NCBI RefSeq assembly: GCF_004519545.1
Contig: NZ_SDKM01000003.1
Span: 124,001-188,000 of the forward strand
From: Nocardioides guangzhouensis
GTDB taxonomy: Bacteria; Actinomycetota; Actinomycetes; Propionibacteriales; Nocardioidaceae
Direction of reading: 5' to 3'
DNA: 64,000 nucleotides
Shown here: piece after piece, positions 1-64,000 of the stretch
Numbering within the stretch: position 1 is the stretch's first letter
Layout of the letters: each line of letters opens with the position of its first letter
The notes under the pieces: model-generated
What the model saw: the letters and a program-made list of their open reading frames with translations, nothing else
Database searches by the model: none
Told to the model about the DNA's origin: nothing
Program-made: the position numbers and the translations under genes

Positions 1-2
1 GC

Positions 3-704
3 GCCACCTGGGAGACCACGTTCGTCAACGACGACCCGCGCGCGTTCTACGACTGCATGGCGTTCTTCCCGGGCGGCCGGCGCGGCCTCGCGATGAGCGA
101 CCCCGTCGACGGGAGGTTCCGGATCATCGAGACCACCGACGGCGGGTCCTCGTGGTCGGTCGTCGACCCGGCTGGGATGCCGCCGGCCGTCGACGGCGAG
201 TTCGGGTTCGCCGCGAGCGGCACCTGCCTGGTCACCGCCGGTGGTCGCGACGTGTGGCTGGCCTCCGGTGGCGCCGCGTCCCGGGTGTTCCACTCCCACG
301 ACCGCGGCCACACCTGGACCGTCAGCGACACCACCATCCCGCCCGACGCCGCGAACGGCGGCGGCGTCTTCTCCCTCGCGTTCCGCAACCCCCGCCAGGG
401 ACTCGCCGTCGGCGGCAACCTCGGTACGCCGACCGTCGGCGCCGACATGGCGGCGTACACCCGCGACGGCCAGACCTGGCTGCCGGCCGGCGACCCCGGC
501 GGCTACCGGTCCGCCGTGGAGTGGGTGTACGGCGCGCCGCGCACCGCGCTCGCCGTCGGCCCCACCGGCAGCGACATCACGCGGGACGGCGGCCGCACGT
601 GGACGACGTTCAGCGACACGGGCTTCGACTCGGTGCAGTGCACTCCCGACGGCGGCTGCTGGGCCTCCGGCTCCGGCGGGCGCGTCGCCACCTTCGCCCG
701 CTGA
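3..704 (+). CDS. Asp-box (BNR) repeat protein, 5' end missing
   Basis: The frame is open from the left edge, so the N-terminus and any signal peptide lie outside the window. The visible 233 residues carry at least four Asp-box turns of the S/T-x-D-x-G-x-T-W type (TTDGGSSW, SHDRGHTW, TRDGQTW, TRDGGRTW), spaced as in a beta-propeller. Proteins of this kind in actinobacteria are usually exported and annotated as BNR, sialidase-like or YCF48-like; no catalytic residues can be assigned from this fragment. It ends with TGA 87 bp before the secreted protease gene on the same strand. The fold call is firm; the function is unknown. Confidence 0.75.
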   Translation, partial: ATWETTFVNDDPRAFYDCMAFFPGGRRGLAMSDPVDGRFRIIETTDGGSSWSVVDPAGMPPAVDGEFGFAASGTCLVTAGGRDVWLASGGAASRVFHSHDRGHTWTVSDTTIPPDAANGGGVFSLAFRNPRQGLAVGGNLGTPTVGADMAAYTRDGQTWLPAGDPGGYRSAVEWVYGAPRTALAVGPTGSDITRDGGRTWTTFSDTGFDSVQCTPDGGCWASGSGGRVATFAR

Positions 705-790
705 ACCCCCGATCCCCGGCCGCGTCCACCGCGCCGCCGGTCCGTCGCGCGGGCCGACCGCCCGTGCGTCCCCCCACCAAAGGAGTCACC

Positions 791-1609
791 ATGAAGCGCA
801 GTCGCCTCCTCCAGGTCGGCGTCGCGGCCTCCGGCCTCGTCGCCGCCTGTCTCGGCGCGGCCTCCGCCGGAGCCGCCGACTCGGACGTCCCGACGTTCCA
901 GGAGTACACCCACCAGGCCTACGTCGACACCGACGGGCAGTACATCGTCAACGGTGACGAGGCCCTGCCGAACACCGGCGAGCTGCGCCAGTACTACGAC
1001 CGGATGACCGCGACGAAGCAGAAGTCCATCCGGGAGGACGGGCTCATCGTCAACACGGTCAACGGCCAGGACGACAAGTGGTCCGCCTCCCAGGCGCTCA
1101 ACCTGACCTACTGCGTGAGCACCAAGTTCGGCACCAACTACGCGGCCGTCGTCAACGCCATGAACCAGGGCGCCTCGCTGTGGGAGAACGCGTCCTCGAA
1201 GGTGAACTTCGTCTACGTCCCCGCCCAGGACGCCAGCTGCACCACCCGCAACAGCTCGGTGCTGTTCTCGGTCGAGCCGACCAACACCCAGCAGTACATC
1301 GCCCGGGCGTTCTTCCCCAGCAGCCCCAAGAGCAGCCGCAACATCCTGGTCAACGCGAAGTCGCTGCAGAACTCCGGCTCCTGGACCCCGGGCAACATCC
1401 TCGGCCACGAGCTCGGCCACACCCTGGGCTTCCGGCACGAGCACACCCGGCCCGAGGCCGGCACCTGCTTCGAGGACAACAACTGGCGTCCGCTGACGCC
1501 GTACGACTCGGTGTCGATCATGCACTACCCGCAGTGCAACGGCGGCTCCAGCAACCTGCAGTTCAGCTCGTACGACGGGCAGGGCGTGCGCGCGCTGTAC
1601 GGCAGCTGA
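791..1609 (+). CDS. secreted zinc metalloprotease (metzincin, M12A/M57-like)
   Basis: 272 residues. The ATG follows a strong AAAGGAG ribosome site at 780-786. An N-terminal signal peptide (basic MKRSR, hydrophobic stretch, AGA cleavage region near residue 30) indicates secretion. The catalytic zinc motif HELGHTLGFRHEH (near residue 203) fits HExxHxxGxxH of metzincins, and a Met-turn SIMHYP follows near residue 239. The HEH extension and SIMHY turn resemble astacin-like and M57 'HEIGH' proteases. Several cysteines suggest disulfides in the exported enzyme. The substrate cannot be read from sequence. A strong hairpin lies just downstream. Confidence 0.85.
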   Translation: MKRSRLLQVGVAASGLVAACLGAASAGAADSDVPTFQEYTHQAYVDTDGQYIVNGDEALPNTGELRQYYDRMTATKQKSIREDGLIVNTVNGQDDKWSASQALNLTYCVSTKFGTNYAAVVNAMNQGASLWENASSKVNFVYVPAQDASCTTRNSSVLFSVEPTNTQQYIARAFFPSSPKSSRNILVNAKSLQNSGSWTPGNILGHELGHTLGFRHEHTRPEAGTCFEDNNWRPLTPYDSVSIMHYPQCNGGSSNLQFSSYDGQGVRALYGS

Positions 1610-1630
1610 CGACCCCCGGCAGGTGACGGC

Positions 1631-1656
1631 GGGCTCCCGGGACCACCCGGGGGCCC
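1631..1656 (+). terminator. intrinsic terminator-like hairpin after the metalloprotease gene
   Basis: An 11-bp G/C stem (GGGCTCCCGGG against CCCGGGGGCCC, one G-T pair) closes on the loop ACCA, 22 nt after the stop codon. There is no clear T-tract, as is common in high-GC actinobacteria. The remaining 1657-1814 gap holds further small self-complementary stretches but no supportable gene. Confidence 0.6.
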
Positions 1657-1814
1657 GTCGTCGTACCGGGGTCCCAGGAGCATGGGCCACTGGTGACCTG
1701 CCCCGGGAAGAGGGGACCGTCGGGACATCCGACGAAAGGCAGTCCCATGAACAGGCTCACGATCCTCGGCGCCGCAGCGGCGCAGGTCACCGTCCCCGGG
1801 TCGGGCCCTCCCGG

Positions 1815-2447
1815 TCAGGCCCGCCAGACCGGGGCGACCTCCTTGCGGTAGCGACGTCCGAAGACCGTGGTGAGCACGGCGTACACCGGCCCCGGCACGT
1901 TCCCCTTGATCGCGGCCAGCTCGCCGGGTCCGGCGCCGTCGCTCACCCAGGCGAAGAAGTGCCCGCCGCGGGCCGGGGAGACCTTGCCGAACTTGCGGCC
2001 CATCTCCTTGATCGCCGGGGCCTCCCGGTTCGCCTGGTAGACGTCCTCCAGCTCGGCTTCCTCGTGCTCGAGGTGCGCGATCGTCACCTCCTGCAGGCTG
2101 CGGAACGCCGCCAGCGCACCCGCGGCGTCCTCCTTCGACGCCGTCGCCCGCAGCTTCGTCATCGCCGCGCCGGCGTCGGCCAGGGCCGTGGCCATCGCCT
2201 CGTGCTCGGTGTCCAGCTCGGCGAGCAGGTCCGGGCTCACGCCGACCGCCATCAGCCCGGGCCAGGCGATCTCGTGCTCGCCCTCGTGGTGGTAGGTCAG
2301 CTCGAAGTGGAAGTTCGCCCACGCCGTCGCCAGCTGCTCGGCCCGGGCCTTGTTCCCCGCGGGGAACGCCTCCAGCGCGCCGATGAAGCGCGTCAGGTCA
2401 CGGCGTACGGCGCCGTGGATCGCCTTGTTCATGCTCATCTCCGCCAT
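1815..2447 (-). CDS. hemerythrin-domain protein
   Basis: 210 residues. The helical His/Glu-rich pattern (FHFELTYHHEGEHE, TEHEAM, TIAHLEHEEAELE) fits the iron ligands of a four-helix hemerythrin HHE domain in the N-terminal 150 residues. The C-terminal 60 residues (VFGRRYRKEVAPVW) are shared by actinobacterial hemerythrin-like proteins. Such proteins bind O2 or NO, or act in redox and iron sensing; the ligand here is not known. It converges with the metalloprotease gene. A partial DevR-type box lies 43-56 nt before the start codon, compatible with hypoxia control. Start chosen at the first ATG; ATG codons a few residues further in are alternatives. Confidence 0.8.
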   Translation of the reverse strand: MAEMSMNKAIHGAVRRDLTRFIGALEAFPAGNKARAEQLATAWANFHFELTYHHEGEHEIAWPGLMAVGVSPDLLAELDTEHEAMATALADAGAAMTKLRATASKEDAAGALAAFRSLQEVTIAHLEHEEAELEDVYQANREAPAIKEMGRKFGKVSPARGGHFFAWVSDGAGPGELAAIKGNVPGPVYAVLTTVFGRRYRKEVAPVWRA

Positions 2448-2489
2448 GGACGAAGCGTAGGGACGCAGCGCCCGCGGGACATCCCTTCA

Positions 2490-2503
2490 CGACCACAGGT
2501 CCC
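2490..2503 (-). promoter_or_regulatory. partial DevR/OsdR-type box upstream of the hemerythrin gene
   Basis: On the minus strand the site reads GGGACCTGTGGTCG. The first half matches the DosR/DevR core GGGAC-N4-G; the second half ends TCG rather than CCC, so it is a one-and-a-half match. Its place 43-56 nt upstream of the ATG suits an activator. It is weaker than the two boxes in the arginine deiminase cluster. Confidence 0.3.
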
Positions 2504-2528
2504 ACATCCTCGGGTCGACGACCGGAGG

Positions 2529-3755
2529 TCAGGTGCCGGTCGCGAGCTCCCGGACCACGGCGAGGAGCCGGTCGACGTCGTCGGTCGAGGTGTACGGCGC
2601 GAGGCCGGCGCGAACCGCTCCGTCGTCGCCGAGGCCGGCGTGCCGTGAGGCCTCGAGGGCGTAGAAGCTGCCGGCTGGCGCGTTCACCCCCCGTGCCGCG
2701 AGCGCCTCGTGGACCGCGCGGCCGGTGTGGCCGCTGACGCCGAACAGCAGGGTCGGGGTGCGGTGGCGGGGACGGCCGTGCAGGGTGACGCCGTCGATGC
2801 CGCGGAGCCCGGCCAGCAGCCGCTCGAGCAGCAGGTCCTCCTGGTGCTCGACCGCGGCCATGCTGGCGACCACCCGCTCGCGGCGACTGCGGCCGGTCGC
2901 CTCGCCCGGGGCGAGGCCGGCGATGAAGTCGACGGTCGCGGTGACGCCCGCGAGCAGCTCGTAGGGGAGGGTGCCGAGCTCGAACCGCTCGGGCACGTCG
3001 TCGGTCGAGGGCAGCAGCTTGTCGGGCCGCAGGGTCTCCAGGAGGGCGGGGTCCGCGGCGAGCGCGCCGAGGTGCGGCCCGAAGAACTTGTACGGCGAGC
3101 ACACCAGCAGGTCCGCGCCCAGCGCGGTGCGGTCGACCGGGGCGTGCGGCGTGAGGTGCACCGCGTCGACGTGCAGCAGCGCCCCGACCCGGTGTGCCGC
3201 GTCGGCGACCCGGCGTACGTCCGGGCGGGTGCCGAAGAGGTTGGACGCGCCCGTGACCGCGACCAGTCGGGTGCGATCGGTGAGCAGCGGCTCCACGTCG
3301 TCGAGCTCGGCGGTGGCCGGGTCGAAGCCCACCCATCGGACCGTGGCACCGGCGCGCTCCGCCCAGGTGACCCAGGGCCGGATGTTCGCGTCGTGGTCGA
3401 GCCTGGTGACCACGACCTCGTCGCCCGGTCCCCAGGCGGCGCTGAGCGTGCGGGCGAGGTCGAAGGTCAGCTGGGTCATCGAGCGACCGAACACCACCCC
3501 GGCCGGGTCGCTGCCCAGCAGGTCGCCGACCGCAGCCCGGGCCTCGGCCACGATCCGCTCCGCCCGCTGCTCCGAGTCGGTCACGGTCCCGCGGTTGGAG
3601 ACGCCCGCGGTCATCGCCCCGGCCACCGCCTCCGCGACCGCGGTCGGCACCTGGGAGCCGCCGGGTCCGTCGAAGTAGGCAACGCCGAGGTCGAGCGCCG
3701 GGAACTGCGTCCGGACCCGGTCGGTGAACGTCGCGTCGAGGTAGGTGTCGGTCAC
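2529..3755 (-). CDS. cysteine desulfurase-like class V aminotransferase
   Basis: 408 residues, a full-length PLP-dependent fold-type I enzyme. The PLP lysine sits in CSPYKFFGPHLG (near residue 222), with the cofactor aspartate region in LLHVDAVHLTPH before it. The start FPALDLGVAYFDGPGGSQVP and overall length fit the VC1184-like subfamily of cysteine desulfurase homologs rather than SufS or IscS. No iron-sulfur assembly genes lie nearby, so desulfurase activity is only an inference. GTG start; a TAGGGT box ends 6 nt upstream, indicating a leaderless mRNA. Confidence 0.8.
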   Translation of the reverse strand: MTDTYLDATFTDRVRTQFPALDLGVAYFDGPGGSQVPTAVAEAVAGAMTAGVSNRGTVTDSEQRAERIVAEARAAVGDLLGSDPAGVVFGRSMTQLTFDLARTLSAAWGPGDEVVVTRLDHDANIRPWVTWAERAGATVRWVGFDPATAELDDVEPLLTDRTRLVAVTGASNLFGTRPDVRRVADAAHRVGALLHVDAVHLTPHAPVDRTALGADLLVCSPYKFFGPHLGALAADPALLETLRPDKLLPSTDDVPERFELGTLPYELLAGVTATVDFIAGLAPGEATGRSRRERVVASMAAVEHQEDLLLERLLAGLRGIDGVTLHGRPRHRTPTLLFGVSGHTGRAVHEALAARGVNAPAGSFYALEASRHAGLGDDGAVRAGLAPYTSTDDVDRLLAVVRELATGT

Positions 3756-3764
3756 GCCTTGACC

Positions 3765-4135
3765 CTAGGCGGCTTCGGGCTCCTCCGCGCGGACACGGCG
3801 CCCGCGGACGATCACCCAGAGCACGAACGCGTTGACGAGTGCGCAGGCGAGGAAGGCGGCGAGGGTCCACCCACCTCCGTCCTGGTCTGCGACGGTGACG
3901 CCGTGGGCTGTCTCGATGGCTGAGTAGCGGCCATGACGCCGATGCTCACGGGCAGGGTGACCAGGAGCGCGAACCCCCACAGGAAGCCCCCGTCCGTCCC
4001 GCCGGCGCCCCACTCCTCGGCGGCCGCCGCGAGGATCACCAGCGCTGCCATCGTCAGGTAGAAGCCGGCCAGGACGCCGGCCACGACTCCGTTCCGGTAG
4101 GCACTGGGTGTGAAGAACGCTCGCATGCTCCACAT
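3765..4135 (-). pseudogene. small membrane protein gene split by a frameshift
   Basis: Two overlapping minus-strand frames together encode one small membrane protein. The first, from ATG 4135, gives MWSMRAFFTPSAYRNG and two membrane segments (VVAGVLAGFYLTMAALVILA; GFLWGFALLVTLPVSIGVMA), then turns into a hydrophilic, serine/proline-rich tail. The third segment (WTLAAFLACALVNAFVLWVI) and the basic end RGRRVRAEEPEAA lie one frame over. One missing base near 3929-3934 would rejoin them. Either the gene is recently inactivated or the base is a sequencing error. The family is not recognised with certainty. It diverges from ychF. Confidence 0.6.
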
Positions 4136-4242
4136 GGTGAGCGCCGCGTCCCCCTCCCGTCCTGAGCTTTCCTGCTCAGGCCCCGTCGATCGCTCCTCGA
4201 CGGATTCGGCGGGCGCTGCCACGCGCCGTAGACTCGCGGCCC

Positions 4243-5337
4243 GTGGCACTCACCATCGGCATCGTCGGCCTCCCCAACGCAGGCAAGTCGACGCTCTTCA
4301 ACGCACTGACCAAGAACGACGTCCTGGCGGCGAACTACCCGTTCGCGACGATCGAGCCCAACGTCGGCGTGGTCGGCGTGCCCGACGGCCGGCTCGCGCG
4401 GCTCTCCGAGATCTTCGGCAGCGCCCGGATCCTGCCGGCGACCGTGGAGTTCGTCGACATCGCGGGCATCGTGCGCGGTGCGTCCGAGGGGGAGGGCCTG
4501 GGCAACAAGTTCCTGTCCCACATCCGCGAGTCGGCGGCGATCTGCCAGGTGACGCGCGTGTTCCGGGACGAGGACGTCACGCACGTCGACGGTGAGGTCA
4601 ACCCCGCCAGCGACATCTCGACGATCCAGACCGAGATGATCCTGGCCGACCTCCAGACCGTCGAGAAGGCGGTCCCGCGGCTGGAGAAGGAGGCGCGCGG
4701 CAAGAAGGACCTGGTCGCGAACCTCGAGGCGGCGAAGGAGGCACAGGCGGCGCTGGAGGCCGGTACGCCGATCATCGCGACGACGATCGACCGCTTCCTG
4801 ATCCGGGAGCTGTCCCTGCTGACCGCGAAGCCCTACATCTACGTCTTCAACTGCGACGCCGACGAGCTCGGCGACGAGGACCTCAAGGCGAAGATGCGCG
4901 ACCTTGTCGCGCCGGCCGAGGCGATCTTCCTCGACGCGAAGTTCGAGGCCGAGCTGGTCGAGCTCGGTGACGACGACGAGGCACGGGCGATGCTCGCCGA
5001 GATGGGCGTCGACGAGCCCGGCCTCGACGTGCTCGCCCGGGTCGGTTTCGACACCCTCGGCCTGCAGACCTACCTCACCGCCGGTCCCAAGGAGACCCGC
5101 GCCTGGACCATCCCCAAGGGCGCGACCGCACCCGAGGCGGCCGGCGTCATCCACACCGACTTCCAGCGCGGCTTCATCAAGGCCGAGGTCGTGTCGTACG
5201 ACGAGCTCGTCGGGCTCGGCTCGATGCAGAAGGCGCGGGAGGCCGGCAAGGTCCGCATGGAGGGCAAGGACTACGTCATGCAGGACGGCGACGTGGTCGA
5301 GTTCCGTCATGGCGCAACATCTCGATCCAAGTCCTGA
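4243..5337 (+). CDS. ychF: YchF/OLA1 family P-loop ATPase, altered C-terminal tail
   Basis: 364 residues. Walker A is GLPNAGKST (residues 7-15), then NYPFATIEPNVGVV (switch I) and DIAGIVRGASEGEGLGNKF (G3 and the YchF signature). The C-terminal TGS domain covers about residues 278-358. YchF binds ATP and ribosomes and acts in translation and stress responses. The family almost always ends EFRFNV; here EFR is followed by HGATSRSKS because the 3' end is interrupted, while the lost FNV-stop end is found at 6101-6129. GTG start with TAGACT ending 8 nt upstream (leaderless). The last 12 residues are the odd part; the core should be functional. Confidence 0.93.
   Translation: MALTIGIVGLPNAGKSTLFNALTKNDVLAANYPFATIEPNVGVVGVPDGRLARLSEIFGSARILPATVEFVDIAGIVRGASEGEGLGNKFLSHIRESAAICQVTRVFRDEDVTHVDGEVNPASDISTIQTEMILADLQTVEKAVPRLEKEARGKKDLVANLEAAKEAQAALEAGTPIIATTIDRFLIRELSLLTAKPYIYVFNCDADELGDEDLKAKMRDLVAPAEAIFLDAKFEAELVELGDDDEARAMLAEMGVDEPGLDVLARVGFDTLGLQTYLTAGPKETRAWTIPKGATAPEAAGVIHTDFQRGFIKAEVVSYDELVGLGSMQKAREAGKVRMEGKDYVMQDGDVVEFRHGATSRSKS
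5286..5306 (+). repeat. ychF 3'-end repeat, copy 1 (left junction)
   Basis: This 21-bp stretch, containing GGCGACGTGGTCGAGTTCCG, is inside ychF and encodes GDVVEFR. It recurs exactly at 6096-6116. Sequence diverges immediately after 5306, where ychF should continue into FNV-stop. It marks the left edge of an 810-bp unit. Confidence 0.85.
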
Positions 5338-5428
5338 CGCACTTCAAGACGCTCGCAACGCGGCATGTGAGTGCATCGGCTGCAGCGCGGCATTCTCGGT
5401 CGGTGAGCGCGACTTCGCCGGGGCGTAA
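5309..5428 (+). CDS. possible 39-residue peptide with a CxCxxC motif
   Basis: A short reading frame begins with ATG three bases after the left ychF repeat (MAQHLDPSPDALQ...) and ends ACECIGCSAAFSVGERDFAGA. The clustered cysteines CECIGC could bind metal or be chance. There is no clear ribosome site, and its stop overlaps the -10 box of the lipoprotein gene. It overlaps the altered end of ychF in another frame. Reported because it fills the start of the inserted segment; confidence that it is translated is low. Confidence 0.2.
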   Translation: MAQHLDPSPDALQDARNAACECIGCSAAFSVGERDFAGA

Positions 5429-5437
5429 TCTGTTCGT

Positions 5438-6016
5438 GTGAGGGCCGCTGGTTGGTTCGCCCTGAGCGTGGTCGTAGTCCTGTGCCTGACCAGCACCGCA
5501 TGCTCGTCGGCGCAACGGAGCCAGACACAGACTCGGAGTGAGCTCTCCGAACAGCTCGAGACGATGGCCACAGCCAAAGGGCGACCGTTGTACTTCCTTG
5601 GCCGGTCCCACGACGGTCTCGACCTCACGTGGGTCGAGGGTGGTGGCTACTTCGCCTACGGCACGTGCGAGATCCAGATCGAGGACGAGGGCGGATGCAC
5701 CCCCCCGATACAGGTGCAGAACGGCTCGAAGAGCCTAACGGGCGCTGTAGGTTGCAGCCGCCTCGCCGACATACGCGGCGTCCCGGCAGTCTACTTCGGC
5801 GGTGGGCTCGTCTTGTTCACGCAGGACTCCACTGTCACCATCTTCGACGATGGTGCCGGCCGGGACCTGCCGAGCATCGCCGACGAGTTGCGCCCCGTCT
5901 CCGGACCGGCAGACGTGACAAAGCCGCTGCCCGCACCCGCGAAGGACATCCTCGACACGATCGCCAAGAATTGCGGTACACAGCCGGGAGACGTCGGTCC
6001 GCCGGCGGACGAGTAG
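5438..6016 (+). CDS. putative lipoprotein of unknown function
   Basis: 192 residues. A hydrophobic N-terminus (FALSVVVVLCLTSTAC) ends in a lipobox LTSTAC with the acylated cysteine near residue 22. The mature part has further cysteines (GTCEIQIEDEGGCTPP, GAVGCSRL, KNCGTQ) suited to disulfides outside the membrane. No family is recognised. Codon use is visibly richer in A and T at third positions than the neighbours (GCA, ACA, CGT and GAT are frequent), a sign of transfer. GTG start with TAATCT ending 6 nt upstream (leaderless). It is the main cargo between the first two ychF repeat copies. Confidence 0.7.
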   Translation: MRAAGWFALSVVVVLCLTSTACSSAQRSQTQTRSELSEQLETMATAKGRPLYFLGRSHDGLDLTWVEGGGYFAYGTCEIQIEDEGGCTPPIQVQNGSKSLTGAVGCSRLADIRGVPAVYFGGGLVLFTQDSTVTIFDDGAGRDLPSIADELRPVSGPADVTKPLPAPAKDILDTIAKNCGTQPGDVGPPADE

Positions 6017-6095
6017 GGACGACACTCCGTTCGGCACGAGGTCCATCGCACTCTCATCGGCTATGTGAGTGTGTTGGACCCGGGGCGCTGTCCGG

Positions 6096-6129
6096 CGGCG
6101 ACGTGGTCGAGTTCCGGTTCAACGTGTAG
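6096..6129 (+). repeat. ychF 3'-end repeat, copy 2 (complete end with stop)
   Basis: The first 21 bp repeat copy 1 exactly; the copy then continues GTTCAACGTGTAG, so in frame it reads GDVVEFRFNV-stop, the standard YchF C-terminus. This looks like the displaced original 3' end of ychF, 810 bp downstream of the present junction. Confidence 0.85.
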
Positions 6130-6147
6130 CCGACTCCCGGCTGGGTC

Positions 6148-6792
6148 CTACCGCCGGAAGGTCAGGTGGATGGTGCCGCTCTCGGCCGTCTCGGCGATGA
6201 CATCGTAGCCGGACTCCAGGCCGCGCAGGTCGTCCCAGAGGCGGATGCCGCGGCCGAGGAGCATCGGTGCGATCGCGACGTGGAGCCGGTCGACCAGCCG
6301 TGCCGCGAGGAAGTCGCGCACGACGGTCGCTCCGCCGCCGACGCGGACGTCCTTGCCCCCGGCGGCTTCCAGGGCCCGGTCGAGCGCCTCCTGCGGTGTC
6401 GCGGACAGGAAGTGGAACGTCGTGCCGCCGGCCATCTCGATCGATGCCCTCGGGGCGCTGTGCGTGAGGACGAGCACCGGGACCCGGAACGGGGGCTCGT
6501 CGCCCCACCAGCCCCGCCAGTCCGGGTCGTCCGGGAAGCTGTGCAGGCCGAACATCCCCGCGCCCATGATCTCCGCGCCGACCTCGGCGAAGTAGGCCTC
6601 GGCGTACTTGTCGTCCACGCCGGTGGTGCCCTCACCCGAGGTGTCGTGCAGGACGCGTTCACGGAAGGTCCGGGTCGCGGCGTACGCGCCGACCAGGCGC
6701 GACCAGTCCTCGCCGAAGGGGTTCTCGGGGGTCTGGTCCGTCGTGGTCGCGAATCCGTCGAGCGAGATGTTGAGGTCGACCCGGACTGCCAT
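6148..6792 (-). CDS. dihydrofolate reductase-family (RibD C-terminal-like) protein
   Basis: 214 residues. The start MAVRVDLNISLDGFATT matches the first strand and loop of the DHFR/RibD C-terminal fold, GGKDVRVGGGATVVRDFLAARLVDRLHVAIAPMLLGRGIRLWDDL the conserved NADPH-binding and C-terminal part. These stand-alone proteins are probably NADPH-dependent reductases of unknown substrate; a role in folate metabolism should not be assumed. The gene sits alone between copies 2 and 3 of the ychF 3'-end repeat and points toward ychF. ATG chosen at the conserved N-terminus. Confidence 0.8.
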   Translation of the reverse strand: MAVRVDLNISLDGFATTTDQTPENPFGEDWSRLVGAYAATRTFRERVLHDTSGEGTTGVDDKYAEAYFAEVGAEIMGAGMFGLHSFPDDPDWRGWWGDEPPFRVPVLVLTHSAPRASIEMAGGTTFHFLSATPQEALDRALEAAGGKDVRVGGGATVVRDFLAARLVDRLHVAIAPMLLGRGIRLWDDLRGLESGYDVIAETAESGTIHLTFRR

Positions 6793-6833
6793 CGGTGCCT
6801 CCAGCGCGAGATTCCATGGACTGCCATCACCAC

Positions 6834-6862
6834 ACGTGGTGGAGCTCCGCTTCAACGTGCAG
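6834..6862 (+). repeat. diverged third copy of the ychF 3' end
   Basis: 29 bp align with 6101-6129 at 25 positions. In the YchF frame it reads VVELRFNVQ. Two differences are silent (GTC/GTG, CGG/CGC), one changes F to L, and one turns the TAG stop into CAG. The coding-type pattern suggests a real but older ychF 3' end. It lies between the starts and ends of two minus-strand genes and is not part of either as coding sequence on the plus strand. Confidence 0.6.
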
Positions 6863-7268
6863 CGGTCGTGCGGGCAAAGCCTGCCAGGCGTGGGGTCACG
6901 ACGACCTCGCCGACGCCCAGCATCTCCACCTTCTGCTCGAGCAGGTCCCGCACCCGCTCGTCGATCGACCCGTAGACCTCGATCCGCCGCAGCGTGATCA
7001 TGCCTCCCAGCTTCCTGAACTCCTCGCGTCCGACCCCGAGGTGGAGCTCGAGCGACGCGCTGTCCGGATGAACGGCGGTGACGGTCATGCGACCCCGCTC
7101 CTCGTCGAGGTGGAAGCCGTACGCGATGAGCTGCGGCTCGCGCTCCTCGATGACGGCGACCACCCGCCGGATCCCTTCCTTCAGCTCATCCAGACGGTCC
7201 GGGAGGATGTCGGAGTGGTCGACGTAGATCACCACGTCCGCCGCTCTCGCTGTGACCGCACCGGTCAT
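6852..7268 (-). CDS. hypothetical protein, dimeric alpha/beta barrel-like
   Basis: 138 residues, no signal peptide or membrane segment. The pattern VVIYVDHSDILPDRLDELKEGIRRVVAVIEE, then LIAYGFHLDEERGRMTVTAVHPDSASLELHLGVGREEFRKL, resembles one unit of the antibiotic-biosynthesis-monooxygenase (ABM) fold, with extra sequence at the C-terminus. No catalytic residues can be named. ATG start with TAGCGT ending 6 nt upstream (leaderless). Its stop codon falls inside the third ychF-end repeat, so the 3' end of this gene abuts an old junction. The fold call is tentative. Confidence 0.65.
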   Translation of the reverse strand: MTGAVTARAADVVIYVDHSDILPDRLDELKEGIRRVVAVIEEREPQLIAYGFHLDEERGRMTVTAVHPDSASLELHLGVGREEFRKLGGMITLRRIEVYGSIDERVRDLLEQKVEMLGVGEVVVTPRLAGFARTTAAR

Positions 7269-7287
7269 GCCCCCACGCTACGCCCGT

Positions 7288-7674
7288 TCAGTCCACGAGG
7301 TCCGGCCCGTCGGGAGGCGCCTCGGTGCCGGTGCTGAACCGGATCCGGTGGCCGTCGGGGTCGGCGACGTTCATCTCGCGCACGCCCCACTCGAACGTGG
7401 TCGGGGGCTGGCGGATGTCGACGTCGCGGTCGAGCAGCACCTCGTAGAGGTCGTCGACGTCGTCGACCCAGACCGCGACCCAGGTGCCGGTGCTGCCCTG
7501 CCCGTCCTGGCAGAACTGGATCTCGGCCCGGCCCGAGACCACGCCGCCGTACGTCGGGGGCTCGCCCCAGGCCCACGAGAGCTGGAAGCCGAGCACGTCG
7601 ACGTAGTAGGCGAGGCTGGCCGCGACGTCGCGCACGTTGAGGATCGGGACGACGTGCTGCACACGGGCGCTCAC
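7288..7674 (-). CDS. VOC (glyoxalase/bleomycin-resistance fold) protein
   Basis: 128 residues, the size of a single VOC domain with paired beta-alpha-beta-beta-beta modules. Start VQHVVPILNVRDVAASLAYYVDVLGFQLSWAW and end FEWGVREMNVADPDGHRIRF are typical. The substrate is unknown; such proteins include lyases, dioxygenases and resistance proteins. GTG at 7674 is preferred to longer upstream starts because TGTGAT ends 6 nt before it and because a longer frame would run through the 14-bp tandem repeat. Confidence 0.8.
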   Translation of the reverse strand: MSARVQHVVPILNVRDVAASLAYYVDVLGFQLSWAWGEPPTYGGVVSGRAEIQFCQDGQGSTGTWVAVWVDDVDDLYEVLLDRDVDIRQPPTTFEWGVREMNVADPDGHRIRFSTGTEAPPDGPDLVD

Positions 7675-7742
7675 CCGACCATCACAGCAACGGCCGGGCC
7701 CGGCGGCAATCACCCGGGCGAGTGGTCCTTGCAGGCCCCATC

Positions 7743-7848
7743 CTTGTGACCCCCTGCTCGTGACCCCGCTCATGTGACCCCGTTCTTGTGGCCCCGTTCT
7801 TGTGGCCCCGTTCTTGTGACCCCGTTCTTGTGACCCCGTTCTTGTGAC
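7743..7848. repeat. 14-bp tandem repeat, about 7.6 copies
   Basis: Units of CTTGTGACCCCGTT stand head to tail from 7743 to 7848. The first three copies are diverged (CTTGTGACCCCCTG, CTCGTGACCCCGCT, CATGTGACCCCGTT) and the last five nearly identical. The array fills the space between the divergent VOC gene (start 7674) and the truncated hemoglobin gene (start 7877), so it may lie in both promoters. A 14-bp period puts successive units on different faces of the helix. Confidence 0.9.
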
Positions 7849-7876
7849 GCAGCGGGCCGGGGCGGAGGATCGGGCC

Positions 7877-8341
7877 ATGGAGCAGACTCCCGTGGACGCC
7901 ACGGTGTACCAGGCGGCCGGAGGAGCGGCGGGGATGCGGGCGCTGGCGGAGGCCTGGCACCGGCGCTGTCTCGCCGACCCGGTGGCCGCCCACCCGTTCG
8001 AGCACCCCGGTCACCCGCAGCACCTCGACCGTCTGGCGGCGTACTGGGGCGAGGCGCTCGGCGGCCCCGACGACTACACGCGCACGATGGGCGACCACAG
8101 CCACGTGCTGCGCATGCACTCCGGCAACGGCGAGCACGAGGAGCTCGACCGGCGCGCGATCGCCTGCTTCGAGGGCGCGCTCGCGGATGCCGGGCTGGCG
8201 GACGAGGAGCGGCTGCGGACGACCATGCAGCGCTGGTTCCGCTGGTCGATCGACGAGATGAACACGCACCCGCACGACCCCGGCGCCGTACCGGAGGGGC
8301 TGCCGATGCCGCGCTGGACCTGGGACGGGCCGGTCGCCTGA
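7877..8341 (+). CDS. truncated hemoglobin family protein
   Basis: 154 residues. The sequence fits a group II-like globin: VYQAAGGAAGMRALAEAWHRRCLADPVAAHPF, then LAAYWGEALGGPDDYT and HSHVLRMHSG, where a histidine can be the proximal haem ligand, followed by the AIACFEGALADAGL and MQRWFRWSIDEMN helices. Such globins bind O2 and NO. ATG 7877 is chosen over the upstream GTG 7844, which would place the N-terminus inside the tandem repeat; GGAGGAT lies just before the ATG. Confidence 0.8.
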   Translation: MEQTPVDATVYQAAGGAAGMRALAEAWHRRCLADPVAAHPFEHPGHPQHLDRLAAYWGEALGGPDDYTRTMGDHSHVLRMHSGNGEHEELDRRAIACFEGALADAGLADEERLRTTMQRWFRWSIDEMNTHPHDPGAVPEGLPMPRWTWDGPVA

Positions 8342-8348
8342 TCCGGGT

Positions 8349-8693
8349 TCAGCCCGTCGGTGGCCCGCCGCAGCCGACCTCGTTGCCGTCGGGGTCGTGG
8401 TACGTCGCCTTGCGCACGCCGTTCTCGTAGGTCTCCTGCTTGCTCGGCTCGATCCCGCGTCCGGACGCGGCGTCGACGAACGCGTCGAGGTCGTCGAGGA
8501 ACAGCGTGACCAGCCCGCCGCCGGCCAGCTCGGGGGAGACCTCGACGTAGAGGAAGCGGTTCTCGTCGAGCTCCCAGACCGCCTCGACGTCGTTGGGGAA
8601 GAACGCCGGGTCCTTCCCGAGCAGCCGGGCGTACCACTCCTGCGCCCGCTCGAGGTCGGAGACCCGGATGCCCGCGAAGAGTGCGAGAGCCAT
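8349..8693 (-). CDS. VOC family protein
   Basis: 114 residues, one VOC unit pair: MALALFAGIRVSDLERAQEWYARLLGKDPAFFP at the N-terminus and TYHDPDGNEVGCG at the end, the latter with the usual DPDGN turn. No metal-ligand set can be assigned with certainty. ATG start with TAGGGT ending 6 nt upstream (leaderless). Convergent with the truncated hemoglobin gene. Substrate unknown. Confidence 0.8.
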   Translation of the reverse strand: MALALFAGIRVSDLERAQEWYARLLGKDPAFFPNDVEAVWELDENRFLYVEVSPELAGGGLVTLFLDDLDAFVDAASGRGIEPSKQETYENGVRKATYHDPDGNEVGCGGPPTG

Positions 8694-8702
8694 CTCCCGA
8701 CC

Positions 8703-10037
8703 CTAGGGGACCTCGGCCGCGACCCGGGGGTGCGCGGCCACCGACAGCTCACCGACGTACACCCGGCGTCCGGCCGTCCGCTGCCGCTTCTCGACCAGCA
8801 GCTCCGCGAGCGCCTCGGTGCCGTCGGCGCGGAGGACCGGCACCCGCAGGCGCACGCCGAGCAGCGGGTCGCGGCCGTTGACGACGTGCAGCGTGGTGCC
8901 GGCGATGTGCGCCTGCCGGAACCGCGGCGGAATGATCGTGATCACCCGGCGGCCGACCAGTGCCGACGCGTCGGCGTACCCGAGGAAGGCCAGCGCGGAC
9001 GGGCTGGCCGCGACCACGACGCTGCGCTCGTCGGTCGCGATCAGCGACCGGGCCGAGCCGCTCACCTCGGCCGGGTCCCAGTCGGCGTACTCGACCAGGT
9101 CGACCGGCTCGCGCGGGTCGGTGCGCGCCTGCCACGGCTGGGGTGCCCGCCCGGAGAGGACCTGCCCGCGTACCTGGCCGCACAGCCAGGTCCGCATCTC
9201 CTGCACCTCGGGCTGGGTCGGCGGCACCAGCAGGTGGCCACGGTCCGCGGCCGCGACCGCACGGTCGAGCAGCTGGTCGAGCGCCGCGAAGTGGGGGATC
9301 GAGCGGTGCGGCACGGTCAGCGTCGCCACGGGCAGCGACACGGCCGGCTCGACGGCCGCCGCCATCAGCGCCTCCGGGTCGTCGCCGAGGTCCGGTGAGG
9401 GGATCTGCTCGAACAGCACGTGGAGCGCGTCGCTGGCCTGCGCGTGCCGTTCGATGGCGTCCGGATCCTCGTCGAGCTGGACCAGCAGGAAGTCGCGCAG
9501 CAGCGCCGCGGCGTGCTCCTGCCAGGCCGCGTGCATGAGCAGCGGCACGTTGCGCAGCTCGACGAGCGCGTCCACCGCCAGCGGTCCGGCGTCCCCCACG
9601 GGGCCGGCACCGGCCGCGGCTCCGGCCGGCGCGTGGGCGTACGGCGCGCTGCCGGCGCTGCGGAGCTCGAACCAGACGGTCTTGCCGCCCGGCATCGGCT
9701 CGACGCCCCACCCGTCGACCGACTCCTCGAGCAGGGTCAGCCCCCGTCCCGTGCCGGCAAGCGTGGCGTACTCCCGCGCCGACGGGTGGTGCGGGTTGCC
9801 GTCGGTCACCTCGACCCGGAGCCCGCCGTCCGTGACCCGCACGCGCACGCCGATCGGCGTACCGCTGTGCACGAGGGCATTCGTGACCACCTCGCTGACC
9901 GCGAGCTGCGCCTCCTCGGCCCACTCGTCCGGGTCGGGTCCAGCGGAGTCCAGCGCCCGGCGGACCAGCGCCCGTGCCCGTGACGCGCTCGACGCCTCGG
10001 GCGGCAGCAGCTCGTACAGCTCCACCGACTCGTCCAC
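8703..10037 (-). CDS. RsbW-like ATP-binding domain fused to a PAS domain
   Basis: 444 residues. Residues about 15-130 form a GHKL/HATPase_c domain of the anti-sigma RsbW type: AVSEVVTNALVHSGTP (N box), VEVTDGNPHHPS (G1) and GTGRGLTLLEESVDGWGVE (G2). A long helical middle follows, then a PAS domain from about residue 335 to 430 (SLIATDERSVVVAASPSALAFLGY ... FRQAHIAGTTLHVVNGRDPLLGVRLRVPVLRADG). RsbW-type domains bind sigma factors or anti-sigma antagonists; PAS domains sense ligands or redox. No sigma factor or phosphatase lies next to it, so its partner is unknown. Confidence 0.75.
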   Translation of the reverse strand: MDESVELYELLPPEASSASRARALVRRALDSAGPDPDEWAEEAQLAVSEVVTNALVHSGTPIGVRVRVTDGGLRVEVTDGNPHHPSAREYATLAGTGRGLTLLEESVDGWGVEPMPGGKTVWFELRSAGSAPYAHAPAGAAAGAGPVGDAGPLAVDALVELRNVPLLMHAAWQEHAAALLRDFLLVQLDEDPDAIERHAQASDALHVLFEQIPSPDLGDDPEALMAAAVEPAVSLPVATLTVPHRSIPHFAALDQLLDRAVAAADRGHLLVPPTQPEVQEMRTWLCGQVRGQVLSGRAPQPWQARTDPREPVDLVEYADWDPAEVSGSARSLIATDERSVVVAASPSALAFLGYADASALVGRRVITIIPPRFRQAHIAGTTLHVVNGRDPLLGVRLRVPVLRADGTEALAELLVEKRQRTAGRRVYVGELSVAAHPRVAAEVP

Positions 10038-10298
10038 GCTGCTTCACCCCATACGAGAGACCCGAGACCCCGGCGCCCGACGTCCGCCGTCATCTTCTCG
10101 ACCGCACGCCGAGAGTACGCCCACCCGGGGTCGTCGCGCGCGGGAAAGCGGTTGGCGCGCCGCGAGCGCGAGCCACGCGACAGGTCCGACAGGAGGACCA
10201 GACGCCTGTTCGTCCCCGAGTCGCACCTCCCCGCTCGGCGGCGTCCCGTGGTGCAGGCTGTGCCGCAGGGGGATGCTGGGTGAGTCGAGGAGGGACTG

Positions 10299-12734
10299 AT
10301 GGAGATCCGCAGCCTGACCCGTGGTGAGGCCCGGGAGCGCGCGGCGCTGCTCGACGTACGGCGCTACGACATCGCCGTCGACCTGAGCGGCGTGCCGTCG
10401 GGGCCGGAGGTGCGGTGCACGTCGACGACGACCTTCACGTGCCGGCAGCCGGGGGCCAGCACGTTCGTCGACTGCGCGGCCGACGTGGTGGCGGCGACGC
10501 TGAACGGGACGCCGCTGGCGCCGCCGGAGCACGGGCGGATCGCACTCACCGACCTGCAGGCGGAGAACGTCCTGGTCGTGGAGTCCGTGCAGGCGAACAC
10601 CACCCAGGGCGAGGGCGTGCACCGGGCGGTCGACCCGTCCGACGGCGAGGTCTACCTCTGGATGTCGTTCGAGCCCGACGAGGCCCGGCACGTGTGGGCC
10701 TGCTTCGACCAGCCCGACCTGAAGGCGCCGCACGCGTTCACCGTGACCGCGCCGGCGGCGTGGACGGTGCTCAGCAACGCCGGTGACGCGGAGGTGACCG
10801 GGGACGGCGAGCACCGGACCTGGACGTTCCCCGACACCCCACCGCTGTCGGTCTACAACACGGTCGTCAACGCCGGTCCGTTCCACGGGATCCGGCGCGA
10901 GGCCGGCGGCCACGACCTCGGCATCTACGCCCGTGCGTCGTACGCCGACCGGCTCGAGCGCGACGCCGACGAGATCTTCCGGCTCACCGAACAGGGGCTG
11001 GCGTTCTTCGGCGAGGCGTTCTCGATGCCGTTCCCGCAGCGGCGCTACGACCAGGTCTTCGTCCCGGAGCTCGGAGGGGCGATGGAGAACTTCGGCTGCG
11101 TCACCTGGTCGGACTGGTTCCTGCGCAGCGCGCCGCCGACGTACGCCGAGCGCGAGCTGCTCGCGACGTACCTGCTGCACGAGATGGCGCACATGTGGTT
11201 CGGCAACATCGTCACGATGCGCTGGTGGGAAGACCTCTGGCTGAACGAGGCGTTCGCGGACTTCGCCTGCACGTGGGCGGCCGCGGAGGCCACCGAGTAC
11301 GTCGACGCAGGTGCCGGCTTCCTGCTGGTCTACAAGCTGCAGGCCTACCTCGCCGACCAGGGGCCGACCTCCCACCCGATCAGCATGCCGGTGCGCGACG
11401 TCGCCGAGGCCGCCTCGATCTTCGACTCGATCACCTACCCCAAGGGCGCGTCCGCACTGACCCAGCTCGTGACGTACGTGGGGGAGGAGCGCTTCCGGGC
11501 CGGCATGGCGGCGTACTTCGCGAAGCACGCCTGGCAGAACACCACCCTCCAGGACCTGGTCGACGCGCTCGCCGAGAGCAGCGGCCGCGACCTCGACGCC
11601 TGGCGCACCGGCTGGCTGGAGACCGCCGGCGTGGACCGGCTCGTGCTGGAGCACGACGGAGACGCCCACGTCCTCGTCGCCACCGGTCCGGGCGGGGACG
11701 GCCCCCGGCCGCACGTGGTGGACATCGGGTCCTACCGGCGCGAGGGCGACGGGCTGGTCCCGGTCGGGACGACGCGGGTCGAGGTCGGGGCCGCGCGGAC
11801 CGGGGTCGACCTGCCGTCGGCGGACGTGCACCTGGTCAACGACGACGACCTGACCTTCGCCACCTCGCGCCCCGACGCCGCCACCCGCGACGCCCTCGTC
11901 GCCCATGCGGGTCTGCTGCCGTCGCCGCTCTCCCGGGCGGTCGCGGTGGCCACGGTGTACGACATGCTCGCGTCGGGCGAGGCGACTCCGGCCGAGATGG
12001 TGGGCTGCCTGACGGGGGTGCTCGCGGCAGAGACGTCCGGGTCCGTGGTCGAGCCGTACCTCAAGCTCGCTGGCGACGTCGCGGAGTCGTGGTCGGGCGA
12101 CGCGGAGCGGCCCGCCCTGCTGGGGCAGGTCGACGCCGTCTGCCGCGAGCTCGAGGGCCGACCGGGCCGGCGGGTGGTCGCGCTGCGCACGCGGGCCCGC
12201 ACGGCCGCCGACCTGGACGAGGTCGCCCGGCTGCAGGAGGAGGCCGGGCACGACATCGACCTGCACTGGCGGATCATGACCCGCAAGGCCGAGCTCGGTG
12301 GGGAGACCGACGGCGAGGTCGAGGTGCTGCTGGAGAAGGACCCCGACCCGGAGGCCTGGGTCCGCGCCCTCGGCGTCACCGCCGCCCGGCCGGACGCGGA
12401 CGCGAAGGCCGAGGCCTGGCGCCGGGTGGCCGTCGAGCGTTCGGTGCCGATCGGCTCGACGTCGTCGGTGATGGTGCCGTTCTGGCGGCCCGGCCAGGAC
12501 GACGTGCTCGCGCCGTACGCCGACCGCTTCCTGGCGCTGCTGCCCGAGCTGCACCGTGGCGGGATGATCCCGGCGATGGCGTTCACCCGCCGGCTGTTCC
12601 CGCTCTACGGCATCGACGCCGCGTTCCTGGACCGGGCCGCCGATGCCGCCGCGGACGGGGTGCAGCCGGTGGTTGCCAAGACCCTGGCCGAGCGGTCCGA
12701 CGAGGTGCGCAGGATGCTCCGGGCGCGAGGCTGA
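10299..12734 (+). CDS. pepN: aminopeptidase N (M1 zinc metallopeptidase)
   Basis: 811 residues. The exopeptidase motif GGAMENFG is near residue 258, and the zinc motif HEMAHMWFG with the downstream glutamate in LWLNEAFADF near residues 294-317. The C-terminal half is the helical ERAP1-like domain. The enzyme removes N-terminal residues from peptides in the cytoplasm; no signal peptide is present. The ATG follows GAGGAGGGAC. The 261 bp upstream, shared with the divergent RsbW-like gene, hold no further gene. Confidence 0.93.
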   Translation: MEIRSLTRGEARERAALLDVRRYDIAVDLSGVPSGPEVRCTSTTTFTCRQPGASTFVDCAADVVAATLNGTPLAPPEHGRIALTDLQAENVLVVESVQANTTQGEGVHRAVDPSDGEVYLWMSFEPDEARHVWACFDQPDLKAPHAFTVTAPAAWTVLSNAGDAEVTGDGEHRTWTFPDTPPLSVYNTVVNAGPFHGIRREAGGHDLGIYARASYADRLERDADEIFRLTEQGLAFFGEAFSMPFPQRRYDQVFVPELGGAMENFGCVTWSDWFLRSAPPTYAERELLATYLLHEMAHMWFGNIVTMRWWEDLWLNEAFADFACTWAAAEATEYVDAGAGFLLVYKLQAYLADQGPTSHPISMPVRDVAEAASIFDSITYPKGASALTQLVTYVGEERFRAGMAAYFAKHAWQNTTLQDLVDALAESSGRDLDAWRTGWLETAGVDRLVLEHDGDAHVLVATGPGGDGPRPHVVDIGSYRREGDGLVPVGTTRVEVGAARTGVDLPSADVHLVNDDDLTFATSRPDAATRDALVAHAGLLPSPLSRAVAVATVYDMLASGEATPAEMVGCLTGVLAAETSGSVVEPYLKLAGDVAESWSGDAERPALLGQVDAVCRELEGRPGRRVVALRTRARTAADLDEVARLQEEAGHDIDLHWRIMTRKAELGGETDGEVEVLLEKDPDPEAWVRALGVTAARPDADAKAEAWRRVAVERSVPIGSTSSVMVPFWRPGQDDVLAPYADRFLALLPELHRGGMIPAMAFTRRLFPLYGIDAAFLDRAADAAADGVQPVVAKTLAERSDEVRRMLRARG

Positions 12735-12752
12735 CGGCCGCGTCGCACTGCT

Positions 12753-13412
12753 TCAGCCGTCCGTCGTACGCCGCCGCTCGAGGCCGTCGAGGATCAGCTC
12801 GAGGCCCCAGTCGAACTCGTCGGCAAAGGCGTACCCCGGCTGCATGACGTGCTCGACCGCCATCTCGGTGAGGTGGGGGAGCCCGTCCATCGGCACGTCG
12901 CCGAGGATGTCCTCGGCCACCGCGCCCATGTCGTCGCCTTCGTCGAACGGCAGGCTGACCTCCTGCACGAGGAAGCCGTAGAGGTGTGAGTCGAGGACCG
13001 CGAACGCGTGCGCGGACATCGCGATCGAGAAGCCGCCGGCACGCAGGCAGCCGATCACCGCGTCGTGGTGGCGCAGCGTCGCCGGCCCGGGGGAGCTGCG
13101 CGAGTCCATCAGCCCGACCGCCCACCGGTGCCCCGTGAGCGCCGCCCGGGCGGAGTGGTGCCGCGCGGCCATCTCGACGCGCCAGTCCCCCGCGGCCGTC
13201 GGTGCGTGGATCTCGGCGAACACCGCGTCGACCATGCCGTCGAGCAGCGCCTCCTTGTTGGCCACGTGGTGGTAGAGCGACATCGCCTCGACCCCCAGGT
13301 GGCGGGCCAGCGACCGCATCGAGAGCGCCGCCAGGCCGTCGCGGTCGGCCAGCTCCACGGCGGCCGCGAGCACAGCCTCCCGGGTGAGCCCGGGGCGGAC
13401 GCGTCCAGACAT
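12753..13412 (-). CDS. TetR-family transcriptional repressor
   Basis: 219 residues. N-terminal HTH: LTREAVLAAAVELADRDGLAALSMRSLARHLGVEAMSLYHHVANKEALLDGM. The C-terminal ligand domain resembles the TetR_C type with helices around MAARHHSARAALTGHRWAVGLM. It diverges from the quinone-oxidoreductase-like gene, and two palindromes with CTTAC/GTAAG arms lie between the two starts, so it most likely represses itself and that gene until an unknown small molecule releases it. Confidence 0.88.
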   Translation of the reverse strand: MSGRVRPGLTREAVLAAAVELADRDGLAALSMRSLARHLGVEAMSLYHHVANKEALLDGMVDAVFAEIHAPTAAGDWRVEMAARHHSARAALTGHRWAVGLMDSRSSPGPATLRHHDAVIGCLRAGGFSIAMSAHAFAVLDSHLYGFLVQEVSLPFDEGDDMGAVAEDILGDVPMDGLPHLTEMAVEHVMQPGYAFADEFDWGLELILDGLERRRTTDG

Positions 13413-13435
13413 TCGGGCGGACCTCCTTGCGTGGA

Positions 13436-13448
13436 CTTACGGCGTAAG
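13436..13448. promoter_or_regulatory. TetR operator, site 1
   Basis: The palindrome CTTACGGCGTAAG has perfect 5-bp arms (CTTAC/GTAAG). It lies 24 bp upstream of the tetR start and is paired with an equal site 32 bp (three helical turns) away. Confidence 0.75.
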
Positions 13449-13467
13449 GCTAGCCTAGCACCTCGAA

Positions 13468-13480
13468 CTTACGATGTAAG
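13468..13480. promoter_or_regulatory. TetR operator, site 2
   Basis: The palindrome CTTACGATGTAAG has the same CTTAC/GTAAG arms as site 1 and ends 14 bp before the ATG of the oxidoreductase gene, where a bound dimer would block initiation. Confidence 0.75.
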
Positions 13481-13494
13481 GCAGGTGGAACGGC

Positions 13495-14460
13495 ATGAAG
13501 GCGATCCGACAGGACCGGTACGGCGGCCCCGAGCGGCTCGAGCTGCGGGAGGTGCCGGCACCGGTGCCGGGCAAGGGTGAGGTGCTGGTTCGGGTCCGGG
13601 CGGCGGCCGTCGACCAGGGCACGGTGCACCTGATGACCGGGCTGCCGCTGCTGATGCGCCCGTTCCTCGGGTTCCGCGGCCCGCGGACGCCCACGATCGG
13701 CCGCGACCTGGCCGGTGTGGTCGAGGCGGTCGGGGAGGGGGTCACCCGGTTCGCGGTCGGCGACGAGGTCTTCGGCTCGACCGGCGGCTCGTTCGCCGAG
13801 CTCACCGTCGCCCGGGAGGACCACCTCGCGCACAAGCCGGCGTCGCTCGACTTCACCCAGGCGGCGGCGGTCCCGATCTCCGGCATGACCGCTCTCCAGG
13901 CCGTCCGGGACGCGAGGGTGCGGGCCGGCCAGCGGGTGCTGGTGATCGGTGCCTCCGGCGGCGTCGGGTCGTACGCCGTGCAGCTGGCCGCGGCGGCCGG
14001 GGCCGAGGTGGTCGGCGTCGCAGGTCCGACCAAGCTCGACCTGGTCCGCGAGCTCGGTGCTGCCGAGGTGCTCGACCACACCCGCGACGACCTCGGCCGC
14101 GGGGCGCCGTACGACGCGATCCTCGACATCGGCGGCAACCGCCCGGTGACGCTGATGCGCAGCTGGCTCACCCCGACCGGGGCGCTGGTGATCGTCGGCG
14201 GTGAGGGTGGCGGGCGCGTGCTCGGCGGCATGGGGCGGCCGCTCGCGATGGCGCTGCGGGCGCCGTTCACGCACCACCGGCTGGTGATGCTGGCCTCGCG
14301 GGAGAAGGCCGAGCACGTCGAGGAGCTGGCCCGGCTCGCCGACGAGGGCGCCTACCGGCCGGTGGTCGACCGCACCTTCCCGCTGGCCGACGCCGCCAAG
14401 GCGGTCGCGCACGTCCAGGACGGGCACGCCCGCGGCAAGGTCGTGGTCGCGGTCTCCTGA
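13495..14460 (+). CDS. zinc-independent quinone oxidoreductase-like MDR protein
   Basis: 321 residues, medium-chain dehydrogenase/reductase fold. N-terminal GroES-like half MKAIRQDRYGGPERLELREVPAP; nucleotide-binding motif VLVIGASGGVGSYAVQLA near residue 150 (AxxGxxG class, NADPH type). The structural zinc cysteines of alcohol dehydrogenases are absent, so it belongs with quinone reductases and zeta-crystallin-like enzymes. It is probably the target of the divergent TetR protein, consistent with detoxification of an electrophile or quinone; the substrate is not known. Confidence 0.85.
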   Translation: MKAIRQDRYGGPERLELREVPAPVPGKGEVLVRVRAAAVDQGTVHLMTGLPLLMRPFLGFRGPRTPTIGRDLAGVVEAVGEGVTRFAVGDEVFGSTGGSFAELTVAREDHLAHKPASLDFTQAAAVPISGMTALQAVRDARVRAGQRVLVIGASGGVGSYAVQLAAAAGAEVVGVAGPTKLDLVRELGAAEVLDHTRDDLGRGAPYDAILDIGGNRPVTLMRSWLTPTGALVIVGGEGGGRVLGGMGRPLAMALRAPFTHHRLVMLASREKAEHVEELARLADEGAYRPVVDRTFPLADAAKAVAHVQDGHARGKVVVAVS

Positions 14461-14479
14461 CGCGTCACCGGAGCGGAGG

Positions 14480-14644
14480 TCACGACGCCCGTTGGCGGGG
14501 GCCCGCCGGTGCGCCCGAGGCGCCGTCGGGATGGCCCTCGGCGACGCAGGCGCACCGGCGCAAGCGGGAGGTGCAGCACGAGTGGATCCCGAGCCGGCAG
14601 GGCGTGCACAGCGTCGGCGTAGCAGCCATCGCAGTCCCCGTCAT
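14480..14644 (-). CDS. possible small cysteine-rich protein
   Basis: A 54-residue frame carries CTPCRLGIHSCCTSRLRRCACVAEGH, a spacing (C-x2-C, H, C-C, C-x-C, H) like small actinobacterial zinc-ribbon-type proteins. Codon choice is compatible with coding. Starts at 14644 or 14629 are both possible and neither has a strong ribosome site. It occupies most of the 378-bp gap between the oxidoreductase and phosphatase genes. Translation and function are unproven. Confidence 0.4.
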   Translation of the reverse strand: MTGTAMAATPTLCTPCRLGIHSCCTSRLRRCACVAEGHPDGASGAPAGPRQRAS

Positions 14645-14838
14645 CTCGCCGTTCCCCGTGTCCCCGTGGCCCGACGGCCGTGCCACCGCCGCCGCACCTC
14701 CCGAGACCCCCTGAAAGGACCCAGTGTGCGACCGTCGGCTCCCGGTCGGCCATGCCGACTTGGGGTTGGCCCGTCCGGGCCACGAGCCGATCCGGGAGGC
14801 CCTCGGGTCGGGCGGGGGCGCCCACCTAGGCTGCGGGC

Positions 14839-15477
14839 ATGGACCTGCTGCTGATCCGGCACGCCCAGACCCACTCCAACGTGAGTCGGGCCCTCGACAC
14901 CGCCCTCCCCGGCGCCGACCTGACCGAGCTCGGGGAGCGTCAGGTCGCCGACCTGGCCGGCCACCTCGCCGACGAGGAGATCGACGCCGTGTGGTGCTCG
15001 CCGGCGCTCCGGGCCCGGCGTACGGCGATGGGGCTGGCGGAGCCGCGCGGACTCGAGCCCCGCGAGCACCCGGGCCTGGTGGAGATCTCCGCCGGTGACT
15101 GGGAGATGTCCTCCGACGACGCGCACGCCGACGCCTACCGGGACGGCGTGGTTGCCGGGCTGGAGGGCCGCCAGGGCCCGATCGTGCCCGGCGGCGAGTC
15201 GGCCGCCCAGGCGATCGCGCGCTTCGACGGCGCCGTCGACCGGATCCGGGCGGCCGGGCACGACCGGGTGGCCGTGGTCAGCCACGGCGCGATGCTGCGG
15301 GCGTGGTGCGGCCTGCGGGTCGCGAACGTTCCGGTCGAGCTGGTCCGGGACCGGCCGCTGGGCAACACCGGCCTGGTCCGGCTCCGGGCCCACGGCGACG
15401 GCTGGATGGCCACCGAGTGGGACACCGAGGTGGTGGAGCCCGGCGGCGAGGCCGGGCCGGCCGCCGAGCCTGCCTGA
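14839..15477 (+). CDS. histidine phosphatase (phosphoglycerate mutase-like) family protein
   Basis: 212 residues. The phosphohistidine motif LIRHAQT (residues 5-11) uses RHAQ in place of the usual RHG, a common variant. The second catalytic histidine is in VVSHGAMLRAW (near residue 151) and the proton-donor acidic residue in LVEISAGDWE. The family removes phosphate from small metabolites or sugars; substrate unknown. ATG start with TAGGCT ending 6 nt upstream (leaderless). Confidence 0.85.
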   Translation: MDLLLIRHAQTHSNVSRALDTALPGADLTELGERQVADLAGHLADEEIDAVWCSPALRARRTAMGLAEPRGLEPREHPGLVEISAGDWEMSSDDAHADAYRDGVVAGLEGRQGPIVPGGESAAQAIARFDGAVDRIRAAGHDRVAVVSHGAMLRAWCGLRVANVPVELVRDRPLGNTGLVRLRAHGDGWMATEWDTEVVEPGGEAGPAAEPA

Positions 15478-15492
15478 CTGACTGAGTGAGCG

Positions 15493-16719
15493 TCAGTCCG
15501 CGGTCGAGCCGGGTTCCAACCTGCTCCCTCGCGCCAGGGAGGCGCCCGCGACCACGAGGCTGTCGCGCCCGATGACCGTCACGGCGTCGGGCTCCTCCGG
15601 TCGACCCGGCTCCCCGACCGCCGCGCCCGCCTCGACCCGGCAGCGCTCGTCGACCACGGCGTGGTCCACCATCGCGCCGGCCTCGACCACCGTGTCCGCG
15701 AACAGCACGCTGTCGCGCACGACGGCCCCCTTCGCCACCACCACACCGGGTCCGAGCACCGATCGCTCCACCCGACCGGTCACCCGGCACCCGGGGGAGA
15801 GCAGGCTGTCCACGACCTCGCCGCCGGCCAGCACGCGCGCCGGGACGCGCTGCGGATGGCGGGTGAGGATCGGCCAGGCCGGGTCGTCGAAGATGCCCAC
15901 GTCGTCGGTGAGCAGGTCGTGGTGGGCGGCGAGGTACTTGTGCGGCTCGCCCACGTCGCGCCAGTACCCCTCGAGCGGGTGTGCGACCACGTGGTGGCGG
16001 GCCACGAGCCGGGGGAGCAGGTGCTCCCCGAAGTCGCCGAGCCCGGTGTCTCCCTGCGGAGCTTCGGCCGCCAGTTCCCGGTGCAGGTCCTCGAGCACGG
16101 CGACGAGGACCTCGGGCCGGTAGACCATGATCTCCGCGGCCACCGTCGTGCCGGGCGGGTCGTCGGGCTTGTACCAGAAACCGGTCACGCGGCAGCCGTC
16201 GTCGACCTCGACGCACGCGTGGTCGCCCGCCTCGTCCAGCGGACGCTGCGAGGTCACCACCACGCAATCCGCACCCGAGGCGTCGTACGTCGCCAGGGCC
16301 TCGCCGTAGTCGAATCGGTAGACGTGGTCGGCGCTCATCACCAGCAACGCGTCGGGACCGAACGCCCGGACCTGGTCGCGCAGACGGTAGAGCTCGTCGG
16401 CGTTGCCACGCGCGAACCCCTCCTCGTCGGTCGAGCCCGTGCCCTCCTGCGGCATCAGCAGGCGGAGTCCACCGCGGTTGCGGTCCAGGTCCCACGGGCG
16501 GCCGTTGGCGACCTCCTGCTCGAGGGTCGAGCCGTGGTACTGCACCGAGAGCCACACGTCGGTGATCCCGCTGTTGGTCAGGTTGGACAGCGGGAAGTCG
16601 ACGAGCTGGTAGGTGCCCGCGAACGGAAGCGCGGGCTTGGCGCGCTCACCGGTCAGCACGTCCATGCGGCTGCCGGCACCACCGGCCTGGATGATCGCGA
16701 GCACGGGTCGGCGGGCCAT
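15493..16719 (-). CDS. glucose-1-phosphate adenylyltransferase-like nucleotidyltransferase
   Basis: 408 residues. N-terminal pyrophosphorylase motif IIQAGGAGSRMDVLTGERAKPALPF (GGxGxRL type), then QLVDFPLSNLTNSGI, MSADHVYRFDY and EGYWRDVGEPHKYLAAHHDLL, all typical of GlgC. The C-terminal 110 residues form a left-handed beta-helix of hexapeptide repeats. GlgC makes ADP-glucose for glycogen; the sequence is somewhat diverged, so a related sugar-nucleotide role is possible. Convergent with the phosphatase gene; no other glycogen gene is adjacent. Confidence 0.75.
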   Translation of the reverse strand: MARRPVLAIIQAGGAGSRMDVLTGERAKPALPFAGTYQLVDFPLSNLTNSGITDVWLSVQYHGSTLEQEVANGRPWDLDRNRGGLRLLMPQEGTGSTDEEGFARGNADELYRLRDQVRAFGPDALLVMSADHVYRFDYGEALATYDASGADCVVVTSQRPLDEAGDHACVEVDDGCRVTGFWYKPDDPPGTTVAAEIMVYRPEVLVAVLEDLHRELAAEAPQGDTGLGDFGEHLLPRLVARHHVVAHPLEGYWRDVGEPHKYLAAHHDLLTDDVGIFDDPAWPILTRHPQRVPARVLAGGEVVDSLLSPGCRVTGRVERSVLGPGVVVAKGAVVRDSVLFADTVVEAGAMVDHAVVDERCRVEAGAAVGEPGRPEEPDAVTVIGRDSLVVAGASLARGSRLEPGSTAD

Positions 16720-16788
16720 GCTGCATGGTGGCACAGTGATCCTGGGTACGGGCCGCCTGACGACCCGGGAGGACCAGGAGGAGAAGGC

Positions 16789-17031
16789 ATGGCCGAGTAC
16801 GACGCCGACCTGCAGCGCGCGGTCGACGCGACGTCCGTCGCCAAGGACGCTGGCGAGGTGGACCTCGTGCAGTACCTCCGCGAGCAGCTCGCGGAGCGCG
16901 ATATCGAGACCGCCGACGAGGACTGGCTGCGGCGCGTGGTCGCCGGGATCGAGTCGGATCCCAACTACATGGTCGAGAGCGAGCCGAGCGACTTCGTGGC
17001 CCGGGAGGACAGGGACGACCCCACCGGTTGA
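16789..17031 (+). CDS. small acidic protein of unknown function
   Basis: 80 residues after an excellent ribosome site (AGGAGGAGAAGG). Two predicted helices (YDADLQRAVDATSVAKDAG; VDLVQYLREQLAERDI) precede an acidic end (SEPSDFVAREDRDD). No signal, membrane segment or cysteine. It diverges from the GlgC-like gene with 69 bp between starts. Not recognised; the strong initiation site and codon bias support a real gene. Confidence 0.65.
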   Translation: MAEYDADLQRAVDATSVAKDAGEVDLVQYLREQLAERDIETADEDWLRRVVAGIESDPNYMVESEPSDFVAREDRDDPTG

Positions 17032-17126
17032 GCCGCGGCGGCCAGCCTCCCGCCAGGCCCGCGACCCGTGCCCGGCACGCGGCACGCGGCACGGCGATGC
17101 CGTCGTTGTCAGGAGACGACGGCGGG

Positions 17127-17858
17127 TCAGCTGTCGGCGCCTTGTCGCGTTTCCAGGCCTGCACCGGCCCCGGGCAGGTAGTCGGCGAAGGGACTGGTCC
17201 GGAACCAGTGGACGAAGCGGCGCCGCAAGGCCGGGGATCCCTCCAGCCGCAAGCTGCCGGCGCGCAGGGCTTGCGGGTAGGTGGTCCGGCGCAGGTGCAG
17301 GTCGACCAGGGTCCGGGAGTCGGTCTCGCACAGCAGGTCTTCCGTGAGGCCGACGCTCCGCGTGCACAGCTCAGCCTGTGGCCGGCGAAGCAGCATCCAG
17401 TAGTCCTTGGCTGGATGGTCGTCCAGCCGGACCCGAACAGTCGTGGTACCTGACGGGAGAGCATCGACGTCCACCAGCTTGACCGTTGCCCACAGGATGT
17501 AGGCCGGTTCCAGGTGACGCGGCTCCATCTCCAGCCATCGGGCACCCCATTGTCCGAGCGCGTCGCAGACCGGGCCCAGGGCGCGCCCCATCTCGGTCAG
17601 CTCGTAGGTGGCGCCACGTCCGCTCGCCTTCGCGTTCCGGGTCAGGATGCCGTGACGCTCGAGCAGCTGAAGCCGTTGGGTCAGCAGCGCGGGCGGAATG
17701 CCCGGTGCCCCCTGACGGATCTCGTTGAAGGTATGACAGCCGTTGAGCAGGTTTCGCACGATGACCGGCGTCCAGCGTTCTGCCAGCAGCTCGGAGCTGC
17801 GGGCGATCGGACAGAACTGACCGTAGTCACCCACCCAGCCACTGTCTCGTGCGAGCAC
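17127..17858 (-). CDS. HxlR-family winged-helix regulator with C-terminal extension
   Basis: About 243 residues. The HxlR domain is residues 12-110: QFCPIARSSELLAERWTPVIVRNLLNGCHTFNEIRQGAPGIPPALLTQRLQLLERHGIL, with the usual N-terminal cysteine. About 110 further residues resemble the SCP2-like extension seen in longer HxlR proteins. The start is uncertain: GTG 17858 or GTG 17834. It diverges from a cupin gene across only 84 bp, suggesting local control of that gene in response to an unknown signal. Confidence 0.8.
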   Translation of the reverse strand: MLARDSGWVGDYGQFCPIARSSELLAERWTPVIVRNLLNGCHTFNEIRQGAPGIPPALLTQRLQLLERHGILTRNAKASGRGATYELTEMGRALGPVCDALGQWGARWLEMEPRHLEPAYILWATVKLVDVDALPSGTTTVRVRLDDHPAKDYWMLLRRPQAELCTRSVGLTEDLLCETDSRTLVDLHLRRTTYPQALRAGSLRLEGSPALRRRFVHWFRTSPFADYLPGAGAGLETRQGADS

Positions 17859-17942
17859 CCCGGGCAGCAACTTCAGATCCTGATGTTGATCGTCGCCGGG
17901 TGGTGGCCGACGCTGGAGAGACGGCGAAGGGAGTGGTGGGTG

Positions 17943-18395
17943 ATGTTGGTGGCGGGAGAAGGACGCGTCGTTCGGCCAGGTGAAGGGCGTTCGGTCGATC
18001 TCGGCGTGGTGTCCATGCGGGTGCTCGCTGCCGGCGAGGCGGCCACCGACAGGTCCTTCACGCTGGCGGAGTTCTCCGGTGTCGGAGCGGGTCCGTGGAC
18101 GGTGCCACATCTCCATCGCGGGTTCGAGGAGTCGTTCTTCATCCTCGACGGCTCCTTCTCCGTCACCATCGGAGAGCAGGTCACCGAGGCCACCCCTGGC
18201 ATGTACCTGCTCGTGCCTCGTGACACGAGGCATGCCATCACCGCGTCCGACGGGGGCGGGCGGTTCCTGACCCTGATGGTGCCCGGCGGGTTGGAGGAGA
18301 TGTTCTTCGAGCTCGGTACCTTGCCGCCGAACGCCATTCGCGACCCGGTCGCGCGCGCGGCCATCTCGGCGCGATACGACTCCGTCCCGGTGTGA
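17943..18395 (+). CDS. cupin-domain protein
   Basis: 150 residues. Cupin motif 1 is PHLHRGFEESFFILDGSFSVTIG (metal histidines and glutamate), motif 2 is LVPRDTRHAITASDGGGRFL. Single-domain, cytoplasmic. Such proteins range from dioxygenases to isomerases, and the substrate is unknown. ATG 17943 gives the family length. The HxlR regulator on the other strand is the likely controller. Codon use has somewhat more A/T at third positions than the surroundings. Confidence 0.8.
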   Translation: MLVAGEGRVVRPGEGRSVDLGVVSMRVLAAGEAATDRSFTLAEFSGVGAGPWTVPHLHRGFEESFFILDGSFSVTIGEQVTEATPGMYLLVPRDTRHAITASDGGGRFLTLMVPGGLEEMFFELGTLPPNAIRDPVARAAISARYDSVPV

Positions 18396-18456
18396 GCCCT
18401 CGGGCGGTCGTACTCGCCGGCGCTGGAACCACCCAGGTGGAGGCCGGGTCGCGGGA

Positions 18457-18621
18457 TCAGCCGCGGCCGAACAGGCGGGAGAAGAACCCGCCGCCCTCAG
18501 GCCTGGGGTGGCCGGCGCAGCGGTCGGACGCGGCGACTCCGGCGAGCACCTGGTCGACGTGCATGCCGCAGCCGGCCCAGGTGGTCTTGCCGCACTGCTT
18601 GCAGAGGACGGGTCGGCACAT
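18457..18621 (-). CDS. small zinc-ribbon-like protein
   Basis: 54 residues: MCRPVLCKQCGKTTWAGCGM, then HVDQVLAGVAASDRCAGH and a glycine-rich end with FFSRLFGRG. The cysteine pattern C-x2-C ... C ... H ... C-x2-H suits a zinc site. Very similar small proteins with CKxCGKTTWxGCGxHVDxV occur widely in actinobacteria without known function. The start is well supported by GAGGAGAA 7 nt upstream. It lies 40 bp upstream of the TSUP transporter gene's end, on the same strand. Confidence 0.75.
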   Translation of the reverse strand: MCRPVLCKQCGKTTWAGCGMHVDQVLAGVAASDRCAGHPRPEGGGFFSRLFGRG

Positions 18622-18661
18622 GGTTCGGGTTCTCCTCGGGGTTGAGCTGATGGGTAGCGGG

Positions 18662-19480
18662 TCAGACGAGCGCGGGAAGGGTGTGGACGGCGGTCGCCGC
18701 CGCCACCGCGAGCACCAGTCCGGTGAACGCGGCGGCGAGCCGGCGGGGGTCGGAGCGCGAGGCCAGCCGGGAGCCGGCCAGCGAGCCGACCACGGCGGTG
18801 GCGGTGAGGACGGCCACCGCGCTCCAGTTGGGGCTGACGCCGGAGCCGGTACGGACCAGCAGGGCGGCGGTGCTGGTGACCGCGATCACCACCAGGGAGG
18901 TGCCGGCCGCCTCGGCGACCGGGATGCCGAGCGCCAGCACCAGGGCGGGCACGACCAGGAAGCCGCCGCCGACGCCGAGGAACCCGGTGAGCAGGCCGAC
19001 GCCGGTGGCGGTGACCAGCACCCGCAGGGCACGCGGGCAGCGGCAGACGAAGGCCGGCCGGAAGGCCACGATCGGCTCCTCCGGGGAGGTGCGGTGGGTG
19101 GGCGCGCTGCGACGCACGAGACGCACCGCCATCATCGTGCCGACCACCAGCAGCAGCACCGAGAACGCGGCCATCAGCACGGTGTCGCCGACGTGGGTCG
19201 AGAGCCGGGCGCCGAGCACCGCGCCGCAAGTCGCGACCCCGCCGAAGGCGAGCCCGCGGGCCAGCAGCACGCGTCCCTCGCGCCGAGCCGCGACCGCGCC
19301 GGCGACGGCGCCGAGCCCGACCACCACCAGGGACCCGGTGGTGGCCTGCGTCGGCGTCTGGCCGAGCGCGTAGACGAGGACCGGCACGGCCAGGATCGAG
19401 CCGCCCCCGCCCAGCGCGCCGAGGCCGACGCCGAGGGCCACCCCGGCGACGACCGCGACCGCGAGCAGGGACAGGGTCAC
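18662..19480 (-). CDS. sulfite exporter TauE/SafE (TSUP) family membrane protein
   Basis: 272 residues with about eight membrane segments in two repeats, each beginning with the TSUP signature (ALGGGGSILAVPVLVYALG; FLGVGGGFLVVPALVLALG). TSUP proteins move sulfite, thiosulfate or organosulfur anions. The GTG start overlaps the stop of the persulfide dioxygenase-rhodanese gene (GTGA), so the two are translationally coupled. The locus suggests export of sulfite or thiosulfate formed from persulfide. Confidence 0.88.
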   Translation of the reverse strand: MTLSLLAVAVVAGVALGVGLGALGGGGSILAVPVLVYALGQTPTQATTGSLVVVGLGAVAGAVAARREGRVLLARGLAFGGVATCGAVLGARLSTHVGDTVLMAAFSVLLLVVGTMMAVRLVRRSAPTHRTSPEEPIVAFRPAFVCRCPRALRVLVTATGVGLLTGFLGVGGGFLVVPALVLALGIPVAEAAGTSLVVIAVTSTAALLVRTGSGVSPNWSAVAVLTATAVVGSLAGSRLASRSDPRRLAAAFTGLVLAVAAATAVHTLPALV

Positions 19481-20871
19481 CCGGCGACCTCCGCCATGAG
19501 GCCGGTGATCGGAAGCCCGGCCGGGGCGGCCCGGCCGAAGTCGTCGTCGACCGCGACCGGGCGACGCCCGGCCGCGGCGAGCAGGGACGCGGCGATCGAC
19601 GCGCGGTACCCGCCGGCGCAGTGCACCCACACCTCGCCCTCCGGCACCTCGGTGACCCGGGCGGGGAGCTCGTGGAGGGGGACGGTGAGCGCGCCGGCGA
19701 TGTGGCCGGCCTCGTGCTCCTCGCTGCGCCGTACGTCGAGCACCACGACCTCGCGGTGGTGCCGGACCTGGGCGAGGTCGGCGAACGTGGCGGTGGGGTA
19801 CGACGCGAGCGGGCGGTCGCTCCAGTCCTGCGGGCGGCCGGTGGCGTGCGCCACCGGCCGGTCGATCCCGATCCGGACCAGCTCGCGCTGCGCGTCGGCG
19901 ACCTGCGCCGGCGTCTCGCCGAGCAGGGTGAGCGGGGTGCCCCAGGGGATCAGCCAGCCGAGGTACGTCGCGAAGCTGCCGTCGAGGCCGAAGCTCAGCG
20001 TGCCCGGCGCGTGGCCGGCCGCGAAGGCGGTGCGGTGCCGCAGGTCGACCACCCACTCGCCGGCCTCGATCCGCCGGCGCAGCTCGGTGGCGTCGGCGAG
20101 CGCGGGCGGGCTCAGGTCCGGGGCGCCCGGGCCGGCGGCGTTGGCCGGCGCCATGTGGGCGTAGTAGGCGGGCCAGGCGCCGAGGCCGTCGAGCAGCGCG
20201 GCCACCCAGGTCTCCTCGTCCTGGGTCAGCGCCGGGTTGACCCGCTTCTCGTGTCCGATCGTCGACGTGGCGTCGGTCTCGGCGTCGACGCTGGTCGAGC
20301 AGAACGAGCCGAAGCCGTGGGTCGGGAAGACCGCCGCCTCGTCGGGCAGGGCGTCGGCCAGCCGGCGTACGGACGCGTGCTGGTGGCGGACCAGGTCGTG
20401 GGTGTGGTCCGGCCCGAGCAGGTCGGGGCGCCCGGTGGCGCCGTACAGCAGGGAGCCGCCGGAGAACACGGCGACGGACGCGCCGGTGGGGGTGTCGCGC
20501 AGCGCGTAGGACAGGTGGGTGAACGTGTGGCCGGGGGTGCTGAGCGCGGTCACCGCCATGCGCGTGCCGACCTCGAGGGTGTCGCCGTCGGCGACCGGCA
20601 CCCGGTCGAAGGAGACCTCGTCGGCGCCGTTGACGACGTACGCCGCGCCGGTGGCCTCGGCGAGCGCGAGGCCGCCGGTCACGTAGTCGTTGTGGATGTG
20701 GGTCTCGAAGACGTGGGTGAGCCGCACGCCGTGCTCGTCGAGCAGCGCGAGCACCCTGTCGATGTCGCGCTGCGGGTCGACCACGAACGCCACCTCGCCG
20801 TCGTGGACCAGGTAGCTGCGGTCGCCCAGCGTCGGCGTGTCGAGGGTGAGGACGACGGGGGCGGTGGCCAT
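19477..20871 (-). CDS. metallo-beta-lactamase-fold persulfide dioxygenase fused to rhodanese domains
   Basis: 464 residues. The MBL domain (1-240) has FETHIHNDYVTGG, STPGHTFTHLSY and FSGGSLLYGATGRPDL, which match ETHE1-like persulfide dioxygenases (mononuclear iron). Two rhodanese modules follow. The first (about 265-345) lacks the catalytic cysteine; the second has VHCAGGYRAS, an active loop. It should oxidise glutathione-like persulfides (mycothiol or bacillithiol persulfide here) to sulfite and pass sulfane sulfur to an acceptor. The start overlaps the upstream rhodanese stop (ATGA). Confidence 0.88.
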   Translation of the reverse strand: MATAPVVLTLDTPTLGDRSYLVHDGEVAFVVDPQRDIDRVLALLDEHGVRLTHVFETHIHNDYVTGGLALAEATGAAYVVNGADEVSFDRVPVADGDTLEVGTRMAVTALSTPGHTFTHLSYALRDTPTGASVAVFSGGSLLYGATGRPDLLGPDHTHDLVRHQHASVRRLADALPDEAAVFPTHGFGSFCSTSVDAETDATSTIGHEKRVNPALTQDEETWVAALLDGLGAWPAYYAHMAPANAAGPGAPDLSPPALADATELRRRIEAGEWVVDLRHRTAFAAGHAPGTLSFGLDGSFATYLGWLIPWGTPLTLLGETPAQVADAQRELVRIGIDRPVAHATGRPQDWSDRPLASYPTATFADLAQVRHHREVVVLDVRRSEEHEAGHIAGALTVPLHELPARVTEVPEGEVWVHCAGGYRASIAASLLAAAGRRPVAVDDDFGRAAPAGLPITGLMAEVAG

Positions 20872-21188
20872 CAGAGCCCCCGCTCGACCGGCCGGCCGGA
20901 CGTCATCCAGTCCCGGGTGCCGTCGGCCACGGAGTAGGCCTCGAACCCGCGGGCGCAGAGCAGGTCGGTCATCGCCTGGGAGCGGTTGCCGCTGGCGCAG
21001 ACCACCCAGACCGGGCGGGTACGGTCGAGCTCGTCGACGCGGGCGGGCAGCTCCCCCATCGGGACCAGCCGGGCGCCGGGAATGTGGGCCTGGACGTACT
21101 CGTTCCCCTCACGGACGTCGATCAGGGTGCCGTCGGCCTGCCGTTCGGCCAGGCGGTCCACCGTGATCGTGGGCGTCGACTGTGACAT
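20871..21188 (-). CDS. single-domain rhodanese
   Basis: 105 residues. The active-site loop is VCASGNRSQAM with the catalytic cysteine near residue 64, after the LIDVREGNEYVQAHIPGA core. It transfers sulfane sulfur. First gene of the minus-strand sulfur operon (rhodanese, persulfide dioxygenase-rhodanese, TSUP) and divergent from thioredoxin-cstR, with two operator-like sites between the starts. Confidence 0.9.
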   Translation of the reverse strand: MSQSTPTITVDRLAERQADGTLIDVREGNEYVQAHIPGARLVPMGELPARVDELDRTRPVWVVCASGNRSQAMTDLLCARGFEAYSVADGTRDWMTSGRPVERGL

Positions 21189-21208
21189 CGGGAGCTGCTC
21201 CTTCGGGA

Positions 21209-21224
21209 ATACCTAGGGGGGTAT
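21209..21224. promoter_or_regulatory. CsoR/CstR-type operator, site 1
   Basis: ATACCTAGGGGGGTAT has ATACC/GGTAT arms around a G-tract, the form of CsoR-family operators (TACCCC-GGGGTA class). It is 20 bp upstream of the rhodanese start. Confidence 0.65.
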
Positions 21225-21239
21225 GGTTACGTTGTCACG

Positions 21240-21960
<721 letters not shown>

Positions 21961-21988
21961 GGCTCGCTGTGAGCGGGAGCACCTGTTT

Positions 21989-22005
21989 TGTGTCATTGCG
22001 ACACA
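21989..22005. other. small palindrome after the CstR-like gene
   Basis: TGTGTC and GACACA face each other across ATTGC, 28 bp after the repressor stop codon and 81 bp before the next gene. It could be a weak terminator or an operator; nothing decides between them. Confidence 0.3.
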
Positions 22006-22085
22006 CAACACACCCGGAATGGAAACAATGCGTTCACAGACCTCGTTGAGACTGGTGACTCGACATCCAGTCGCAAGGAGAAGAA

Positions 22086-22340
22086 ATGTCCGAGCCGCGC
22101 AGCCTCGTCCATGAGCTGAACGACCTGCACGCGTCGTACGTCGCCGCCGTCAACGAAGCGGTCGCCGACGACGACCTGGCCCGCGCCGACCGCCTGGCCG
22201 CGGAGTACGACGCCGAGGCCATCGCGCTCATCGCCGAGCGCGAGGGCAAGACCCACCTGCTGCCGATCCGCCGTCCGGCGGAGCCTGACACCCCGCTGCG
22301 GCGGCTGGTGCGCCGGCTCAGCGCCGGCCGCGCCGCCTGA
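22086..22340 (+). CDS. small helical protein of unknown function
   Basis: 84 residues after AAGGAGAAGAA. One long helix with alternating charge (LNDLHASYVAAVNEAVADDDLARADRLAAEYDAEAIALIAERE) and a basic end (PLRRLVRRLSAGRAA). No cysteine, signal or membrane segment. Similar short proteins occur in Nocardioides-like genomes without assigned role. A strong terminator follows at 22384. Confidence 0.6.
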   Translation: MSEPRSLVHELNDLHASYVAAVNEAVADDDLARADRLAAEYDAEAIALIAEREGKTHLLPIRRPAEPDTPLRRLVRRLSAGRAA

Positions 22341-22383
22341 CCCCGCTCGAGAAGCACCCGCACGGGCAGCGTCGCCCGGGCGA

Positions 22384-22423
22384 GCGGACCGGTCACGAGT
22401 CGAAGGATTCTTGACCGGTCCGC
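22384..22423 (+). terminator. intrinsic terminator
   Basis: A perfect 12-bp stem (GCGGACCGGTCA / TGACCGGTCCGC) with a 16-nt loop is followed by TACCTTTTCC. It ends the unit above and insulates the terC leader. Confidence 0.8.
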
Positions 22424-22435
22424 TACCTTTTCCTG

Positions 22436-22563
22436 CGAGGGGAGTACTTCCACCGCCCCAGGCCGGTCAGTACGGCGTCCCGTGCGGCGCCCCGGCTGGG
22501 GGCCCGGCCGCACCGCGGACCGGGTGAAGGAGACCTCGGAACGTCACCGCTCCGAGGAGACCC
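22436..22563 (+). promoter_or_regulatory. yybP-ykoY manganese riboswitch in the terC leader
   Basis: The aptamer shows the family core: GGGGAGTA at 22439-22446 after a P1 strand CGAGG (22436-22440), a second conserved segment CGGTCAGTACGG near 22464-22475, and GGAGACCTCG (22529-22538) whose CCTCG closes P1. The 3' P1 strand CCTCGGA (22534-22540) can instead pair perfectly with TCCGAGG (22551-22557), which overlaps the Shine-Dalgarno GAGGAGA before the terC ATG. Metal-bound aptamer would keep P1 closed and free the ribosome site, giving translational ON control. The class is known for Mn2+ sensing upstream of TerC and MntP. Confidence 0.85.
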
Positions 22564-23622
22564 ATGGACAGCATCGGCACCCCTGCCCTCTGGACGGCGT
22601 CCATCGCCGTCGTCATCGGCCTGCTGGCCCTCGACTTCGCACTCACCCGCCGCCCGCACGACGTCTCCATGAAGGAGGCACTCGGCTGGTCGGCGTTCTA
22701 CATCGCCCTGCCACTCGCCTTCGGTGGCTTCGTATGGGCGCAGTACGGCTCCGACCGCGGCGTGGAGTACCTCACCGGCTACCTGGTCGAGAAGTCGCTC
22801 AGCGTCGACAACCTCTTCGTCTTCATGCTGCTGCTGGCGGCGTTCGCGGTGCCCCGCGAGCTCCAGCAGCGGGTGCTGCTCTACGGCATCGTCGGGGCGC
22901 TGGTGCTCCGCGGCATCTTCATCGCGCTCGGCGCGGCCGCCCTGTCGGCGTTCGAGGCCGCGTTCCTGGTCTTCGGCGCGATCCTCGTGGTCACCGCGGT
23001 CAAGATCCTGCGCGACGCGCTCTCCGGCAAGGACCACGCCGTCGAGGTCGGCCGGCTGCGCAGCGTCCGGGTGGCCCGTCGCTTCTTCCCGGTCACCGAC
23101 GCGTACGACGGCCCGCGCATGACCGCACGCCTCGACGGCCGCCGCGCGCTGACGCCGCTCGCGCTGGTGGTGCTCGCGGTGCTGGCCACCGACATCGTGT
23201 TCGCGGTGGACTCGGTGCCGGCGGTCTACGGCATCACCGCCGACCCGTTCCTGGTGTTCGTGACCAACGCGTTCGCGCTGCTGGGCCTGCGCGCGCTCTA
23301 CTTCGTGCTCGAGGGTGCGCTCAGCACGCTGACCTACCTCGGCCACGGGCTGGCCGCGATCCTGGCCTTCATCGGCACCAAGCTCGTGCTGCACTGGGCG
23401 CACCTGACCTGGCCGTCGGTGCCGGAGATCCCGACCCTCGCCTCGCTCGGCGTCGTCGTCGGCATCCTGGCCGTGACCGTGGCCGCCAGCCTGCTCGCCG
23501 GCCGGAGCGCCGACGGCAGGGAGGACCGGGCCGACCGGGACGACCTGGCCGGGTCGGAGGAGGTCAGCGACCCCGACGCGTCGTCGGGTCGCCCGGAGAG
23601 CTCGTCAGCAGGTCGGCGATGA
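22564..23622 (+). CDS. terC: TerC-family integral membrane protein, probable manganese exporter
   Basis: 352 residues with about nine membrane segments. Family motifs LVEKSLSVDNLFVF (near residue 75) and LATDIVFAVDSVPAV (near residue 210) supply the acidic metal-binding residues. The C-terminal 45 residues are hydrophilic and probably cytoplasmic (EDRADRDDLAGSEE). TerC/Alx proteins export Mn2+, which agrees with the manganese riboswitch in the leader. ATG directly follows GAGGAGACCC. The last 59 bp overlap the ssgB-like gene on the other strand. Confidence 0.92.
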   Translation: MDSIGTPALWTASIAVVIGLLALDFALTRRPHDVSMKEALGWSAFYIALPLAFGGFVWAQYGSDRGVEYLTGYLVEKSLSVDNLFVFMLLLAAFAVPRELQQRVLLYGIVGALVLRGIFIALGAAALSAFEAAFLVFGAILVVTAVKILRDALSGKDHAVEVGRLRSVRVARRFFPVTDAYDGPRMTARLDGRRALTPLALVVLAVLATDIVFAVDSVPAVYGITADPFLVFVTNAFALLGLRALYFVLEGALSTLTYLGHGLAAILAFIGTKLVLHWAHLTWPSVPEIPTLASLGVVVGILAVTVAASLLAGRSADGREDRADRDDLAGSEEVSDPDASSGRPESSSAGRR

Positions 23623-24022
23623 GCGTGTCGACGTCGCAGTACGCCGACTCCGCGCCGTACGGCACGAGCCGGGCGGACGCCTCGAGGAACGCGTCGACGT
23701 CGTCCCGCTCGGCCTGCACCATCACCCTGCCGTCGGGCGAGATGAGCTCGACGACCACGACCCACGAGCCGCCCGGGCCGACCGACGGCCACACGTGGAC
23801 GTCGCCGTGGCCGACGGCCACCCGGGTGCCGTCGTGCAGCAGGTCCCGGCCGAGCAGCCAGCGCACCGGGTCGTCGTCGCCGTGGAAGACGGCGGCGACC
23901 GCATAGGGGTCGGCAGGGTCGTACTGGAGCTCGACGGTGATCGGCGCCATGCCCGAGTCGGCGACAAACGCGTGCATCGGGAGGGCGTGGGCGACGGTCG
24001 CGTCGCTCGTGTCCTCGTTCAT
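23564..24022 (-). CDS. SsgA/SsgB-family cell division regulator
   Basis: 152 residues. The core PITVELQYDPADPYAVAAVFHGDDDPVRWLLGRDLLHDGTRVAVGHGDVHVWPSV is the SALP fold found only in actinobacteria. In Streptomyces SsgB recruits FtsZ; in non-sporulating relatives the role is less clear. The stop codon lies inside the 3' end of terC, a 59-bp tail-to-tail overlap that could limit expression of both. Start at ATG 24022. An inverted repeat GCCAACC/GGTTGGC (24094-24121) lies upstream and may be regulatory. Confidence 0.88.
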   Translation of the reverse strand: MNEDTSDATVAHALPMHAFVADSGMAPITVELQYDPADPYAVAAVFHGDDDPVRWLLGRDLLHDGTRVAVGHGDVHVWPSVGPGGSWVVVVELISPDGRVMVQAERDDVDAFLEASARLVPYGAESAYCDVDTLIADLLTSSPGDPTTRRGR

Positions 24023-24205
24023 GGGCGCATGGTTTCCTTCCGACCGGGCATCCCGACAGACGCCGAAGGCTGATCTTGCGCTAGTGCAATGGCGCCAACC
24101 ACTCCCGACCGATCGGTTGGCCGACATGACTAGACCGCGGCGATCGGACCGGCCGGTAGCCGGAGGTGACCACGTGCGGGGTCCGGTCGGTCTACGGTGA
24201 CGCGC

Positions 24206-24700
24206 ATGAGCCAACGGGTGCGGCTGCGGCCGCTGGAGCAGGGGGAGCTCGGCGAGCCCTGGGACCACGACGCCGAGCACGACGACTTCGGACCGCGCGG
24301 CGGCTACCTCACGCCACCGCCGTGCTCGCTCGACGAGCAGGGCGTGCTCGGCATCGAGGCCGACGGGGAGCTGGTGGGCGTGGTCAGCTGGGTGTGGCAG
24401 CGCTGGGGACCGAACGCCGGATCGCGGAACCCGATGATCGGCGTGTGGGTGCAGGCCGGGCACCGGGGCCGCGGCCACGGCACCGAGGCGCAGCGACAGC
24501 TCGTCGACCTGTTCTTCCGGCACACCCCGGTCAACCGGGTCGAGGCGCACACCGACGTCGAGAACATCGCCGAGCAGCGGGCGCTGGAGAAGGTCGGGAT
24601 GACCCGCGAGGGCACGACCCGGGGCGCCCAGTGGCGCAACGGCGCGTTCCGGGACGGCCACTCCTACGCGGTGCTCCGCGCGGAGTGGCCGACCGCCTGA
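24206..24700 (+). CDS. GNAT-family N-acetyltransferase (RimJ/RimL type)
   Basis: 164 residues. The acetyl-CoA loop is VQAGHRGRGHGTEAQRQLVDLFF (Q/RxxGxG/A), and NRVEAHTDVENIAEQRALEKVGMTREG is the RimJ/L-like motif B. Substrate unknown. ATG at 24206 preferred over GTG 24197 because TACGGT ends 7 nt before it (leaderless). Convergent with psuG. Confidence 0.85.
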   Translation: MSQRVRLRPLEQGELGEPWDHDAEHDDFGPRGGYLTPPPCSLDEQGVLGIEADGELVGVVSWVWQRWGPNAGSRNPMIGVWVQAGHRGRGHGTEAQRQLVDLFFRHTPVNRVEAHTDVENIAEQRALEKVGMTREGTTRGAQWRNGAFRDGHSYAVLRAEWPTA

Positions 24701-24719
24701 CCGGTCGCGCCGTCCCGGC

Positions 24720-25637
24720 CTACCCGGCGTACGCGCGTGCGACGGCGGCGCCGAACGTCGCGTTGTTGCGGACCAGCGCGATGTTCGCCTCGAGGCTCTC
24801 GCCGCCGGTGATCTCGACGATCCGCCCGAGGAGGTACGGCGTGGCCTCCTTGCCGTGGATCCCGCGCGCGTCCATGTCCGCGAGCGCCTGGTCGATGATG
24901 CTGCCGATCCGCTCCGCGGGGATCTCCTCCTTGGCGGGGATAGGGTTCGCCACCACCAGGCCGCCCGCGAGGCCGAGGTCCCACTTCGCGCGCATGATCG
25001 CGGCCACCTCGTCGGCCGTCTCCACCCGCATCGGGGCGCGGAAGCCGCTGCTGCGCGAGTAGAACGACGGGAACTCGTCGGTCCCGACCGCCAGCACCGG
25101 GACCCCGAGCGTCTCGAGCGTCTCGAGGGTCAGGCCGATGTCCAGGATGCTCTTCACGCCGGCAGAGACCACCGCGACGTCGGTGGTCGACAGCTCGGTC
25201 AGGTCGGCGCTGACGTCGAAGGACTGCTGGGCGCCGCGGTGCACGCCCCCGAGCCCGCCGGTCACGAACACCTTGATGCCGGCCAGCGCGGCCAGCCGCA
25301 TCGTCGAGGCGACCGTGGTGGCGCCGTGGCCGCCGCGCGCCACGACGTACGGCAGGTCCCGGATGCTCACCTTGTCGACCTCGCCGCTGCTGGCCAGGAG
25401 CTCGAGGTCGTCGTCGCCCAGGCCGACCCGGGGGGTGCCGTCGAGCACGGCGATGGTCGCCGGGACGGCGCCGGCCGTCCGGATGATGCCCTCGACCTCG
25501 CGCGCCATCTCGACGTTGCGCGGGTACGGCATGCCGTGACTGATGATCGTCGACTCCAGCGCGACCACCGGCGCCCCGGCCCGCAGCGCCTCGGCGACGT
25601 CGTCGGTGAGCCGGAGCGATGGATGGGGGGTCGTCAT
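24720..25637 (-). CDS. psuG: pseudouridine-5'-phosphate glycosidase
   Basis: 305 residues. Signature blocks PVVALESTIISHGMPYPRN, GHGATTVASTMRLAALAGI and FVTGGLGGVHRGAQQSFDVSADLTEL, then GLAGGLVVANPIPAKEEIP, match PsuG along its full length. The enzyme splits pseudouridine 5'-phosphate into uracil and ribose 5-phosphate in the cytoplasm. Its ATG overlaps the stop of psuK (ATGA), giving a kinase-glycosidase pair that salvages pseudouridine from RNA turnover. Confidence 0.95.
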   Translation of the reverse strand: MTTPHPSLRLTDDVAEALRAGAPVVALESTIISHGMPYPRNVEMAREVEGIIRTAGAVPATIAVLDGTPRVGLGDDDLELLASSGEVDKVSIRDLPYVVARGGHGATTVASTMRLAALAGIKVFVTGGLGGVHRGAQQSFDVSADLTELSTTDVAVVSAGVKSILDIGLTLETLETLGVPVLAVGTDEFPSFYSRSSGFRAPMRVETADEVAAIMRAKWDLGLAGGLVVANPIPAKEEIPAERIGSIIDQALADMDARGIHGKEATPYLLGRIVEITGGESLEANIALVRNNATFGAAVARAYAG

Positions 25638-26572
25638 GCGAAGCCTCCGGAGGTCTTCTCGAGCAGCGCCGGCGTCAGGTCGGTGCGCACCGTGTCGTCG
25701 CTGGCGATGGTGAGCGCGGCGGCCGCGTGGCCGAGCCGGGCCGCCTCGAGGGGGGACCTGCCGGTCAGGACGCCGTGGCACCAGGCAGCCAGCATCGCAT
25801 CGCCGGCGCCGGTCACGTCGACCACCCGGGTCGGGATCGCGGGCAGGTGGGTGGCGCCGTCCGGGCCGGACAGCAGGGAGCCGCGCTCGCCCTCGCGCAC
25901 CCACACCCAGGTCACGCCCTGCTCGTGCAGGCGGGCGCAGGCGGTCGCGACCTGCCGCTCGTACGTCGTGGGCAGCCCGGTCAACGCGGCGAGCTCGAGG
26001 TGGTCGGGGGTGACCAGGTGCCAGGGCTGCCGGCCGCCGAGGAGGGCTCGGCACCGTTCGGCCTTGGGCACGCTCACCGGGTCCAGGACCAGCGGCCGGT
26101 CCCCGGCGGCGCGCGCCGCAGCGGCCATCGTCTCGGGGGCCAGGTTGCCGTCGAGCACGACCAGGTCGGCCCGCGACAGCAGGTCGCCGGCGGCCTGCAC
26201 GTGGCTCTCGTCGATGGCGTCGACCGCGGCCATGTCGGCGACCGCGACCAGCAGCTCGCCGTCCGCGTCGAGCACCGCGGTGTAGGAGCCGGTCGGCCGG
26301 TCCAGCCGCGCGACGTGCTCGACGCCCACGCCGGCCTCGGCCGTGCTGCGGACCAGCTGGTCGCCCAGCGGGTCGTTCCCCACCGCCGAGACCAGGTGGG
26401 TGGCGATGCCCAGGCGGGCGAGGTTCTCCGCGATGTTGCGGCCCACGCCTCCCGAGCTCAGGCGGGCACTGCCCGGGTTGCTGGTGCGCGCCACCGCGCG
26501 CACGCTGCTGCGTGCCTTGACGTCGACATTGGCTCCCCCCACCACAACGACAAGGGCCTTGGCCTCTGTCAT
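25634..26572 (-). CDS. psuK: PfkB-family sugar kinase, probable pseudouridine kinase
   Basis: 312 residues. GGANVDVKARS at the N-terminus, SGGVGRNIAENLARLG (substrate side) and the catalytic DVTGAGDAMLAAWC (near residue 258) are the PfkB motifs. Pairing with psuG by stop-start overlap makes pseudouridine the expected substrate. ATG with CAGGAT ending 6 nt upstream (leaderless). Confidence 0.9.
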   Translation of the reverse strand: MTEAKALVVVVGGANVDVKARSSVRAVARTSNPGSARLSSGGVGRNIAENLARLGIATHLVSAVGNDPLGDQLVRSTAEAGVGVEHVARLDRPTGSYTAVLDADGELLVAVADMAAVDAIDESHVQAAGDLLSRADLVVLDGNLAPETMAAAARAAGDRPLVLDPVSVPKAERCRALLGGRQPWHLVTPDHLELAALTGLPTTYERQVATACARLHEQGVTWVWVREGERGSLLSGPDGATHLPAIPTRVVDVTGAGDAMLAAWCHGVLTGRSPLEAARLGHAAAALTIASDDTVRTDLTPALLEKTSGGFA

Positions 26573-26639
26573 GGCGACATCCTGTCAGTCGTCCGCCTCA
26601 GGAGGGTGGATGGACCCCCGTGAGTCGGACGACCCGTCG

Positions 26640-27278
26640 TGACCCGGCGGGCCGGACGCGACGTACGCGCCGATCGACTGCGCGCAGTCGCACACCAACT
26701 ACCCGAAGCTGCTCGCGAAGGAGCTGGGGTGACGACGTTCCGGGACGCCACCTGTGGCTCGGCCACGACCGACGAGTTCTACGCCCCGCAGGAGGACCTG
26801 CCGCTCGGCGGCACCCACCCCGCGCAGCTCGACCGCTCACGGCGAGCACCGACCTGGTCACGGTCGGCGTCGGCGGCAACGACGCGGGCATCGCCGGCGC
26901 GGCGATGGACTGCTGGAGGAGATCCACCGGCGCAGCCCCGAGGCCCGGGTGCTGGTCGTCGACTACCTGGCCGCGGTGCCGGAGCACGCCTGCTACCCGC
27001 TGGTGCCGGTCACCGAGGAGGACATGGTCTACCTGCACGCGACGTTCCTGAAGCTGAACGCGATGGTGGAGCGGGCCGCTGCCGCCGGGGGAGTCGAGCT
27101 CGTGGACACCTTCACCCCGACGCTCGGGCACGACGTGTGCCGGGACCCGACCGTGCGGTACGCCGAGGTGTACGGCCCCTCGGTCAACGGTCCGGCGCTC
27201 GGCGTCCCCGCGCACCCGAACTCCGCCGGGGCCGCCGCGCAGTTCCGTGCCGTGCTCGCCCACCTGGACGGCGGCTGA
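26640..27278 (+). pseudogene. decayed secreted SGNH/GDSL hydrolase
   Basis: Conserved pieces of an SGNH hydrolase survive in different frames: YAPIDCAQSHTNYPKLLAKELG, then FRDATCGSATTDEFYAPQ, then LVTVGVGGNDAGIAGAAMDC (block III with the oxyanion Asn), and an open 3' part with HPNSAGAAAQFRAVLAHL (block V, Asp/His region). The block I GDSxS serine and signal peptide are gone, at least two frameshifts separate the pieces, and residues are missing between MDC and LLEEIHRRSPEARVL. The enzyme cannot be made. The last in-frame stretch runs to TGA 27278. Confidence 0.8.
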
Positions 27279-27302
27279 CCGGCCCCGCCTACGCTTGGTT
27301 GC

Positions 27303-28121
27303 ATGGGCCACGAGTTCGACCGTGACATCGAGATCGACCATGCCGCTGACGGCACCTACGCCGCCGACCTGGCGCCCGGATGGGTGGTCGGCGGCGGCAT
27401 CAACGGCGGGTACGCGCTGGCGGTCATCGGCAACGCGCTGCGGTCCACGGCCGGCTCCAGGCCCGACCCGATCGCGGTCAGCGCCTACTACCTGAGCGCG
27501 ACCACGCCCGGGCCGGCCACCGTCGCCACCCGCACGCTCCGGGAGGGCGGTTCGGTCACGACGCTCGCCGCCGACCTCGCCCAGGACGGGCAGCAGCGGA
27601 TCACCGCGCTCGCGACGTACGGCGCCCTCGACGGGCTGCCCGACGACGTCCGCACCACCGCGACCGAGCCGGACCTGCCACCGCTGGAGGAGTGCCTGCC
27701 CTCGTCGATGGCACCCGAGGAGGTGCTGCGGATCGCGCCGCTGATGCAGCGCTTCGACTTCCGGATGGACCCCGCGTACGCCGGGTGGGCGGTCGGGAAG
27801 CCCAGCGGCAGCGGCGTCATCCAGGCCTGGTTCCGGCTGGCCGACGGCCGCGAGCCCGACCCGATCTCGCTGCTGATGACGCTCGACGCGCTGCCCCCGG
27901 TCACCTTCGACCTCGGCATGCCCGGCTGGGCGCCGACCCTGGAGCTGACCGCGCACGTCCGCGCCGTGCCCGCGCCGGGCTGGCTCAAGGTGCGGCACGC
28001 CACCCGCAACCTGGCCGGCGGGATGTTCGAGGAGGACTGCGAGGTCTGGGACTCCACGGGCCGCCTGGTCGCGCAGAGCCGGCAGCTGGCCCGCCAGCCG
28101 CGGTCGGTCGAGGGTGGTTGA
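27303..28121 (+). CDS. acyl-CoA thioesterase-like (double hot-dog) protein
   Basis: 272 residues. LAPGWVVGGGINGGYALAVIGNAL and a second hot-dog half ending LAGGMFEEDCEVWDSTGRLVAQSRQLA match the TesB-like actinobacterial family of putative acyl-CoA thioesterases. The substrate is unknown. ATG with TACGCT ending 7 nt upstream (leaderless). Its TGA stop is supplied by the palindromic repeat at 28113-28146. Confidence 0.8.
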   Translation: MGHEFDRDIEIDHAADGTYAADLAPGWVVGGGINGGYALAVIGNALRSTAGSRPDPIAVSAYYLSATTPGPATVATRTLREGGSVTTLAADLAQDGQQRITALATYGALDGLPDDVRTTATEPDLPPLEECLPSSMAPEEVLRIAPLMQRFDFRMDPAYAGWAVGKPSGSGVIQAWFRLADGREPDPISLLMTLDALPPVTFDLGMPGWAPTLELTAHVRAVPAPGWLKVRHATRNLAGGMFEEDCEVWDSTGRLVAQSRQLARQPRSVEGG

Positions 28122-28146
28122 GGAGCGAGCGCCCTCCTCAACCACC
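28113..28146. terminator. repeat-derived bidirectional hairpin carrying two stop codons
   Basis: A perfect 13-bp stem GGTGGTTGAGGAG / CTCCTCAACCACC with loop CGAGCGCC. The TGA of the thioesterase gene and the TGA (minus strand) of the next gene both lie in its arms. It is a short member of the dispersed repeat family seen at 29261-29582. Confidence 0.8.
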
Positions 28147-29229
28147 GGAGAGGCGTGACCGGCGCACTCCGAAGACCCACCGCCGTCCCGGCCACTCCGA
28201 GACCGACCACAACAGGTCGGTCGACGGCCAGAAGCTGATGTCCTCCGGCCCCATCGGCAGCGCCCAGCGGTGCCGGCGCCACTGCCCGGGCCGCCCGACG
28301 TACAGGCTGCCGAGGCCCCAGGGGCCGCGCGAGCGGGTGACGTACCACGTGCCCCCCACCACCGCCGCCCCCTGCATGTTGCCGACCCCGCCCTGCTCGA
28401 GCAGCACCGGCCGGGCCAGGCCGTCCTCGCCCGGGACGAGGTGCATGGTCTCCGGGTCGAGCGGATAGGAGAGCAGCCGGGTGGTGGCGCCGCCGCGGCC
28501 GTACTCGCCGGCCACCAGCTCGGGGTGGTCCCCGGAGCGGTTGAGCGACAGGAACGAGTAGCGGACCTGCTCGAACCCGTCGTCGGAGGCTGACCGATAG
28601 GCGAACCGGACCGGCAGGACGTAGCGGTAGCCGTACGTCGACACCAGCGACTCCTGGCACCCGATCCGCTCGCGGTCGGGGTCGCGGAGCTGGTCGGGGA
28701 CCCGCAGGATGTCGTCGAGCCGGGCGGTGAACAACCCCTTCCGGGTGGCCGCGACGTGGAGGTACGGCCCCGCCCACGCGATGCCCCCGGCGTGCACGTC
28801 GAGCCGCTCCAGCCGCAGCGAGCCGTCCGCGCCGTACGTCGGCACCACCAGGAGCACGTGCCGGTAGCGGCGCCGCTCGAGATCGATGAAGGAGATCCGG
28901 CTGCCCTTGCCGACCCCGTCCTTCTCCTTGGCGTACCAGCTGACCGCGAGCACCTTCCGCCCAGCGATGTCCTCGGTGTCGGAGGCGTCGGCCGAGGTGG
29001 TGATGCCCTGCGGCCACCAGCGCCGGTCCCAGCCGTCCCGGCTCCGCCAGCGCAGGCCGGTGCGTGCCTCGAGCGCCGGCACCGGCCACCGCCGCATCCG
29101 GTGCGGCAGGTCCGCGAGCAGCCCGTCGAGGCCGACCCGGCCGCCGAGCCGCTCCGCGAGCGCGTCGATCTCCGACACCGCCTCGCCGGTGCGCCGCAGG
29201 TGGACGCCCTGCACGAACTGGAACGCCAT
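28138..29229 (-). CDS. hypothetical protein, beta-rich, possibly propeller-like
   Basis: 363 residues. N-terminus MAFQFVQGVHLRRTGEAVSEIDALAERLGGRV without a signal peptide. The rest alternates short strands with aromatic-rich turns (SWYAKEKDGVGKGSRISFIDL, YSFLSLNRSGDHPELVAGEYGRGGATTRLLSYPLD, MGPEDISFWPSTDLLWSVSEWPGRRWVFG), a pattern like repeated beta-sheet blades. The family is not recognised. ATG with TACGGT ending 6 nt upstream (leaderless). It converges on the thioesterase gene through the shared hairpin. Confidence 0.7.
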   Translation of the reverse strand: MAFQFVQGVHLRRTGEAVSEIDALAERLGGRVGLDGLLADLPHRMRRWPVPALEARTGLRWRSRDGWDRRWWPQGITTSADASDTEDIAGRKVLAVSWYAKEKDGVGKGSRISFIDLERRRYRHVLLVVPTYGADGSLRLERLDVHAGGIAWAGPYLHVAATRKGLFTARLDDILRVPDQLRDPDRERIGCQESLVSTYGYRYVLPVRFAYRSASDDGFEQVRYSFLSLNRSGDHPELVAGEYGRGGATTRLLSYPLDPETMHLVPGEDGLARPVLLEQGGVGNMQGAAVVGGTWYVTRSRGPWGLGSLYVGRPGQWRRHRWALPMGPEDISFWPSTDLLWSVSEWPGRRWVFGVRRSRLSGG

Positions 29230-29260
29230 GCCGCCACCGTAGCGACGCCCTGCGCACTGC

Positions 29261-29582
29261 CGATCGAGGAGCGAGCGACGGCCACCGCTGGTCGAGGAGC
29301 GAGCGCCGGCGAGCGTCTCGAAGCCGAGGTGGGTTGCGGGGTGGTGGTTTCGAGACGGTCGCAGAGCGACCTCCTCAACCACCGGGGTCGCGCCAGGTCC
29401 ACCGCTGGTCGAGGAGCGAGCGCCAGCCACCGCTGGTTGAGGAGCGAGCGCCAGCCACCGCTGGTTGAGGAGCGAGCGCCAGCGAGCGTCTCGAAACCGA
29501 GGTCCTGTGGGTGGCTTCGAGACGGGCTCGTTCCCTCGGCCCTCCTCAACCACCGGGAGGTGCGGCCCTCCTCGACCACCGA
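29261..29582. repeat. cluster of dispersed palindromic repeats
   Basis: This gene-free stretch holds about eight copies, in both orientations, of an element beginning GGTTGAGGAGCGAGCGCCAG and continuing CGAGCGTCTCGAAACC. Direct copies start near 29261, 29289, 29407, 29432 and 29461; inverted copies lie at 29344-29382 and 29517-29562, with a short one at 29568-29581. Single copies occur at 28113, 41561 and 46761. It resembles REP-type elements of Nocardioides. No reading frame in it is credible. Confidence 0.88.
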
Positions 29583-29603
29583 AGGCCGCTAGCCTCGGCT
29601 GGC

Positions 29604-29987
29604 GTGAGGCTCGTGGTCGGCGCGGCGGTGGTACGGGACGGACGCGTGCTGGCGTGCCGGCGTACGTCGCCCCCGGAGGCCGCGGGGCGCTGGGAGTTCC
29701 CGGGAGGCAAGGTGGAGGCGGGCGAGTCGCCCGAGCAGGCGCTCGTGCGCGAGCTCGCCGAGGAGCTCCGGGTGCCGGTCACGGTCACCGGCTGGCTGGA
29801 CGGGGTGGCCGCGATCGGGGAGACCCACCAGCTGCGGGTGGCCCTGGCGACTGTTGTCGACGGTGCCGAACCCGACCCGGTCGAGCACGACGCCACCCGC
29901 TGGCTCGGGGTCGGCGAGCTGGACGACGTGGACTGGCTGGAGCCGGACCGGCCGTTCCTCGCCGAGCTCGCGGCGTACCTTGAGTGA
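29604..29987 (+). CDS. MutT-type Nudix hydrolase
   Basis: 127 residues. A complete Nudix box GGKVEAGESPEQALVRELAEEL (G-x5-E-x7-REUxEExGU) lies at residues 33-54. Size and layout are of MutT/8-oxo-dGTP diphosphatase, which cleans the nucleotide pool. GTG start with TAGCCT ending 8 nt upstream; starts further upstream lie inside the repeat cluster and are unlikely. Confidence 0.88.
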   Translation: MRLVVGAAVVRDGRVLACRRTSPPEAAGRWEFPGGKVEAGESPEQALVRELAEELRVPVTVTGWLDGVAAIGETHQLRVALATVVDGAEPDPVEHDATRWLGVGELDDVDWLEPDRPFLAELAAYLE

Positions 29988-30007
29988 GGAGCGGACGGAG
30001 GCGTGAG

Positions 30008-30727
30008 ATGCAGCTGATCGGGTTCCTGGGCGGGATGAGCTGGGAGTCGACGGCGGAGTACTACCGGATCGCCAACGAGCTGGTGCGGGACCGTCGCGGC
30101 GGCCTGCACTCCGCACGGTGCGTGACCTACTCGGTCGACTTCGCCGCGATCGAGCGGATGCAGGTCGAGGGCCGCTGGGAGGATGCCGCCACCGCCCTGG
30201 TCGCGGCCGGACGCTCCCTCGAGGCCGCAGGCGCGGACCTCCTCGTGCTGTGCACGAACACCATGCACAAGGTCGCGGACGCCCTCGAGAACGGCGTCGA
30301 CCTGCCGCTGCTGCACATCGGCGACACCACCGCGACCGCGGTCGCGGGCGCCGGCGTACGGCGGGTGGGGCTGCTCGGCACCGGGTTCACGATGGCGCAG
30401 CCGTTCTACGCGGACCGGCTGCGCAACAGCGGCCTCGAGGTGGTGCTGCCCTCGGCGGAGGACCAGGAGACCGTGCACCGGATCATCTACGACGAGCTCT
30501 GCCTCGGCGTGGTGAAGGACGAGTCGCGGGATGCCTACCGCGACGTGATCCGTCGACTGGTCGACGACGGCTCCGAGGGCGTGATCTACGGCTGCACCGA
30601 GATCGAGCTGCTGGTCGGGCCCGAGGACAGCCCGGTGCCGACGTTCCCCACCACCCGGCTGCACGTGGAGGCGGCGGTCGAGCGGGCGCTCGCAGGGGGC
30701 GGCGTCCGGCGGCCCGACCTGCCCTGA
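30008..30727 (+). CDS. aspartate/glutamate racemase-family protein
   Basis: 239 residues. The two catalytic cysteines are in LVLCTNTMHK (near residue 84) and YGCTEIELLV (near residue 197), and the N-terminus MQLIGFLGGMSWESTAEYYR is the family signature. Probably a cofactor-independent aspartate racemase; the substrate is inferred. ATG follows ACGGAGGCG. Same strand as the Nudix gene, 20 bp after its stop. Confidence 0.88.
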   Translation: MQLIGFLGGMSWESTAEYYRIANELVRDRRGGLHSARCVTYSVDFAAIERMQVEGRWEDAATALVAAGRSLEAAGADLLVLCTNTMHKVADALENGVDLPLLHIGDTTATAVAGAGVRRVGLLGTGFTMAQPFYADRLRNSGLEVVLPSAEDQETVHRIIYDELCLGVVKDESRDAYRDVIRRLVDDGSEGVIYGCTEIELLVGPEDSPVPTFPTTRLHVEAAVERALAGGGVRRPDLP

Positions 30728-30747
30728 CCGGCCGACGTCCGACCGGC

Positions 30748-31695
30748 TCAGCGCCCGCGGGCCCGGTCGGCCGGCACCGGTGCCTCCGTCGGCGCGACCG
30801 CGGACGGGCGGCCGATCGCGGTGGCCACGGCGACTCCGACCACCGCCACGGCGAGGCCGACCAGCTCCCGCGCGGACAGGGTGTCGCCGAGCACCAGCCA
30901 GGCCAGCAGCGCGGTCACCGGCGGCATCAGGAAGAAGACGCTCGACGCCGCGCTGGCACCGCCCTCGCGGGCCAGGATCCCGAGCAGGAGCAGGCCGATG
31001 ATCGAGTTCACGACCGCCAGGTAGAACACCGAGACCACTGCGATCTGCGGGTCGCGGACCACGTCGGTGCCCTCGACGACCAGGGCCAGCACGAAGACCG
31101 GCGGGGCGGAGACCCCGAACTGGATGGTCGCCGACCAGAGCGGGTCGGGGGCGTGGCCGATCCAGCGCTGTCCGAGCGTCCCGAAGCTGAGCCCCAGCAC
31201 GCCGATGACGGCGAAGGTGAGGCCGAGCGCGCCGCCGGCCTCGTCGACGTCCGGTCCGAGCACCAGCAGCACGCCGGCCACCCCCACCAGGAATCCGACC
31301 GCCTGGCGCAGCGACAGCCGCTCGTGCAGCAGCAGCCAGGCCAGGATCGCGGTGAGAACGGGGGACAGGGAGTGCAGCAGGGCGCCGAGGGTGGCGCCGA
31401 GCCCGGCGTCGAACGCGAGGTACATCGCGCCGAACTGCACGCCGTTCATGACGAGGCCGGTGAGCGCGATCCGCACCGCGTCGGGCCGGCTGACCCGCAG
31501 CGGGCCCCGCAGCACCCGCGCCAGGATCGCGACCAGCACCGTCGCCAGCGCGAAGCGCAGGGCCACCAGCATCAGCGGGGACATCCCCTGCACGCCGTAC
31601 GGACCGGCGATGTAGCCCGACGACCACACCAGCACGAAGCCGGCCGCCGGGAGCAGCGGCAGGCCGCGGACGGGAGTCGGGGCGTGGGTGGGCAC
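30748..31695 (-). CDS. EamA/DMT-superfamily transporter
   Basis: 315 residues, ten membrane segments in two EamA repeats (LVLVWSSGYIAGPYGV at the start of the first; FGTLGQRWIGHAPDPLWSA in the second). Metabolite or amino-acid exporters belong here; the substrate is unknown. GTG 31695 chosen because TAGCGT ends 7 nt upstream. Convergent with the racemase gene. Confidence 0.85.
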   Translation of the reverse strand: MPTHAPTPVRGLPLLPAAGFVLVWSSGYIAGPYGVQGMSPLMLVALRFALATVLVAILARVLRGPLRVSRPDAVRIALTGLVMNGVQFGAMYLAFDAGLGATLGALLHSLSPVLTAILAWLLLHERLSLRQAVGFLVGVAGVLLVLGPDVDEAGGALGLTFAVIGVLGLSFGTLGQRWIGHAPDPLWSATIQFGVSAPPVFVLALVVEGTDVVRDPQIAVVSVFYLAVVNSIIGLLLLGILAREGGASAASSVFFLMPPVTALLAWLVLGDTLSARELVGLAVAVVGVAVATAIGRPSAVAPTEAPVPADRARGR

Positions 31696-31761
31696 CGTCA
31701 GCACGCTATCCGCTGCCGGGGCGCGCGGGCACCGGCCGTCCGGACGGGGCAGGATGGTCCC

Positions 31762-32055
31762 GTGCGAGGGATCTTCTTCGAGGAGGACGACGCCCGGGCC
31801 GTCGAGGAGCGCCTGCTCCGCGAGGGCTGGGAGGCGTCGGTTGCCCGCGAGCGCCTGGCGGGGGAGGACGACGACGAGGACCAGCCCTGGGCGGTGCTCA
31901 GCGACGCGCCCGCGCTGGTCTTCGAGCTGCTGGTCGACGAGTACGACGGGTGGCTGGACACCGACGCCGATGACGCCGGCGTGCCAGGTCCGGCGGGGTC
32001 GTCCCTCGCGCCGCCGGACCTGCCCACCGGACCGAAGCGGCTGAAGAGACCCTGA
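31762..32055 (+). CDS. small acidic protein of unknown function
   Basis: 97 residues: FFEEDDARAVEERLLREGWEASVARERLAGEDDDEDQPWAVLSD, then APALVFELLVDEYDGWLDTD, and a proline-rich basic end. The two-part pattern is conserved in appearance but no family is named with confidence. GTG with CAGGAT ending 6 nt upstream supports this start (leaderless). It is divergent from the exporter gene. Confidence 0.6.
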   Translation: MRGIFFEEDDARAVEERLLREGWEASVARERLAGEDDDEDQPWAVLSDAPALVFELLVDEYDGWLDTDADDAGVPGPAGSSLAPPDLPTGPKRLKRP

Positions 32056-32112
32056 CCGCATGGAGGTGTCCCGCCGCGGACGACGGGACACCTCTGTCGC
32101 GCAGCAGGCGTG

Positions 32113-33540
32113 CTAGCCCGTCGGCTCGGTGTAGGCCGGGACCTCAGGCGGCTCGGTCATGTGCCGACGCTGGGCCAGGTAGACCGGGATGCCGAGCAGC
32201 AGCGACCCACCCGCCAGGATGAACGGACTCCAGTAGAGCCAGAACCCCTCACCGGTGTACCGCGAGTACCAGATGAACAGCACCGAGAACACCAGCGACA
32301 GCCCGGCGACCGTCATGTCGCGGACGAACCGCGGGGTCTGCATCGCCCGGTGGTCCGCCCAGCGCCACTTGAGCTGTGCGAGCGCGGAGAAGGCGTAGGG
32401 GATCGCGGCGGTGATGCCGGTCATCAGCACCAGGACCGTGAACACCTGCGCGCCGTTGGCCCCCAGGTAGTTGACGACCGTGGCCACGGACGCGAGCACC
32501 GTGGACGCCACCAGGCCCCAGGCGGGAACGCCGCGCGACGAGATCCGCTTGAACTGCTCGGGGAACAGGCCGTCCTCGGCGGCCGCGAGCGGCATCTCGG
32601 CGCAGATCATGGTCCAGCCGTTGAGCGCCCCGAGGCCGGAGATGATCACCGCGATCGCCATCGCGTCGCCGGCCCAGGTGCCGCCGAAGATCTCGTTGGC
32701 GGCGTCGGAGAACGGGGCGTTCGCGTTCGCGAGCGTCGACGTGGGCAGGATCCCGAACACCGCGACCAGGGAGAGCATGTAGACCACCGCGGTGGCCAGG
32801 GTGCCGAGCACCGTGGCGCGCGGGATGTTCCGCTCCGGGTCGCTGACCTTGCCGGCCGCGACCGCAGCGGTCTCGACACCCAGGTAGCTGAACAGGGCGA
32901 TGGCCATGCCGCCGCCGATCGCGGCCCACGCGCTCTCGCCGCTGACGTTCCATGGGGTGAAGTTCGCCGTCGAGATGAAGAACAGCCCGACGGTCGACAT
33001 GAACGCGAGCGCGACGAACTTGATGATGGTGGTCACCACCTGGACCGCTCCCATGTTCTTCACACCGGACAGGTTGACCAGGGCCGGCAGCCACAGCCCG
33101 ACGAGGACCAGCACGACCGACCACAGCTTCTCGTGGCCGGTGTTGACGAAGTGCTCGACGTAGAGCACCCAGCCGACCGCGATGGCGGCGTTGCCGGCCC
33201 ACGCGGTGATCCAGTACGACCAGGCGTTTGCGAAGCCGAGCCCGTTGCCGAAGCCCACACGCGCGTAGGCATAGGGACCGCCGTCGGCCGGCAGGCGCCG
33301 CGACAGCGCGGCGAAGAGCAGGGCAAGAGCGACGGCACCGACCGTGGTCAGGGCCATCGACGCCAGCGTTATGGGGCCGTAGCCCGCCAGCGACGTCGGC
33401 AGGTTGAAGATGCCGACGCCGACGATGCTCCCGACGATCAGCGCCATCGCCGTGGGCAGCCCGAACTTCCTCGGCTCCGCTCCGGGAGGGGGCTCGGACG
33501 GTGTGGAACCCGAGACGGGATCGGAGATGCGGTGGGACAT
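32113..33540 (-). CDS. APC-family amino acid permease of the arginine deiminase cluster
   Basis: 475 residues with about twelve membrane segments. First segment LPTAMALIVGSIVGVGIFNLP carries the APC GSIIGxGIF motif. Placed 112 bp after carbamate kinase on the same strand, it is the likely arginine/ornithine exchanger of the pathway (the role of ArcD), though ArcD itself is not proved by sequence. ATG follows CAGGAGGCGTC. A DevR/OsdR-type box lies 99-112 nt upstream of the start. Confidence 0.85.
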   Translation of the reverse strand: MSHRISDPVSGSTPSEPPPGAEPRKFGLPTAMALIVGSIVGVGIFNLPTSLAGYGPITLASMALTTVGAVALALLFAALSRRLPADGGPYAYARVGFGNGLGFANAWSYWITAWAGNAAIAVGWVLYVEHFVNTGHEKLWSVVLVLVGLWLPALVNLSGVKNMGAVQVVTTIIKFVALAFMSTVGLFFISTANFTPWNVSGESAWAAIGGGMAIALFSYLGVETAAVAAGKVSDPERNIPRATVLGTLATAVVYMLSLVAVFGILPTSTLANANAPFSDAANEIFGGTWAGDAMAIAVIISGLGALNGWTMICAEMPLAAAEDGLFPEQFKRISSRGVPAWGLVASTVLASVATVVNYLGANGAQVFTVLVLMTGITAAIPYAFSALAQLKWRWADHRAMQTPRFVRDMTVAGLSLVFSVLFIWYSRYTGEGFWLYWSPFILAGGSLLLGIPVYLAQRRHMTEPPEVPAYTEPTG

Positions 33541-33638
33541 GACGCCTCCTGACGCCGGCGGCCACGGCTGGTCGCGTTTCACTCCTCACGCTAGGAACGC
33601 GGAGCGCCGGCGACCCGAGTCTCAGGACCCCGGGCTGC

Positions 33639-33652
33639 GGGCCGATGGACCC
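33639..33652 (-). promoter_or_regulatory. DevR/OsdR-type box upstream of the permease gene
   Basis: The site reads GGGCCGATGGACCC on the plus strand and fits GGGNCNNNNGNCCC exactly, the core of the DosR/DevR (Mycobacterium) and OsdR (Streptomyces) site. It ends one base before the arcC stop codon and would give the permease its own hypoxia-responsive promoter. Confidence 0.5.
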
Positions 33653-34585
33653 TCAGACGGCGACCGCCGCTCGCCGTACGACGCTGGTGCCGGCGTCGCC
33701 CGCCACGATCAGCGCGATGTCGGCCAGCGAGCCGATCGCGGCCCGGCCACCGGTCCGGGTGGCGAACCGACCGGCCGCCTCGACCTTCGGGCCCATCGAT
33801 CCGGCCGCGAAGTCGTGCCCGGCCAGCTCCTCGGGGGTGACCTGCCCCAGCTTGGCCTGGTCGGGCCCGCCCCAGTCGAGGTAGACGCCGTCGACGTCGG
33901 TGGCCATCACGAAGAGGTCCGCACCCACCTGCTCGGCAACCAGCTCGCCCGCGAGGTCCTTGTCGATGACCGCTTCCACTCCGGCCAGCTGCTCCGGCCC
34001 CACGTCGGGACGCACGCTGGGGATGCCCCCGCCACCCGCGCAGATCACGACCGCGTCCTTCTCCAGCAGCCAGCTGATCGGGTCGATCTCCAGGATCTGC
34101 TGTGGCTCCGGCGACGGGACCACCCGGCGCCAGGCCGGGCCGTCCTGGCGGAACGTCCAGCCCTTCTCCCGGGCCAGCCGCCGGGCCGTCTCCTCGTCGT
34201 ACACGGGACCGACGTACTTGGTGGGGTGGGCGAATCCCGGGTCGTGCGGGTCCACCACGATCATCGTGAGCAGGGTCGCGACCTGGCGCGTGGGCGGCAG
34301 CACGTTGCGGAGCTCCTGCTGGACCAGGTAGCCGATGATCCCCTGGGTGCCCGCATCCAGCACGTCGAGCGGGTAGCCCTCGTCGGGGTCGTAGGCGTCG
34401 GCCTGGAGGGCGAGCAGCCCCACCTGGGGACCGTTCCCGTGCACGATCACGATGCTGTGCTCGGCGGCGAGCGGCGCGATCGCCTCGGCGGCGACGCGCA
34501 CGTTGCGGCGCTGGACCTCGATGGTGAGCGGCTCGTTGCGCCGCAGGAGGGCGTTGCCTCCGAGTGCGATGACGATGCGCACCAC
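33653..34585 (-). CDS. arcC: carbamate kinase
   Basis: 310 residues. IALGGNALL (residues 5-13), [32 protein letters not shown] and [12 protein letters not shown] are the carbamate kinase signatures. It makes ATP from carbamoyl phosphate, the energy-yielding last step of the arginine deiminase route. GTG start after GAGGAGGC. First gene of the minus-strand arm (arcC, permease), divergent from arcA-arcB. Confidence 0.95.
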
Positions 34586-34659
34586 GCCTCCTCTCCCTCC
34601 GCCGCGGCGGAGCTCACGGGCTGGCTCGGATGCTAGTGAGCGCGCAGCTCCCTGATCCC

Positions 34660-34673
34660 GGGTCGTTCGGCCC
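34660..34673. promoter_or_regulatory. DevR/OsdR-type box between arcC and arcA
   Basis: GGGTCGTTCGGCCC fits GGGNCNNNNGNCCC and is close to a full palindrome. It is 75-88 nt upstream of arcC and 111-124 nt upstream of arcA, so one site could serve both arms of the pathway. The response regulator itself is not in the window. Confidence 0.5.
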
Positions 34674-34783
34674 CTTCGGCCCGGTCCGACGACCCTCGTG
34701 AGGCTTCAGGGCCGCGGTCGAGACTGGACGGCACGGCAGGTGCCGCACGGCGTACCTGCTGCGTCGAGAGCGAGGTGACCGCG

Positions 34784-36004
34784 ATGTCGTTCGGAGTGCA
34801 CTCGGAGGTGGGCAGGCTGCGGAAGGTGCTGGTGCACCGTCCCGGGCTCGAACACACCAGGCTGACGCCGTCGAACGTCGAGGAGCTGCTCTTCGACGAC
34901 GTGCTCTGGGTGAGTCGTGCCAAGGCCGAGCACGACATGTTCTGCGAGGTGATGCGGGAGCGCGGCATCGACGTGTTCCTCGCCGAGTCGCTGCTCGCCG
35001 AGGCGCTCGAGCAGCCCAAGGTCCGGGACTGGGTGGGCGAGCGCATCCTCAACGAGCGCGAGGTCGGGATCACGGCCGCGCAGCGCGCCAACGAGTGGGT
35101 CCAGACCGCCGGAGCCGCCGAGGTCGCCGACTTCCTGATCGGCGGCATCACGCGGACCGACGTGGTCAAGGACGTGGGTCTCGTGTGGCAGTCCGCCGAT
35201 CCCACGCACATGCTGCTCCCGCCGCTGCCGAACTTCCTCTTCCAGCGCGACCCCTCGTGCTGGATCTACGGCGGCGTCACCCTCAACCCGATGACCAAGC
35301 CGGCGCGCAAGCCGGAGACCCTGATCATGGAGGCGATCTACCGATTCCACCCCATGTTCGCCGCCGAGGAGTTCCCGATCTGGCTCGGTGGCACCGGCGA
35401 GGACTGGGGACGGGCGCACGTCGAGGGCGGCGACGTCCAGCCGATCGGTAACGGTGCGGTGATGATCGGCATGGGGGAGCGCACCAGCGCCCAGGCGGTG
35501 CTGTGGATCGCGCGCTCGCTCTTCCGCGCCGGGGCTGCGAACCTCGTGCTGGCCGTGCACCTGCCGAAGTCGCGCAGCTACATGCACCTCGACACCGTGA
35601 TCACCATGTGCGACCGCGACCTCGTCACCCTGTTCCCGCAGGTCGTCTACGGCGCGCGGACCTGGGCGATCCGTCCCGGAGAGACACCGGACGACCTCGT
35701 GGTCGAGGAGCAGCAGGGAACCCTGCCCGACCTGATGGCCACCGCGCTGGGGGTGGACCGGATGCGGATCGTCGAGACCGGCGGCGACGCGTTCGGCGCC
35801 GAGCGCGAGCAGTGGGACGACGGCAACAACGTGGTGGCTCTGGAGCCCGGTGTGGTCGTGGCGTACGAGCGGAACACCGGCACCAACACAGCACTGCGGA
35901 AGGCCGGCATCGAGGTCATCACGATCGAGGGCTTCGAGCTCGGCCGCGGCCGCGGCGGCTCGCACTGCATGACCTGCCCGATCGAGCGCGACCCGGCGTT
36001 CTGA
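34784..36004 (+). CDS. arcA: arginine deiminase
   Basis: 406 residues. [18 protein letters not shown] at the N-terminus, [15 protein letters not shown] (substrate aspartate), MHLDTVITM (catalytic His/Asp) and [11 protein letters not shown] with the nucleophilic cysteine near residue 395. It hydrolyses arginine to citrulline and ammonia. ATG 34784 is chosen over GTG 34775 because GAGGTG stands 8 nt before it. Followed after 29 bp by arcB. Confidence 0.96.
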
Positions 36005-36033
36005 CGGGCTACCGGACCAGCACGGGAGACGAC

Positions 36034-37035
36034 ATGTCCTACAACCTGAAGAACCGTCACTTCCTCAAGGAGATCGACTTCGAGCCCGGCGAGATGCGCT
36101 TCCTGCTGCGCCTGGCGGAGGCCCTCAAGCTCGCGAAGTACGCCGGCACGGAGGCGCCGCGCCTCACCGGCAAGGAGATCGCGCTGATCTTCGGCAAGAC
36201 CTCGACCCGTACCCGCTCGGCGTTCGAGGTCGCGGCCTACGACCAGGGCGCCCACGTGACCTACCTCGACCCGTCGGGCTCCCAGCTCGGGCACAAGGAG
36301 TCCATCGAGGACACCGCCGCCGTGCTGGGCCGGATGTACGACGCGATCGAGTACCGCGGCAACCTCCAGGCGGACGTGGAGACGCTCGCGGCGCACGCCG
36401 GCGTCCCGGTCTACAACGGTCTGACCGCCGAGTGGCACCCCACCCAGATGCTGGCCGATTTCCTCACCATGCACGAGGCGTGCGGCAAGGCCTACGAGCA
36501 GATCGCCTACGCCTACGTCGGGGACTGCAGCTTCAACATGGGGCGCTCGCTGCTGGTCACGGGGGCGCTCCTGGGCAGCGACGTGCGCCTGGCCGGCCCG
36601 GCCGAGCTGCACCCGCCGAAGGATGTGGTGGACCTGGCCGAGGAGATCGCGCGGGGAACCGGAGCCCGGATCACGGTCACCGACGACCCGGCGGCGGCCG
36701 TCGACGGCGTGGACTTCGTGCACACCGACGTCTGGGTCTCGATGGGTGAGGCCAAGGACGTGTGGGAGGACCGGGTCCGGATGCTCGCGCCGTACCAGGT
36801 CAACGCCGCGCTGCTGGCGCGGTCGGGCAACCACGCAGTCCGGTTCATGCACTGCCTGCCGGCCTTCCACGACCTACGGACCACGGTCGGCCGGGAGATC
36901 ATGGAGCACACCGGCATGACCTCCGGCCTGGAGGTGACCGACGAGGTCTTCTCGTCGCCGGCGAGCATCGTGTTCGACCAGGCCGAGAACCGGGTGCACA
37001 CGATCAAGGCCGTGCTGGTCGCGACCCTCGGATAA
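36034..37035 (+). CDS. arcB: ornithine carbamoyltransferase (catabolic)
   Basis: 333 residues. Carbamoyl-phosphate motif KTSTRTR near residue 58, HPTQML near 137, the ornithine loop WVSMGE near residue 237 and HCLPAF near residue 273. Position directly after arcA shows the catabolic direction: citrulline plus phosphate to ornithine and carbamoyl phosphate, which carbamate kinase then uses to make ATP. Confidence 0.96.
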
Positions 37036-37077
37036 GCGCTGGACCGGGGCTCGGGACCGCTCACTAGGCTGGGGCGC

Positions 37078-37992
37078 ATGACCGAACAGGGACCGGAGCA
37101 GCGCCTCCTCCTCGTGCACGCCCACCCCGACGACGAGTCGATCATGCAGGGCGCGACCATGGCGAAGTACGCCGCCGAGGGGCGTGGCGTGACGCTCGTG
37201 ACCTGCACGGCGGGCGAGATGGGCGAGATCCTGGTGCCCGAGCTCGAGCACCTCGCCGCCGACAAGGACGACCTGCTCGGCGAGCAGCGGCGCGGTGAGC
37301 TCGACGACGCGATGGCGGCGCTCGGGGTGACCGACTTCCGGTTCCTCGGCGGCTTCGGCACCTACCGCGACTCCGGGATGCAGTGGCACGACGACGGCCA
37401 CGCGATCGCCGCCGACGACATCCACGAGAACGCCTTCTGGCGCGCCGACCTCACCGAGGCCGCCGACCACCTGGTCCGGGTCATCCGGGAGGTCCGGCCG
37501 CAGGTGCTGGTCACCTACGACGAGTTCGGCAACTACGGCCACCCCGACCACATCCAGGCCCACCGCGTCGCGATGTACGCCTCCCTGCTGGCCGGCGCGG
37601 AGTCCTACAAGCGCGAGCTGGGGGAGGCGTGGGAGATCGCCAAGATCTACTGGGGCGCCATGTCGGAGTCGCGGATGCGAGCCAGCCTGCGGGCGATCCG
37701 CGATGCCGGTGACGAGACCACGTTCGAGGGCATGGACCCCGACGGCCCGCTGCCGTTCACCACCCCCGACGACCAGCTCTCCGCCCTGGTCGTCGGCGAC
37801 GACTACGTCGGGCGCAAGATGGCCGCGCTGGCCGCGCACCGCACCCAGATCACCCTCGACGGCCCGTTCTTCGCGCTGTCCAACAACCAGGGCAACAGCG
37901 TCTGGGGCACCGAGTTCTTCCGGCTGGTCAAGGGTCGGCAGGGTCCGTTGGGAGCCGAGGGCCTCGAGACCGACCTGTTCGCGGGGCTGTGA
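37078..37992 (+). CDS. mshB: MshB, mycothiol-pathway GlcNAc-Ins deacetylase
   Basis: 304 residues. Zinc motifs AHPDDES (residues 14-20) and GHPDHIQAHR (near residue 158), and the MshB-type insert ENAFWRADLTEAADHLVRVIREVRPQVLVTYDEFG. The enzyme deacetylates GlcNAc-inositol in mycothiol synthesis, the actinobacterial thiol that the persulfide dioxygenase locus may draw on. ATG with TAGGCT ending 7 nt upstream (leaderless). Its TGA overlaps the next GTG. Confidence 0.93.
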   Translation: MTEQGPEQRLLLVHAHPDDESIMQGATMAKYAAEGRGVTLVTCTAGEMGEILVPELEHLAADKDDLLGEQRRGELDDAMAALGVTDFRFLGGFGTYRDSGMQWHDDGHAIAADDIHENAFWRADLTEAADHLVRVIREVRPQVLVTYDEFGNYGHPDHIQAHRVAMYASLLAGAESYKRELGEAWEIAKIYWGAMSESRMRASLRAIRDAGDETTFEGMDPDGPLPFTTPDDQLSALVVGDDYVGRKMAALAAHRTQITLDGPFFALSNNQGNSVWGTEFFRLVKGRQGPLGAEGLETDLFAGL

Positions 37993-38363
37993 GCCGGCTG
38001 CCGCGAGGGCTGGGCTGGCTGCTCCTCCTGGTCGCCGCGGGTGTGGGCGTGGTCACCGGGGTCGCCTCGATCGGCGTCCACGACAAGTCCTGGGGGTGGT
38101 TTCTGCTGGCCGTCGGCGCGCCGTACGCCGCCGCCGTGGCCGCGCCGCCCGGGTGGGTCCGGGCCGGGTTCGGGCTGGGCTGGTCCGGCGCGGTCCTGGT
38201 CGCGCTGCTCGGCCGGCCGGAGGGCGACTACGTCGTCACCGCGACGGCCCGCGGGTACGCCCTGCTGCTGGCCGCCCTGGTGCTCGCGGTGTTCGCGATC
38301 GTGACCCTTCCGGTGGGTCGCCGCGCCGCCGACGAATCGGGATCGTCCCCGCAGGTTTCCTAG
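37989..38363 (+). CDS. DUF6113-like small membrane protein
   Basis: 124 residues with four membrane segments (LGWLLLLVAAGVGVVTGVA, SWGWFLLAVGAPYAAAVAA, AGFGLGWSGAVLVALLG, YALLLAALVLAVFAIVTL). GTG overlaps the mshB stop (GTGA), so it is translated from the mshB message. Membrane proteins of this type follow mshB in many actinobacteria; role unknown. Confidence 0.75.
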   Translation: MSRLPRGLGWLLLLVAAGVGVVTGVASIGVHDKSWGWFLLAVGAPYAAAVAAPPGWVRAGFGLGWSGAVLVALLGRPEGDYVVTATARGYALLLAALVLAVFAIVTLPVGRRAADESGSSPQVS

Positions 38364-38373
38364 GATGGCCCGC

Positions 38374-40149
38374 GTGTCGTCCCAGACCCAGCCGAAGACG
38401 AAGCCGCCGCGCGACCGCGACGAGAGCAGCGGCGGCCGCGTCGTCCTGCTGACCGTGCTCGGCCTGGCCTTCCTGGTCGGGCTGCTGTGGGTCGCGGCGT
38501 ACGCCTTCGCCGGCGAGAAGGTGCCGCGCGGCACGAGCGTCGCCGGGATCGACATCGGCGGCAAGAGCCAGGACGACGCCGTGCAGGCGCTGCAGGACGG
38601 GTTCGCCGACCGGGACGCGATCGACGTCACCGTCGACGGGGAGAACGTGCCGATGACCGCCGAGGCGGCCGGGCTGTCGGTGGACTACCGGGCGACCGTC
38701 GACGAGGCGGGTGCGGAGCGCAGCTGGTCGCCGGGCCGGCTGTGGGACTACTACACCGGTGGCGGCGAGCTGGACCCGGTCGTGTCCGTCGACGAGGACA
38801 CCCTGTCCGCGACCCTCGACCGGATCGACGAGGAGCACGGCACCCCCGCGAAGGAGGGCGACGTCCGGTTCGTCGACGGCGCTGCGCGGCCGGTGTTCGG
38901 GCAGGACGGCGAGGAGGTCGACCGCGACCTCGCCGAGCGTGCCCTGCAGTCGGCGTACGTCGACGACGGGACCGCCGAGCTGGAGCTGGTGACCGCGGAG
39001 CCCGAGATCAGCCGCGACGACGTGCAGGACGCACTCAACGAGTTCGCGAACCCGGCGGTCTCCGGGCCGGTGACGCTGGTCTTCGACAGGACCCGGGTGA
39101 AGCTCCGCCCGGCCGACTACAGCGCGGCGCTCGGGATGAAGGCCGAGGACGGCGCGCTCGCGCCGGACCTCGACGAGACGAAGCTCACCGCGCTGGTCCG
39201 CTCCCGGTTCGCGAGGACCGAGGGCGCGCCGGTCGACGCGACCGTCCGGCTGGTGAACGGCAAGCCCGCGGTGGTGCCGTCCAAGCCCGGCGTCGACTAC
39301 GACCCGAAGGACATCAGCTCGGCGTTCCTGGCGCTGGTGGTCAAGGCACCGGGGGAGCGGCAGATGAACGTCAAGGCGACCGTGAAGGACGCCGGGTTCA
39401 CCACCAGGGACGCGCGCGCCCTGAAGATCACGGAGCAGGTGTCGACGTTCACGACGTACTACCCCTACGCGGAATACCGCAACACCAACATCGGCCGCGC
39501 CGCCGAGCTGGTCAACGGCACCGTGCTGAAGCCGGGCGACACCTTCTCGCTCAACGACGCCGTCGGCGAGAGGACCGCCGAGAACGGCTTCACCAAGGGC
39601 TTCATCATCAGCAACGGGGTCTTCAAGGAGGACTTCGGCGGCGGCGTCTCGCAGATGGCGACGACGACGTTCAACGCGATGTTCTTCGCCGGCCTGAAGG
39701 ACGTCGAGCACAAGCCGCACTCGTTCTACATCGACCGCTACCCGGTCGGTCGGGAGGCGACCGTGGCCTGGGGAGCCGTGGACCTGCGGTTCACCAACGA
39801 CACGCCGTACGGCGTGCTGATCACCGCAAAGGTCACCCCGTCCACCCCGTCGTCGCAGGGCGTGGTGACCGTGTCGATGTACTCCACGAAGTACTGGGAC
39901 ATCACCACCAGGACCGGCAACCGCTACAACTTCACCCAGGAGAAGACCCGCCACCTGTCCGGGCCCGAGTGCGAGCCGAACGACGGGTACGGCGGCTTCG
40001 ACATCAACGTGTGGCGCTACTTCCGCAAGCACGGCTCGTCCGCGCTGGAGCGCACCGAGAAGCTCCACACGACGTACATCCCGTCGGACACGGTGATCTG
40101 CGACTCCGAGAAACGGACCACGCCGCCCTCCCAGGACGCCGGCGACTGA
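38374..40149 (+). CDS. VanW-domain membrane-anchored cell-wall protein
   Basis: About 591 residues. A cytoplasmic basic stretch, one membrane segment (VVLLTVLGLAFLVGLLWVAAYAF), two putative peptidoglycan-binding-like domains (about 55-330), then a VanW domain (about 345-490) with GDTFSLNDAVGERT and EDFGGGVSQMATTTFNAMFFAGL. The extracytoplasmic part probably acts on or binds the wall; VanW function is not established. GTG 38374 is preferred: TAGGAT at 38361-38366 ends 7 nt before it, while ATG 38365 overlaps that box and would lie upstream of the transcript start. Confidence 0.85.
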   Translation: MSSQTQPKTKPPRDRDESSGGRVVLLTVLGLAFLVGLLWVAAYAFAGEKVPRGTSVAGIDIGGKSQDDAVQALQDGFADRDAIDVTVDGENVPMTAEAAGLSVDYRATVDEAGAERSWSPGRLWDYYTGGGELDPVVSVDEDTLSATLDRIDEEHGTPAKEGDVRFVDGAARPVFGQDGEEVDRDLAERALQSAYVDDGTAELELVTAEPEISRDDVQDALNEFANPAVSGPVTLVFDRTRVKLRPADYSAALGMKAEDGALAPDLDETKLTALVRSRFARTEGAPVDATVRLVNGKPAVVPSKPGVDYDPKDISSAFLALVVKAPGERQMNVKATVKDAGFTTRDARALKITEQVSTFTTYYPYAEYRNTNIGRAAELVNGTVLKPGDTFSLNDAVGERTAENGFTKGFIISNGVFKEDFGGGVSQMATTTFNAMFFAGLKDVEHKPHSFYIDRYPVGREATVAWGAVDLRFTNDTPYGVLITAKVTPSTPSSQGVVTVSMYSTKYWDITTRTGNRYNFTQEKTRHLSGPECEPNDGYGGFDINVWRYFRKHGSSALERTEKLHTTYIPSDTVICDSEKRTTPPSQDAGD

Positions 40150-40157
40150 CCCCGACC

Positions 40158-40267
40158 CGGCACATCTTGTGCCGACTCAGCGTGTCCCGACGGTGGTGAC
40201 CCGGCACATCTTGTGCCGACTCAGCGTGTCCCGACGGTGGTGACCCGGCACATGATGTGCCGGGTCA
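40158..40267. repeat. three TGTGCCG palindromes, two in a 44-bp tandem duplication
   Basis: CGGCACA-TCT-TGTGCCG occurs at 40158-40174 and 40202-40218 in an almost exact 44-bp direct repeat. A third, perfect palindrome TGACCCGGCACAT-G-ATGTGCCGGGTCA spans 40241-40267. The block lies between the convergent VanW and aspS genes and probably ends both transcripts. A further copy lies at 58341-58367. Confidence 0.85.
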
Positions 40268-40276
40268 CCGATCGGG

Positions 40277-41614
40277 CTAGGGGGTCAGGCGGTTGAGGTC
40301 CCGGGGGAACAGGGTCACCTCCCGGATGTTGGCCGCCTCGACCAGCCGGGCCACCCAGCGCTCCAGGCCGATCGCGAACCCGCCGTGCGGGGGCATGCCG
40401 TGCCGGAAGCTCTGCAGGTACGCCGCGTACGCCGCCGGGTCCTCGCCGCGGGCGCGGATCGCCGCCTCGTAGTCGGAGATCCGGTGCAGCCGCTGGCCGC
40501 CGGTGACCAGCTCCAGCCCGCGGAAGAGCAGGTCGAAGCTGTTGGACCAGCGCTCGTCGCCGGGCTCCGGGTGCGTGTAGAAGGGTCGCTTGCGCATCGG
40601 GTACCCCTCGACCGCGAGGAAGTCGCTGCCGTGCTCCTCGCGCGCCCAGGCGCCCAGCGCCCGCTCGTGCTCGGGGGCCAGGTCGGGCTCGTCCTCGGGC
40701 GCCCCGACCAGCCGCAGCGCCTCGGAGAAGTGCAGCACCGGGATCTCCTCGGAGACCTCCGGGACCGTGGCCCCGAGCCGCTCGACCGCCGGGCCGGCGT
40801 ACGTGTGGATCCCGGCGACCATGCCGGCCACCACCTCGCGCAGCACCGCCAGCACGTCGCGGTGGTCCTCGACGAAGCCGAGCTCGACGTCGAGCGAGAC
40901 GTACTCCGCGAGGTGCCGCACCGTGTCGTGGGGCTCGGCCCGGAAGACCGGCCCGACCTCGTAGACCCGCTCGAAGACGCCGACCAGCTGCTGCTTGTAG
41001 AACTGCGGGCTCTGGGCGAGGTAGGCCGGCCGGCCGAAGTAGTCGACCTCGAACACGTTCGCGCCGGACTCGGTCGCGGAGGCCACGAACTTCGGGGTCT
41101 GCACCTCGGTGAACCCGAGCCCGTCGAGGGTCGCGCGGAAGCCGCGCAGCGTCGCCGCCGCCAGCTCCCAGCGGGCCCGCTGGGCCGGGTGCCGCCAGGC
41201 CACCGGGGCGTGGTCGAGCAGCGTGGGCAGCGAGGTGTTGAGCGCCGGCCGCCACAGCTCGACCGGCGGGGTCGCCGCCGGCTCGGTCAGCGACCGGATC
41301 GTCGGTGCGGTCACCTCGACCCCGCCGGGCGCGGACGGGTCGGCGGTCAGCGTGCCGACCACGTCGACGGTGGTCTCCTCCGACGGCACCTGCACGGCCG
41401 GGTCCTTGACCACCACCTGCGCCAGCCCGCTGCGGTCGCGGACCACCAGGAAGGTCAGCGCCGCGAGCTCGCGGCGGCGGTGCACCCAGCCCTGGATCCG
41501 GACCTGCCGGCCGGGCGGGGTCTCGGGGAGCGCGGCGCACAGGGTGCGTGGCAGCCCGGTGGTCGAGGAGCGAGCGTCAGCGAGCGTCTCGAGTCCTGGG
41601 TCGTTCGATGTCAT
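40277..41614 (-). CDS. aspS: aspartyl-tRNA synthetase, archaeal/non-discriminating type
   Basis: 445 residues, class II synthetase. N-terminal OB fold (VRIQGWVHRRRELAALTFLVVRDRSG), motif 2 region (YEVGPVFRAEPHDTVRHLAEY) and motif 3 (HGGFAIGLERWVARLVEAANIREVTLFPRD). Length and lack of the GAD insert place it with archaeal-type AspRS, commonly non-discriminating (Asp-tRNA Asp and Asn). Residues 6-16 (PGLETLADARS) are encoded by a dispersed repeat. ATG 41614 is fixed by GGAGGTG 4 nt upstream, itself controlled by a T-box. The call as AspRS rather than AsnRS is by motif resemblance. Confidence 0.88.
   Translation of the reverse strand: MTSNDPGLETLADARSSTTGLPRTLCAALPETPPGRQVRIQGWVHRRRELAALTFLVVRDRSGLAQVVVKDPAVQVPSEETTVDVVGTLTADPSAPGGVEVTAPTIRSLTEPAATPPVELWRPALNTSLPTLLDHAPVAWRHPAQRARWELAAATLRGFRATLDGLGFTEVQTPKFVASATESGANVFEVDYFGRPAYLAQSPQFYKQQLVGVFERVYEVGPVFRAEPHDTVRHLAEYVSLDVELGFVEDHRDVLAVLREVVAGMVAGIHTYAGPAVERLGATVPEVSEEIPVLHFSEALRLVGAPEDEPDLAPEHERALGAWAREEHGSDFLAVEGYPMRKRPFYTHPEPGDERWSNSFDLLFRGLELVTGGQRLHRISDYEAAIRARGEDPAAYAAYLQSFRHGMPPHGGFAIGLERWVARLVEAANIREVTLFPRDLNRLTP
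41561..41596 (-). repeat. dispersed repeat copy inside the 5' coding end of aspS
   Basis: The element GGTCGAGGAGCGAGCGTCAG and its continuation CGAGCGTCTCGAG match the 29261-29582 family. It lies five to six codons into aspS and is read through in frame. Confidence 0.85.
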
Positions 41615-41617
41615 GGT

Positions 41618-41791
41618 CACCTCCAGTTCGGCATGGCAGCCCTGGAGGTGTGGGCGGGGGCAAGGTCGCGGTGCCACCACACCTTCGCCGGGGTGTCCCC
41701 GGCCTCTCGTCGGTCACGTCGTACGCACGGGTGCCCGTGGCTCTGCCGGCCCGGCCGGCAGGAGGGTCGTCAGTCCTCACGCGCTCCGCCG
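41618..41791 (-). promoter_or_regulatory. translational T-box riboswitch in the aspS leader
   Basis: On the minus strand the T-box bulge GTGGCACCGCGA is at 41667-41678. The leader holds two exclusive helices. Antisequestrator: AGGTGTGG (41684-41677) with CCACACCT (41653-41646), bracketing the T-box. Sequestrator: CACCTCCAG (41650-41642) with CTGGAGGTG (41626-41618), which is the aspS Shine-Dalgarno sequence. A possible stem I at 41791-41756 has GAC (Asp) triplets in its loop. Uncharged tRNA would favour the first helix and free the ribosome site. The specifier is not resolved. Confidence 0.75.
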
Positions 41792-41898
41792 CGATCGTAC
41801 GTCGGCCCGCAGGGGGTTGTCGCATCGGATTCGACGTATCACCGACGCCGCTCGGCCCTCCTCCAGTTGACCGGCCGTACCGTGCGTCAGGAGGGACC

Positions 41899-42171
41899 AT
41901 GTGCGTGACCCAGCAGCTCGACCGTGAGTCCGTCCTCGCCGTCACCCGGCTCGAGCTCCTGGTGGCCGCGCCCGACGTCGCCGAGGACGTCCCGACCGAC
42001 GTCCCGCTGGCCCGGGCCGCGGACAGCGGCGCCCTGCACTCGCTGTTCGACCGTCTGGAGTACCGCTACGCGATCTCCGTCCCCGCCGACGTACGGCGCT
42101 CCCTGCGCACCCTCGACGACATCGCGGCGTACGTCGTGGCGCGGGCGCACGCGGTCTGGGGCGGTCGCTGA
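41899..42171 (+). CDS. acyl-carrier-protein-like small protein
   Basis: 90 residues. The middle and end align by eye with the ACP fold: ADSGALHSLFDRLEYRYAIS resembles helix II with a serine where the phosphopantetheine serine sits, and RSLRTLDDIAAYVVARA resembles helix IV. No synthase or ligase gene is adjacent. ATG follows GGAGGGACC. It diverges from the aspS T-box leader. The ACP assignment is by pattern only and may be wrong. Confidence 0.5.
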   Translation: MCVTQQLDRESVLAVTRLELLVAAPDVAEDVPTDVPLARAADSGALHSLFDRLEYRYAISVPADVRRSLRTLDDIAAYVVARAHAVWGGR

Positions 42172-42183
42172 CCCGCGCCCGGC

Positions 42184-44322
42184 TCAGCCGGCGGTCGTGG
42201 CCGGGTCGCTCCCGGGGTCGGGCAGCCACAACCGCACCGCGGTGCCCTCGCCCGGTGCGCTGGTGATGGTGAGCCGGCCGCCGGCGACGGTGGCCCGGTC
42301 CCGCATGCCTCCGAGCCCGAGGTGGCCCGGCACCTCGCGGAGCTGCTCGGGCCCGGCGCCGCGGCCGTCGTCGACGACCGCCACCTCGACGCCGCCGTCG
42401 ACCGCGGCCAGCTCGATCCGGACCAGCGACGGGTCGGCGTGCTTGCGCGCGTTGACCATCGCCTCCTTGGCGATGCGGTAGGCGGTCACCCGCAGCGCCT
42501 CGGGCAGGTCGACGTCGCGGTCCCCGGTCAGCTGCCACGGGACGGCGTCCTCGAAGACGTACGTCGCGGCCTGCTCGAGCGCAACCGGCAGCGGGTCGCG
42601 CCGGGCGGGGGAGTCGAGGTCGAAGAGCAGGTGCCGCAGCCGGGAGGTCGCGGTCTCCAGGGTCAGCTGGCTGGCCTCCAGGCCGGGCAGCAGCCGCGGA
42701 TCGCTGTCCTGCACCTGACGGCGCAGCATGCCGAGCCGGAGCTCGAGCGCGGCCAGCGCCTGCACGGAGTCGTCGTGCACGTCCGCGGCGATCCGGGCCC
42801 GTTCGTCCTCCTGGGCCTGGATCAGGCGGTCGAGCAGCTCCTGCCGCTGGTCGGCGAGGTCGCGCAAGCCCTGCTCGGCGGACTTCCGGTCGGTGATGTC
42901 GCGCTGCACGGTGGCCAGCGACATCGGCTCCCCGGTCACCGGGTGCAGCATGAGGAAGCTGTTGATCGCGACCGGGACCGGCGGGCCGCCGCCCATGTCG
43001 CGCAGCGTCGACTCGCCCTCCCAGTGTCCCTGCGCCACCACCGCCGGCTGCTCGACCGCGAGCGAGGCCTGCAGGCCCTCCTCGGTGAGGTAGTCGGCGA
43101 TCGTCGTACGCGTCACGTCGGCGTCCGGCGCGAGTCCGACCAGCTTCCGTCCTGCGGGGTTGACGTAGGCCACGGTGCCGTCCACGCCGGCGATCGCGAT
43201 GAAGTCGCTGGAGGCCTCGACCAGCGACTGGAACCGGAGCAGCTCGTCGTTCTTGAGCCGCAGCTCGCGGTCGGCGACGTCGCGCTCGGCGAGCACGGTG
43301 GTCACACCTCGGGCGATGACCAGCAGGACGCCGAGCGCCGGCAGGGTGAGCGCGAGCTGGCGCTGGTCCTGGTCCGTGGCGTAGAGGATCGTGACCACGC
43401 AGACGACCGCGCACACGACCGGGACCAGGATCCCGCGCGGGCCGATCCACAGCCCGCCACGGGTCGGCTCGTCCGCCTCCGCACGCTGCGCGTGAGCGTG
43501 CCGGTGCCGGGGCAGCACCCAGCCGGCGAAGGCGATGACGACCGTCGACACCATGTTCAGCCCGGACAGCATCGTGGCCGGCTCGAACGTGCCGGCGGTG
43601 ATCTGGACCAGGAACACCGCGTCGATCACCGTGAAGCCGACCACGCCGAGCAGCAGCAGCCAGACGGAGGCCGCGAGCCGAGCCCGGGCCATCGTCACCA
43701 CGCCGAACGCCAGGCCCAGCAGGGCGACGTCCATCAGCGGGTAGGCCAGGTTGACGGTCACCGCGGCCGAGGAGGTGCCCGGTCCCGCCCGGTCCACCAC
43801 CGTGTCGTGCAGGAACATCGCGGTCACCCCGGCGGCCGTGATCGTCATGGTCAACGCGTCGAGCGCGAGCAGCGCACCGCGGTGGCGGGAGCTGGCCCGG
43901 GCGAGGACCACGAGCGCCGCGATCATCACCAGCGAGCTGGCGGTCCAGAACGCGTCGGACAGCGACGGGTACGGCTGGGGCACCTGGGTGCGCACCACGA
44001 AGAAGTAGTAGATGAACCCGACCGCTCGCAGCGCCAGCGCCACCGCGACCAGGCTCCACAGCAGCCGGTCGACCCGGCTCAGTGCCGGGCGGAGGCCGGC
44101 GACCACCGCGGTCAGGGCGTACGTCGCCCCCTGGAACCAGCCGTCGAGGACCGGCACGAAGCCGGAGTTGGACCGGACGCCCGGGATCGTGGACACGACG
44201 TACACCAGGGCGGCGGCGACCAGCGCGAGCATCGCGACCCGGACCGACCAGCGGACGGCCTCCGGGCGGCCCGCGAGCGGGTCGGCCTCGGAGGACTGGG
44301 CGGTGGGTGAGCTCTGCAGCAT
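42184..44322 (-). CDS. membrane sensor histidine kinase with PAS domain (NarL-type)
   Basis: About 712 residues. Nine or so membrane segments in the first 330 residues, a PAS domain (about 375-490: FQSLVEASSDFIAIAGVDGTVAYVNPAGRKLVGL), the HisKA_3 site ERARIAADVHDDSVQAL with the phosphorylated histidine, and HATPase_c (AYRIAKEAMVNARKHADPS; VVDDGRGAG). No response regulator is adjacent. ATG 44322 is preferred: the upstream ATG 44373 overlaps a TAGCAT -10 box and would not be on the transcript. Signal unknown. Confidence 0.85.
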   Translation of the reverse strand: MLQSSPTAQSSEADPLAGRPEAVRWSVRVAMLALVAAALVYVVSTIPGVRSNSGFVPVLDGWFQGATYALTAVVAGLRPALSRVDRLLWSLVAVALALRAVGFIYYFFVVRTQVPQPYPSLSDAFWTASSLVMIAALVVLARASSRHRGALLALDALTMTITAAGVTAMFLHDTVVDRAGPGTSSAAVTVNLAYPLMDVALLGLAFGVVTMARARLAASVWLLLLGVVGFTVIDAVFLVQITAGTFEPATMLSGLNMVSTVVIAFAGWVLPRHRHAHAQRAEADEPTRGGLWIGPRGILVPVVCAVVCVVTILYATDQDQRQLALTLPALGVLLVIARGVTTVLAERDVADRELRLKNDELLRFQSLVEASSDFIAIAGVDGTVAYVNPAGRKLVGLAPDADVTRTTIADYLTEEGLQASLAVEQPAVVAQGHWEGESTLRDMGGGPPVPVAINSFLMLHPVTGEPMSLATVQRDITDRKSAEQGLRDLADQRQELLDRLIQAQEDERARIAADVHDDSVQALAALELRLGMLRRQVQDSDPRLLPGLEASQLTLETATSRLRHLLFDLDSPARRDPLPVALEQAATYVFEDAVPWQLTGDRDVDLPEALRVTAYRIAKEAMVNARKHADPSLVRIELAAVDGGVEVAVVDDGRGAGPEQLREVPGHLGLGGMRDRATVAGGRLTITSAPGEGTAVRLWLPDPGSDPATTAG

Positions 44323-44434
44323 CGGGTCCCCGGGATCCGACGGGGCTGCCGGAAAGCCCCGTTCCCGCGCCATGCTAGGCGTTGAGCTGGCGCCGCGCGG
44401 CCGAACCGCGGCTCAGCCGGACTAGTCTGCCGGG

Positions 44435-45409
44435 GTGCTCGTCCACCTGCGCCTGACGGTGCCCACCCGCCTGTCCGGCCCGGTCCGGGAGCTCCTCCTC
44501 GACCACGACCACGTGACCAACGTGGTCGTCCTCGAGGGCGCGTCGCTCGACCCGGAGGGTGACCTGCTCGAGTGCGACGTCGCCCGCGAGACCGCCAGCG
44601 AGCTGCTGCGGGCGCTCGACGGCCTCGGCCTGCCCGACGTCGGCGGGATCGTGCTGACCACCCCCACCGGTACGCCGTTCGCGGCGGCCCGGCGCCTGGA
44701 GCGGCTGGCCCCGGGCGACCCGGAGGACGCGGTGCTGTGGGAGAAGGTGGTCGCCGACGCGTACGCCGCGAGCCGGCCGACGATCACCTTCCACGTGTTC
44801 CTGGTGCTGGCCACGATGCTCGCCTCGGTCGCGGTGATCACGGACTCCTCGGTCCTGGTGGTCGGGGCGATGGTGGTCGGTCCGGAGTTCAGCACGGTCG
44901 CGGCCCTGTGCACCGGGATCGTGTTCGGCAAGGCCCGGCTGGCCGGCGCCAGCCTGCGGCTGCTGGTGCTCAGCTTCACGTTCGCGATCGCGGTGGTGAC
45001 GCTGATGGCGCTGTTCCTGGTGCTGCTCGGCGTGATCACCGAGGAGATGGTGACCCGGGCACGGCCGCAGACCGGGTTCATCTGGCACCCGGACATCTGG
45101 TCGCTCATCGTGGCCCTGATCGCGGGCGCCGCCGGCGTGCTGGCGCTGTCGACGGAGAAGGCGAACGCCATGGTGGGCGTGTTCATCTCCGTCACCACGG
45201 TCCCCGCGGCGGGCAACCTCGCGCTCGCGCTCGCCGTCTGGGCGCCGTACGAGATCCGCGGCTCCGCGGCCCAGCTCGGGGTCAACGTGGCCGGGATGGT
45301 GGTGGCGGGCACGATCGTGCTCGCCCTGCAACGCCTGCTGTGGCACCGGGTGATGGCGCGCACCGCACACCTGTTCGGGCTCGGTCGCGAGCCGTCGGCC
45401 CGCGGTTAG
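44435..45409 (+). CDS. DUF389-family membrane protein
   Basis: 324 residues. A 110-residue cytoplasmic domain (VHLRLTVPTRLSGPVRELLLDHDHVTNVVVLEGASLDPEG) precedes six or so membrane segments containing ITDSSVLVVGAMVVGPEFSTVAALC, the DUF389 signature. Function unknown. GTG with TAGTCT ending 6 nt upstream (leaderless). Its end overlaps the convergent acetyltransferase gene by four bases. Confidence 0.85.
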   Translation: MLVHLRLTVPTRLSGPVRELLLDHDHVTNVVVLEGASLDPEGDLLECDVARETASELLRALDGLGLPDVGGIVLTTPTGTPFAAARRLERLAPGDPEDAVLWEKVVADAYAASRPTITFHVFLVLATMLASVAVITDSSVLVVGAMVVGPEFSTVAALCTGIVFGKARLAGASLRLLVLSFTFAIAVVTLMALFLVLLGVITEEMVTRARPQTGFIWHPDIWSLIVALIAGAAGVLALSTEKANAMVGVFISVTTVPAAGNLALALAVWAPYEIRGSAAQLGVNVAGMVVAGTIVLALQRLLWHRVMARTAHLFGLGREPSARG

Positions 45410-46368
45410 GGCCCGGCGACCCGCACCGTCGCCGGCCGCAGGTAGCGGCCGGTGTGGTGCCGGGCGAACCCGAGCCGTCCGTAGAGCGCCGCCGCCGGCT
45501 CGTTGTCGGTCTCGACGTGCAGCCAGGCCGTGGTCGCGCCGCGCTCGGCGCCCCAGTCCAGCAGCGCCGCCAGCGCCGCCGTGCCGAGGCCGCGGCGACG
45601 GTGCTCCGGCACCACCTCGAGGCCGTGGACGCCCAGCCAGTCGCGCTGGTACGTCGCCTCGCCGCGTGCCACCACCACCTCGCCCTCGACCAGCTCGACC
45701 ACCACCTGCCCGAGCCCCTTCTCGTGGTAGCGCGCGACGGTGGCGGGACGGCCCCCCGCGTTGCAGCTGCGGAGGGCGCGGGCCAGGGAGGCCAGCAGGA
45801 AGTGAGCGTCGCCGTTGCCGAGGGGTTCCCACCCGGCGGCACGGAACGCGTCCTCGACGTCGGAGCCGAGCTCGACCTGGGCCAGCACCGGCCGGTCCCG
45901 CTCGGCGTAGAAGGACCGGATCCGGTGCTCGGCGTCGGCGAACGGGAGACCGGGGTCGCCCATCGCCAGGCAGGAGTTGGCCCGGCGCCGCAGCCGCCCG
46001 ACCGGGGCCGGGTCCGAGCGGAGCGTCCACCCGCCGAGCGGCTCGGTCACCAGGTGCGGCCAGAGCGCGGCCACGTGGGACTCGGCCTCGGCTGCCGAGA
46101 CCCGGTGCCGCACCGACGGGCGCGGGGGCACCGGCTTGCCGGAGACGATGTCGGCGAGCGCGATCTCGACCGGGTCGCCCGACTCCGGCACGACGACGCA
46201 GCGGCCTCCACCCCACGCCGTACAGGTGCCCAGGACGTCGGTCATCGCGGGCCCGCCGCTCGGTCCGGTCTCACCGCGGAGCAGCCGGCGTACGACGACG
46301 CGGCGGCCGACCACGTGCGGCCCGAGCAGGTGATTGCCCACCTGCCGGGAGTCCCTGCCCGAATCCAT
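45406..46368 (-). CDS. N-acetylglutamate synthase-like GNAT protein (CG3035/Rv0428c type)
   Basis: 320 residues. The first 90 residues form an SH3-like domain (VGRRVVVRRLLRGETGPSGGPAMTDVLGTCTAWGGGRCVVVPESGDPVEIALADIVSGKPVPPRP), followed by a GNAT domain with VVPEHRRRGLGTAALAALLDW and ALYGRLGFARHHTGRYL. This layout is that of the CG3035 family, shown in Corynebacterium to make N-acetylglutamate for arginine synthesis. ATG with TAGTAT ending 7 nt upstream (leaderless). Confidence 0.8.
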   Translation of the reverse strand: MDSGRDSRQVGNHLLGPHVVGRRVVVRRLLRGETGPSGGPAMTDVLGTCTAWGGGRCVVVPESGDPVEIALADIVSGKPVPPRPSVRHRVSAAEAESHVAALWPHLVTEPLGGWTLRSDPAPVGRLRRRANSCLAMGDPGLPFADAEHRIRSFYAERDRPVLAQVELGSDVEDAFRAAGWEPLGNGDAHFLLASLARALRSCNAGGRPATVARYHEKGLGQVVVELVEGEVVVARGEATYQRDWLGVHGLEVVPEHRRRGLGTAALAALLDWGAERGATTAWLHVETDNEPAAALYGRLGFARHHTGRYLRPATVRVAGP

Positions 46369-46425
46369 GGCGGGGATACTAGGCTGGCCGGTGTTCCGGC
46401 ATTGCTTCAGTCCTAGGAGGATCTG

Positions 46426-46752
46426 GTGACCTACGTCATCGCCCAGCCGTGTGTCGACCTCAAGGACCGCGCGTGCGTCGACGAGTGTCCGGTCGACTGC
46501 ATCTACGAGGGCAAGCGGATGCTCTACATCCACCCCGACGAGTGCGTGGACTGCGGTGCCTGCGAGCCGGTCTGCCCGGTGGAGGCGATCTTCTACGAGG
46601 ACGACACGCCGGAGCAGTGGAAGGACTACTACAAGGCGAACGTCGAGTTCTTCGACGACCTCGGCTCGCCCGGTGGTGCCGCCAAGATGGGGGTCATCGA
46701 GAAGGACCACCCGCTGATCGAGGCGCTGCCCCCGCAGGAGCAGGACCACTGA
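46426..46752 (+). CDS. fdxA: 7Fe ferredoxin
   Basis: 108 residues. Cluster ligands [17 protein letters not shown] and [16 protein letters not shown] bind one 3Fe-4S and one 4Fe-4S cluster; the 40-residue C-terminal tail is the FdxA type. Soluble electron carrier. GTG start after TAGGAGGATCT. A TAGGCT box at 46380-46385 leaves a leader of about 40 nt. dapC follows after 8 bp. Confidence 0.95.
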
Positions 46753-46760
46753 CGGCTCCC

Positions 46761-46797
46761 GTGGTTGAGGAAGGCGCGCAGCGCCTGTCTCGAAACC
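46761..46797 (+). repeat. dispersed repeat copy at the start of dapC
   Basis: GTGGTTGAGGAAGGCGCGCA with continuation GCGCCTGTCTCGAAACC is a variant of the 29261-29582 family. It supplies the dapC initiation codon and about its first twelve codons. Confidence 0.8.
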
Positions 46798-47891
46798 CGC
46801 GGGTCTCCTCCCGGCTGCCCGACTTCCCCTGGGACAAGCTCACCTCGTACGCCGCCACCGCGCGGTCGCACCCCGACGGGGTCGTCGACCTCTCGATCGG
46901 CACGCCCGTCGACCCGACCCCCCAGGTCGTGCAGCGGGCACTCGCGGACGCGGCCGACTCGCCCGGCTACCCGGTCACGATCGGCCGTCCGGAGACCCGG
47001 CAGGCGGCGCTGGACTGGATGGCGCGCCGGCTGGGCGTGACCGGGCTCGGCCTCGACGCGGTGCTGCCCGCTATCGGCTCGAAGGAGCTGATCGGGTCGC
47101 TGGCGCTGCACCTCGGCGTCGGACCCGGCGACCTGGTGGTCTACCCGGAGCTCGCGTACCCGACCTACGAGGTCGGTGCCGCGCTGGCCGGGGCCCGGGC
47201 CGTCGCCACCGACGCCCTGACCCGGCTCGGTCCCGAGACGCCGGCCCTGGTCTGGGTGAACAGCCCGTCCAACCCGTCCGGCCGGGTGCTGCCGCCGGAG
47301 CACCTGAAGAAGATGGTCGACTGGTGCCGCGAGCGCGGCGCGATCCTGGTCTCCGACGAGTGCTACGTCGAGTGCACCTGGGAGGGGCGGCCGTTCTCCG
47401 TGCTGCACCCCTCGGTCAGCGGCGGCTCGTCCGAGGGCATCCTCGCCGTGCACTCGCTGTCCAAGCGCTCCAACCTCGCAGGCTACCGCTGCGCGTTCGT
47501 GGCCGGTGACCCGGCGTTGGTCGGCGAGCTGCTCGCCGTACGCAAGAACCTCGGGCTGATGATGCCCGGCCCGCAGCAGGTCGCGATGGCCGCCGCACTC
47601 GCCGACGACGCGCACGCCGCCGACCAGCACGCGCGGTACGCCGCCCGCCGGGCCAAGCTCAAGGAGGCGCTGCTCGGCGCCGGCTTCACCATCGACCACT
47701 CCGAGGCCTCGCTCTACCTCTGGGCCTCCCGCGGCGAGGACTGCTGGGCCACGGTCGCCACCCTCGCCGAGCAGGGCATCCTGGTCGCCCCCGGCGCCTT
47801 CTACGGCCGCGCCGGCGCCCAGCACGTCCGGGTCGCGTTCACCGCCACCGACGAGCGGGTCGACGCCGCCGTCGCCCGCCTCTCCGCCTAA
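46761..47891 (+). CDS. dapC: succinyldiaminopimelate transaminase
   Basis: 376 residues, class I aminotransferase. FPWDKLTSYAATARSHPDGVVDLSIGTPVD, WVNSPSNPSGRVLPPEHL and the PLP lysine in SLSKRSNLAGYR match actinobacterial DapC, which follows fdxA in many genomes. It makes N-succinyl-diaminopimelate for lysine and wall synthesis, with dapD and dapE nearby. The only usable start is GTG 46761, and the first dozen codons (VVEEGAQRLSRNP) come from a dispersed repeat. No good ribosome site precedes it, so coupling to fdxA is likely. Confidence 0.88.
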   Translation: MVEEGAQRLSRNPRVSSRLPDFPWDKLTSYAATARSHPDGVVDLSIGTPVDPTPQVVQRALADAADSPGYPVTIGRPETRQAALDWMARRLGVTGLGLDAVLPAIGSKELIGSLALHLGVGPGDLVVYPELAYPTYEVGAALAGARAVATDALTRLGPETPALVWVNSPSNPSGRVLPPEHLKKMVDWCRERGAILVSDECYVECTWEGRPFSVLHPSVSGGSSEGILAVHSLSKRSNLAGYRCAFVAGDPALVGELLAVRKNLGLMMPGPQQVAMAAALADDAHAADQHARYAARRAKLKEALLGAGFTIDHSEASLYLWASRGEDCWATVATLAEQGILVAPGAFYGRAGAQHVRVAFTATDERVDAAVARLSA

Positions 47892-47908
47892 CTCACAGCA
47901 GCCCCAGG

Positions 47909-47993
47909 ATTCCCCGGCCGTCCGGGGAATTGATGCCCAGTCAGGGAATGCTTTCCCTGACAGGACAGGATTTCCCCGGGCGCCCGGTGAATC
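47909..47993. terminator. three consecutive hairpins between dapC and the muralytic gene
   Basis: Perfect 9-bp palindromes ATTCCCCGG-CCGT-CCGGGGAAT (47909-47930) and GTCAGGGAA-TGCT-TTCCCTGAC (47940-47961) are followed by an imperfect one centred on CCGGGCGCCCGG (47969-47993). They fill the 124-bp gap between convergent genes and read equally on both strands, so they probably end both transcripts. Confidence 0.75.
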
Positions 47994-48015
47994 TTGTGAC
48001 AGGAGAGACGGACGA

Positions 48016-49011
48016 TCAGTCGACCACGTCGACGTGCACGTGGTCGCGATGCTCGAGGACCTTGCGTACGGCGGGGGGGCGGCCACGCGTGTCCGGGTCG
48101 TAGGCGCGCCAGCCCTGCTCGGAGCGGCGGCCGGCGGACCAGATCCTGTTGTCGAAGATGACGTGGTCGACGCCGAGCCGGCCGGCCTGCGCCACCAGGT
48201 AGTACGCCATCGCCCACCCCTGACGCTTGTTCGCGCGGTTGATCGGGCGCACGAACACGTCGATGGCCCGGCCCTCGTAGTGCGTCGACCCCGGCATGTG
48301 GCCCTCGCGCACTCCGCCCGGGGCGAAGCCGCCCAGCGAGAGGTCGCCGAAGACCCCCTCGAGCTCGCGCCGTACGACGGCGGCGCGGCCGGTGAGGCCG
48401 CCCTTGTCCAGGGTGTCGGGCTCCTCCTCGAGGGAGTGCCGCACCACGCACGTGAACCGGCCGCCCGGCGAGTTGCCGGTCAGCGCGGACGCCAGCACCC
48501 GGGCGTCGTCGGCGTGGTCCTCGTAGGCCTCGGGGAAGCCGGAGCGCTGCACCTCCTGCGCGGCCTCGGTGATCCGCATCGAGCGGTACCCCTCGATCCG
48601 TACCAGCGCGTCGTAGAAGGCGTTGATGGAGTAGACCGGGTCGAGGATCTGCTCACGAGTGCCCCAGCCCTGCGACGGGCGCTGCTGGAAGATGCCGATC
48701 GAGTCCCGGTCGCCGTGCTCGAGGTTGACGATCTTGGACTCCTGGTACGCCGTGGCCAGCGCGATGCTGGCGGCGCGCGCGGGCAGCCCCCGCTGCACGG
48801 CGATGGCGGAGATCAGCGCGGCGTTCTCGGCCTGCTCGGTGGTCAGGGTGACGGTGCGGCCCCCGACCGTCGCGGTGCAGCCCTCGGGGTCGGGCAGCGG
48901 CCCCAGGCCCAGCTGCCAGACAAGGCCGGCGCCGGCGACCACCACCAGACCGGCCAGCACGAGGACCCACACGCCCCGGCGCCCCCTGCGGCGCGCCGTG
49001 GAGCGGGCCAC
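48016..49011 (-). CDS. membrane-anchored muralytic protein: lysozyme-like plus M15-like domains
   Basis: 331 residues. A short basic N-terminus and membrane anchor (VWVLVLAGLVVVAGAGLVW) are followed by a lytic-transglycosylase-like segment (ATAYQESKIVNLEHGDRDSIGIFQQRPSQGWG, catalytic Glu in YQESK) at residues 95-190. A C-terminal region with STHYEGRAIDVFVRP and HRDHVHVDVVD follows; its His, Asp and HxH match the zinc ligands of M15 D-Ala-D-Ala peptidases. Inferred role: cleavage of peptidoglycan outside the membrane. The domain calls rest on motifs only. Confidence 0.7.
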   Translation of the reverse strand: MARSTARRRGRRGVWVLVLAGLVVVAGAGLVWQLGLGPLPDPEGCTATVGGRTVTLTTEQAENAALISAIAVQRGLPARAASIALATAYQESKIVNLEHGDRDSIGIFQQRPSQGWGTREQILDPVYSINAFYDALVRIEGYRSMRITEAAQEVQRSGFPEAYEDHADDARVLASALTGNSPGGRFTCVVRHSLEEEPDTLDKGGLTGRAAVVRRELEGVFGDLSLGGFAPGGVREGHMPGSTHYEGRAIDVFVRPINRANKRQGWAMAYYLVAQAGRLGVDHVIFDNRIWSAGRRSEQGWRAYDPDTRGRPPAVRKVLEHRDHVHVDVVD

Positions 49012-49013
49012 CG

Positions 49014-49958
49014 TCAGTCGTTCGCGTGCAACGCGGCGTTGAGCGAGATGCCCTCACGCTGCCACGGCACGGCCTCGATCGCGCCGGACACGGAGTTGCG
49101 GCGGAACAGCACGTTGTCCGCGCCCGAGAGGTCGCGGGCCTTGACGACGCGCGGCTTGTTGTCCATGTCCTTGACCGTCACCTTGGTGCCTGCCGTGACG
49201 TAGCAGCCGGCCTCGACCACGCAGTCGTTGCCGAGCGAGATGCCGAGGCCGGCGTTGGCGCCGAGCAGGCAGCGCTCGCCGATCGAGATCGTCTCCTTGC
49301 CGCCGCCGGACAGGGTGCCCATGATCGAGGCGCCTCCACCCACGTCGGAGCCGTCGCCGACCACGACGCCGGCCGAGATCCGGCCCTCGACCATCGAGGC
49401 GCCGAGGGTGCCGGCGTTGTAGTTGACGAAGCCTTCGTGCATCACGGTGGTGCCGGGGGCGAGGTGGGCGCCGAGGCGGACCCGGTCGGCGTCGGCGATG
49501 CGGACGCCGGTCGGCAGCACGTAGTCGACCATCCGCGGGAACTTGTCGACGCCGTACACCGTCACGTGCTGGCCGGCCGCCCGGAGCCGGGCGCGGGTCA
49601 GCTCGAAGCCGTCGACCGCGCAGGGGCCGGCGCTGGTCCACACGACGTTGGTCAGCAGCGCGAAGACGCCCTCCAGCGAGATCGAGTGGGGGGTGACCAG
49701 CCGCGCGGAGAGCAGGTGCAGCCGCAGCCACACGTCCGCGGTCGAGTCCGGGGCCGCGTCGAGGTCGGAGATGTCGACCCGGACGACCTCACGGCGTACG
49801 CCGCGCAGCTCGTCGTCGCCGGCCAGCGCGTCCAGTCCCTCCGGGGCGGTGCCGTTCTGCGGCCCCTCGCCGAGCGCGGGCTCGGGGAACCACACGTCGA
49901 GGACGGTGTCGTTGGGCGCGATGGTGGCGAGGCCGAAGCCCCAGGCGGCGGAAGTCAC
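49014..49958 (-). CDS. dapD: tetrahydrodipicolinate N-succinyltransferase
   Basis: 314 residues. The C-terminal left-handed beta-helix ([48 protein letters not shown]) and the actinobacterial N-terminal domain ([24 protein letters not shown]) identify DapD. It succinylates tetrahydrodipicolinate, the step before DapC. GTG with TAGGGT ending 6 nt upstream (leaderless). Only two bases separate its stop from the start of the muralytic gene, so the two share a transcript. Confidence 0.95.
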
Positions 49959-50026
49959 GCGCCAACCCTACGGAGTGGCCCCCGCAGAGTTCCAAACGGC
50001 GGGACGGCCCGGTGGCGAGGGACGGG

Positions 50027-50551
50027 TCACTGCCCGGTCCGACCGTCGATGCACTCCCGGAGCAGGTCGGCGTGGCCGGCGTGCCGGGCGTACTCCTCGA
50101 CCAGGTGGACGGCGATGTCGCGGACCTCGGTGGGCTCGCCGTGCACGGGCACCTCCCGGCTCCAGTCGGCCTCCCCGGCCAGCCACGCATCGGCGTCGGC
50201 GACCTCGCGTCGCCACGACTCCCACGCCTCGGCGACGACCTCGGGGTCGGCGACGGCGCCGTCGAAGTCGAGGTCGGGCTGGTCCTCCGACCAGTACAGC
50301 CGGGGCGCGTCGAGGTTCTCCTGGAGGACCCGCCGGTTCCAGCTGTGCTCCACCTTTGCGAGGTGCCGGACCAGGCCGAGCAACGACATCGTCGACGGTG
50401 GCACCGACCGACGGGCGAGCTGCTCGGCGTCGAGCCCCTGGCACTTCATCTCGAACGTGAGGCGGTAGTTGCGCAGGTAGGTCAGGACGGTGTCCTGCTC
50501 GCCGTGGGTCGACCGGTAGTCGCGGGGGTCCGCCTGTTGGGTCTCGGTCAT
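50027..50551 (-). CDS. DinB-like (DUF664) protein
   Basis: 174 residues, four-helix bundle. LTYLRNYRLTFEMKCQGLDAEQLARRSVPPSTMSLLGLVRHLAKVEHSWNRRVL and the final HLVEEYARHAGHADLLRE carry the histidines that bind metal in the DinB/YfiT fold. Actinobacterial members are often thiol (mycothiol)-linked transferases; this one is unassigned. ATG 50551 chosen; a GTCGGAT box ends 7 nt upstream. Confidence 0.82.
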   Translation of the reverse strand: MTETQQADPRDYRSTHGEQDTVLTYLRNYRLTFEMKCQGLDAEQLARRSVPPSTMSLLGLVRHLAKVEHSWNRRVLQENLDAPRLYWSEDQPDLDFDGAVADPEVVAEAWESWRREVADADAWLAGEADWSREVPVHGEPTEVRDIAVHLVEEYARHAGHADLLRECIDGRTGQ

Positions 50552-50640
50552 GGGCGCCATCCGACCAGCCGTACCCAGGTGCACCCAAGCAGAATCCGAC
50601 TGGCAGGGCGCGGGGCGGGCGCCGTACGCTGTGCGGCACA

Positions 50641-50845
50641 GGCGTTCGAGCCGTCATCAGCGGCGAGCCTCCGGAAGAACGGGACCTCCCAGCGATGGGC
50701 AGGGCCTCACTAGAACCGGACGGGTAGGCCCGTCACAGCCGTCAACGAGTGGTCGCGTCGTACGACGGGACAAGCGGGGTGGTACCGCGGCAGTGATGTC
50801 GTCCTCGTGCCGGAGCACGAACGACGAGCCGCAGGAGAGCCACCG
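50641..50845 (+). promoter_or_regulatory. T-box riboswitch in the ileS leader
   Basis: T-box sequence TGGTACCGCGG is at 50780-50790. A short stem I is closed by CGTTC (50643-50647) and GAACG (50677-50681) and holds an ATC (Ile) triplet at 50656-50658. A candidate promoter TGGCAG-N18-TACGCT (50601-50630) would start transcription just before stem I. This is the usual actinobacterial ileS arrangement, thought to control translation in response to uncharged isoleucine tRNA. Confidence 0.9.
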
Positions 50846-53800
50846 ATGACCTACCCCAAGGTCTCCCACACCGACGCCGGTCAGGTACCGGGCAACCCCG
50901 CCTTCCCGGCGATCGAGGAAGCCGTGCTGGCCTACTGGGAGAAGGACGGCACCTTCCAGGCCAGCGTCGACCAGCGCCCGGCCGGCGAGAACGGCGACAA
51001 CGAGTTCGTCTTCTACGACGGCCCGCCGTTCGCGAACGGCCTGCCGCACTACGGCCACCTGCTCACCGGCTACGTGAAGGACGTCGTGCCGCGCTACCAG
51101 ACGATGCGCGGCAGGCGGGTCGAGCGCCGTTTCGGCTGGGACACCCACGGCCTCCCGGCGGAGCTCGAGGCGATGCGCCTCAACGGCATCAAGACCACCG
51201 ACGAGATCCTCGAGCTCGGCATCGAGAAGTTCAACGAGGCCTGCCGCGCCTCGGTGATGAAGTACACCGGCGAGTGGCGCGACTACGTCACCCGGCAGGC
51301 CCGCTGGGTCGACTTCGACAACGACTACCGCACCATGAACCCCGACTACATGGAGTCGGTGATCTGGGCCTTCAAGCAGCTGCACGAGAAGGGCCTGGTC
51401 TACGAGGGATTCCGGGTGCTGCCCTACTGCTGGAACGACGAGACCCCGCTGTCCAACCACGAGCTGCGGATGGACGACGACGTCTACCAGAACCGCCAGG
51501 ACCCCGCGGTCACCGTCGGCTACCGCATCGAGGGCACCGACGAGTCCGACCCGCTGGCGGGTGTGCTCGCGCTGGTCTGGACGACGACTCCGTGGACGCT
51601 GACGTCGAACCTCGGCGTGATGGTGGGCGAGGACATCGCGTACGTCGTCGTGGAGTCCGACGCGACCGGGACCACCGAGCGCTACCTCATCGCCGAGGCC
51701 CGGCTGCCGGCGTACGTCCGCGAGCTGGGGGAGGAGCCGGAGGTGCGGGGCCGCTACACCGGTGCCGAGCTGGTGGGGCGCACCTACCAGCCACCGTTCT
51801 CCTACTACCTCGGCCACGAGCGCGCCTTCCGGATCGTCGCCGCCTCCGAGTTCGTCACCACCACCGACGGCACCGGACTCGTGCACACCGCCGGCGCGTT
51901 CGGTGAGGCCGACAAGGAGGTCACCGACCGCGAGGGCATCGAGGCGGTCATGCCGGTCGGCAAGGACGGCCGGTTCACCGCGCCGGTCGACGAGTACGCC
52001 GGCATGCAGGTCTTCGACGCGAACCTCCACATCATCGACCACCTCAAAGCCGCCACCCGCGGAGGGGCTGACCGCGGCGCCGTCACCGAGGGAACGGTGC
52101 TGCTGCGCCGCGAGACCTACGACCACTCCTACCCGCACTGCTGGCGCTGCCGCGAGCCCCTGATCTACAAGGGCGTCTCGTCGTGGTTCGTCGAGGTCAC
52201 CGCGTTCAAGCAGCGGATGATCGAGCTCAACCAGCAGATCAACTGGGTGCCGGACCACATCAGGGACGGCCAGTTCGGCAAGTGGCTGGAGAACGCCCGC
52301 GACTGGTCGATCACCCGCAACCGCTTCTGGGGCAGCCCGGTGCCGGTGTGGAAGAGCGACGACCCGGCGTACCCCCGCCTCGACGTCTACGGCTCGTTCG
52401 AGGACCTCGAGCGCGACTTCGGACGGCTACCGCGCAACAAGGACGGCCAGCCCGACCTGCACCGTCCGTACGTCGACGACCTGGTGCGCCCGAACCCCGA
52501 CGACCCGACCGGGAGGTCGATGATGCGCCGGGTCCCCGACGTGCTCGACGTCTGGTTCGACTCGGGCTCGATGTCGTTCGCCCAGGTGCACGTGCCGTTC
52601 GAGAACGACGAGTGGTTCCTGCATCACTTCCCGGCCGACTTCATCGTCGAGTACATCGGCCAGACCCGCGGCTGGTTCTACACCCTGCACATCCTCGCCA
52701 GCGCGCTGTTCGACCGGCCCGCGTTCGAGAACTGCATCAGCCACGGCATCGTGCTCGGCTCCGACGGCAACAAGATGTCGAAGTCGCTGCGCAACTACCC
52801 CGACGTGCGCGAGGTCTTCGACCGCGACGGCGCCGACGCGATGCGCTGGTTCCTCATGGCTTCGCCGATCCTGCGCGGCGGCAACCTGATCGTCACCGAG
52901 CAGGGCATCCGGGACTCCGTGCGCCAGGTGATGATCCCGCTGTGGAACAGCTGGTACTTCTTCAGCCTCTACGCCAACGCCGCCGGCGGCCCCGGCCAGG
53001 GGTACGACGCGCGGTGGTCGACGGCGTCCACTGACCCGCTCGACCGCTACCTGCTCGCCAAGACCCGGCAGTTCGTCGACGCGATGACCCGGCAGATGGA
53101 CCACTACGAGGTCGCGAACGCCTGCGACTCGACGCGGGCGTTCCTCGACGTGCTCACGAACTGGTACATCCGCCGCTCCCGCGAGCGGTTCTGGTCGACC
53201 GGTGGCGAGGTCGACACCGCGGCGTTCGACACGCTCTACACGGTGCTCGACGTCGTGTGCCGGGTGACGGCGCCGCTGCTGCCGCTCACCACCGAGGAGG
53301 TCTGGCGCGGCCTGACCGGCGGCCGGTCCGTGCACCTCGCCGACTGGCCCGATGCCGGCGACCTGCCGGCCGACGACGCTCTGGTGGCCGCGATGGACCA
53401 GGTGCGCGACGTCTGCTCGGCCGCCTCGGCGCTGCGCAAGGCGGCCGGCCTGCGCAACCGGCTGCCGCTGGCGGGGCTCACGGTCGTCGTCGACGGCCCC
53501 GACGCGCTGACGGGCTTCGAGGCGATCGTCGCCGACGAGCTCAATGTGAAGTCGGTCCTGCTGCTCGACCTCGCCGCCCCGGAAGCTGCGTCGTACGGCG
53601 TGTCCCAGCGGCTCACGGTCAACGCCCGCGCCGCGGGCCCGCGCCTGGGCCGCGACGTGCAGGTGGCGATCAAGGGCTCGAAGTCGGGTGACTGGTCGGT
53701 GGCCGCGGACGGCACGGTGACCTCCGGCGGGCTGGCGCTCGAGGAGGGCGAGTACACCCTGGAGACCGTCGCCGCCGACTCCGTCGGCGACTCGGCGACC

Positions 53801-54079
53801 GGCATGCTGCCGCGCGGCGGGTTCGTGGTGCTCGACACCGCGGTCACCCCGGAGCTCGAGGCAGAGGGGCAGGCCCGCGACCTCGTCCGGTCCGTCCAGC
53901 AGGCCCGTCGCGACGCCGGCCTCGACGTGTCCGACCGGATCGCGCTGACCGTGCGCGCCCCTGAGACGGTGCTGGCCGCGGCCCGCACCCACGAGGCGCT
54001 GGTCGCCGGCGAGACGCTGGCCACCACGGTGTCCTACGAGCCGGCCGAGGAGCTCGACGTCGAGGTGGTCCGGGCGTGA
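50846..54079 (+). CDS. ileS: isoleucyl-tRNA synthetase
   Basis: 1077 residues, class I. HIGH motif within [17 protein letters not shown] near residue 58, CP1 editing domain about 190-400, KMSKS within [14 protein letters not shown] near residue 643, then anticodon-binding and C-terminal domains. The long form is typical of actinobacteria and eukaryote-like IleRS. ATG follows GCAGGAGAGCC; the leader is a T-box. Confidence 0.97.
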
Positions 54080-54131
54080 CGTCCACCCCACGCGAATGCT
54101 CGCTGCGCTCCGCCTCGCTCAGGGACTCCGA

Positions 54132-54809
54132 ATGAGCCTGGCGACCTGGAAGGACCTCTGCATCGACGCGCTCGAGCCCGACACGATGGGAGCATTCTGG
54201 GCGCCGGTGCTCGGCCTCGAGCGCGACGTGGTGAAGCCGCACGCGACCGCGCTGCTCGGCTCCGCGCCGTACCAGCGGGTCTGGGTGAACCACGTCGACC
54301 GGCCGAAGACCGTCAAGCACCGCGTGCACCTCGACGTGGCCACCGCGGCGATCGAGGACCTGGTCGCGCTCGGTGCCACCGTGGTCGCGCCCATGGAGGA
54401 GACCGGGTTGGGGTGGACGCTGATGGCCGACCCCGAGGGCGGCGAGTTCTGCGCGTTCCTCCGCGACCCGGCCGACCTCCCGGCGTACCGCCTGCGTGCG
54501 GTCGGCGTCGACTGCGCCGACGCGGCCGCCCAGGCGGCATGGTGGGGCGAGGTCTTCGGCGTGACCCCGACGACGCACGACGGGTGGGTCACGCTCGAGA
54601 GGGCGACGCCGGACCCGCTGATCGAGCTCGACTTCGCGCCGGTGCCCGAGCCCCGGCAGGGGCCGAACCGGGTGCACTGGGACGTCACCGGCGAGGTCCG
54701 GCCGCTGCTGGAGCGCGGCGCCACGGTCCTGTGGGAGATGCCGGACTGGAGGGTGCTCGCGGATCCCGAGGGCAACGAGTTCTGCGTCTTCCCGCCTCCC
54801 CGGGCGTGA
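54132..54809 (+). CDS. two-domain VOC family protein
   Basis: 225 residues with two glyoxalase-fold halves. Each ends in the same type of motif (MADPEGGEFCAFL near residue 101; LADPEGNEFCVFPPP at the end). The first half begins MSLATWKDLCIDALEPDTMGAFWAPVLGL. Substrate unknown. ATG 54132 is preferred over 54096, whose extra codons come from a low-complexity GCTCGCTGCGCTCCGC stretch. Confidence 0.85.
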   Translation: MSLATWKDLCIDALEPDTMGAFWAPVLGLERDVVKPHATALLGSAPYQRVWVNHVDRPKTVKHRVHLDVATAAIEDLVALGATVVAPMEETGLGWTLMADPEGGEFCAFLRDPADLPAYRLRAVGVDCADAAAQAAWWGEVFGVTPTTHDGWVTLERATPDPLIELDFAPVPEPRQGPNRVHWDVTGEVRPLLERGATVLWEMPDWRVLADPEGNEFCVFPPPRA

Positions 54810-54834
54810 GGGGCCGACCTGCTTGGATGAGGGC

Positions 54835-55956
54835 ATGCCGATCGACCTCTCCGCCGACGCCGTCACCCTGACCGAGCAGCTGGTCAACGTCTTCTCCGTC
54901 AGCCTCGACGAGAAGCAGATCGCCGACGAGGTCGAGGAGGCGCTGGGCGCGGTCAGCCACCTCGAGGTAACCCGCCGCGGCAACACGGTCGTCGCTCGCA
55001 CCGACCTCGGTCGCCGGGAGCGTGTGGTGATCGCCGGACACCTCGACACGGTGCCGCTCAACGACAACCTGCCGGCGTGGCGCGACGAGGAGAACCTGCA
55101 CGGCCTCGGTTCCTGCGACATGAAGGGTGGCGTCGCGGTGGCGCTCAGGCTCGCCGCCCATCTCGCCGCGCCCAACCGGGACGTCACCTACGTCTTCTAC
55201 GAGGCCGAGGAGATCGAGGCCGAGCACAACGGCCTGGCCAAGCTCGCCGCCAGCGACCCCGAGCTCATGCGGGCCGACTTCGCGATCCTCATGGAGCCGA
55301 GCAACGCGGGCGTCGAGGCCGGCTGCCAGGGAACGATGCGCATCGACGTCCGACTCGCCGGCGAGCGCGCGCACAGCGCCCGCAGCTGGATGGGCGACAA
55401 CGCCATCCACAAGGCCGGGGCCGTGCTGCGGCTGCTCGACGACTACCGCGAGCGGCAGCCGTGGATCGACGGCCTGCGCTACCGCGAGGGCCTCAACGCG
55501 GTGAGGGTGCACGGCGGCGTGGCCGGCAACGTGGTCCCCGACGAGTGCGTGGTCGAGGTCAACTACCGCTTCGCGCCCGACCGCTCCGAGGTCGAGGCCG
55601 AGGAGTTCCTGCGCGGCTTCTTCCGCGGGTACGACGTCACGATCACCGACAGCGCCCCCGGCGCGCTGCCCGGGCTCTCCGTGCCCGCCGCGGCGGCGTT
55701 CCTCGCGACGGTCGGCGGCGAGGCGCACCCCAAGTTCGGCTGGACCGACGTCGCCCGGTTCAGCGGGCTCGGCGTGCCCGCGGTGAACTACGGACCCGGC
55801 GACCCGTTGCTGGCGCACAAGCAGGAGGAGCACGTGCCGTTCGCGGACATCGAGCGCTGCGAGGCCCGGCTCCGGGCCTGGCTGACAGAGGGGCTGACGG
55901 AGGGGCTGACGGAGGGGATGACGGTCGGGCAGGCAGATCAGGGGGAGGGCGCATGA
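54835..55956 (+). CDS. dapE: succinyl-diaminopimelate desuccinylase
   Basis: 373 residues, M20 metallopeptidase fold. VVIAGHLDTVPLNDN and GLGSCDMKGGVAVAL carry the first zinc ligands, VFYEAEEIEAEHNGL the catalytic glutamates, and GEAHPKFGWTDVARF the dimer-side motif. It releases LL-diaminopimelate for lysine and peptidoglycan. The C-terminal tail has a tandem LTEG repeat (three 12-bp units at 55882-55917). ATG with TTGGAT ending 6 nt upstream. Overlaps the next gene by ATGA. Confidence 0.93.
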   Translation: MPIDLSADAVTLTEQLVNVFSVSLDEKQIADEVEEALGAVSHLEVTRRGNTVVARTDLGRRERVVIAGHLDTVPLNDNLPAWRDEENLHGLGSCDMKGGVAVALRLAAHLAAPNRDVTYVFYEAEEIEAEHNGLAKLAASDPELMRADFAILMEPSNAGVEAGCQGTMRIDVRLAGERAHSARSWMGDNAIHKAGAVLRLLDDYRERQPWIDGLRYREGLNAVRVHGGVAGNVVPDECVVEVNYRFAPDRSEVEAEEFLRGFFRGYDVTITDSAPGALPGLSVPAAAAFLATVGGEAHPKFGWTDVARFSGLGVPAVNYGPGDPLLAHKQEEHVPFADIERCEARLRAWLTEGLTEGLTEGMTVGQADQGEGA

Positions 55957-56714
55957 GCCGGGACAAGCGCAAGGGGCCGGTGCTGATGCGCCGGTCCCAG
56001 GTCGACACGGGCACCACCGACCAGCGGCTGCTGGACTCGCGCGGCCCGACGGACTGGGTGCACGCCGATCCGTGGCGAGTCCTCCGCATCCAGTCCGAGT
56101 TCGTCGAGGGCTTCGGGGCGCTGGCCGAGCTCGGGCCGGCGATCGGGGTGTTCGGGTCGGCGCGCACCGCGAACCACGACCCGGCGTACGCCCAGGGCGA
56201 GCAGGTCGGGCGGCTCCTCGTCGAGCACGGGTTCGCGGTGATCACCGGCGGCGGGCCCGGCGCCATGGAGGCCGCCAACAAGGGTGCCTCCGAGGCCGGC
56301 GGCATCAGTGTGGGGCTCGGCATCGAGCTGCCCTTCGAGGCGGGGCTCAACCAGTGGGTCGACGTCGGCATCAACTTCCGGTACTTCTTCGCCCGCAAGA
56401 CCATGTTCGTGAAGTACGCCCAGGGTTTCGTGGTGCTGCCCGGTGGGCTCGGCACGTTCGACGAGCTCTTCGAGGCGCTCACCCTGGTGCAGACCCAGAA
56501 GGTCACGTCGTTCCCGGTCGTCCTGGTGGGCGTCGACTACTGGTCGGGCCTCATGGACTGGCTGCGGGGCACGGTGCTGGCGGGAGGCAAGATCACCCAG
56601 GACGACCTCGACCTGATCACGGTCACCGACGACGTCGACCTCGCGGTACGCCTCATGGTGGAGGCGCGCGAGGGCCACGGCCCCACCGCCGACAAGCCGC
56701 ACCAGCCGGAGTGA
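55953..56714 (+). CDS. LOG-family (TIGR00730) Rossmann-fold protein
   Basis: 253 residues. GVFGSARTANHDPAYAQGE, VITGGGPGAMEAANKGASEAGG and the signature PGGLGTFDELFEALTLVQT identify the family, whose studied members are phosphoribohydrolases acting on nucleoside monophosphates (cytokinin-activating LOG). The physiological substrate in actinobacteria is unsettled. Start overlaps the dapE stop, giving a coupled pair often seen in this phylum. Confidence 0.9.
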   Translation: MSRDKRKGPVLMRRSQVDTGTTDQRLLDSRGPTDWVHADPWRVLRIQSEFVEGFGALAELGPAIGVFGSARTANHDPAYAQGEQVGRLLVEHGFAVITGGGPGAMEAANKGASEAGGISVGLGIELPFEAGLNQWVDVGINFRYFFARKTMFVKYAQGFVVLPGGLGTFDELFEALTLVQTQKVTSFPVVLVGVDYWSGLMDWLRGTVLAGGKITQDDLDLITVTDDVDLAVRLMVEAREGHGPTADKPHQPE

Positions 56715-56721
56715 GCCGCAC

Positions 56722-57126
56722 ATGACCTGGTTCTTCGCGATCCTCATCGTGCTGGCCCTGGGCGGCATCGCGATGGTCGCAAGCGGCTGGGGGGCACCCC
56801 TCGCGCCGACGTACGACGACCGGCCGGACGTGCTGGTGCCGGCCGACGACCTGGTCGGGGGCGACCTCCGTCGGGTGCGCTTCACCACCGTCCTGCGGGG
56901 CTACCGGATGTCCGAGGTGGACGCCCTCCTCGACCGCCTCGCCGCCCAGCTCGAGGACGCCGAACGTCGTGCCGCCGAGGCGGAGGGCGACGACGGCCCT
57001 CCCGCGGACCACCTTGCCGATCACCCAGCCGACCACCCAGCCGACCACCCAGCCGACCACCCTGACGACCACTCTGCCGATCGCCCCGCCGACGGCGGGG
57101 GTGATGGCCCCCACACTGGCGTTTAG
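56722..57126 (+). CDS. membrane-anchored DivIVA-domain protein with ADHP repeats
   Basis: 134 residues. An N-terminal membrane segment (MTWFFAILIVLALGGIAMVA) is followed by a short DivIVA-like coiled coil (RRVRFTTVLRGYRMSEVDALLDRLAAQLEDAERRAAEAE). The C-terminal 45 residues repeat ADHP, encoded by near-identical 12-bp units (57004-57087), and are rich in His and Asp. Probably a polar or septal membrane protein; function inferred from the domain only. Seven bases after the LOG gene. Confidence 0.8.
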   Translation: MTWFFAILIVLALGGIAMVASGWGAPLAPTYDDRPDVLVPADDLVGGDLRRVRFTTVLRGYRMSEVDALLDRLAAQLEDAERRAAEAEGDDGPPADHLADHPADHPADHPADHPDDHSADRPADGGGDGPHTGV

Positions 57127-57140
57127 GGCACACTCGCCCC

Positions 57141-57566
57141 GTGCCCCTCGAATGGATCGTCTACATCCTCACCGCGCTCGCAGGCGTCGTGGTGGTCCTC
57201 ACGCGTGTCCGGCTCGGGGGCGACAAGGCGGGAGCCGGACGGCTCCAGATCTCGCACGGCCTGCTCAACACGCACACGATCGTCGGCCTCGCAGCGCTCA
57301 TGTGCTGGGTGGTGTTCCTGGTCACCGGGTTCGGTGACGGCAGTGGCAACGCGCTCATCGGCATCGCGGCGCTCGCGCTGTGGTGGATCACCGCGATCGT
57401 GGGCCTGATGATCCTCATCCGTTGGCTCCCCTCCCAGGGCAAGCACTCCGCCGGCGCCGTCCACGACGAATGGAGCGAAGGGCCGGGGCTCTCGATCCTC
57501 GCCCACGTCGGGATGCTGGTCGGCGTCAGCGTGTTCACCTGGGCCTACCTCACCTCGGCGGTGTAG
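57141..57566 (+). CDS. four-segment membrane protein of unknown function
   Basis: 141 residues, membrane segments at IVYILTALAGVVVVL, IVGLAALMCWVVFLVTGF, ALIGIAALALWWITAIVGLMILIRWL and LSILAHVGMLVGVSVFTWAYL. A conserved-looking loop KAGAGRLQISHGLLNTHT contains a histidine pair. GTG with CACACT 6 nt upstream (weak box). Three bases before the M14 peptidase gene. Not recognised. Confidence 0.7.
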   Translation: MPLEWIVYILTALAGVVVVLTRVRLGGDKAGAGRLQISHGLLNTHTIVGLAALMCWVVFLVTGFGDGSGNALIGIAALALWWITAIVGLMILIRWLPSQGKHSAGAVHDEWSEGPGLSILAHVGMLVGVSVFTWAYLTSAV

Positions 57567-57569
57567 CTC

Positions 57570-58343
57570 ATGTTCTCTCGGGTCCTCCTCACGGCAGCGG
57601 CGGTCGCCCTGCCGCTCCTCGCCACCCCGGCGCTCACCTCGGCCTCCCCGGCCGCGCCGGTCGCCCGGCAAGCGGCCGCGCGACTGCCCGACGCGGTCGT
57701 GGAGAAGCGCGTGATCGGTCGCAGCCGGCAGGACCGGCCGATCGTCGCCTGGCGGGTCGGTCGTCCCGGCAACCGCGACCGGGCGGTGATCTTCTCGACG
57801 ATGCACGGCGACGAGCGGCACACCCGGCAGATCCTGCTGGCACTCAGGGACGGTGCCGAGGTGCGTGGCATCGACATGTGGCTGGTGCCGACGTACAACC
57901 CCGACGGCTACGCCCGCCACACCCGCAAGAACGCCCGCGGCGTCGACCTCAACCGCAACTTCCCCTACCGCTGGCGCGACCTCGACGGCAGCTACGAGTC
58001 CGGGGCGCGGGCCGCTTCCGAGCCCGAGACCCGCGCCGTCATGCGGTTCTTGCGCGACGTGCGCCCGAAGTGGGTGGTCAGCTTCCACCAGCCGCTGCAC
58101 GGCGTCGACACGGACACCAAGCGGCCGGCGTTCGCACGCCGCCTCGCCGACCACCTCAACCTGCCGCGCAAGCAGTTCACGTGCGGCGGCGTGTGCCACG
58201 GAACGATGACGATGTGGTTCAACCACAACTTCGCCGGCGCGGCGATCACGGTCGAGTACGGCGCCAGCCCGACCCGCTACCGCATGCGGAAGGCCGCACC
58301 GCGGCAGCTGCTCAAGGCGCTCTACGCCTACCGGGTCGGCTGA
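57570..58343 (+). CDS. secreted M14-family zinc carboxypeptidase
   Basis: 257 residues with a signal peptide (FSRVLLTAAAVALPLLATPALTSA). Zinc ligands in STMHGDERHTR, substrate-binding NPDGYARHTRKNARGVDLNRNFPY, zinc histidine in WVVSFHQPLHG and the catalytic Glu in ITVEYGASP. The short form resembles MpaA-like and cell-wall peptide amidases; peptidoglycan peptides are a likely substrate. Its TGA is the first codon of a dispersed palindrome. Confidence 0.88.
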   Translation: MFSRVLLTAAAVALPLLATPALTSASPAAPVARQAAARLPDAVVEKRVIGRSRQDRPIVAWRVGRPGNRDRAVIFSTMHGDERHTRQILLALRDGAEVRGIDMWLVPTYNPDGYARHTRKNARGVDLNRNFPYRWRDLDGSYESGARAASEPETRAVMRFLRDVRPKWVVSFHQPLHGVDTDTKRPAFARRLADHLNLPRKQFTCGGVCHGTMTMWFNHNFAGAAITVEYGASPTRYRMRKAAPRQLLKALYAYRVG

Positions 58344-58367
58344 CCCGGCACAGGATGTGCCGACTCA
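58341..58367. repeat. dispersed TGTGCCG palindrome carrying both stop codons
   Basis: TGACCCGGCACA-GGA-TGTGCCGACTCA. The TGA of the M14 gene (58341-58343) and the reverse-strand TGA of the enoyl-CoA hydratase gene (58365-58367) are its two ends. Same family as 40158-40267. Probable bidirectional terminator. Confidence 0.8.
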
Positions 58368-59159
58368 CCGGCCTTCGTAGACCGGCTTCTCCTTGGCGAG
58401 GAAGGCGTCCACGGCAGCACGGTGGTCGCGGGTGCCGCCGGTGAGCGTCATCATCTCGCCCTCGAACGCGATCGCGTCCTCGAACGACGCGCCGGCGGAG
58501 TTCGCCACCGCGCGCCGGATCGCGCCGTAGGCCACGGTCGGCCCCGCCGCCAGGCGCCCGGCCAGCCGGGCGACCTCGGCGGCGAAGTCCTCGGCCGGCA
58601 CCACCGACGTGGCCAGGCCGAGCTCCAGCGCCTGCGCCGACCCGATGGTGCTGGGGAAGTAGAGCAGCTCGATCGCCTTGGCCCGGCCGACGATCCGCTG
58701 GAGGGTCCACGTGGCGCCGGTGTCCGCCGACAGCGCCACCCCGGTGAAGGCGAGGTTGAAGCCGGCCGACTCGGCCAGCACCCGGAGGTCGCACGCGAAC
58801 GCCAGGCTCGCGCCGGCCCCGGCAGCCACACCCTGGACCGCGGCGACCACCGGCTTCGGCATCGTCGCCAGCAGCGTCACGATCGGGTTGTAGTGCCGCT
58901 CGACGGTGGTGAACAGCGCGTCGCTCGACCCGCTCCGGAGGAGCTCGACGTGCTCCTTGAGGTCCTGACCGACGCAGAACGCGCGCCCGGAGCCGGAGAG
59001 CACCACGCAGCGCACCGCGTCGTCCTCCGCGGCCGAGCGGACCGCCTCCAGCAGCGCCTCCTTGGTGGCCACGTCGAGGCTGTTCATCGCGTCCGGGCGG
59101 TTCAGCGTGATCGTGGCGACGCCGTCGGCGACCTCGAGGAGGACGGGCTGGTCGGACAT
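58365..59159 (-). CDS. enoyl-CoA hydratase/isomerase family protein
   Basis: 264 residues, crotonase fold. ITLNRPDAMNSLD, the oxyanion loop SGSGRAFCVGQDLKEH and VAAVQGVAAGAGASLAFACDLRV are present. FCVGQDLKE and the neighbouring PaaX regulator suggest a phenylacetate-type enzyme (PaaG/PaaB-like), but no other paa gene is in view. ATG follows AAGGGATCC. Confidence 0.85.
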   Translation of the reverse strand: MSDQPVLLEVADGVATITLNRPDAMNSLDVATKEALLEAVRSAAEDDAVRCVVLSGSGRAFCVGQDLKEHVELLRSGSSDALFTTVERHYNPIVTLLATMPKPVVAAVQGVAAGAGASLAFACDLRVLAESAGFNLAFTGVALSADTGATWTLQRIVGRAKAIELLYFPSTIGSAQALELGLATSVVPAEDFAAEVARLAGRLAAGPTVAYGAIRRAVANSAGASFEDAIAFEGEMMTLTGGTRDHRAAVDAFLAKEKPVYEGR

Positions 59160-59211
59160 CGGGGATCCCTTCGTCGGGGCGAGTGTGGGGCGGGTCGTGG
59201 GGCGGGGCAGG

Positions 59212-59985
59212 TCACTGGAGGCAGCGGTCGACGTACCGGTCGGCGCCGGGCTTGAGCCGCTCCGCCTCCGCGGTGAAGTGTGCCGCAGCCTCCCGCCCCG
59301 GCCACGCGGCGGGCAGCAGCTCGTCGGGCAGGCCGGGATCGCGGAACAGGAACAGCCGCCACTCGTGCACCAGCGAGAAACGCTGGGCGAACGCCGCCTC
59401 GTCCGGGTCGTCGTGGTCGTCGACGGGCTCGACCTCCCGCACCCGCTCCAGCCACTCGGCGTACTCCTCGCCGAGGGTGGCGAGGTCCCAGCACGACGCC
59501 GGGAGTCCGGCCGGCTGGAAGTCGGTCGCGGTCGCGGTGGCCGCGGTCGCGCCCTCGCCTCCCAGCAGGCCGGTGAGCTCGGGCTGCGGCCACGGCGAGA
59601 TCCAGACGGCGTCAGACAGCTCGGCGTACCCCAGCCAGCCGAGGCCGGCCCGGACCCGGTTGCGGTCGGCGCGCTGCCGGATCGGGTCCAGGAACACCAG
59701 GTGCCAGCAGCCGTCCCACTCCCGGCGCGTCGTGCGGTAGATCCGCTCGGCGGCAGCGTCGAGGCGCCGGATCGCCTGCTCCGTCGCGGCGTACCCACGA
59801 CCGGCCTCCAGCATCGTCGGCTCGAGCCAGCCCTGGATCACCATCCGCGAGATGGCGGTGCGCACCGCCGGCGCGGCGATCCCGACCGGCTCGAGGAGCC
59901 GGACCAGCGCGGCCACGGGCGCCTCGTTGCCACGCGTGCGCAGGTGGTCTCCGTAGACATCGAACAGGGCCGACCGCGCGTGCAT
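59212..59985 (-). CDS. PaaX-family transcriptional repressor
   Basis: 257 residues. Winged-helix N-terminus SALFDVYGDHLRTRGNEAPVAALVRLLEPVGIAAPAVRTAISRMVIQGWLEP, central WDGCWHLVFLDPIRQRADRNRVRAGLGWLGYAELSDAVWISP, C-terminal PaaX_C. In known cases PaaX represses phenylacetate catabolism and responds to phenylacetyl-CoA; here it lies 52 bp before the enoyl-CoA hydratase in the same direction and may control it. ATG with CAGACT ending 7 nt upstream (leaderless). Confidence 0.87.
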   Translation of the reverse strand: MHARSALFDVYGDHLRTRGNEAPVAALVRLLEPVGIAAPAVRTAISRMVIQGWLEPTMLEAGRGYAATEQAIRRLDAAAERIYRTTRREWDGCWHLVFLDPIRQRADRNRVRAGLGWLGYAELSDAVWISPWPQPELTGLLGGEGATAATATATDFQPAGLPASCWDLATLGEEYAEWLERVREVEPVDDHDDPDEAAFAQRFSLVHEWRLFLFRDPGLPDELLPAAWPGREAAAHFTAEAERLKPGADRYVDRCLQ

Positions 59986-60103
59986 GGGAGGGAGTCTGCC
60001 AGCGAACCTGACCGGAACGTGTCGGAGCACACCCGGCGATAGGGGATAATGGCCGCGCGTACGGCGCCACCAGGCGCTCGGAGGAACAGGAAGAGGTGCG
60101 CGG

Positions 60104-60271
60104 ATGGCGGCGATGAAGCCGCGGACGGGCGACGGTCCGCTGGAGGTCACCAAGGAGGGACGCGGCATCGTGATGCGCGTCCCGCTCGAAGGAGGTGGCC
60201 GCCTCGTTGTCGAGCTGAACGCCGACGAGGCCGGAGCTCTCGGTGACGCGCTCAAGGACGTCACCGGCTGA
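60104..60271 (+). CDS. DUF3117 small protein
   Basis: 55 residues: MAAMKPRTGDGPLEVTKEG, then RGIVMRVPLEGGGRLVVELN and DEAGALGDALKDVTG. This small beta-rich protein is almost universal in actinobacteria and its function is unknown. The ATG follows AAGAGGTGCGCGG. Its TGA is one base before the GTG of pepA, so the two are probably co-translated. Confidence 0.9.
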   Translation: MAAMKPRTGDGPLEVTKEGRGIVMRVPLEGGGRLVVELNADEAGALGDALKDVTG

Positions 60272-60272
60272 C

Positions 60273-61868
60273 GTGCCCACGGGAGTCGACGACATTTCGA
60301 ACAACACCGCCGGTCGCACTGCCGACCAGGTTCCCGACCAGGTAGTACCTCCCACGTTCTCGTGGACGGGATCGCCGCTGCACGCCCTCGACGCCGACAT
60401 CGGCGCCGACGGCGGGGTGGTGGTGGCGCTGCCGGTGCTGCCCGCCGACGGGGGCGACGAGGACGGCACCAGCGGTCCGGCGCTGGGCCCCGGTGCCGCG
60501 GACCTCGGTGACGCGCTCGGCATCGACCTGCTGGCAGCGCTCGACCACCACGGTGCGACCGGCAAGCCGGGCGAGGTGCACCGGCACCCGGTGCTCGGCC
60601 ACGAGGGCGTGCGCGAGGTCGCGCTGGTCGGTGTCGGTGACCTGGGGACCGACGCGTTCCGGCTGGCCGGTGCCGCGCTGGCCCGCTCGGTCCGTGACCG
60701 CGAGGCGGTCGCGACGACGCTGCCCGGGCTCGCCGACGACGCGGCCCTGCGCGGCTTCGTGGTGGGCCTGACCCTGGCCTCGTTCGGCTTCCACGTGCGG
60801 TCGAACGGCCCGAGGAGCAGGCCCGTCGGCCGCGTGCTGCTGGCCGGTGACGGGTCGAGACAACCGGTGGTCGACAAGGCGGTGGCGGTCGCGGGCGCCG
60901 GGTGGCGCGCGCGGTTCCTGGCCACGGTGCCGTCGAACATCAAGAACCCTGCCTGGCTCGCCGATCAGGCGGTCGCGGCGGCGGGGGAGACCGGGCTGAA
61001 GGTCACGGTCTGGGACGAGAAGCAGCTGGCCAAGGAGGGCTTCGGCGGCATCCTCGCCGTCGGCTCCGCCTCGGCCACGCCGCCGCGGCTGGTCCGGCTC
61101 GACCACACTCCGACGAGGTCCGGCCGCAAGACGCACGGCCACGTCGTGCTGGTCGGCAAGGGGATCACGTTCGACACCGGTGGCCTCTCGATCAAGCCGG
61201 GCGAGGCGATGGTCAACATGAAGCGCGACATGACCGGGGGCGCGGTCGTGATCGCGACCATGGCGGCGCTGGCCGCGCTCGACGTGCCGGTCCGCGTCAC
61301 CGGCCTGGTCGCGGCCGCGGAGAACGCCATCGGCGGCGCGTCGTTCCGGCCGGGTGACGTGATCACCCACTACGGCGGCCGCACCACCGAGGTCACCAAC
61401 ACCGACGCCGAGGGGCGCCTGGTGATGGCCGACGCGCTCGCCTACGCCGTCGACAGGATCAAGCCGGACGCCCTGGTCGACGTGGCCACCCTGACCGGCG
61501 CGATGAAGGTGGCGCTGGGGCTGCGCACCGGCGGCTACTTCGCCGACCACGAGGGGCTGGCCGCCGCGATCGCGGCCGCCTCGGCCGCCTCCGGCGAGCG
61601 CCTGTGGCGGATGCCGCTGCACGAGGAGTACGGCGAGCTGATCGAGTCGAAGGTCGCCGACGCCGACAACGCGGGCGGCGGTCCGGGCGCGATCACCGCC
61701 GCCCTGTTCCTGCAGCCGTTCACCGGCGACGTGCCGTGGGCCCACCTCGACATCGCCTCGGTCGGCGACGCCGTGAGCGACTGGGCCGAGTGGACCGCCG
61801 GCCCCACCGGATTCGGCACCCGCGTGCTGCTCCACTGGCTCGAGGACGACCCCCTGGGAGGGCTGTGA
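60273..61868 (+). CDS. pepA: leucyl aminopeptidase (M17)
   Basis: About 531 residues. VLVGKGITFDTGGLSIKPGEAMVNMKRDMTGGAVVIATM holds the first metal ligands and NTDAEGRLVMADALAYA the M17 signature; the C-terminal catalytic half is complete. The long variable N-terminal half (about 240 residues) begins with a low-complexity stretch. A dinuclear-metal exopeptidase of the cytoplasm. GTG 60273, one base after the DUF3117 stop, is the most likely start. Confidence 0.9.
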   Translation: MPTGVDDISNNTAGRTADQVPDQVVPPTFSWTGSPLHALDADIGADGGVVVALPVLPADGGDEDGTSGPALGPGAADLGDALGIDLLAALDHHGATGKPGEVHRHPVLGHEGVREVALVGVGDLGTDAFRLAGAALARSVRDREAVATTLPGLADDAALRGFVVGLTLASFGFHVRSNGPRSRPVGRVLLAGDGSRQPVVDKAVAVAGAGWRARFLATVPSNIKNPAWLADQAVAAAGETGLKVTVWDEKQLAKEGFGGILAVGSASATPPRLVRLDHTPTRSGRKTHGHVVLVGKGITFDTGGLSIKPGEAMVNMKRDMTGGAVVIATMAALAALDVPVRVTGLVAAAENAIGGASFRPGDVITHYGGRTTEVTNTDAEGRLVMADALAYAVDRIKPDALVDVATLTGAMKVALGLRTGGYFADHEGLAAAIAAASAASGERLWRMPLHEEYGELIESKVADADNAGGGPGAITAALFLQPFTGDVPWAHLDIASVGDAVSDWAEWTAGPTGFGTRVLLHWLEDDPLGGL

Positions 61869-62212
61869 TGAAGGGCCTGACCGTCCGCTGGTCCCTCGCC
61901 GACGCGCCGGCCGACGTGGCCGAGCTCCTCGCGACGTACGTCGCGGACACCTCGCACGCCCGGTTCACCGGAAAGGACGGCCTGGGCTTCAAGACCTGGC
62001 GGATGCGCCCGGGGGAGTGGTTCGAGGGCTGCTACGTCTTCGCCTCCGACGAGGCGCGGGCGGAGTTCCAGGAGTCCTTCGTCGCCACTGCCGCGGAGTC
62101 GCCGGGCTCGCAGATCATCGGCAGCGCGCCGGTGCTCATCGAGCCGTGCGAGGTCGTGGCCATCGCCGAGGGCAAGGACGGCTTCGCCGCCAGCCCGCGC
62201 GCGGAGGCCTGA
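61868..62212 (+). CDS. YdhR-like alpha/beta barrel protein
   Basis: 114 residues: MKGLTVRWSLADAPADVAELLATYVADTSHARFTGKDGLGFKTWRM and EGCYVFASDEARAEFQESFV are like YdhR/ABM-type putative monooxygenases, which are dimeric alpha/beta barrels. Function unassigned. The start overlaps the pepA stop (TGATG), showing translational coupling. Confidence 0.7.
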   Translation: MKGLTVRWSLADAPADVAELLATYVADTSHARFTGKDGLGFKTWRMRPGEWFEGCYVFASDEARAEFQESFVATAAESPGSQIIGSAPVLIEPCEVVAIAEGKDGFAASPRAEA

Positions 62213-62236
62213 CCCCGGTCGGACCGGCCCCCGGGG

Positions 62237-62890
62237 TCAGTCGCCCTCCGGGACCCAGACCTTCCGGGCGGCCAGCAGGCCGTCGCCGACGGGGAGCAGC
62301 ACCGGCACCAGACCGTCGTCCGCGGCCACAGCGCGGCCCAGCTCGCGGATCGCGACCGTCTCCTCGTCCCGCTGCGCCGGGTCGGCGACCCGGTCGTGCC
62401 ACAGGGCGTTGTCGAAGGCGACCACGCCACCGGGGCGCAACAGCCGCAGCGACTCGCCGAGGTAGTCGGCGTACTCCCGCTTGTCGCCGTCGCAGAACAC
62501 GAGGTCGTAGTGGCCGTCGGTCAGCCGCGGCAGCACGTCGAGGGCCGCGCCCGAGATGGTGCGGATCCGGTTGGAGGCGATGCCCGCGTCGCTGAAGGTC
62601 TGCCGGGCCAGGCGCTGGTGCTCGGCCTCGATGTCGACGGTGGTGAGCACGCCGTCCGACCGCATGCCGCGCAGCAGCCACAGGCCCGACACGCCGGTGC
62701 CGGTGCCGACCTCGACCACCGCTCGCGCGTCGAGCACGGACGCGAGGAAGCGCAGGGCAGCGCCGCCGCCGGAGCCGATCGGCACCACGCCGACCTCCTC
62801 GGCGCGGGCACGGGCCGCTGAGAGCACGTCGTCCTCGGCCACGAACTCCTCGGCGTAGGACCAGCTGGCGGGCTTGATCGTGGTGGGAAT
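62237..62890 (-). CDS. SAM-dependent O-methyltransferase, apparent ATT start
   Basis: 217 residues from the proposed start. Motif I VVEVGTGTGVSGLWLLRGM, LTTVDIEAEHQRLARQTF and VFCDGDKREYADYL (metal/catalytic Asp) fit the COMT-like family that includes mycobacterial Rv1220c. No ATG, GTG or TTG suits the conserved N-terminus PTTIKPASWSYAEEFV. A strong AGGAGG (62901-62896) stands 5 nt before ATT 62890 and 2 nt before ATC 62893, so initiation at a rare ATT is likely. Divergent from sigE. Confidence 0.8.
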   Translation of the reverse strand: MPTTIKPASWSYAEEFVAEDDVLSAARARAEEVGVVPIGSGGGAALRFLASVLDARAVVEVGTGTGVSGLWLLRGMRSDGVLTTVDIEAEHQRLARQTFSDAGIASNRIRTISGAALDVLPRLTDGHYDLVFCDGDKREYADYLGESLRLLRPGGVVAFDNALWHDRVADPAQRDEETVAIRELGRAVAADDGLVPVLLPVGDGLLAARKVWVPEGD

Positions 62891-62970
62891 GATGGCCTCC
62901 TGGGCTCGTACGACGCGCCGTTGCGGCGACCTTACCGCGTGGGAACCGCGTGTTGCCGGAGCGTGGATCG

Positions 62971-62996
62971 GGAACAGGCAGGGCGCTGGATTCGTT
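62971..62996 (+). promoter_or_regulatory. candidate ECF-type promoter for sigE
   Basis: GGAAC (62971-62975), 17 bp, CGTT (62993-62996) matches the GGAAC-N16/17-CGTT form used by ECF sigma factors of the SigE/SigH group. It lies about 150 bp upstream of sigE, consistent with autoregulation. Confidence 0.45.
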
Positions 62997-63144
62997 CTCC
63001 GACGGAGAGGACCGGCGTCCCGGCAGCACCGGTGCAGACCGGGTTCAAAGGAAGCAGGAGGCTCGGCGTTCAGGGTTCTCTCAGCAGCAGTCCCTACGGT
63101 CAGAGAGGTCACAGTTGAGACGACGTCGCGAGAAGGAGATGCCC

Positions 63145-63723
63145 GTGGCATCCGACGCACCCGTGGTCCCCAGCTGGGAGGAGATCGTCGCCCAGCACTC
63201 GGATCGCGTCTACCGCCTCGCCTACCGCCTCACCGGGAACGCCGCCGATGCCGAGGACCTCACCCAGGACGTCTTCGTGCGGGTCTTCCGCTCGCTCTCG
63301 ACGTACACCCCCGGCACCTTCGAGGGCTGGCTGCACCGGATCACCACGAACCTGTTCCTCGACCAGGCCCGCCGCAAGCAGCGGATCCGGTTCGATGCGC
63401 TGTCCGACGAGCGGGCCGCGCGGCTGACCAGCGACACCACCCCGCACGGCCACGTCGACGACCGCATGTTCGACGACGACGTCGAGCGGGCCCTGGCCCA
63501 GCTGCCCCCCGACTTCCGTGCCGCTGTCGTGCTCTGCGACATCGAGGGCCTGTCCTACGAGGAGATCGCCGAGATCCTCGACGCGAAGCTGGGGACGGTC
63601 CGCTCCCGTATCCACCGCGGCCGGGCGATGCTGCGCAAGGAGCTGGCGCACCGCGCCCCGAGCGAGGGCCGGGTCCGGTACGCCGGGCCGCACCCGACCG
63701 GGACCCCGGAGGCGGTCCGGTGA
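63145..63723 (+). CDS. sigE: ECF RNA polymerase sigma factor, SigE type
   Basis: 192 residues. Region 2 [34 protein letters not shown] with [26 protein letters not shown]; region 4 [48 protein letters not shown]. Closest in pattern to mycobacterial SigE, which answers envelope stress. GTG 63145 is preferred because AAGGAG stands 6 nt before it; ATG 63139 would touch that site. The stop overlaps the anti-sigma start (GTGA). Confidence 0.9.
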
Positions 63724-64000
63724 TCGGGCATGTCGGCAACCGGGTCAGTGCCCTCGTCGACGGCCAGCTCCCCGCGGCGGAGTCCGAGCGGCTGTGGGCG
63801 CACGTGCACACCTGTCACACCTGCCGGTTCGCCGTCGAGCGCGAGGGCTGGGTGAAGACCCGGGTGTCCGAGCTCGGCCTGGCCGGCCCGCAGCCGTGCG
63901 CTCCCGGTCACCTGACCGGCAGCCTGGCCCGGGTGACCGCCCTCGGCTGGCCGGAGCCCGAGATCGAGCCCGCCCACGACCGGCGCCGCCTCATGGCCGC
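63720..64000 (+). CDS. zinc-binding anti-sigma factor, 3' end outside the window
   Basis: 93 visible residues. [10 protein letters not shown] is the ZAS motif (H-x3-C-x2-C) of the RseA/RsrA-type anti-sigma domain, preceded by [20 protein letters not shown], the usual zf-HC2 lead-in. GTG overlaps the sigE stop (GTGA), giving a coupled pair in which the protein holds SigE inactive until stress. Whether a membrane segment follows cannot be seen. Confidence 0.88.

Follow-up and report, generated by a model that had tools for sequence, protein, structure and literature searches.

The gene aspS2 lies on the minus strand of the window, the 64,000-nucleotide stretch of Nocardioides guangzhouensis DNA that was analysed, with its ATG at 41614-41612 (Table 1). 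Its product scores 523.7 bits against the NCBIfam model NF003483 (cut-off 353), 329.9 bits against the other archaeal-type model, TIGR00458, which is under that model's cut-off of 368.4, and 160.3 bits against the bacterial aspS model NF001750 (cut-off 443). In the alignment, a His and a Pro are common to the window AspRS2 and the AspRS2 of T. thermophilus, the corresponding residues of the T. kodakarensis enzyme being Trp and Lys, a difference that we take to mark non-discriminating enzymes. The T. thermophilus protein is also the best solved relative of the aspS2 product (PDB 1n9w, E 1.8e-107), and the titles of 1n9w and 3kfu call it non-discriminating and archaeal-type. From the signature residues together with the family score, the window enzyme is predicted to be non-discriminating as well. 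A bacterial-type AspRS is encoded on another contig (C35) of the same genome (TIGR00459, 686.8 bits), and the window gene is therefore a second AspRS. The first-pass annotation, made from the sequence of the window alone, had placed a T-box upstream of aspS; covariation and conservation bear out the T-box, but the gene had been misidentified, being the archaeal-type aspS2, with the housekeeping aspS elsewhere in the genome. A second AspRS is reported from a further 15 genera, 10 of them lacking AsnRS and mainly Actinomycetales, with no role given in the passage concerned (PMC4206432). Downstream, a strong inverted repeat with a sub-threshold mir-789 match (40191-40270) separates aspS2 from a converging open reading frame that is VanW-like by reading (38365-40149); the repeat is possibly a shared terminator or a repeat element.

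The leader of aspS2 occupies about 41614-41787 on the minus strand and comprises, from 5' to 3', a Stem I hairpin, a second hairpin (P1b), a IIA-like element, GAGAG, Stem III, GA-A, the antisequestrator, an anti-Shine-Dalgarno (anti-SD) and the Shine-Dalgarno (SD) stretch. The 8-bp helix that had been drawn around the T-box bulge can be read directly as helix A1, in which AGGTGTGG (41684-41677) pairs with CCACACCT (41653-41646) and encloses TGGCACCGCG; helix A2 is formed by 41669-41667 with 41656-41654, and as RNA the antisequestrator reads AGGUGUGG-UGGCACC-GCG...CGC-CCACACCU. The first-pass annotation was also correct in that the anti-SD CACCTCCAG (41650-41642) is the exact 9-nt complement of the SD CTGGAGGTG (41626-41618), and in that only one pairing can form at a time, since A1 and the SD/anti-SD pairing overlap at 41650-41646 and are mutually exclusive. 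When the mononucleotides of the 81-nt region were shuffled 20,000 times, an exact copy of the anti-SD 9-mer appeared in 20 of the shuffles, and the comparative evidence for the pairing, given below, is stronger than this test. An outer helix around Stem I and P1b (P0) is weak in the window leader (score 14), two registers fit the Stem IIB pseudoknot, and the AGUA motif, our stand-in for the Stem II S-turn, is absent from this leader. A consensus scan gave no sigma-70 site for the leader promoter, and the candidate -10 hexamer is for this reason by eye alone; similar hexamers stand at about the same position in a number of relatives.

Table 1. Features of aspS2 and its leader, as positions in the window.
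Feature	Position	Strand	Remarks
aspS2	40277..41614	minus	archaeal-type short AspRS, 445 aa, predicted non-discriminating
candidate -10 hexamer TACGAT of leader promoter	41794..41799	minus	by eye; low weight
ultrashort Stem I hairpin GAGG-ACUGACGAC-CCUC	41762..41778	minus	4 bp, 9-nt loop; specifier in apical loop
specifier codon GAC (Asp), in UGAC then purine	41769..41771	minus	sequence; tRNA-Asp anticodon GUC, A37
second hairpin P1b (CUGCCGGC/GCCGGCAG)	41743..41761	minus	adjoins Stem I; own-versus-swapped pairing
Stem IIA/B-like element	41704..41730	minus	IIA: 41727-41729 with 41717-41719, then CCGACGAGAGG
Stem III GCCGGGG-ACA-CCCCGGC	41687..41703	minus	covariation; own-versus-swapped pairing
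antisequestrator	41646..41684	minus	helix A1 + 7-nt bulge + helix A2
T-box bulge UGGCACC	41670..41676	minus	UGGC can pair with GCCA of tRNA-Asp (G73)
anti-Shine-Dalgarno CACCUCCAG	41642..41650	minus	shares five bases with A1
Shine-Dalgarno stretch CUGGAGGUG	41618..41626	minus	9 bp complementary to anti-SD; three bases before AUG

For comparison we took the best 80 of 281 relatives from a scan of genome contigs, dropped one (L047, which has 237 nt only, lacks the motif and was left out of the leader alignments) and added the window, giving 80 leaders. The motif TGG[CT]AC[AC]GCG stands just upstream of the gene in 79 of the 80 relatives. The leaders divide into those with a long Stem I (23, and L029) and those with a short one, and GAC occupies the specifier place in all 80 of them, in 23 long and 55 short leaders by pattern and in two by eye (L029, with GAAGAC and one extra base, and L046, with UGAC in a poorer hairpin). 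Among the long canonical Stem I leaders, GAA-GAC-N-CUC or a close variant is present in 23 of 23 under a pattern that leaves the codon free; the count of 55 short leaders is partly circular because there the pattern itself requires TGAC. In five leaders (L034, L036, L038, L043 and L060) the pattern picked another TGAC hairpin, and the homologous hairpin is there as well. In the loop of the 41 ultrashort leaders, which were selected by TGAC, the base after UGAC is a purine (23 G, 18 A). The tRNA-Asp of N. guangzhouensis has anticodon GUC, A37, G73 and an encoded CCA, and the discriminator bases of its tRNA-Asn and tRNA-Ile are G73 and A73; thus UGGC in the bulge at aspS2 is set against G73, and UGGU at ileS, in the same window, against A73.

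Two leaders that the covariance model found outside aspS2 serve as controls of the register. One (L167 in genome G308, about 1466-1700, minus strand) is a T-box with a long Stem I that reads UCC (Ser) in the same register before a serS (TIGR00414, 362.6 bits); that genome has another, higher-scoring serS (443.3 bits), so this T-box, too, is on a second synthetase. The other (L158 in G219, about 1435-1594, minus strand) is an ultrashort GAC T-box upstream of a bacterial-type aspS (NF001750, 662.5 bits on a partial sequence).

These observations decide between the two amino acids that the first-pass annotation had offered, aspartate or asparagine. That the element senses tRNA-Asn is suggested by the NCBIfam name of the aspS2 family, aspartate--tRNA(Asn) ligase, and by the gene content of N. 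guangzhouensis, in which GatA was found and no AsnRS over cut-off in the organism's own assembly, the best match of the asnS model being aspS2 itself (177.4 of 342.6 bits). UGGC in the bulge, moreover, fits G73 of tRNA-Asn equally, and T-box control of tRNA-dependent Asn formation reportedly occurs in Clostridium acetobutylicum, according to titles by Saad. We nevertheless rejected asparagine specificity, which the gene name and GatCAB had raised, because the codon in register is GAC, not AAC, in 80 of 80 leaders (55 of which presuppose TGAC, with two read by eye); the UCC before serS and the ultrashort GAC element before a bacterial-type aspS also speak against it. Sensing of tRNA-Asn is accordingly improbable, and the specifier, as read from the sequence, is aspartate.

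The secondary structure was assessed in an ultrashort alignment of those 41 of the 80 leaders (40 distinct) that have both a TGAC hairpin and the IIA/B motif. Of the cells in the proposed structure 98.0% are paired, and 10 of 25 pairs have changed on both sides, one of these in an artefact helix; 0 of 500 shuffles came up to the paired percentage, the both-side count or the covariation score. The number of further pair types was unexceptional (reached by 72 of 500), and versions of the structure slid along the alignment gave 39-57% of cells paired. The artefact, one of six helices (columns 116 with 120, one pair, 58.3% paired), stems from gapped Stem III columns and is without weight, which leaves 9 of 24 pairs. 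Over the 3' domain of all 80 leaders (78 distinct), pairing holds in 97.4% of cells, and both-side changes are seen in 9 of 17 pairs. By helix, such changes affect 3 of 4 pairs of the Stem I hairpin (99.4% of cells paired, 41 leaders), 4 of the 6 counted pairs of Stem III (41 ultrashort leaders) and 4 of 8 pairs of A1 (97.6% paired, 80 leaders); in 5 of 40 distinct rows one pair of IIA is U-A instead of C-G, and A2 is neutral as evidence because it is invariant across the 80 leaders. Pairing each strand with its own partner scored higher than swapped partners for P1b (13.75 versus 10.59, sd 0.45, 34 leaders), Stem III (19.65 versus 13.93, sd 0.33, 77 leaders) and P0 (17.54 versus 14.31, sd 0.42, or 17.94 versus 15.98, sd 0.38, with the whole 3' segment; 41 leaders each). 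In the ultrashort alignment Stem III is flanked by GAGAG on its 5' side and GAA or AAA on its 3' side, and conserved purines on the flanks of Stem III are described for T-boxes in the portion of the literature covered (PMC7583486). The helices thus show the covariation by which the first-pass annotation had proposed to judge them, and its T-box reading stands.

The competing SD/anti-SD helix also covaries. Over 40 distinct ultrashort rows, 83.3% of its cells are paired. Both-side changes occur in 3 of 9 pairs, a count that was reached by 5 of 500 shuffles; the covariation score was reached by 0 of 500 and the number of further pair types by 21 of 500. Of the 40 distinct rows, 7 form the outermost pair (41650 with 41618) and 26 the next, so that about 7 bp are kept in most relatives. 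Own partners again outscored swapped ones (20.89 versus 18.48, sd 0.26, in 80 leaders; 22.00 versus 20.84, sd 0.24, in the 41 ultrashort ones). An exact complement of at least 6 nt to the SD core stands at the expected place in 46 of 56 short-class leaders. It is missing there in the other 10 of the short class and, in the long class, in 14 of 24 leaders; the OFF state of these leaders is therefore different or absent. Six Streptosporangiaceae leaders (L064, L069, L071, L073, L075 and L081) are without an SD complement at the usual place. By eye, AUCACCAC in these six is almost complementary to GUGAUGAU around the start codon, and AAGGGA, downstream, has its complement in the A2 loop UUCCCUU; their OFF state may mask the start codon instead.

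To determine how closely the element follows aspS2, we combined a covariance model (R1) with protein searches that used residues 2-445 of AspRS2 as the query. Within the N. guangzhouensis genome R1 gave one strong match, the window element (E 3.5e-22), the next being at 0.137. Across 100 genomes of the family, AspRS2 is present in 25 (E 1e-60), and strong R1 matches (E 1.7e-12 or lower) fall at 24 places in 23 genomes, with five more between E 0.002 and 0.01. The conservation in other Nocardioidaceae that the first-pass annotation had suggested looking for is found in the family and beyond it: the element lies directly 5' of aspS2 in 22 of the 25 aspS2 genomes, and was not found in the upstream DNA of the gene in the other three (G022, with 237 bases to the contig end, G025 and G030). 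A second copy lies near a contig end in G027. In a class sample of 296 genomes, AspRS2 was found in 27 (E 1e-90), R1 matched in 20 (E 1e-5 or lower), and both were found in 18. In one genome the aspS2 next to the T-box breaks off at roughly codon 95 and continues about 3 kb away, with the T-box still adjoining it (L160, G106:C895). On this comparative evidence the same switch, in several sizes, stands before aspS2 in many actinobacteria.

The nine AspRS2 genomes of the class sample without the element (G188, G209, G237, G280, G288, G297, G320, G344 and G365) all belong to a single family, f37, of which only G255 has it. None of the nine has a match to bacterial-type aspS (E 1e-60), and AspRS2 is therefore no spare in them; a bacterial-type AspRS was found in G000 and G255, the two tested of the 18 element-bearing aspS2 genomes. 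In the 296-genome sample the element is thus missing where the archaeal-type enzyme is apparently the only AspRS. It is not confined to spare enzymes, since in G219 it precedes a bacterial-type aspS; no AspRS2 was found in that genome, and the element there looks as though it had been transferred to the other kind of AspRS gene.

Conservation of this kind could reflect recent common descent, with the leader a T-box relic or an RNA that no longer switches, and likely relics do exist among the relatives. One genome (G016; L152, G016:C294) has kept the element with no AspRS2 match at E 1e-60, its neighbouring frames looking broken by eye, and L040 has neither a usual SD nor a readable frame from the match start (it breaks after 23 residues). 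A relic would, however, be hard to reconcile with both-side changes in Stem I, Stem III, A1 and the SD/anti-SD helix, or with an element adjoining aspS2 in 22 of 25 genomes, and we regard this reading as very improbable for the window leader.

The pairing alternatives differ in predicted stability. Folded alone, the 95-nt 3' domain adopts the sequestrator at -39.5 kcal/mol, with every base of the SD stretch paired at a probability above 0.99, versus -25.3 kcal/mol when the antisequestrator is imposed; the default state of the window leader is therefore predicted to be OFF. Control through termination of transcription, instead of at the ribosome site, has in its favour that the translational class is the smaller one according to the part of PMC7583486 covered here, but no terminator-like site occurs in 41600-41900 and the SD itself lies within the competing helix, so that transcriptional control was rejected and seems scarcely credible.

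We therefore consider it highly probable that this leader is a T-box riboswitch of the translational class with specificity for tRNA-Asp, and its predicted role is that of a sensor. When uncharged tRNA-Asp is absent, the sequestrator of CACCUCCAG with CUGGAGGUG would form and close the aspS2 ribosome site. A tRNA-Asp without aspartate would read UGAC in the Stem I hairpin with its anticodon GUC, A37 perhaps adding a fourth pair, and its free GCCA end would pair with UGGC in the bulge. Binding would stabilise the antisequestrator, which would take up the anti-SD and free the ribosome site, a switch that charged tRNA-Asp should be unable to trigger. The AspRS2 thus made would then help to restore charging. 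The weakest step in this scheme is the last, in which AspRS2 would serve as a spare enzyme once charging of tRNA-Asp fails; the contrast within f37 and the second serS speak for it, and AspRS2 could also have a part in the supply of Asp-tRNA-Asn.

The size of the element was compared with the AspRS2 phylogeny. On a tree of 80 AspRS2 proteins (quick method, midpoint root), in which 79 rows were labelled and L040 was left out, long and short Stem I require at least four changes. Catellatospora (short) is sister to Micromonospora (long) within an otherwise long clade, and Intrasporangium (short), whose leader, counted from Stem I until shortly after the antisequestrator, measures about 105 nt, falls beside a long form; the labels rest on patterns and reading, and another loop fold is possible in Catellatospora. 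The AGUA motif is present in 9 of 23 long leaders and 1 of 55 short ones. The simplest reading of the midpoint-rooted tree suggests that Stem I was shortened repeatedly in the AspRS2 lineage.

Going beyond this locus, we tentatively propose, with somewhat more doubt than conviction, that actinobacterial spare synthetases such as AspRS2 and the second SerRS are kept off, that T-boxes switch them on only when the housekeeping enzyme fails, for example under a neighbour's inhibitor of AspRS or SerRS, and that the T-box of the AspRS2 lineage lost distal Stem I on several independent occasions, often together with Stem II, reaching about 105 nt in Intrasporangium. If true, this would yield a T-box of very small size and a series, made by nature, for asking how much of the aptamer can be spared. 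As gene, codon and kind of switch stay the same in leaders of very different size, the contributions of Stem I and Stem II become directly testable. In the passages covered, the T-boxes of Actinobacteria are described on ileS, a set that would be enlarged by an aspartate T-box occurring across many actinobacterial families. It would also give a regulatory clue to the second AspRS, a gene that would be tuned to tRNA-Asp though NCBIfam names tRNA-Asn.

Several sources indicate how these leaders relate to the T-boxes already catalogued. The Rfam T-box model, a search with which had been suggested in the first-pass annotation, gave no match in the window leader, even at E 5. Among 13 relatives tested, RF00230 matched eight (E 3.2e-9 to 0.028, all under the gathering score of 93 bits), each with a long Stem I and aligned over the whole model, and gave no T-box match in the other five, including one long-class leader (L049). 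The window contains a second T-box at 50636-50809 on the plus strand, upstream of ileS (ATG at 50846), which is of the known actinobacterial kind, with bulge UGGU and loop UCAUCA, and which RF00230 finds at E 1.2e-5 and 34.4 bits (gathering 93). As the model misses the ultrashort forms and scores even this ileS T-box low, we rejected Rfam as the sole arbiter. Translational T-boxes are described upstream of ileS in several Actinobacteria (Seliverstov 2005, PMC1262725), and 32 T-boxes were counted in 12 of 19 genomes classed as Actinobacteria, with at least 18 mentioned for Symbiobacterium (Wels 2008, PMC2494555). In the literature passages covered, the actinobacterial T-boxes named are on ileS, which agrees with the impression of the first-pass annotation that they are mainly found there. 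The literature searched, mostly freely accessible papers, contained no title on an actinobacterial aspS T-box. TBDB applied a class II model to reference genomes of Actinobacteria (PMC7778990, seen in part), and some of these leaders may therefore already be listed there.

Compared with the T-box leader represented by RF00230, the window element has its Stem I reduced to one hairpin. Work by Saad from 2012 and 2013 is said to concern T-box control of tRNA-dependent Asn formation in C. acetobutylicum through a two-codon T-box. That system is alike in linking a T-box to an organism with additional AspRS genes, but it involves asparagine and tRNA-Asn with two codons, whereas the window element has GAC and predicted translational control. 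The window enzyme differs from the AspRS2 of T. thermophilus in its setting, an actinobacterial genome that carries two AspRS genes and has no AsnRS over cut-off. There is also a close likeness to the translational T-box of N. farcinica ileS, which, in the portion of PMC10651847 covered, shares the shortened Stem I, the SD sequestrator set against an antisequestrator, the UGGN bulge and Stem III. The N. farcinica element has a Stem II with an S-turn and a Stem IIA/B pseudoknot (same source and portion), whereas the window leader has a second hairpin beside Stem I and no AGUA; and where the former combines an Ile specifier with UGGU, the latter combines an Asp specifier with UGGC before an archaeal-type second AspRS.
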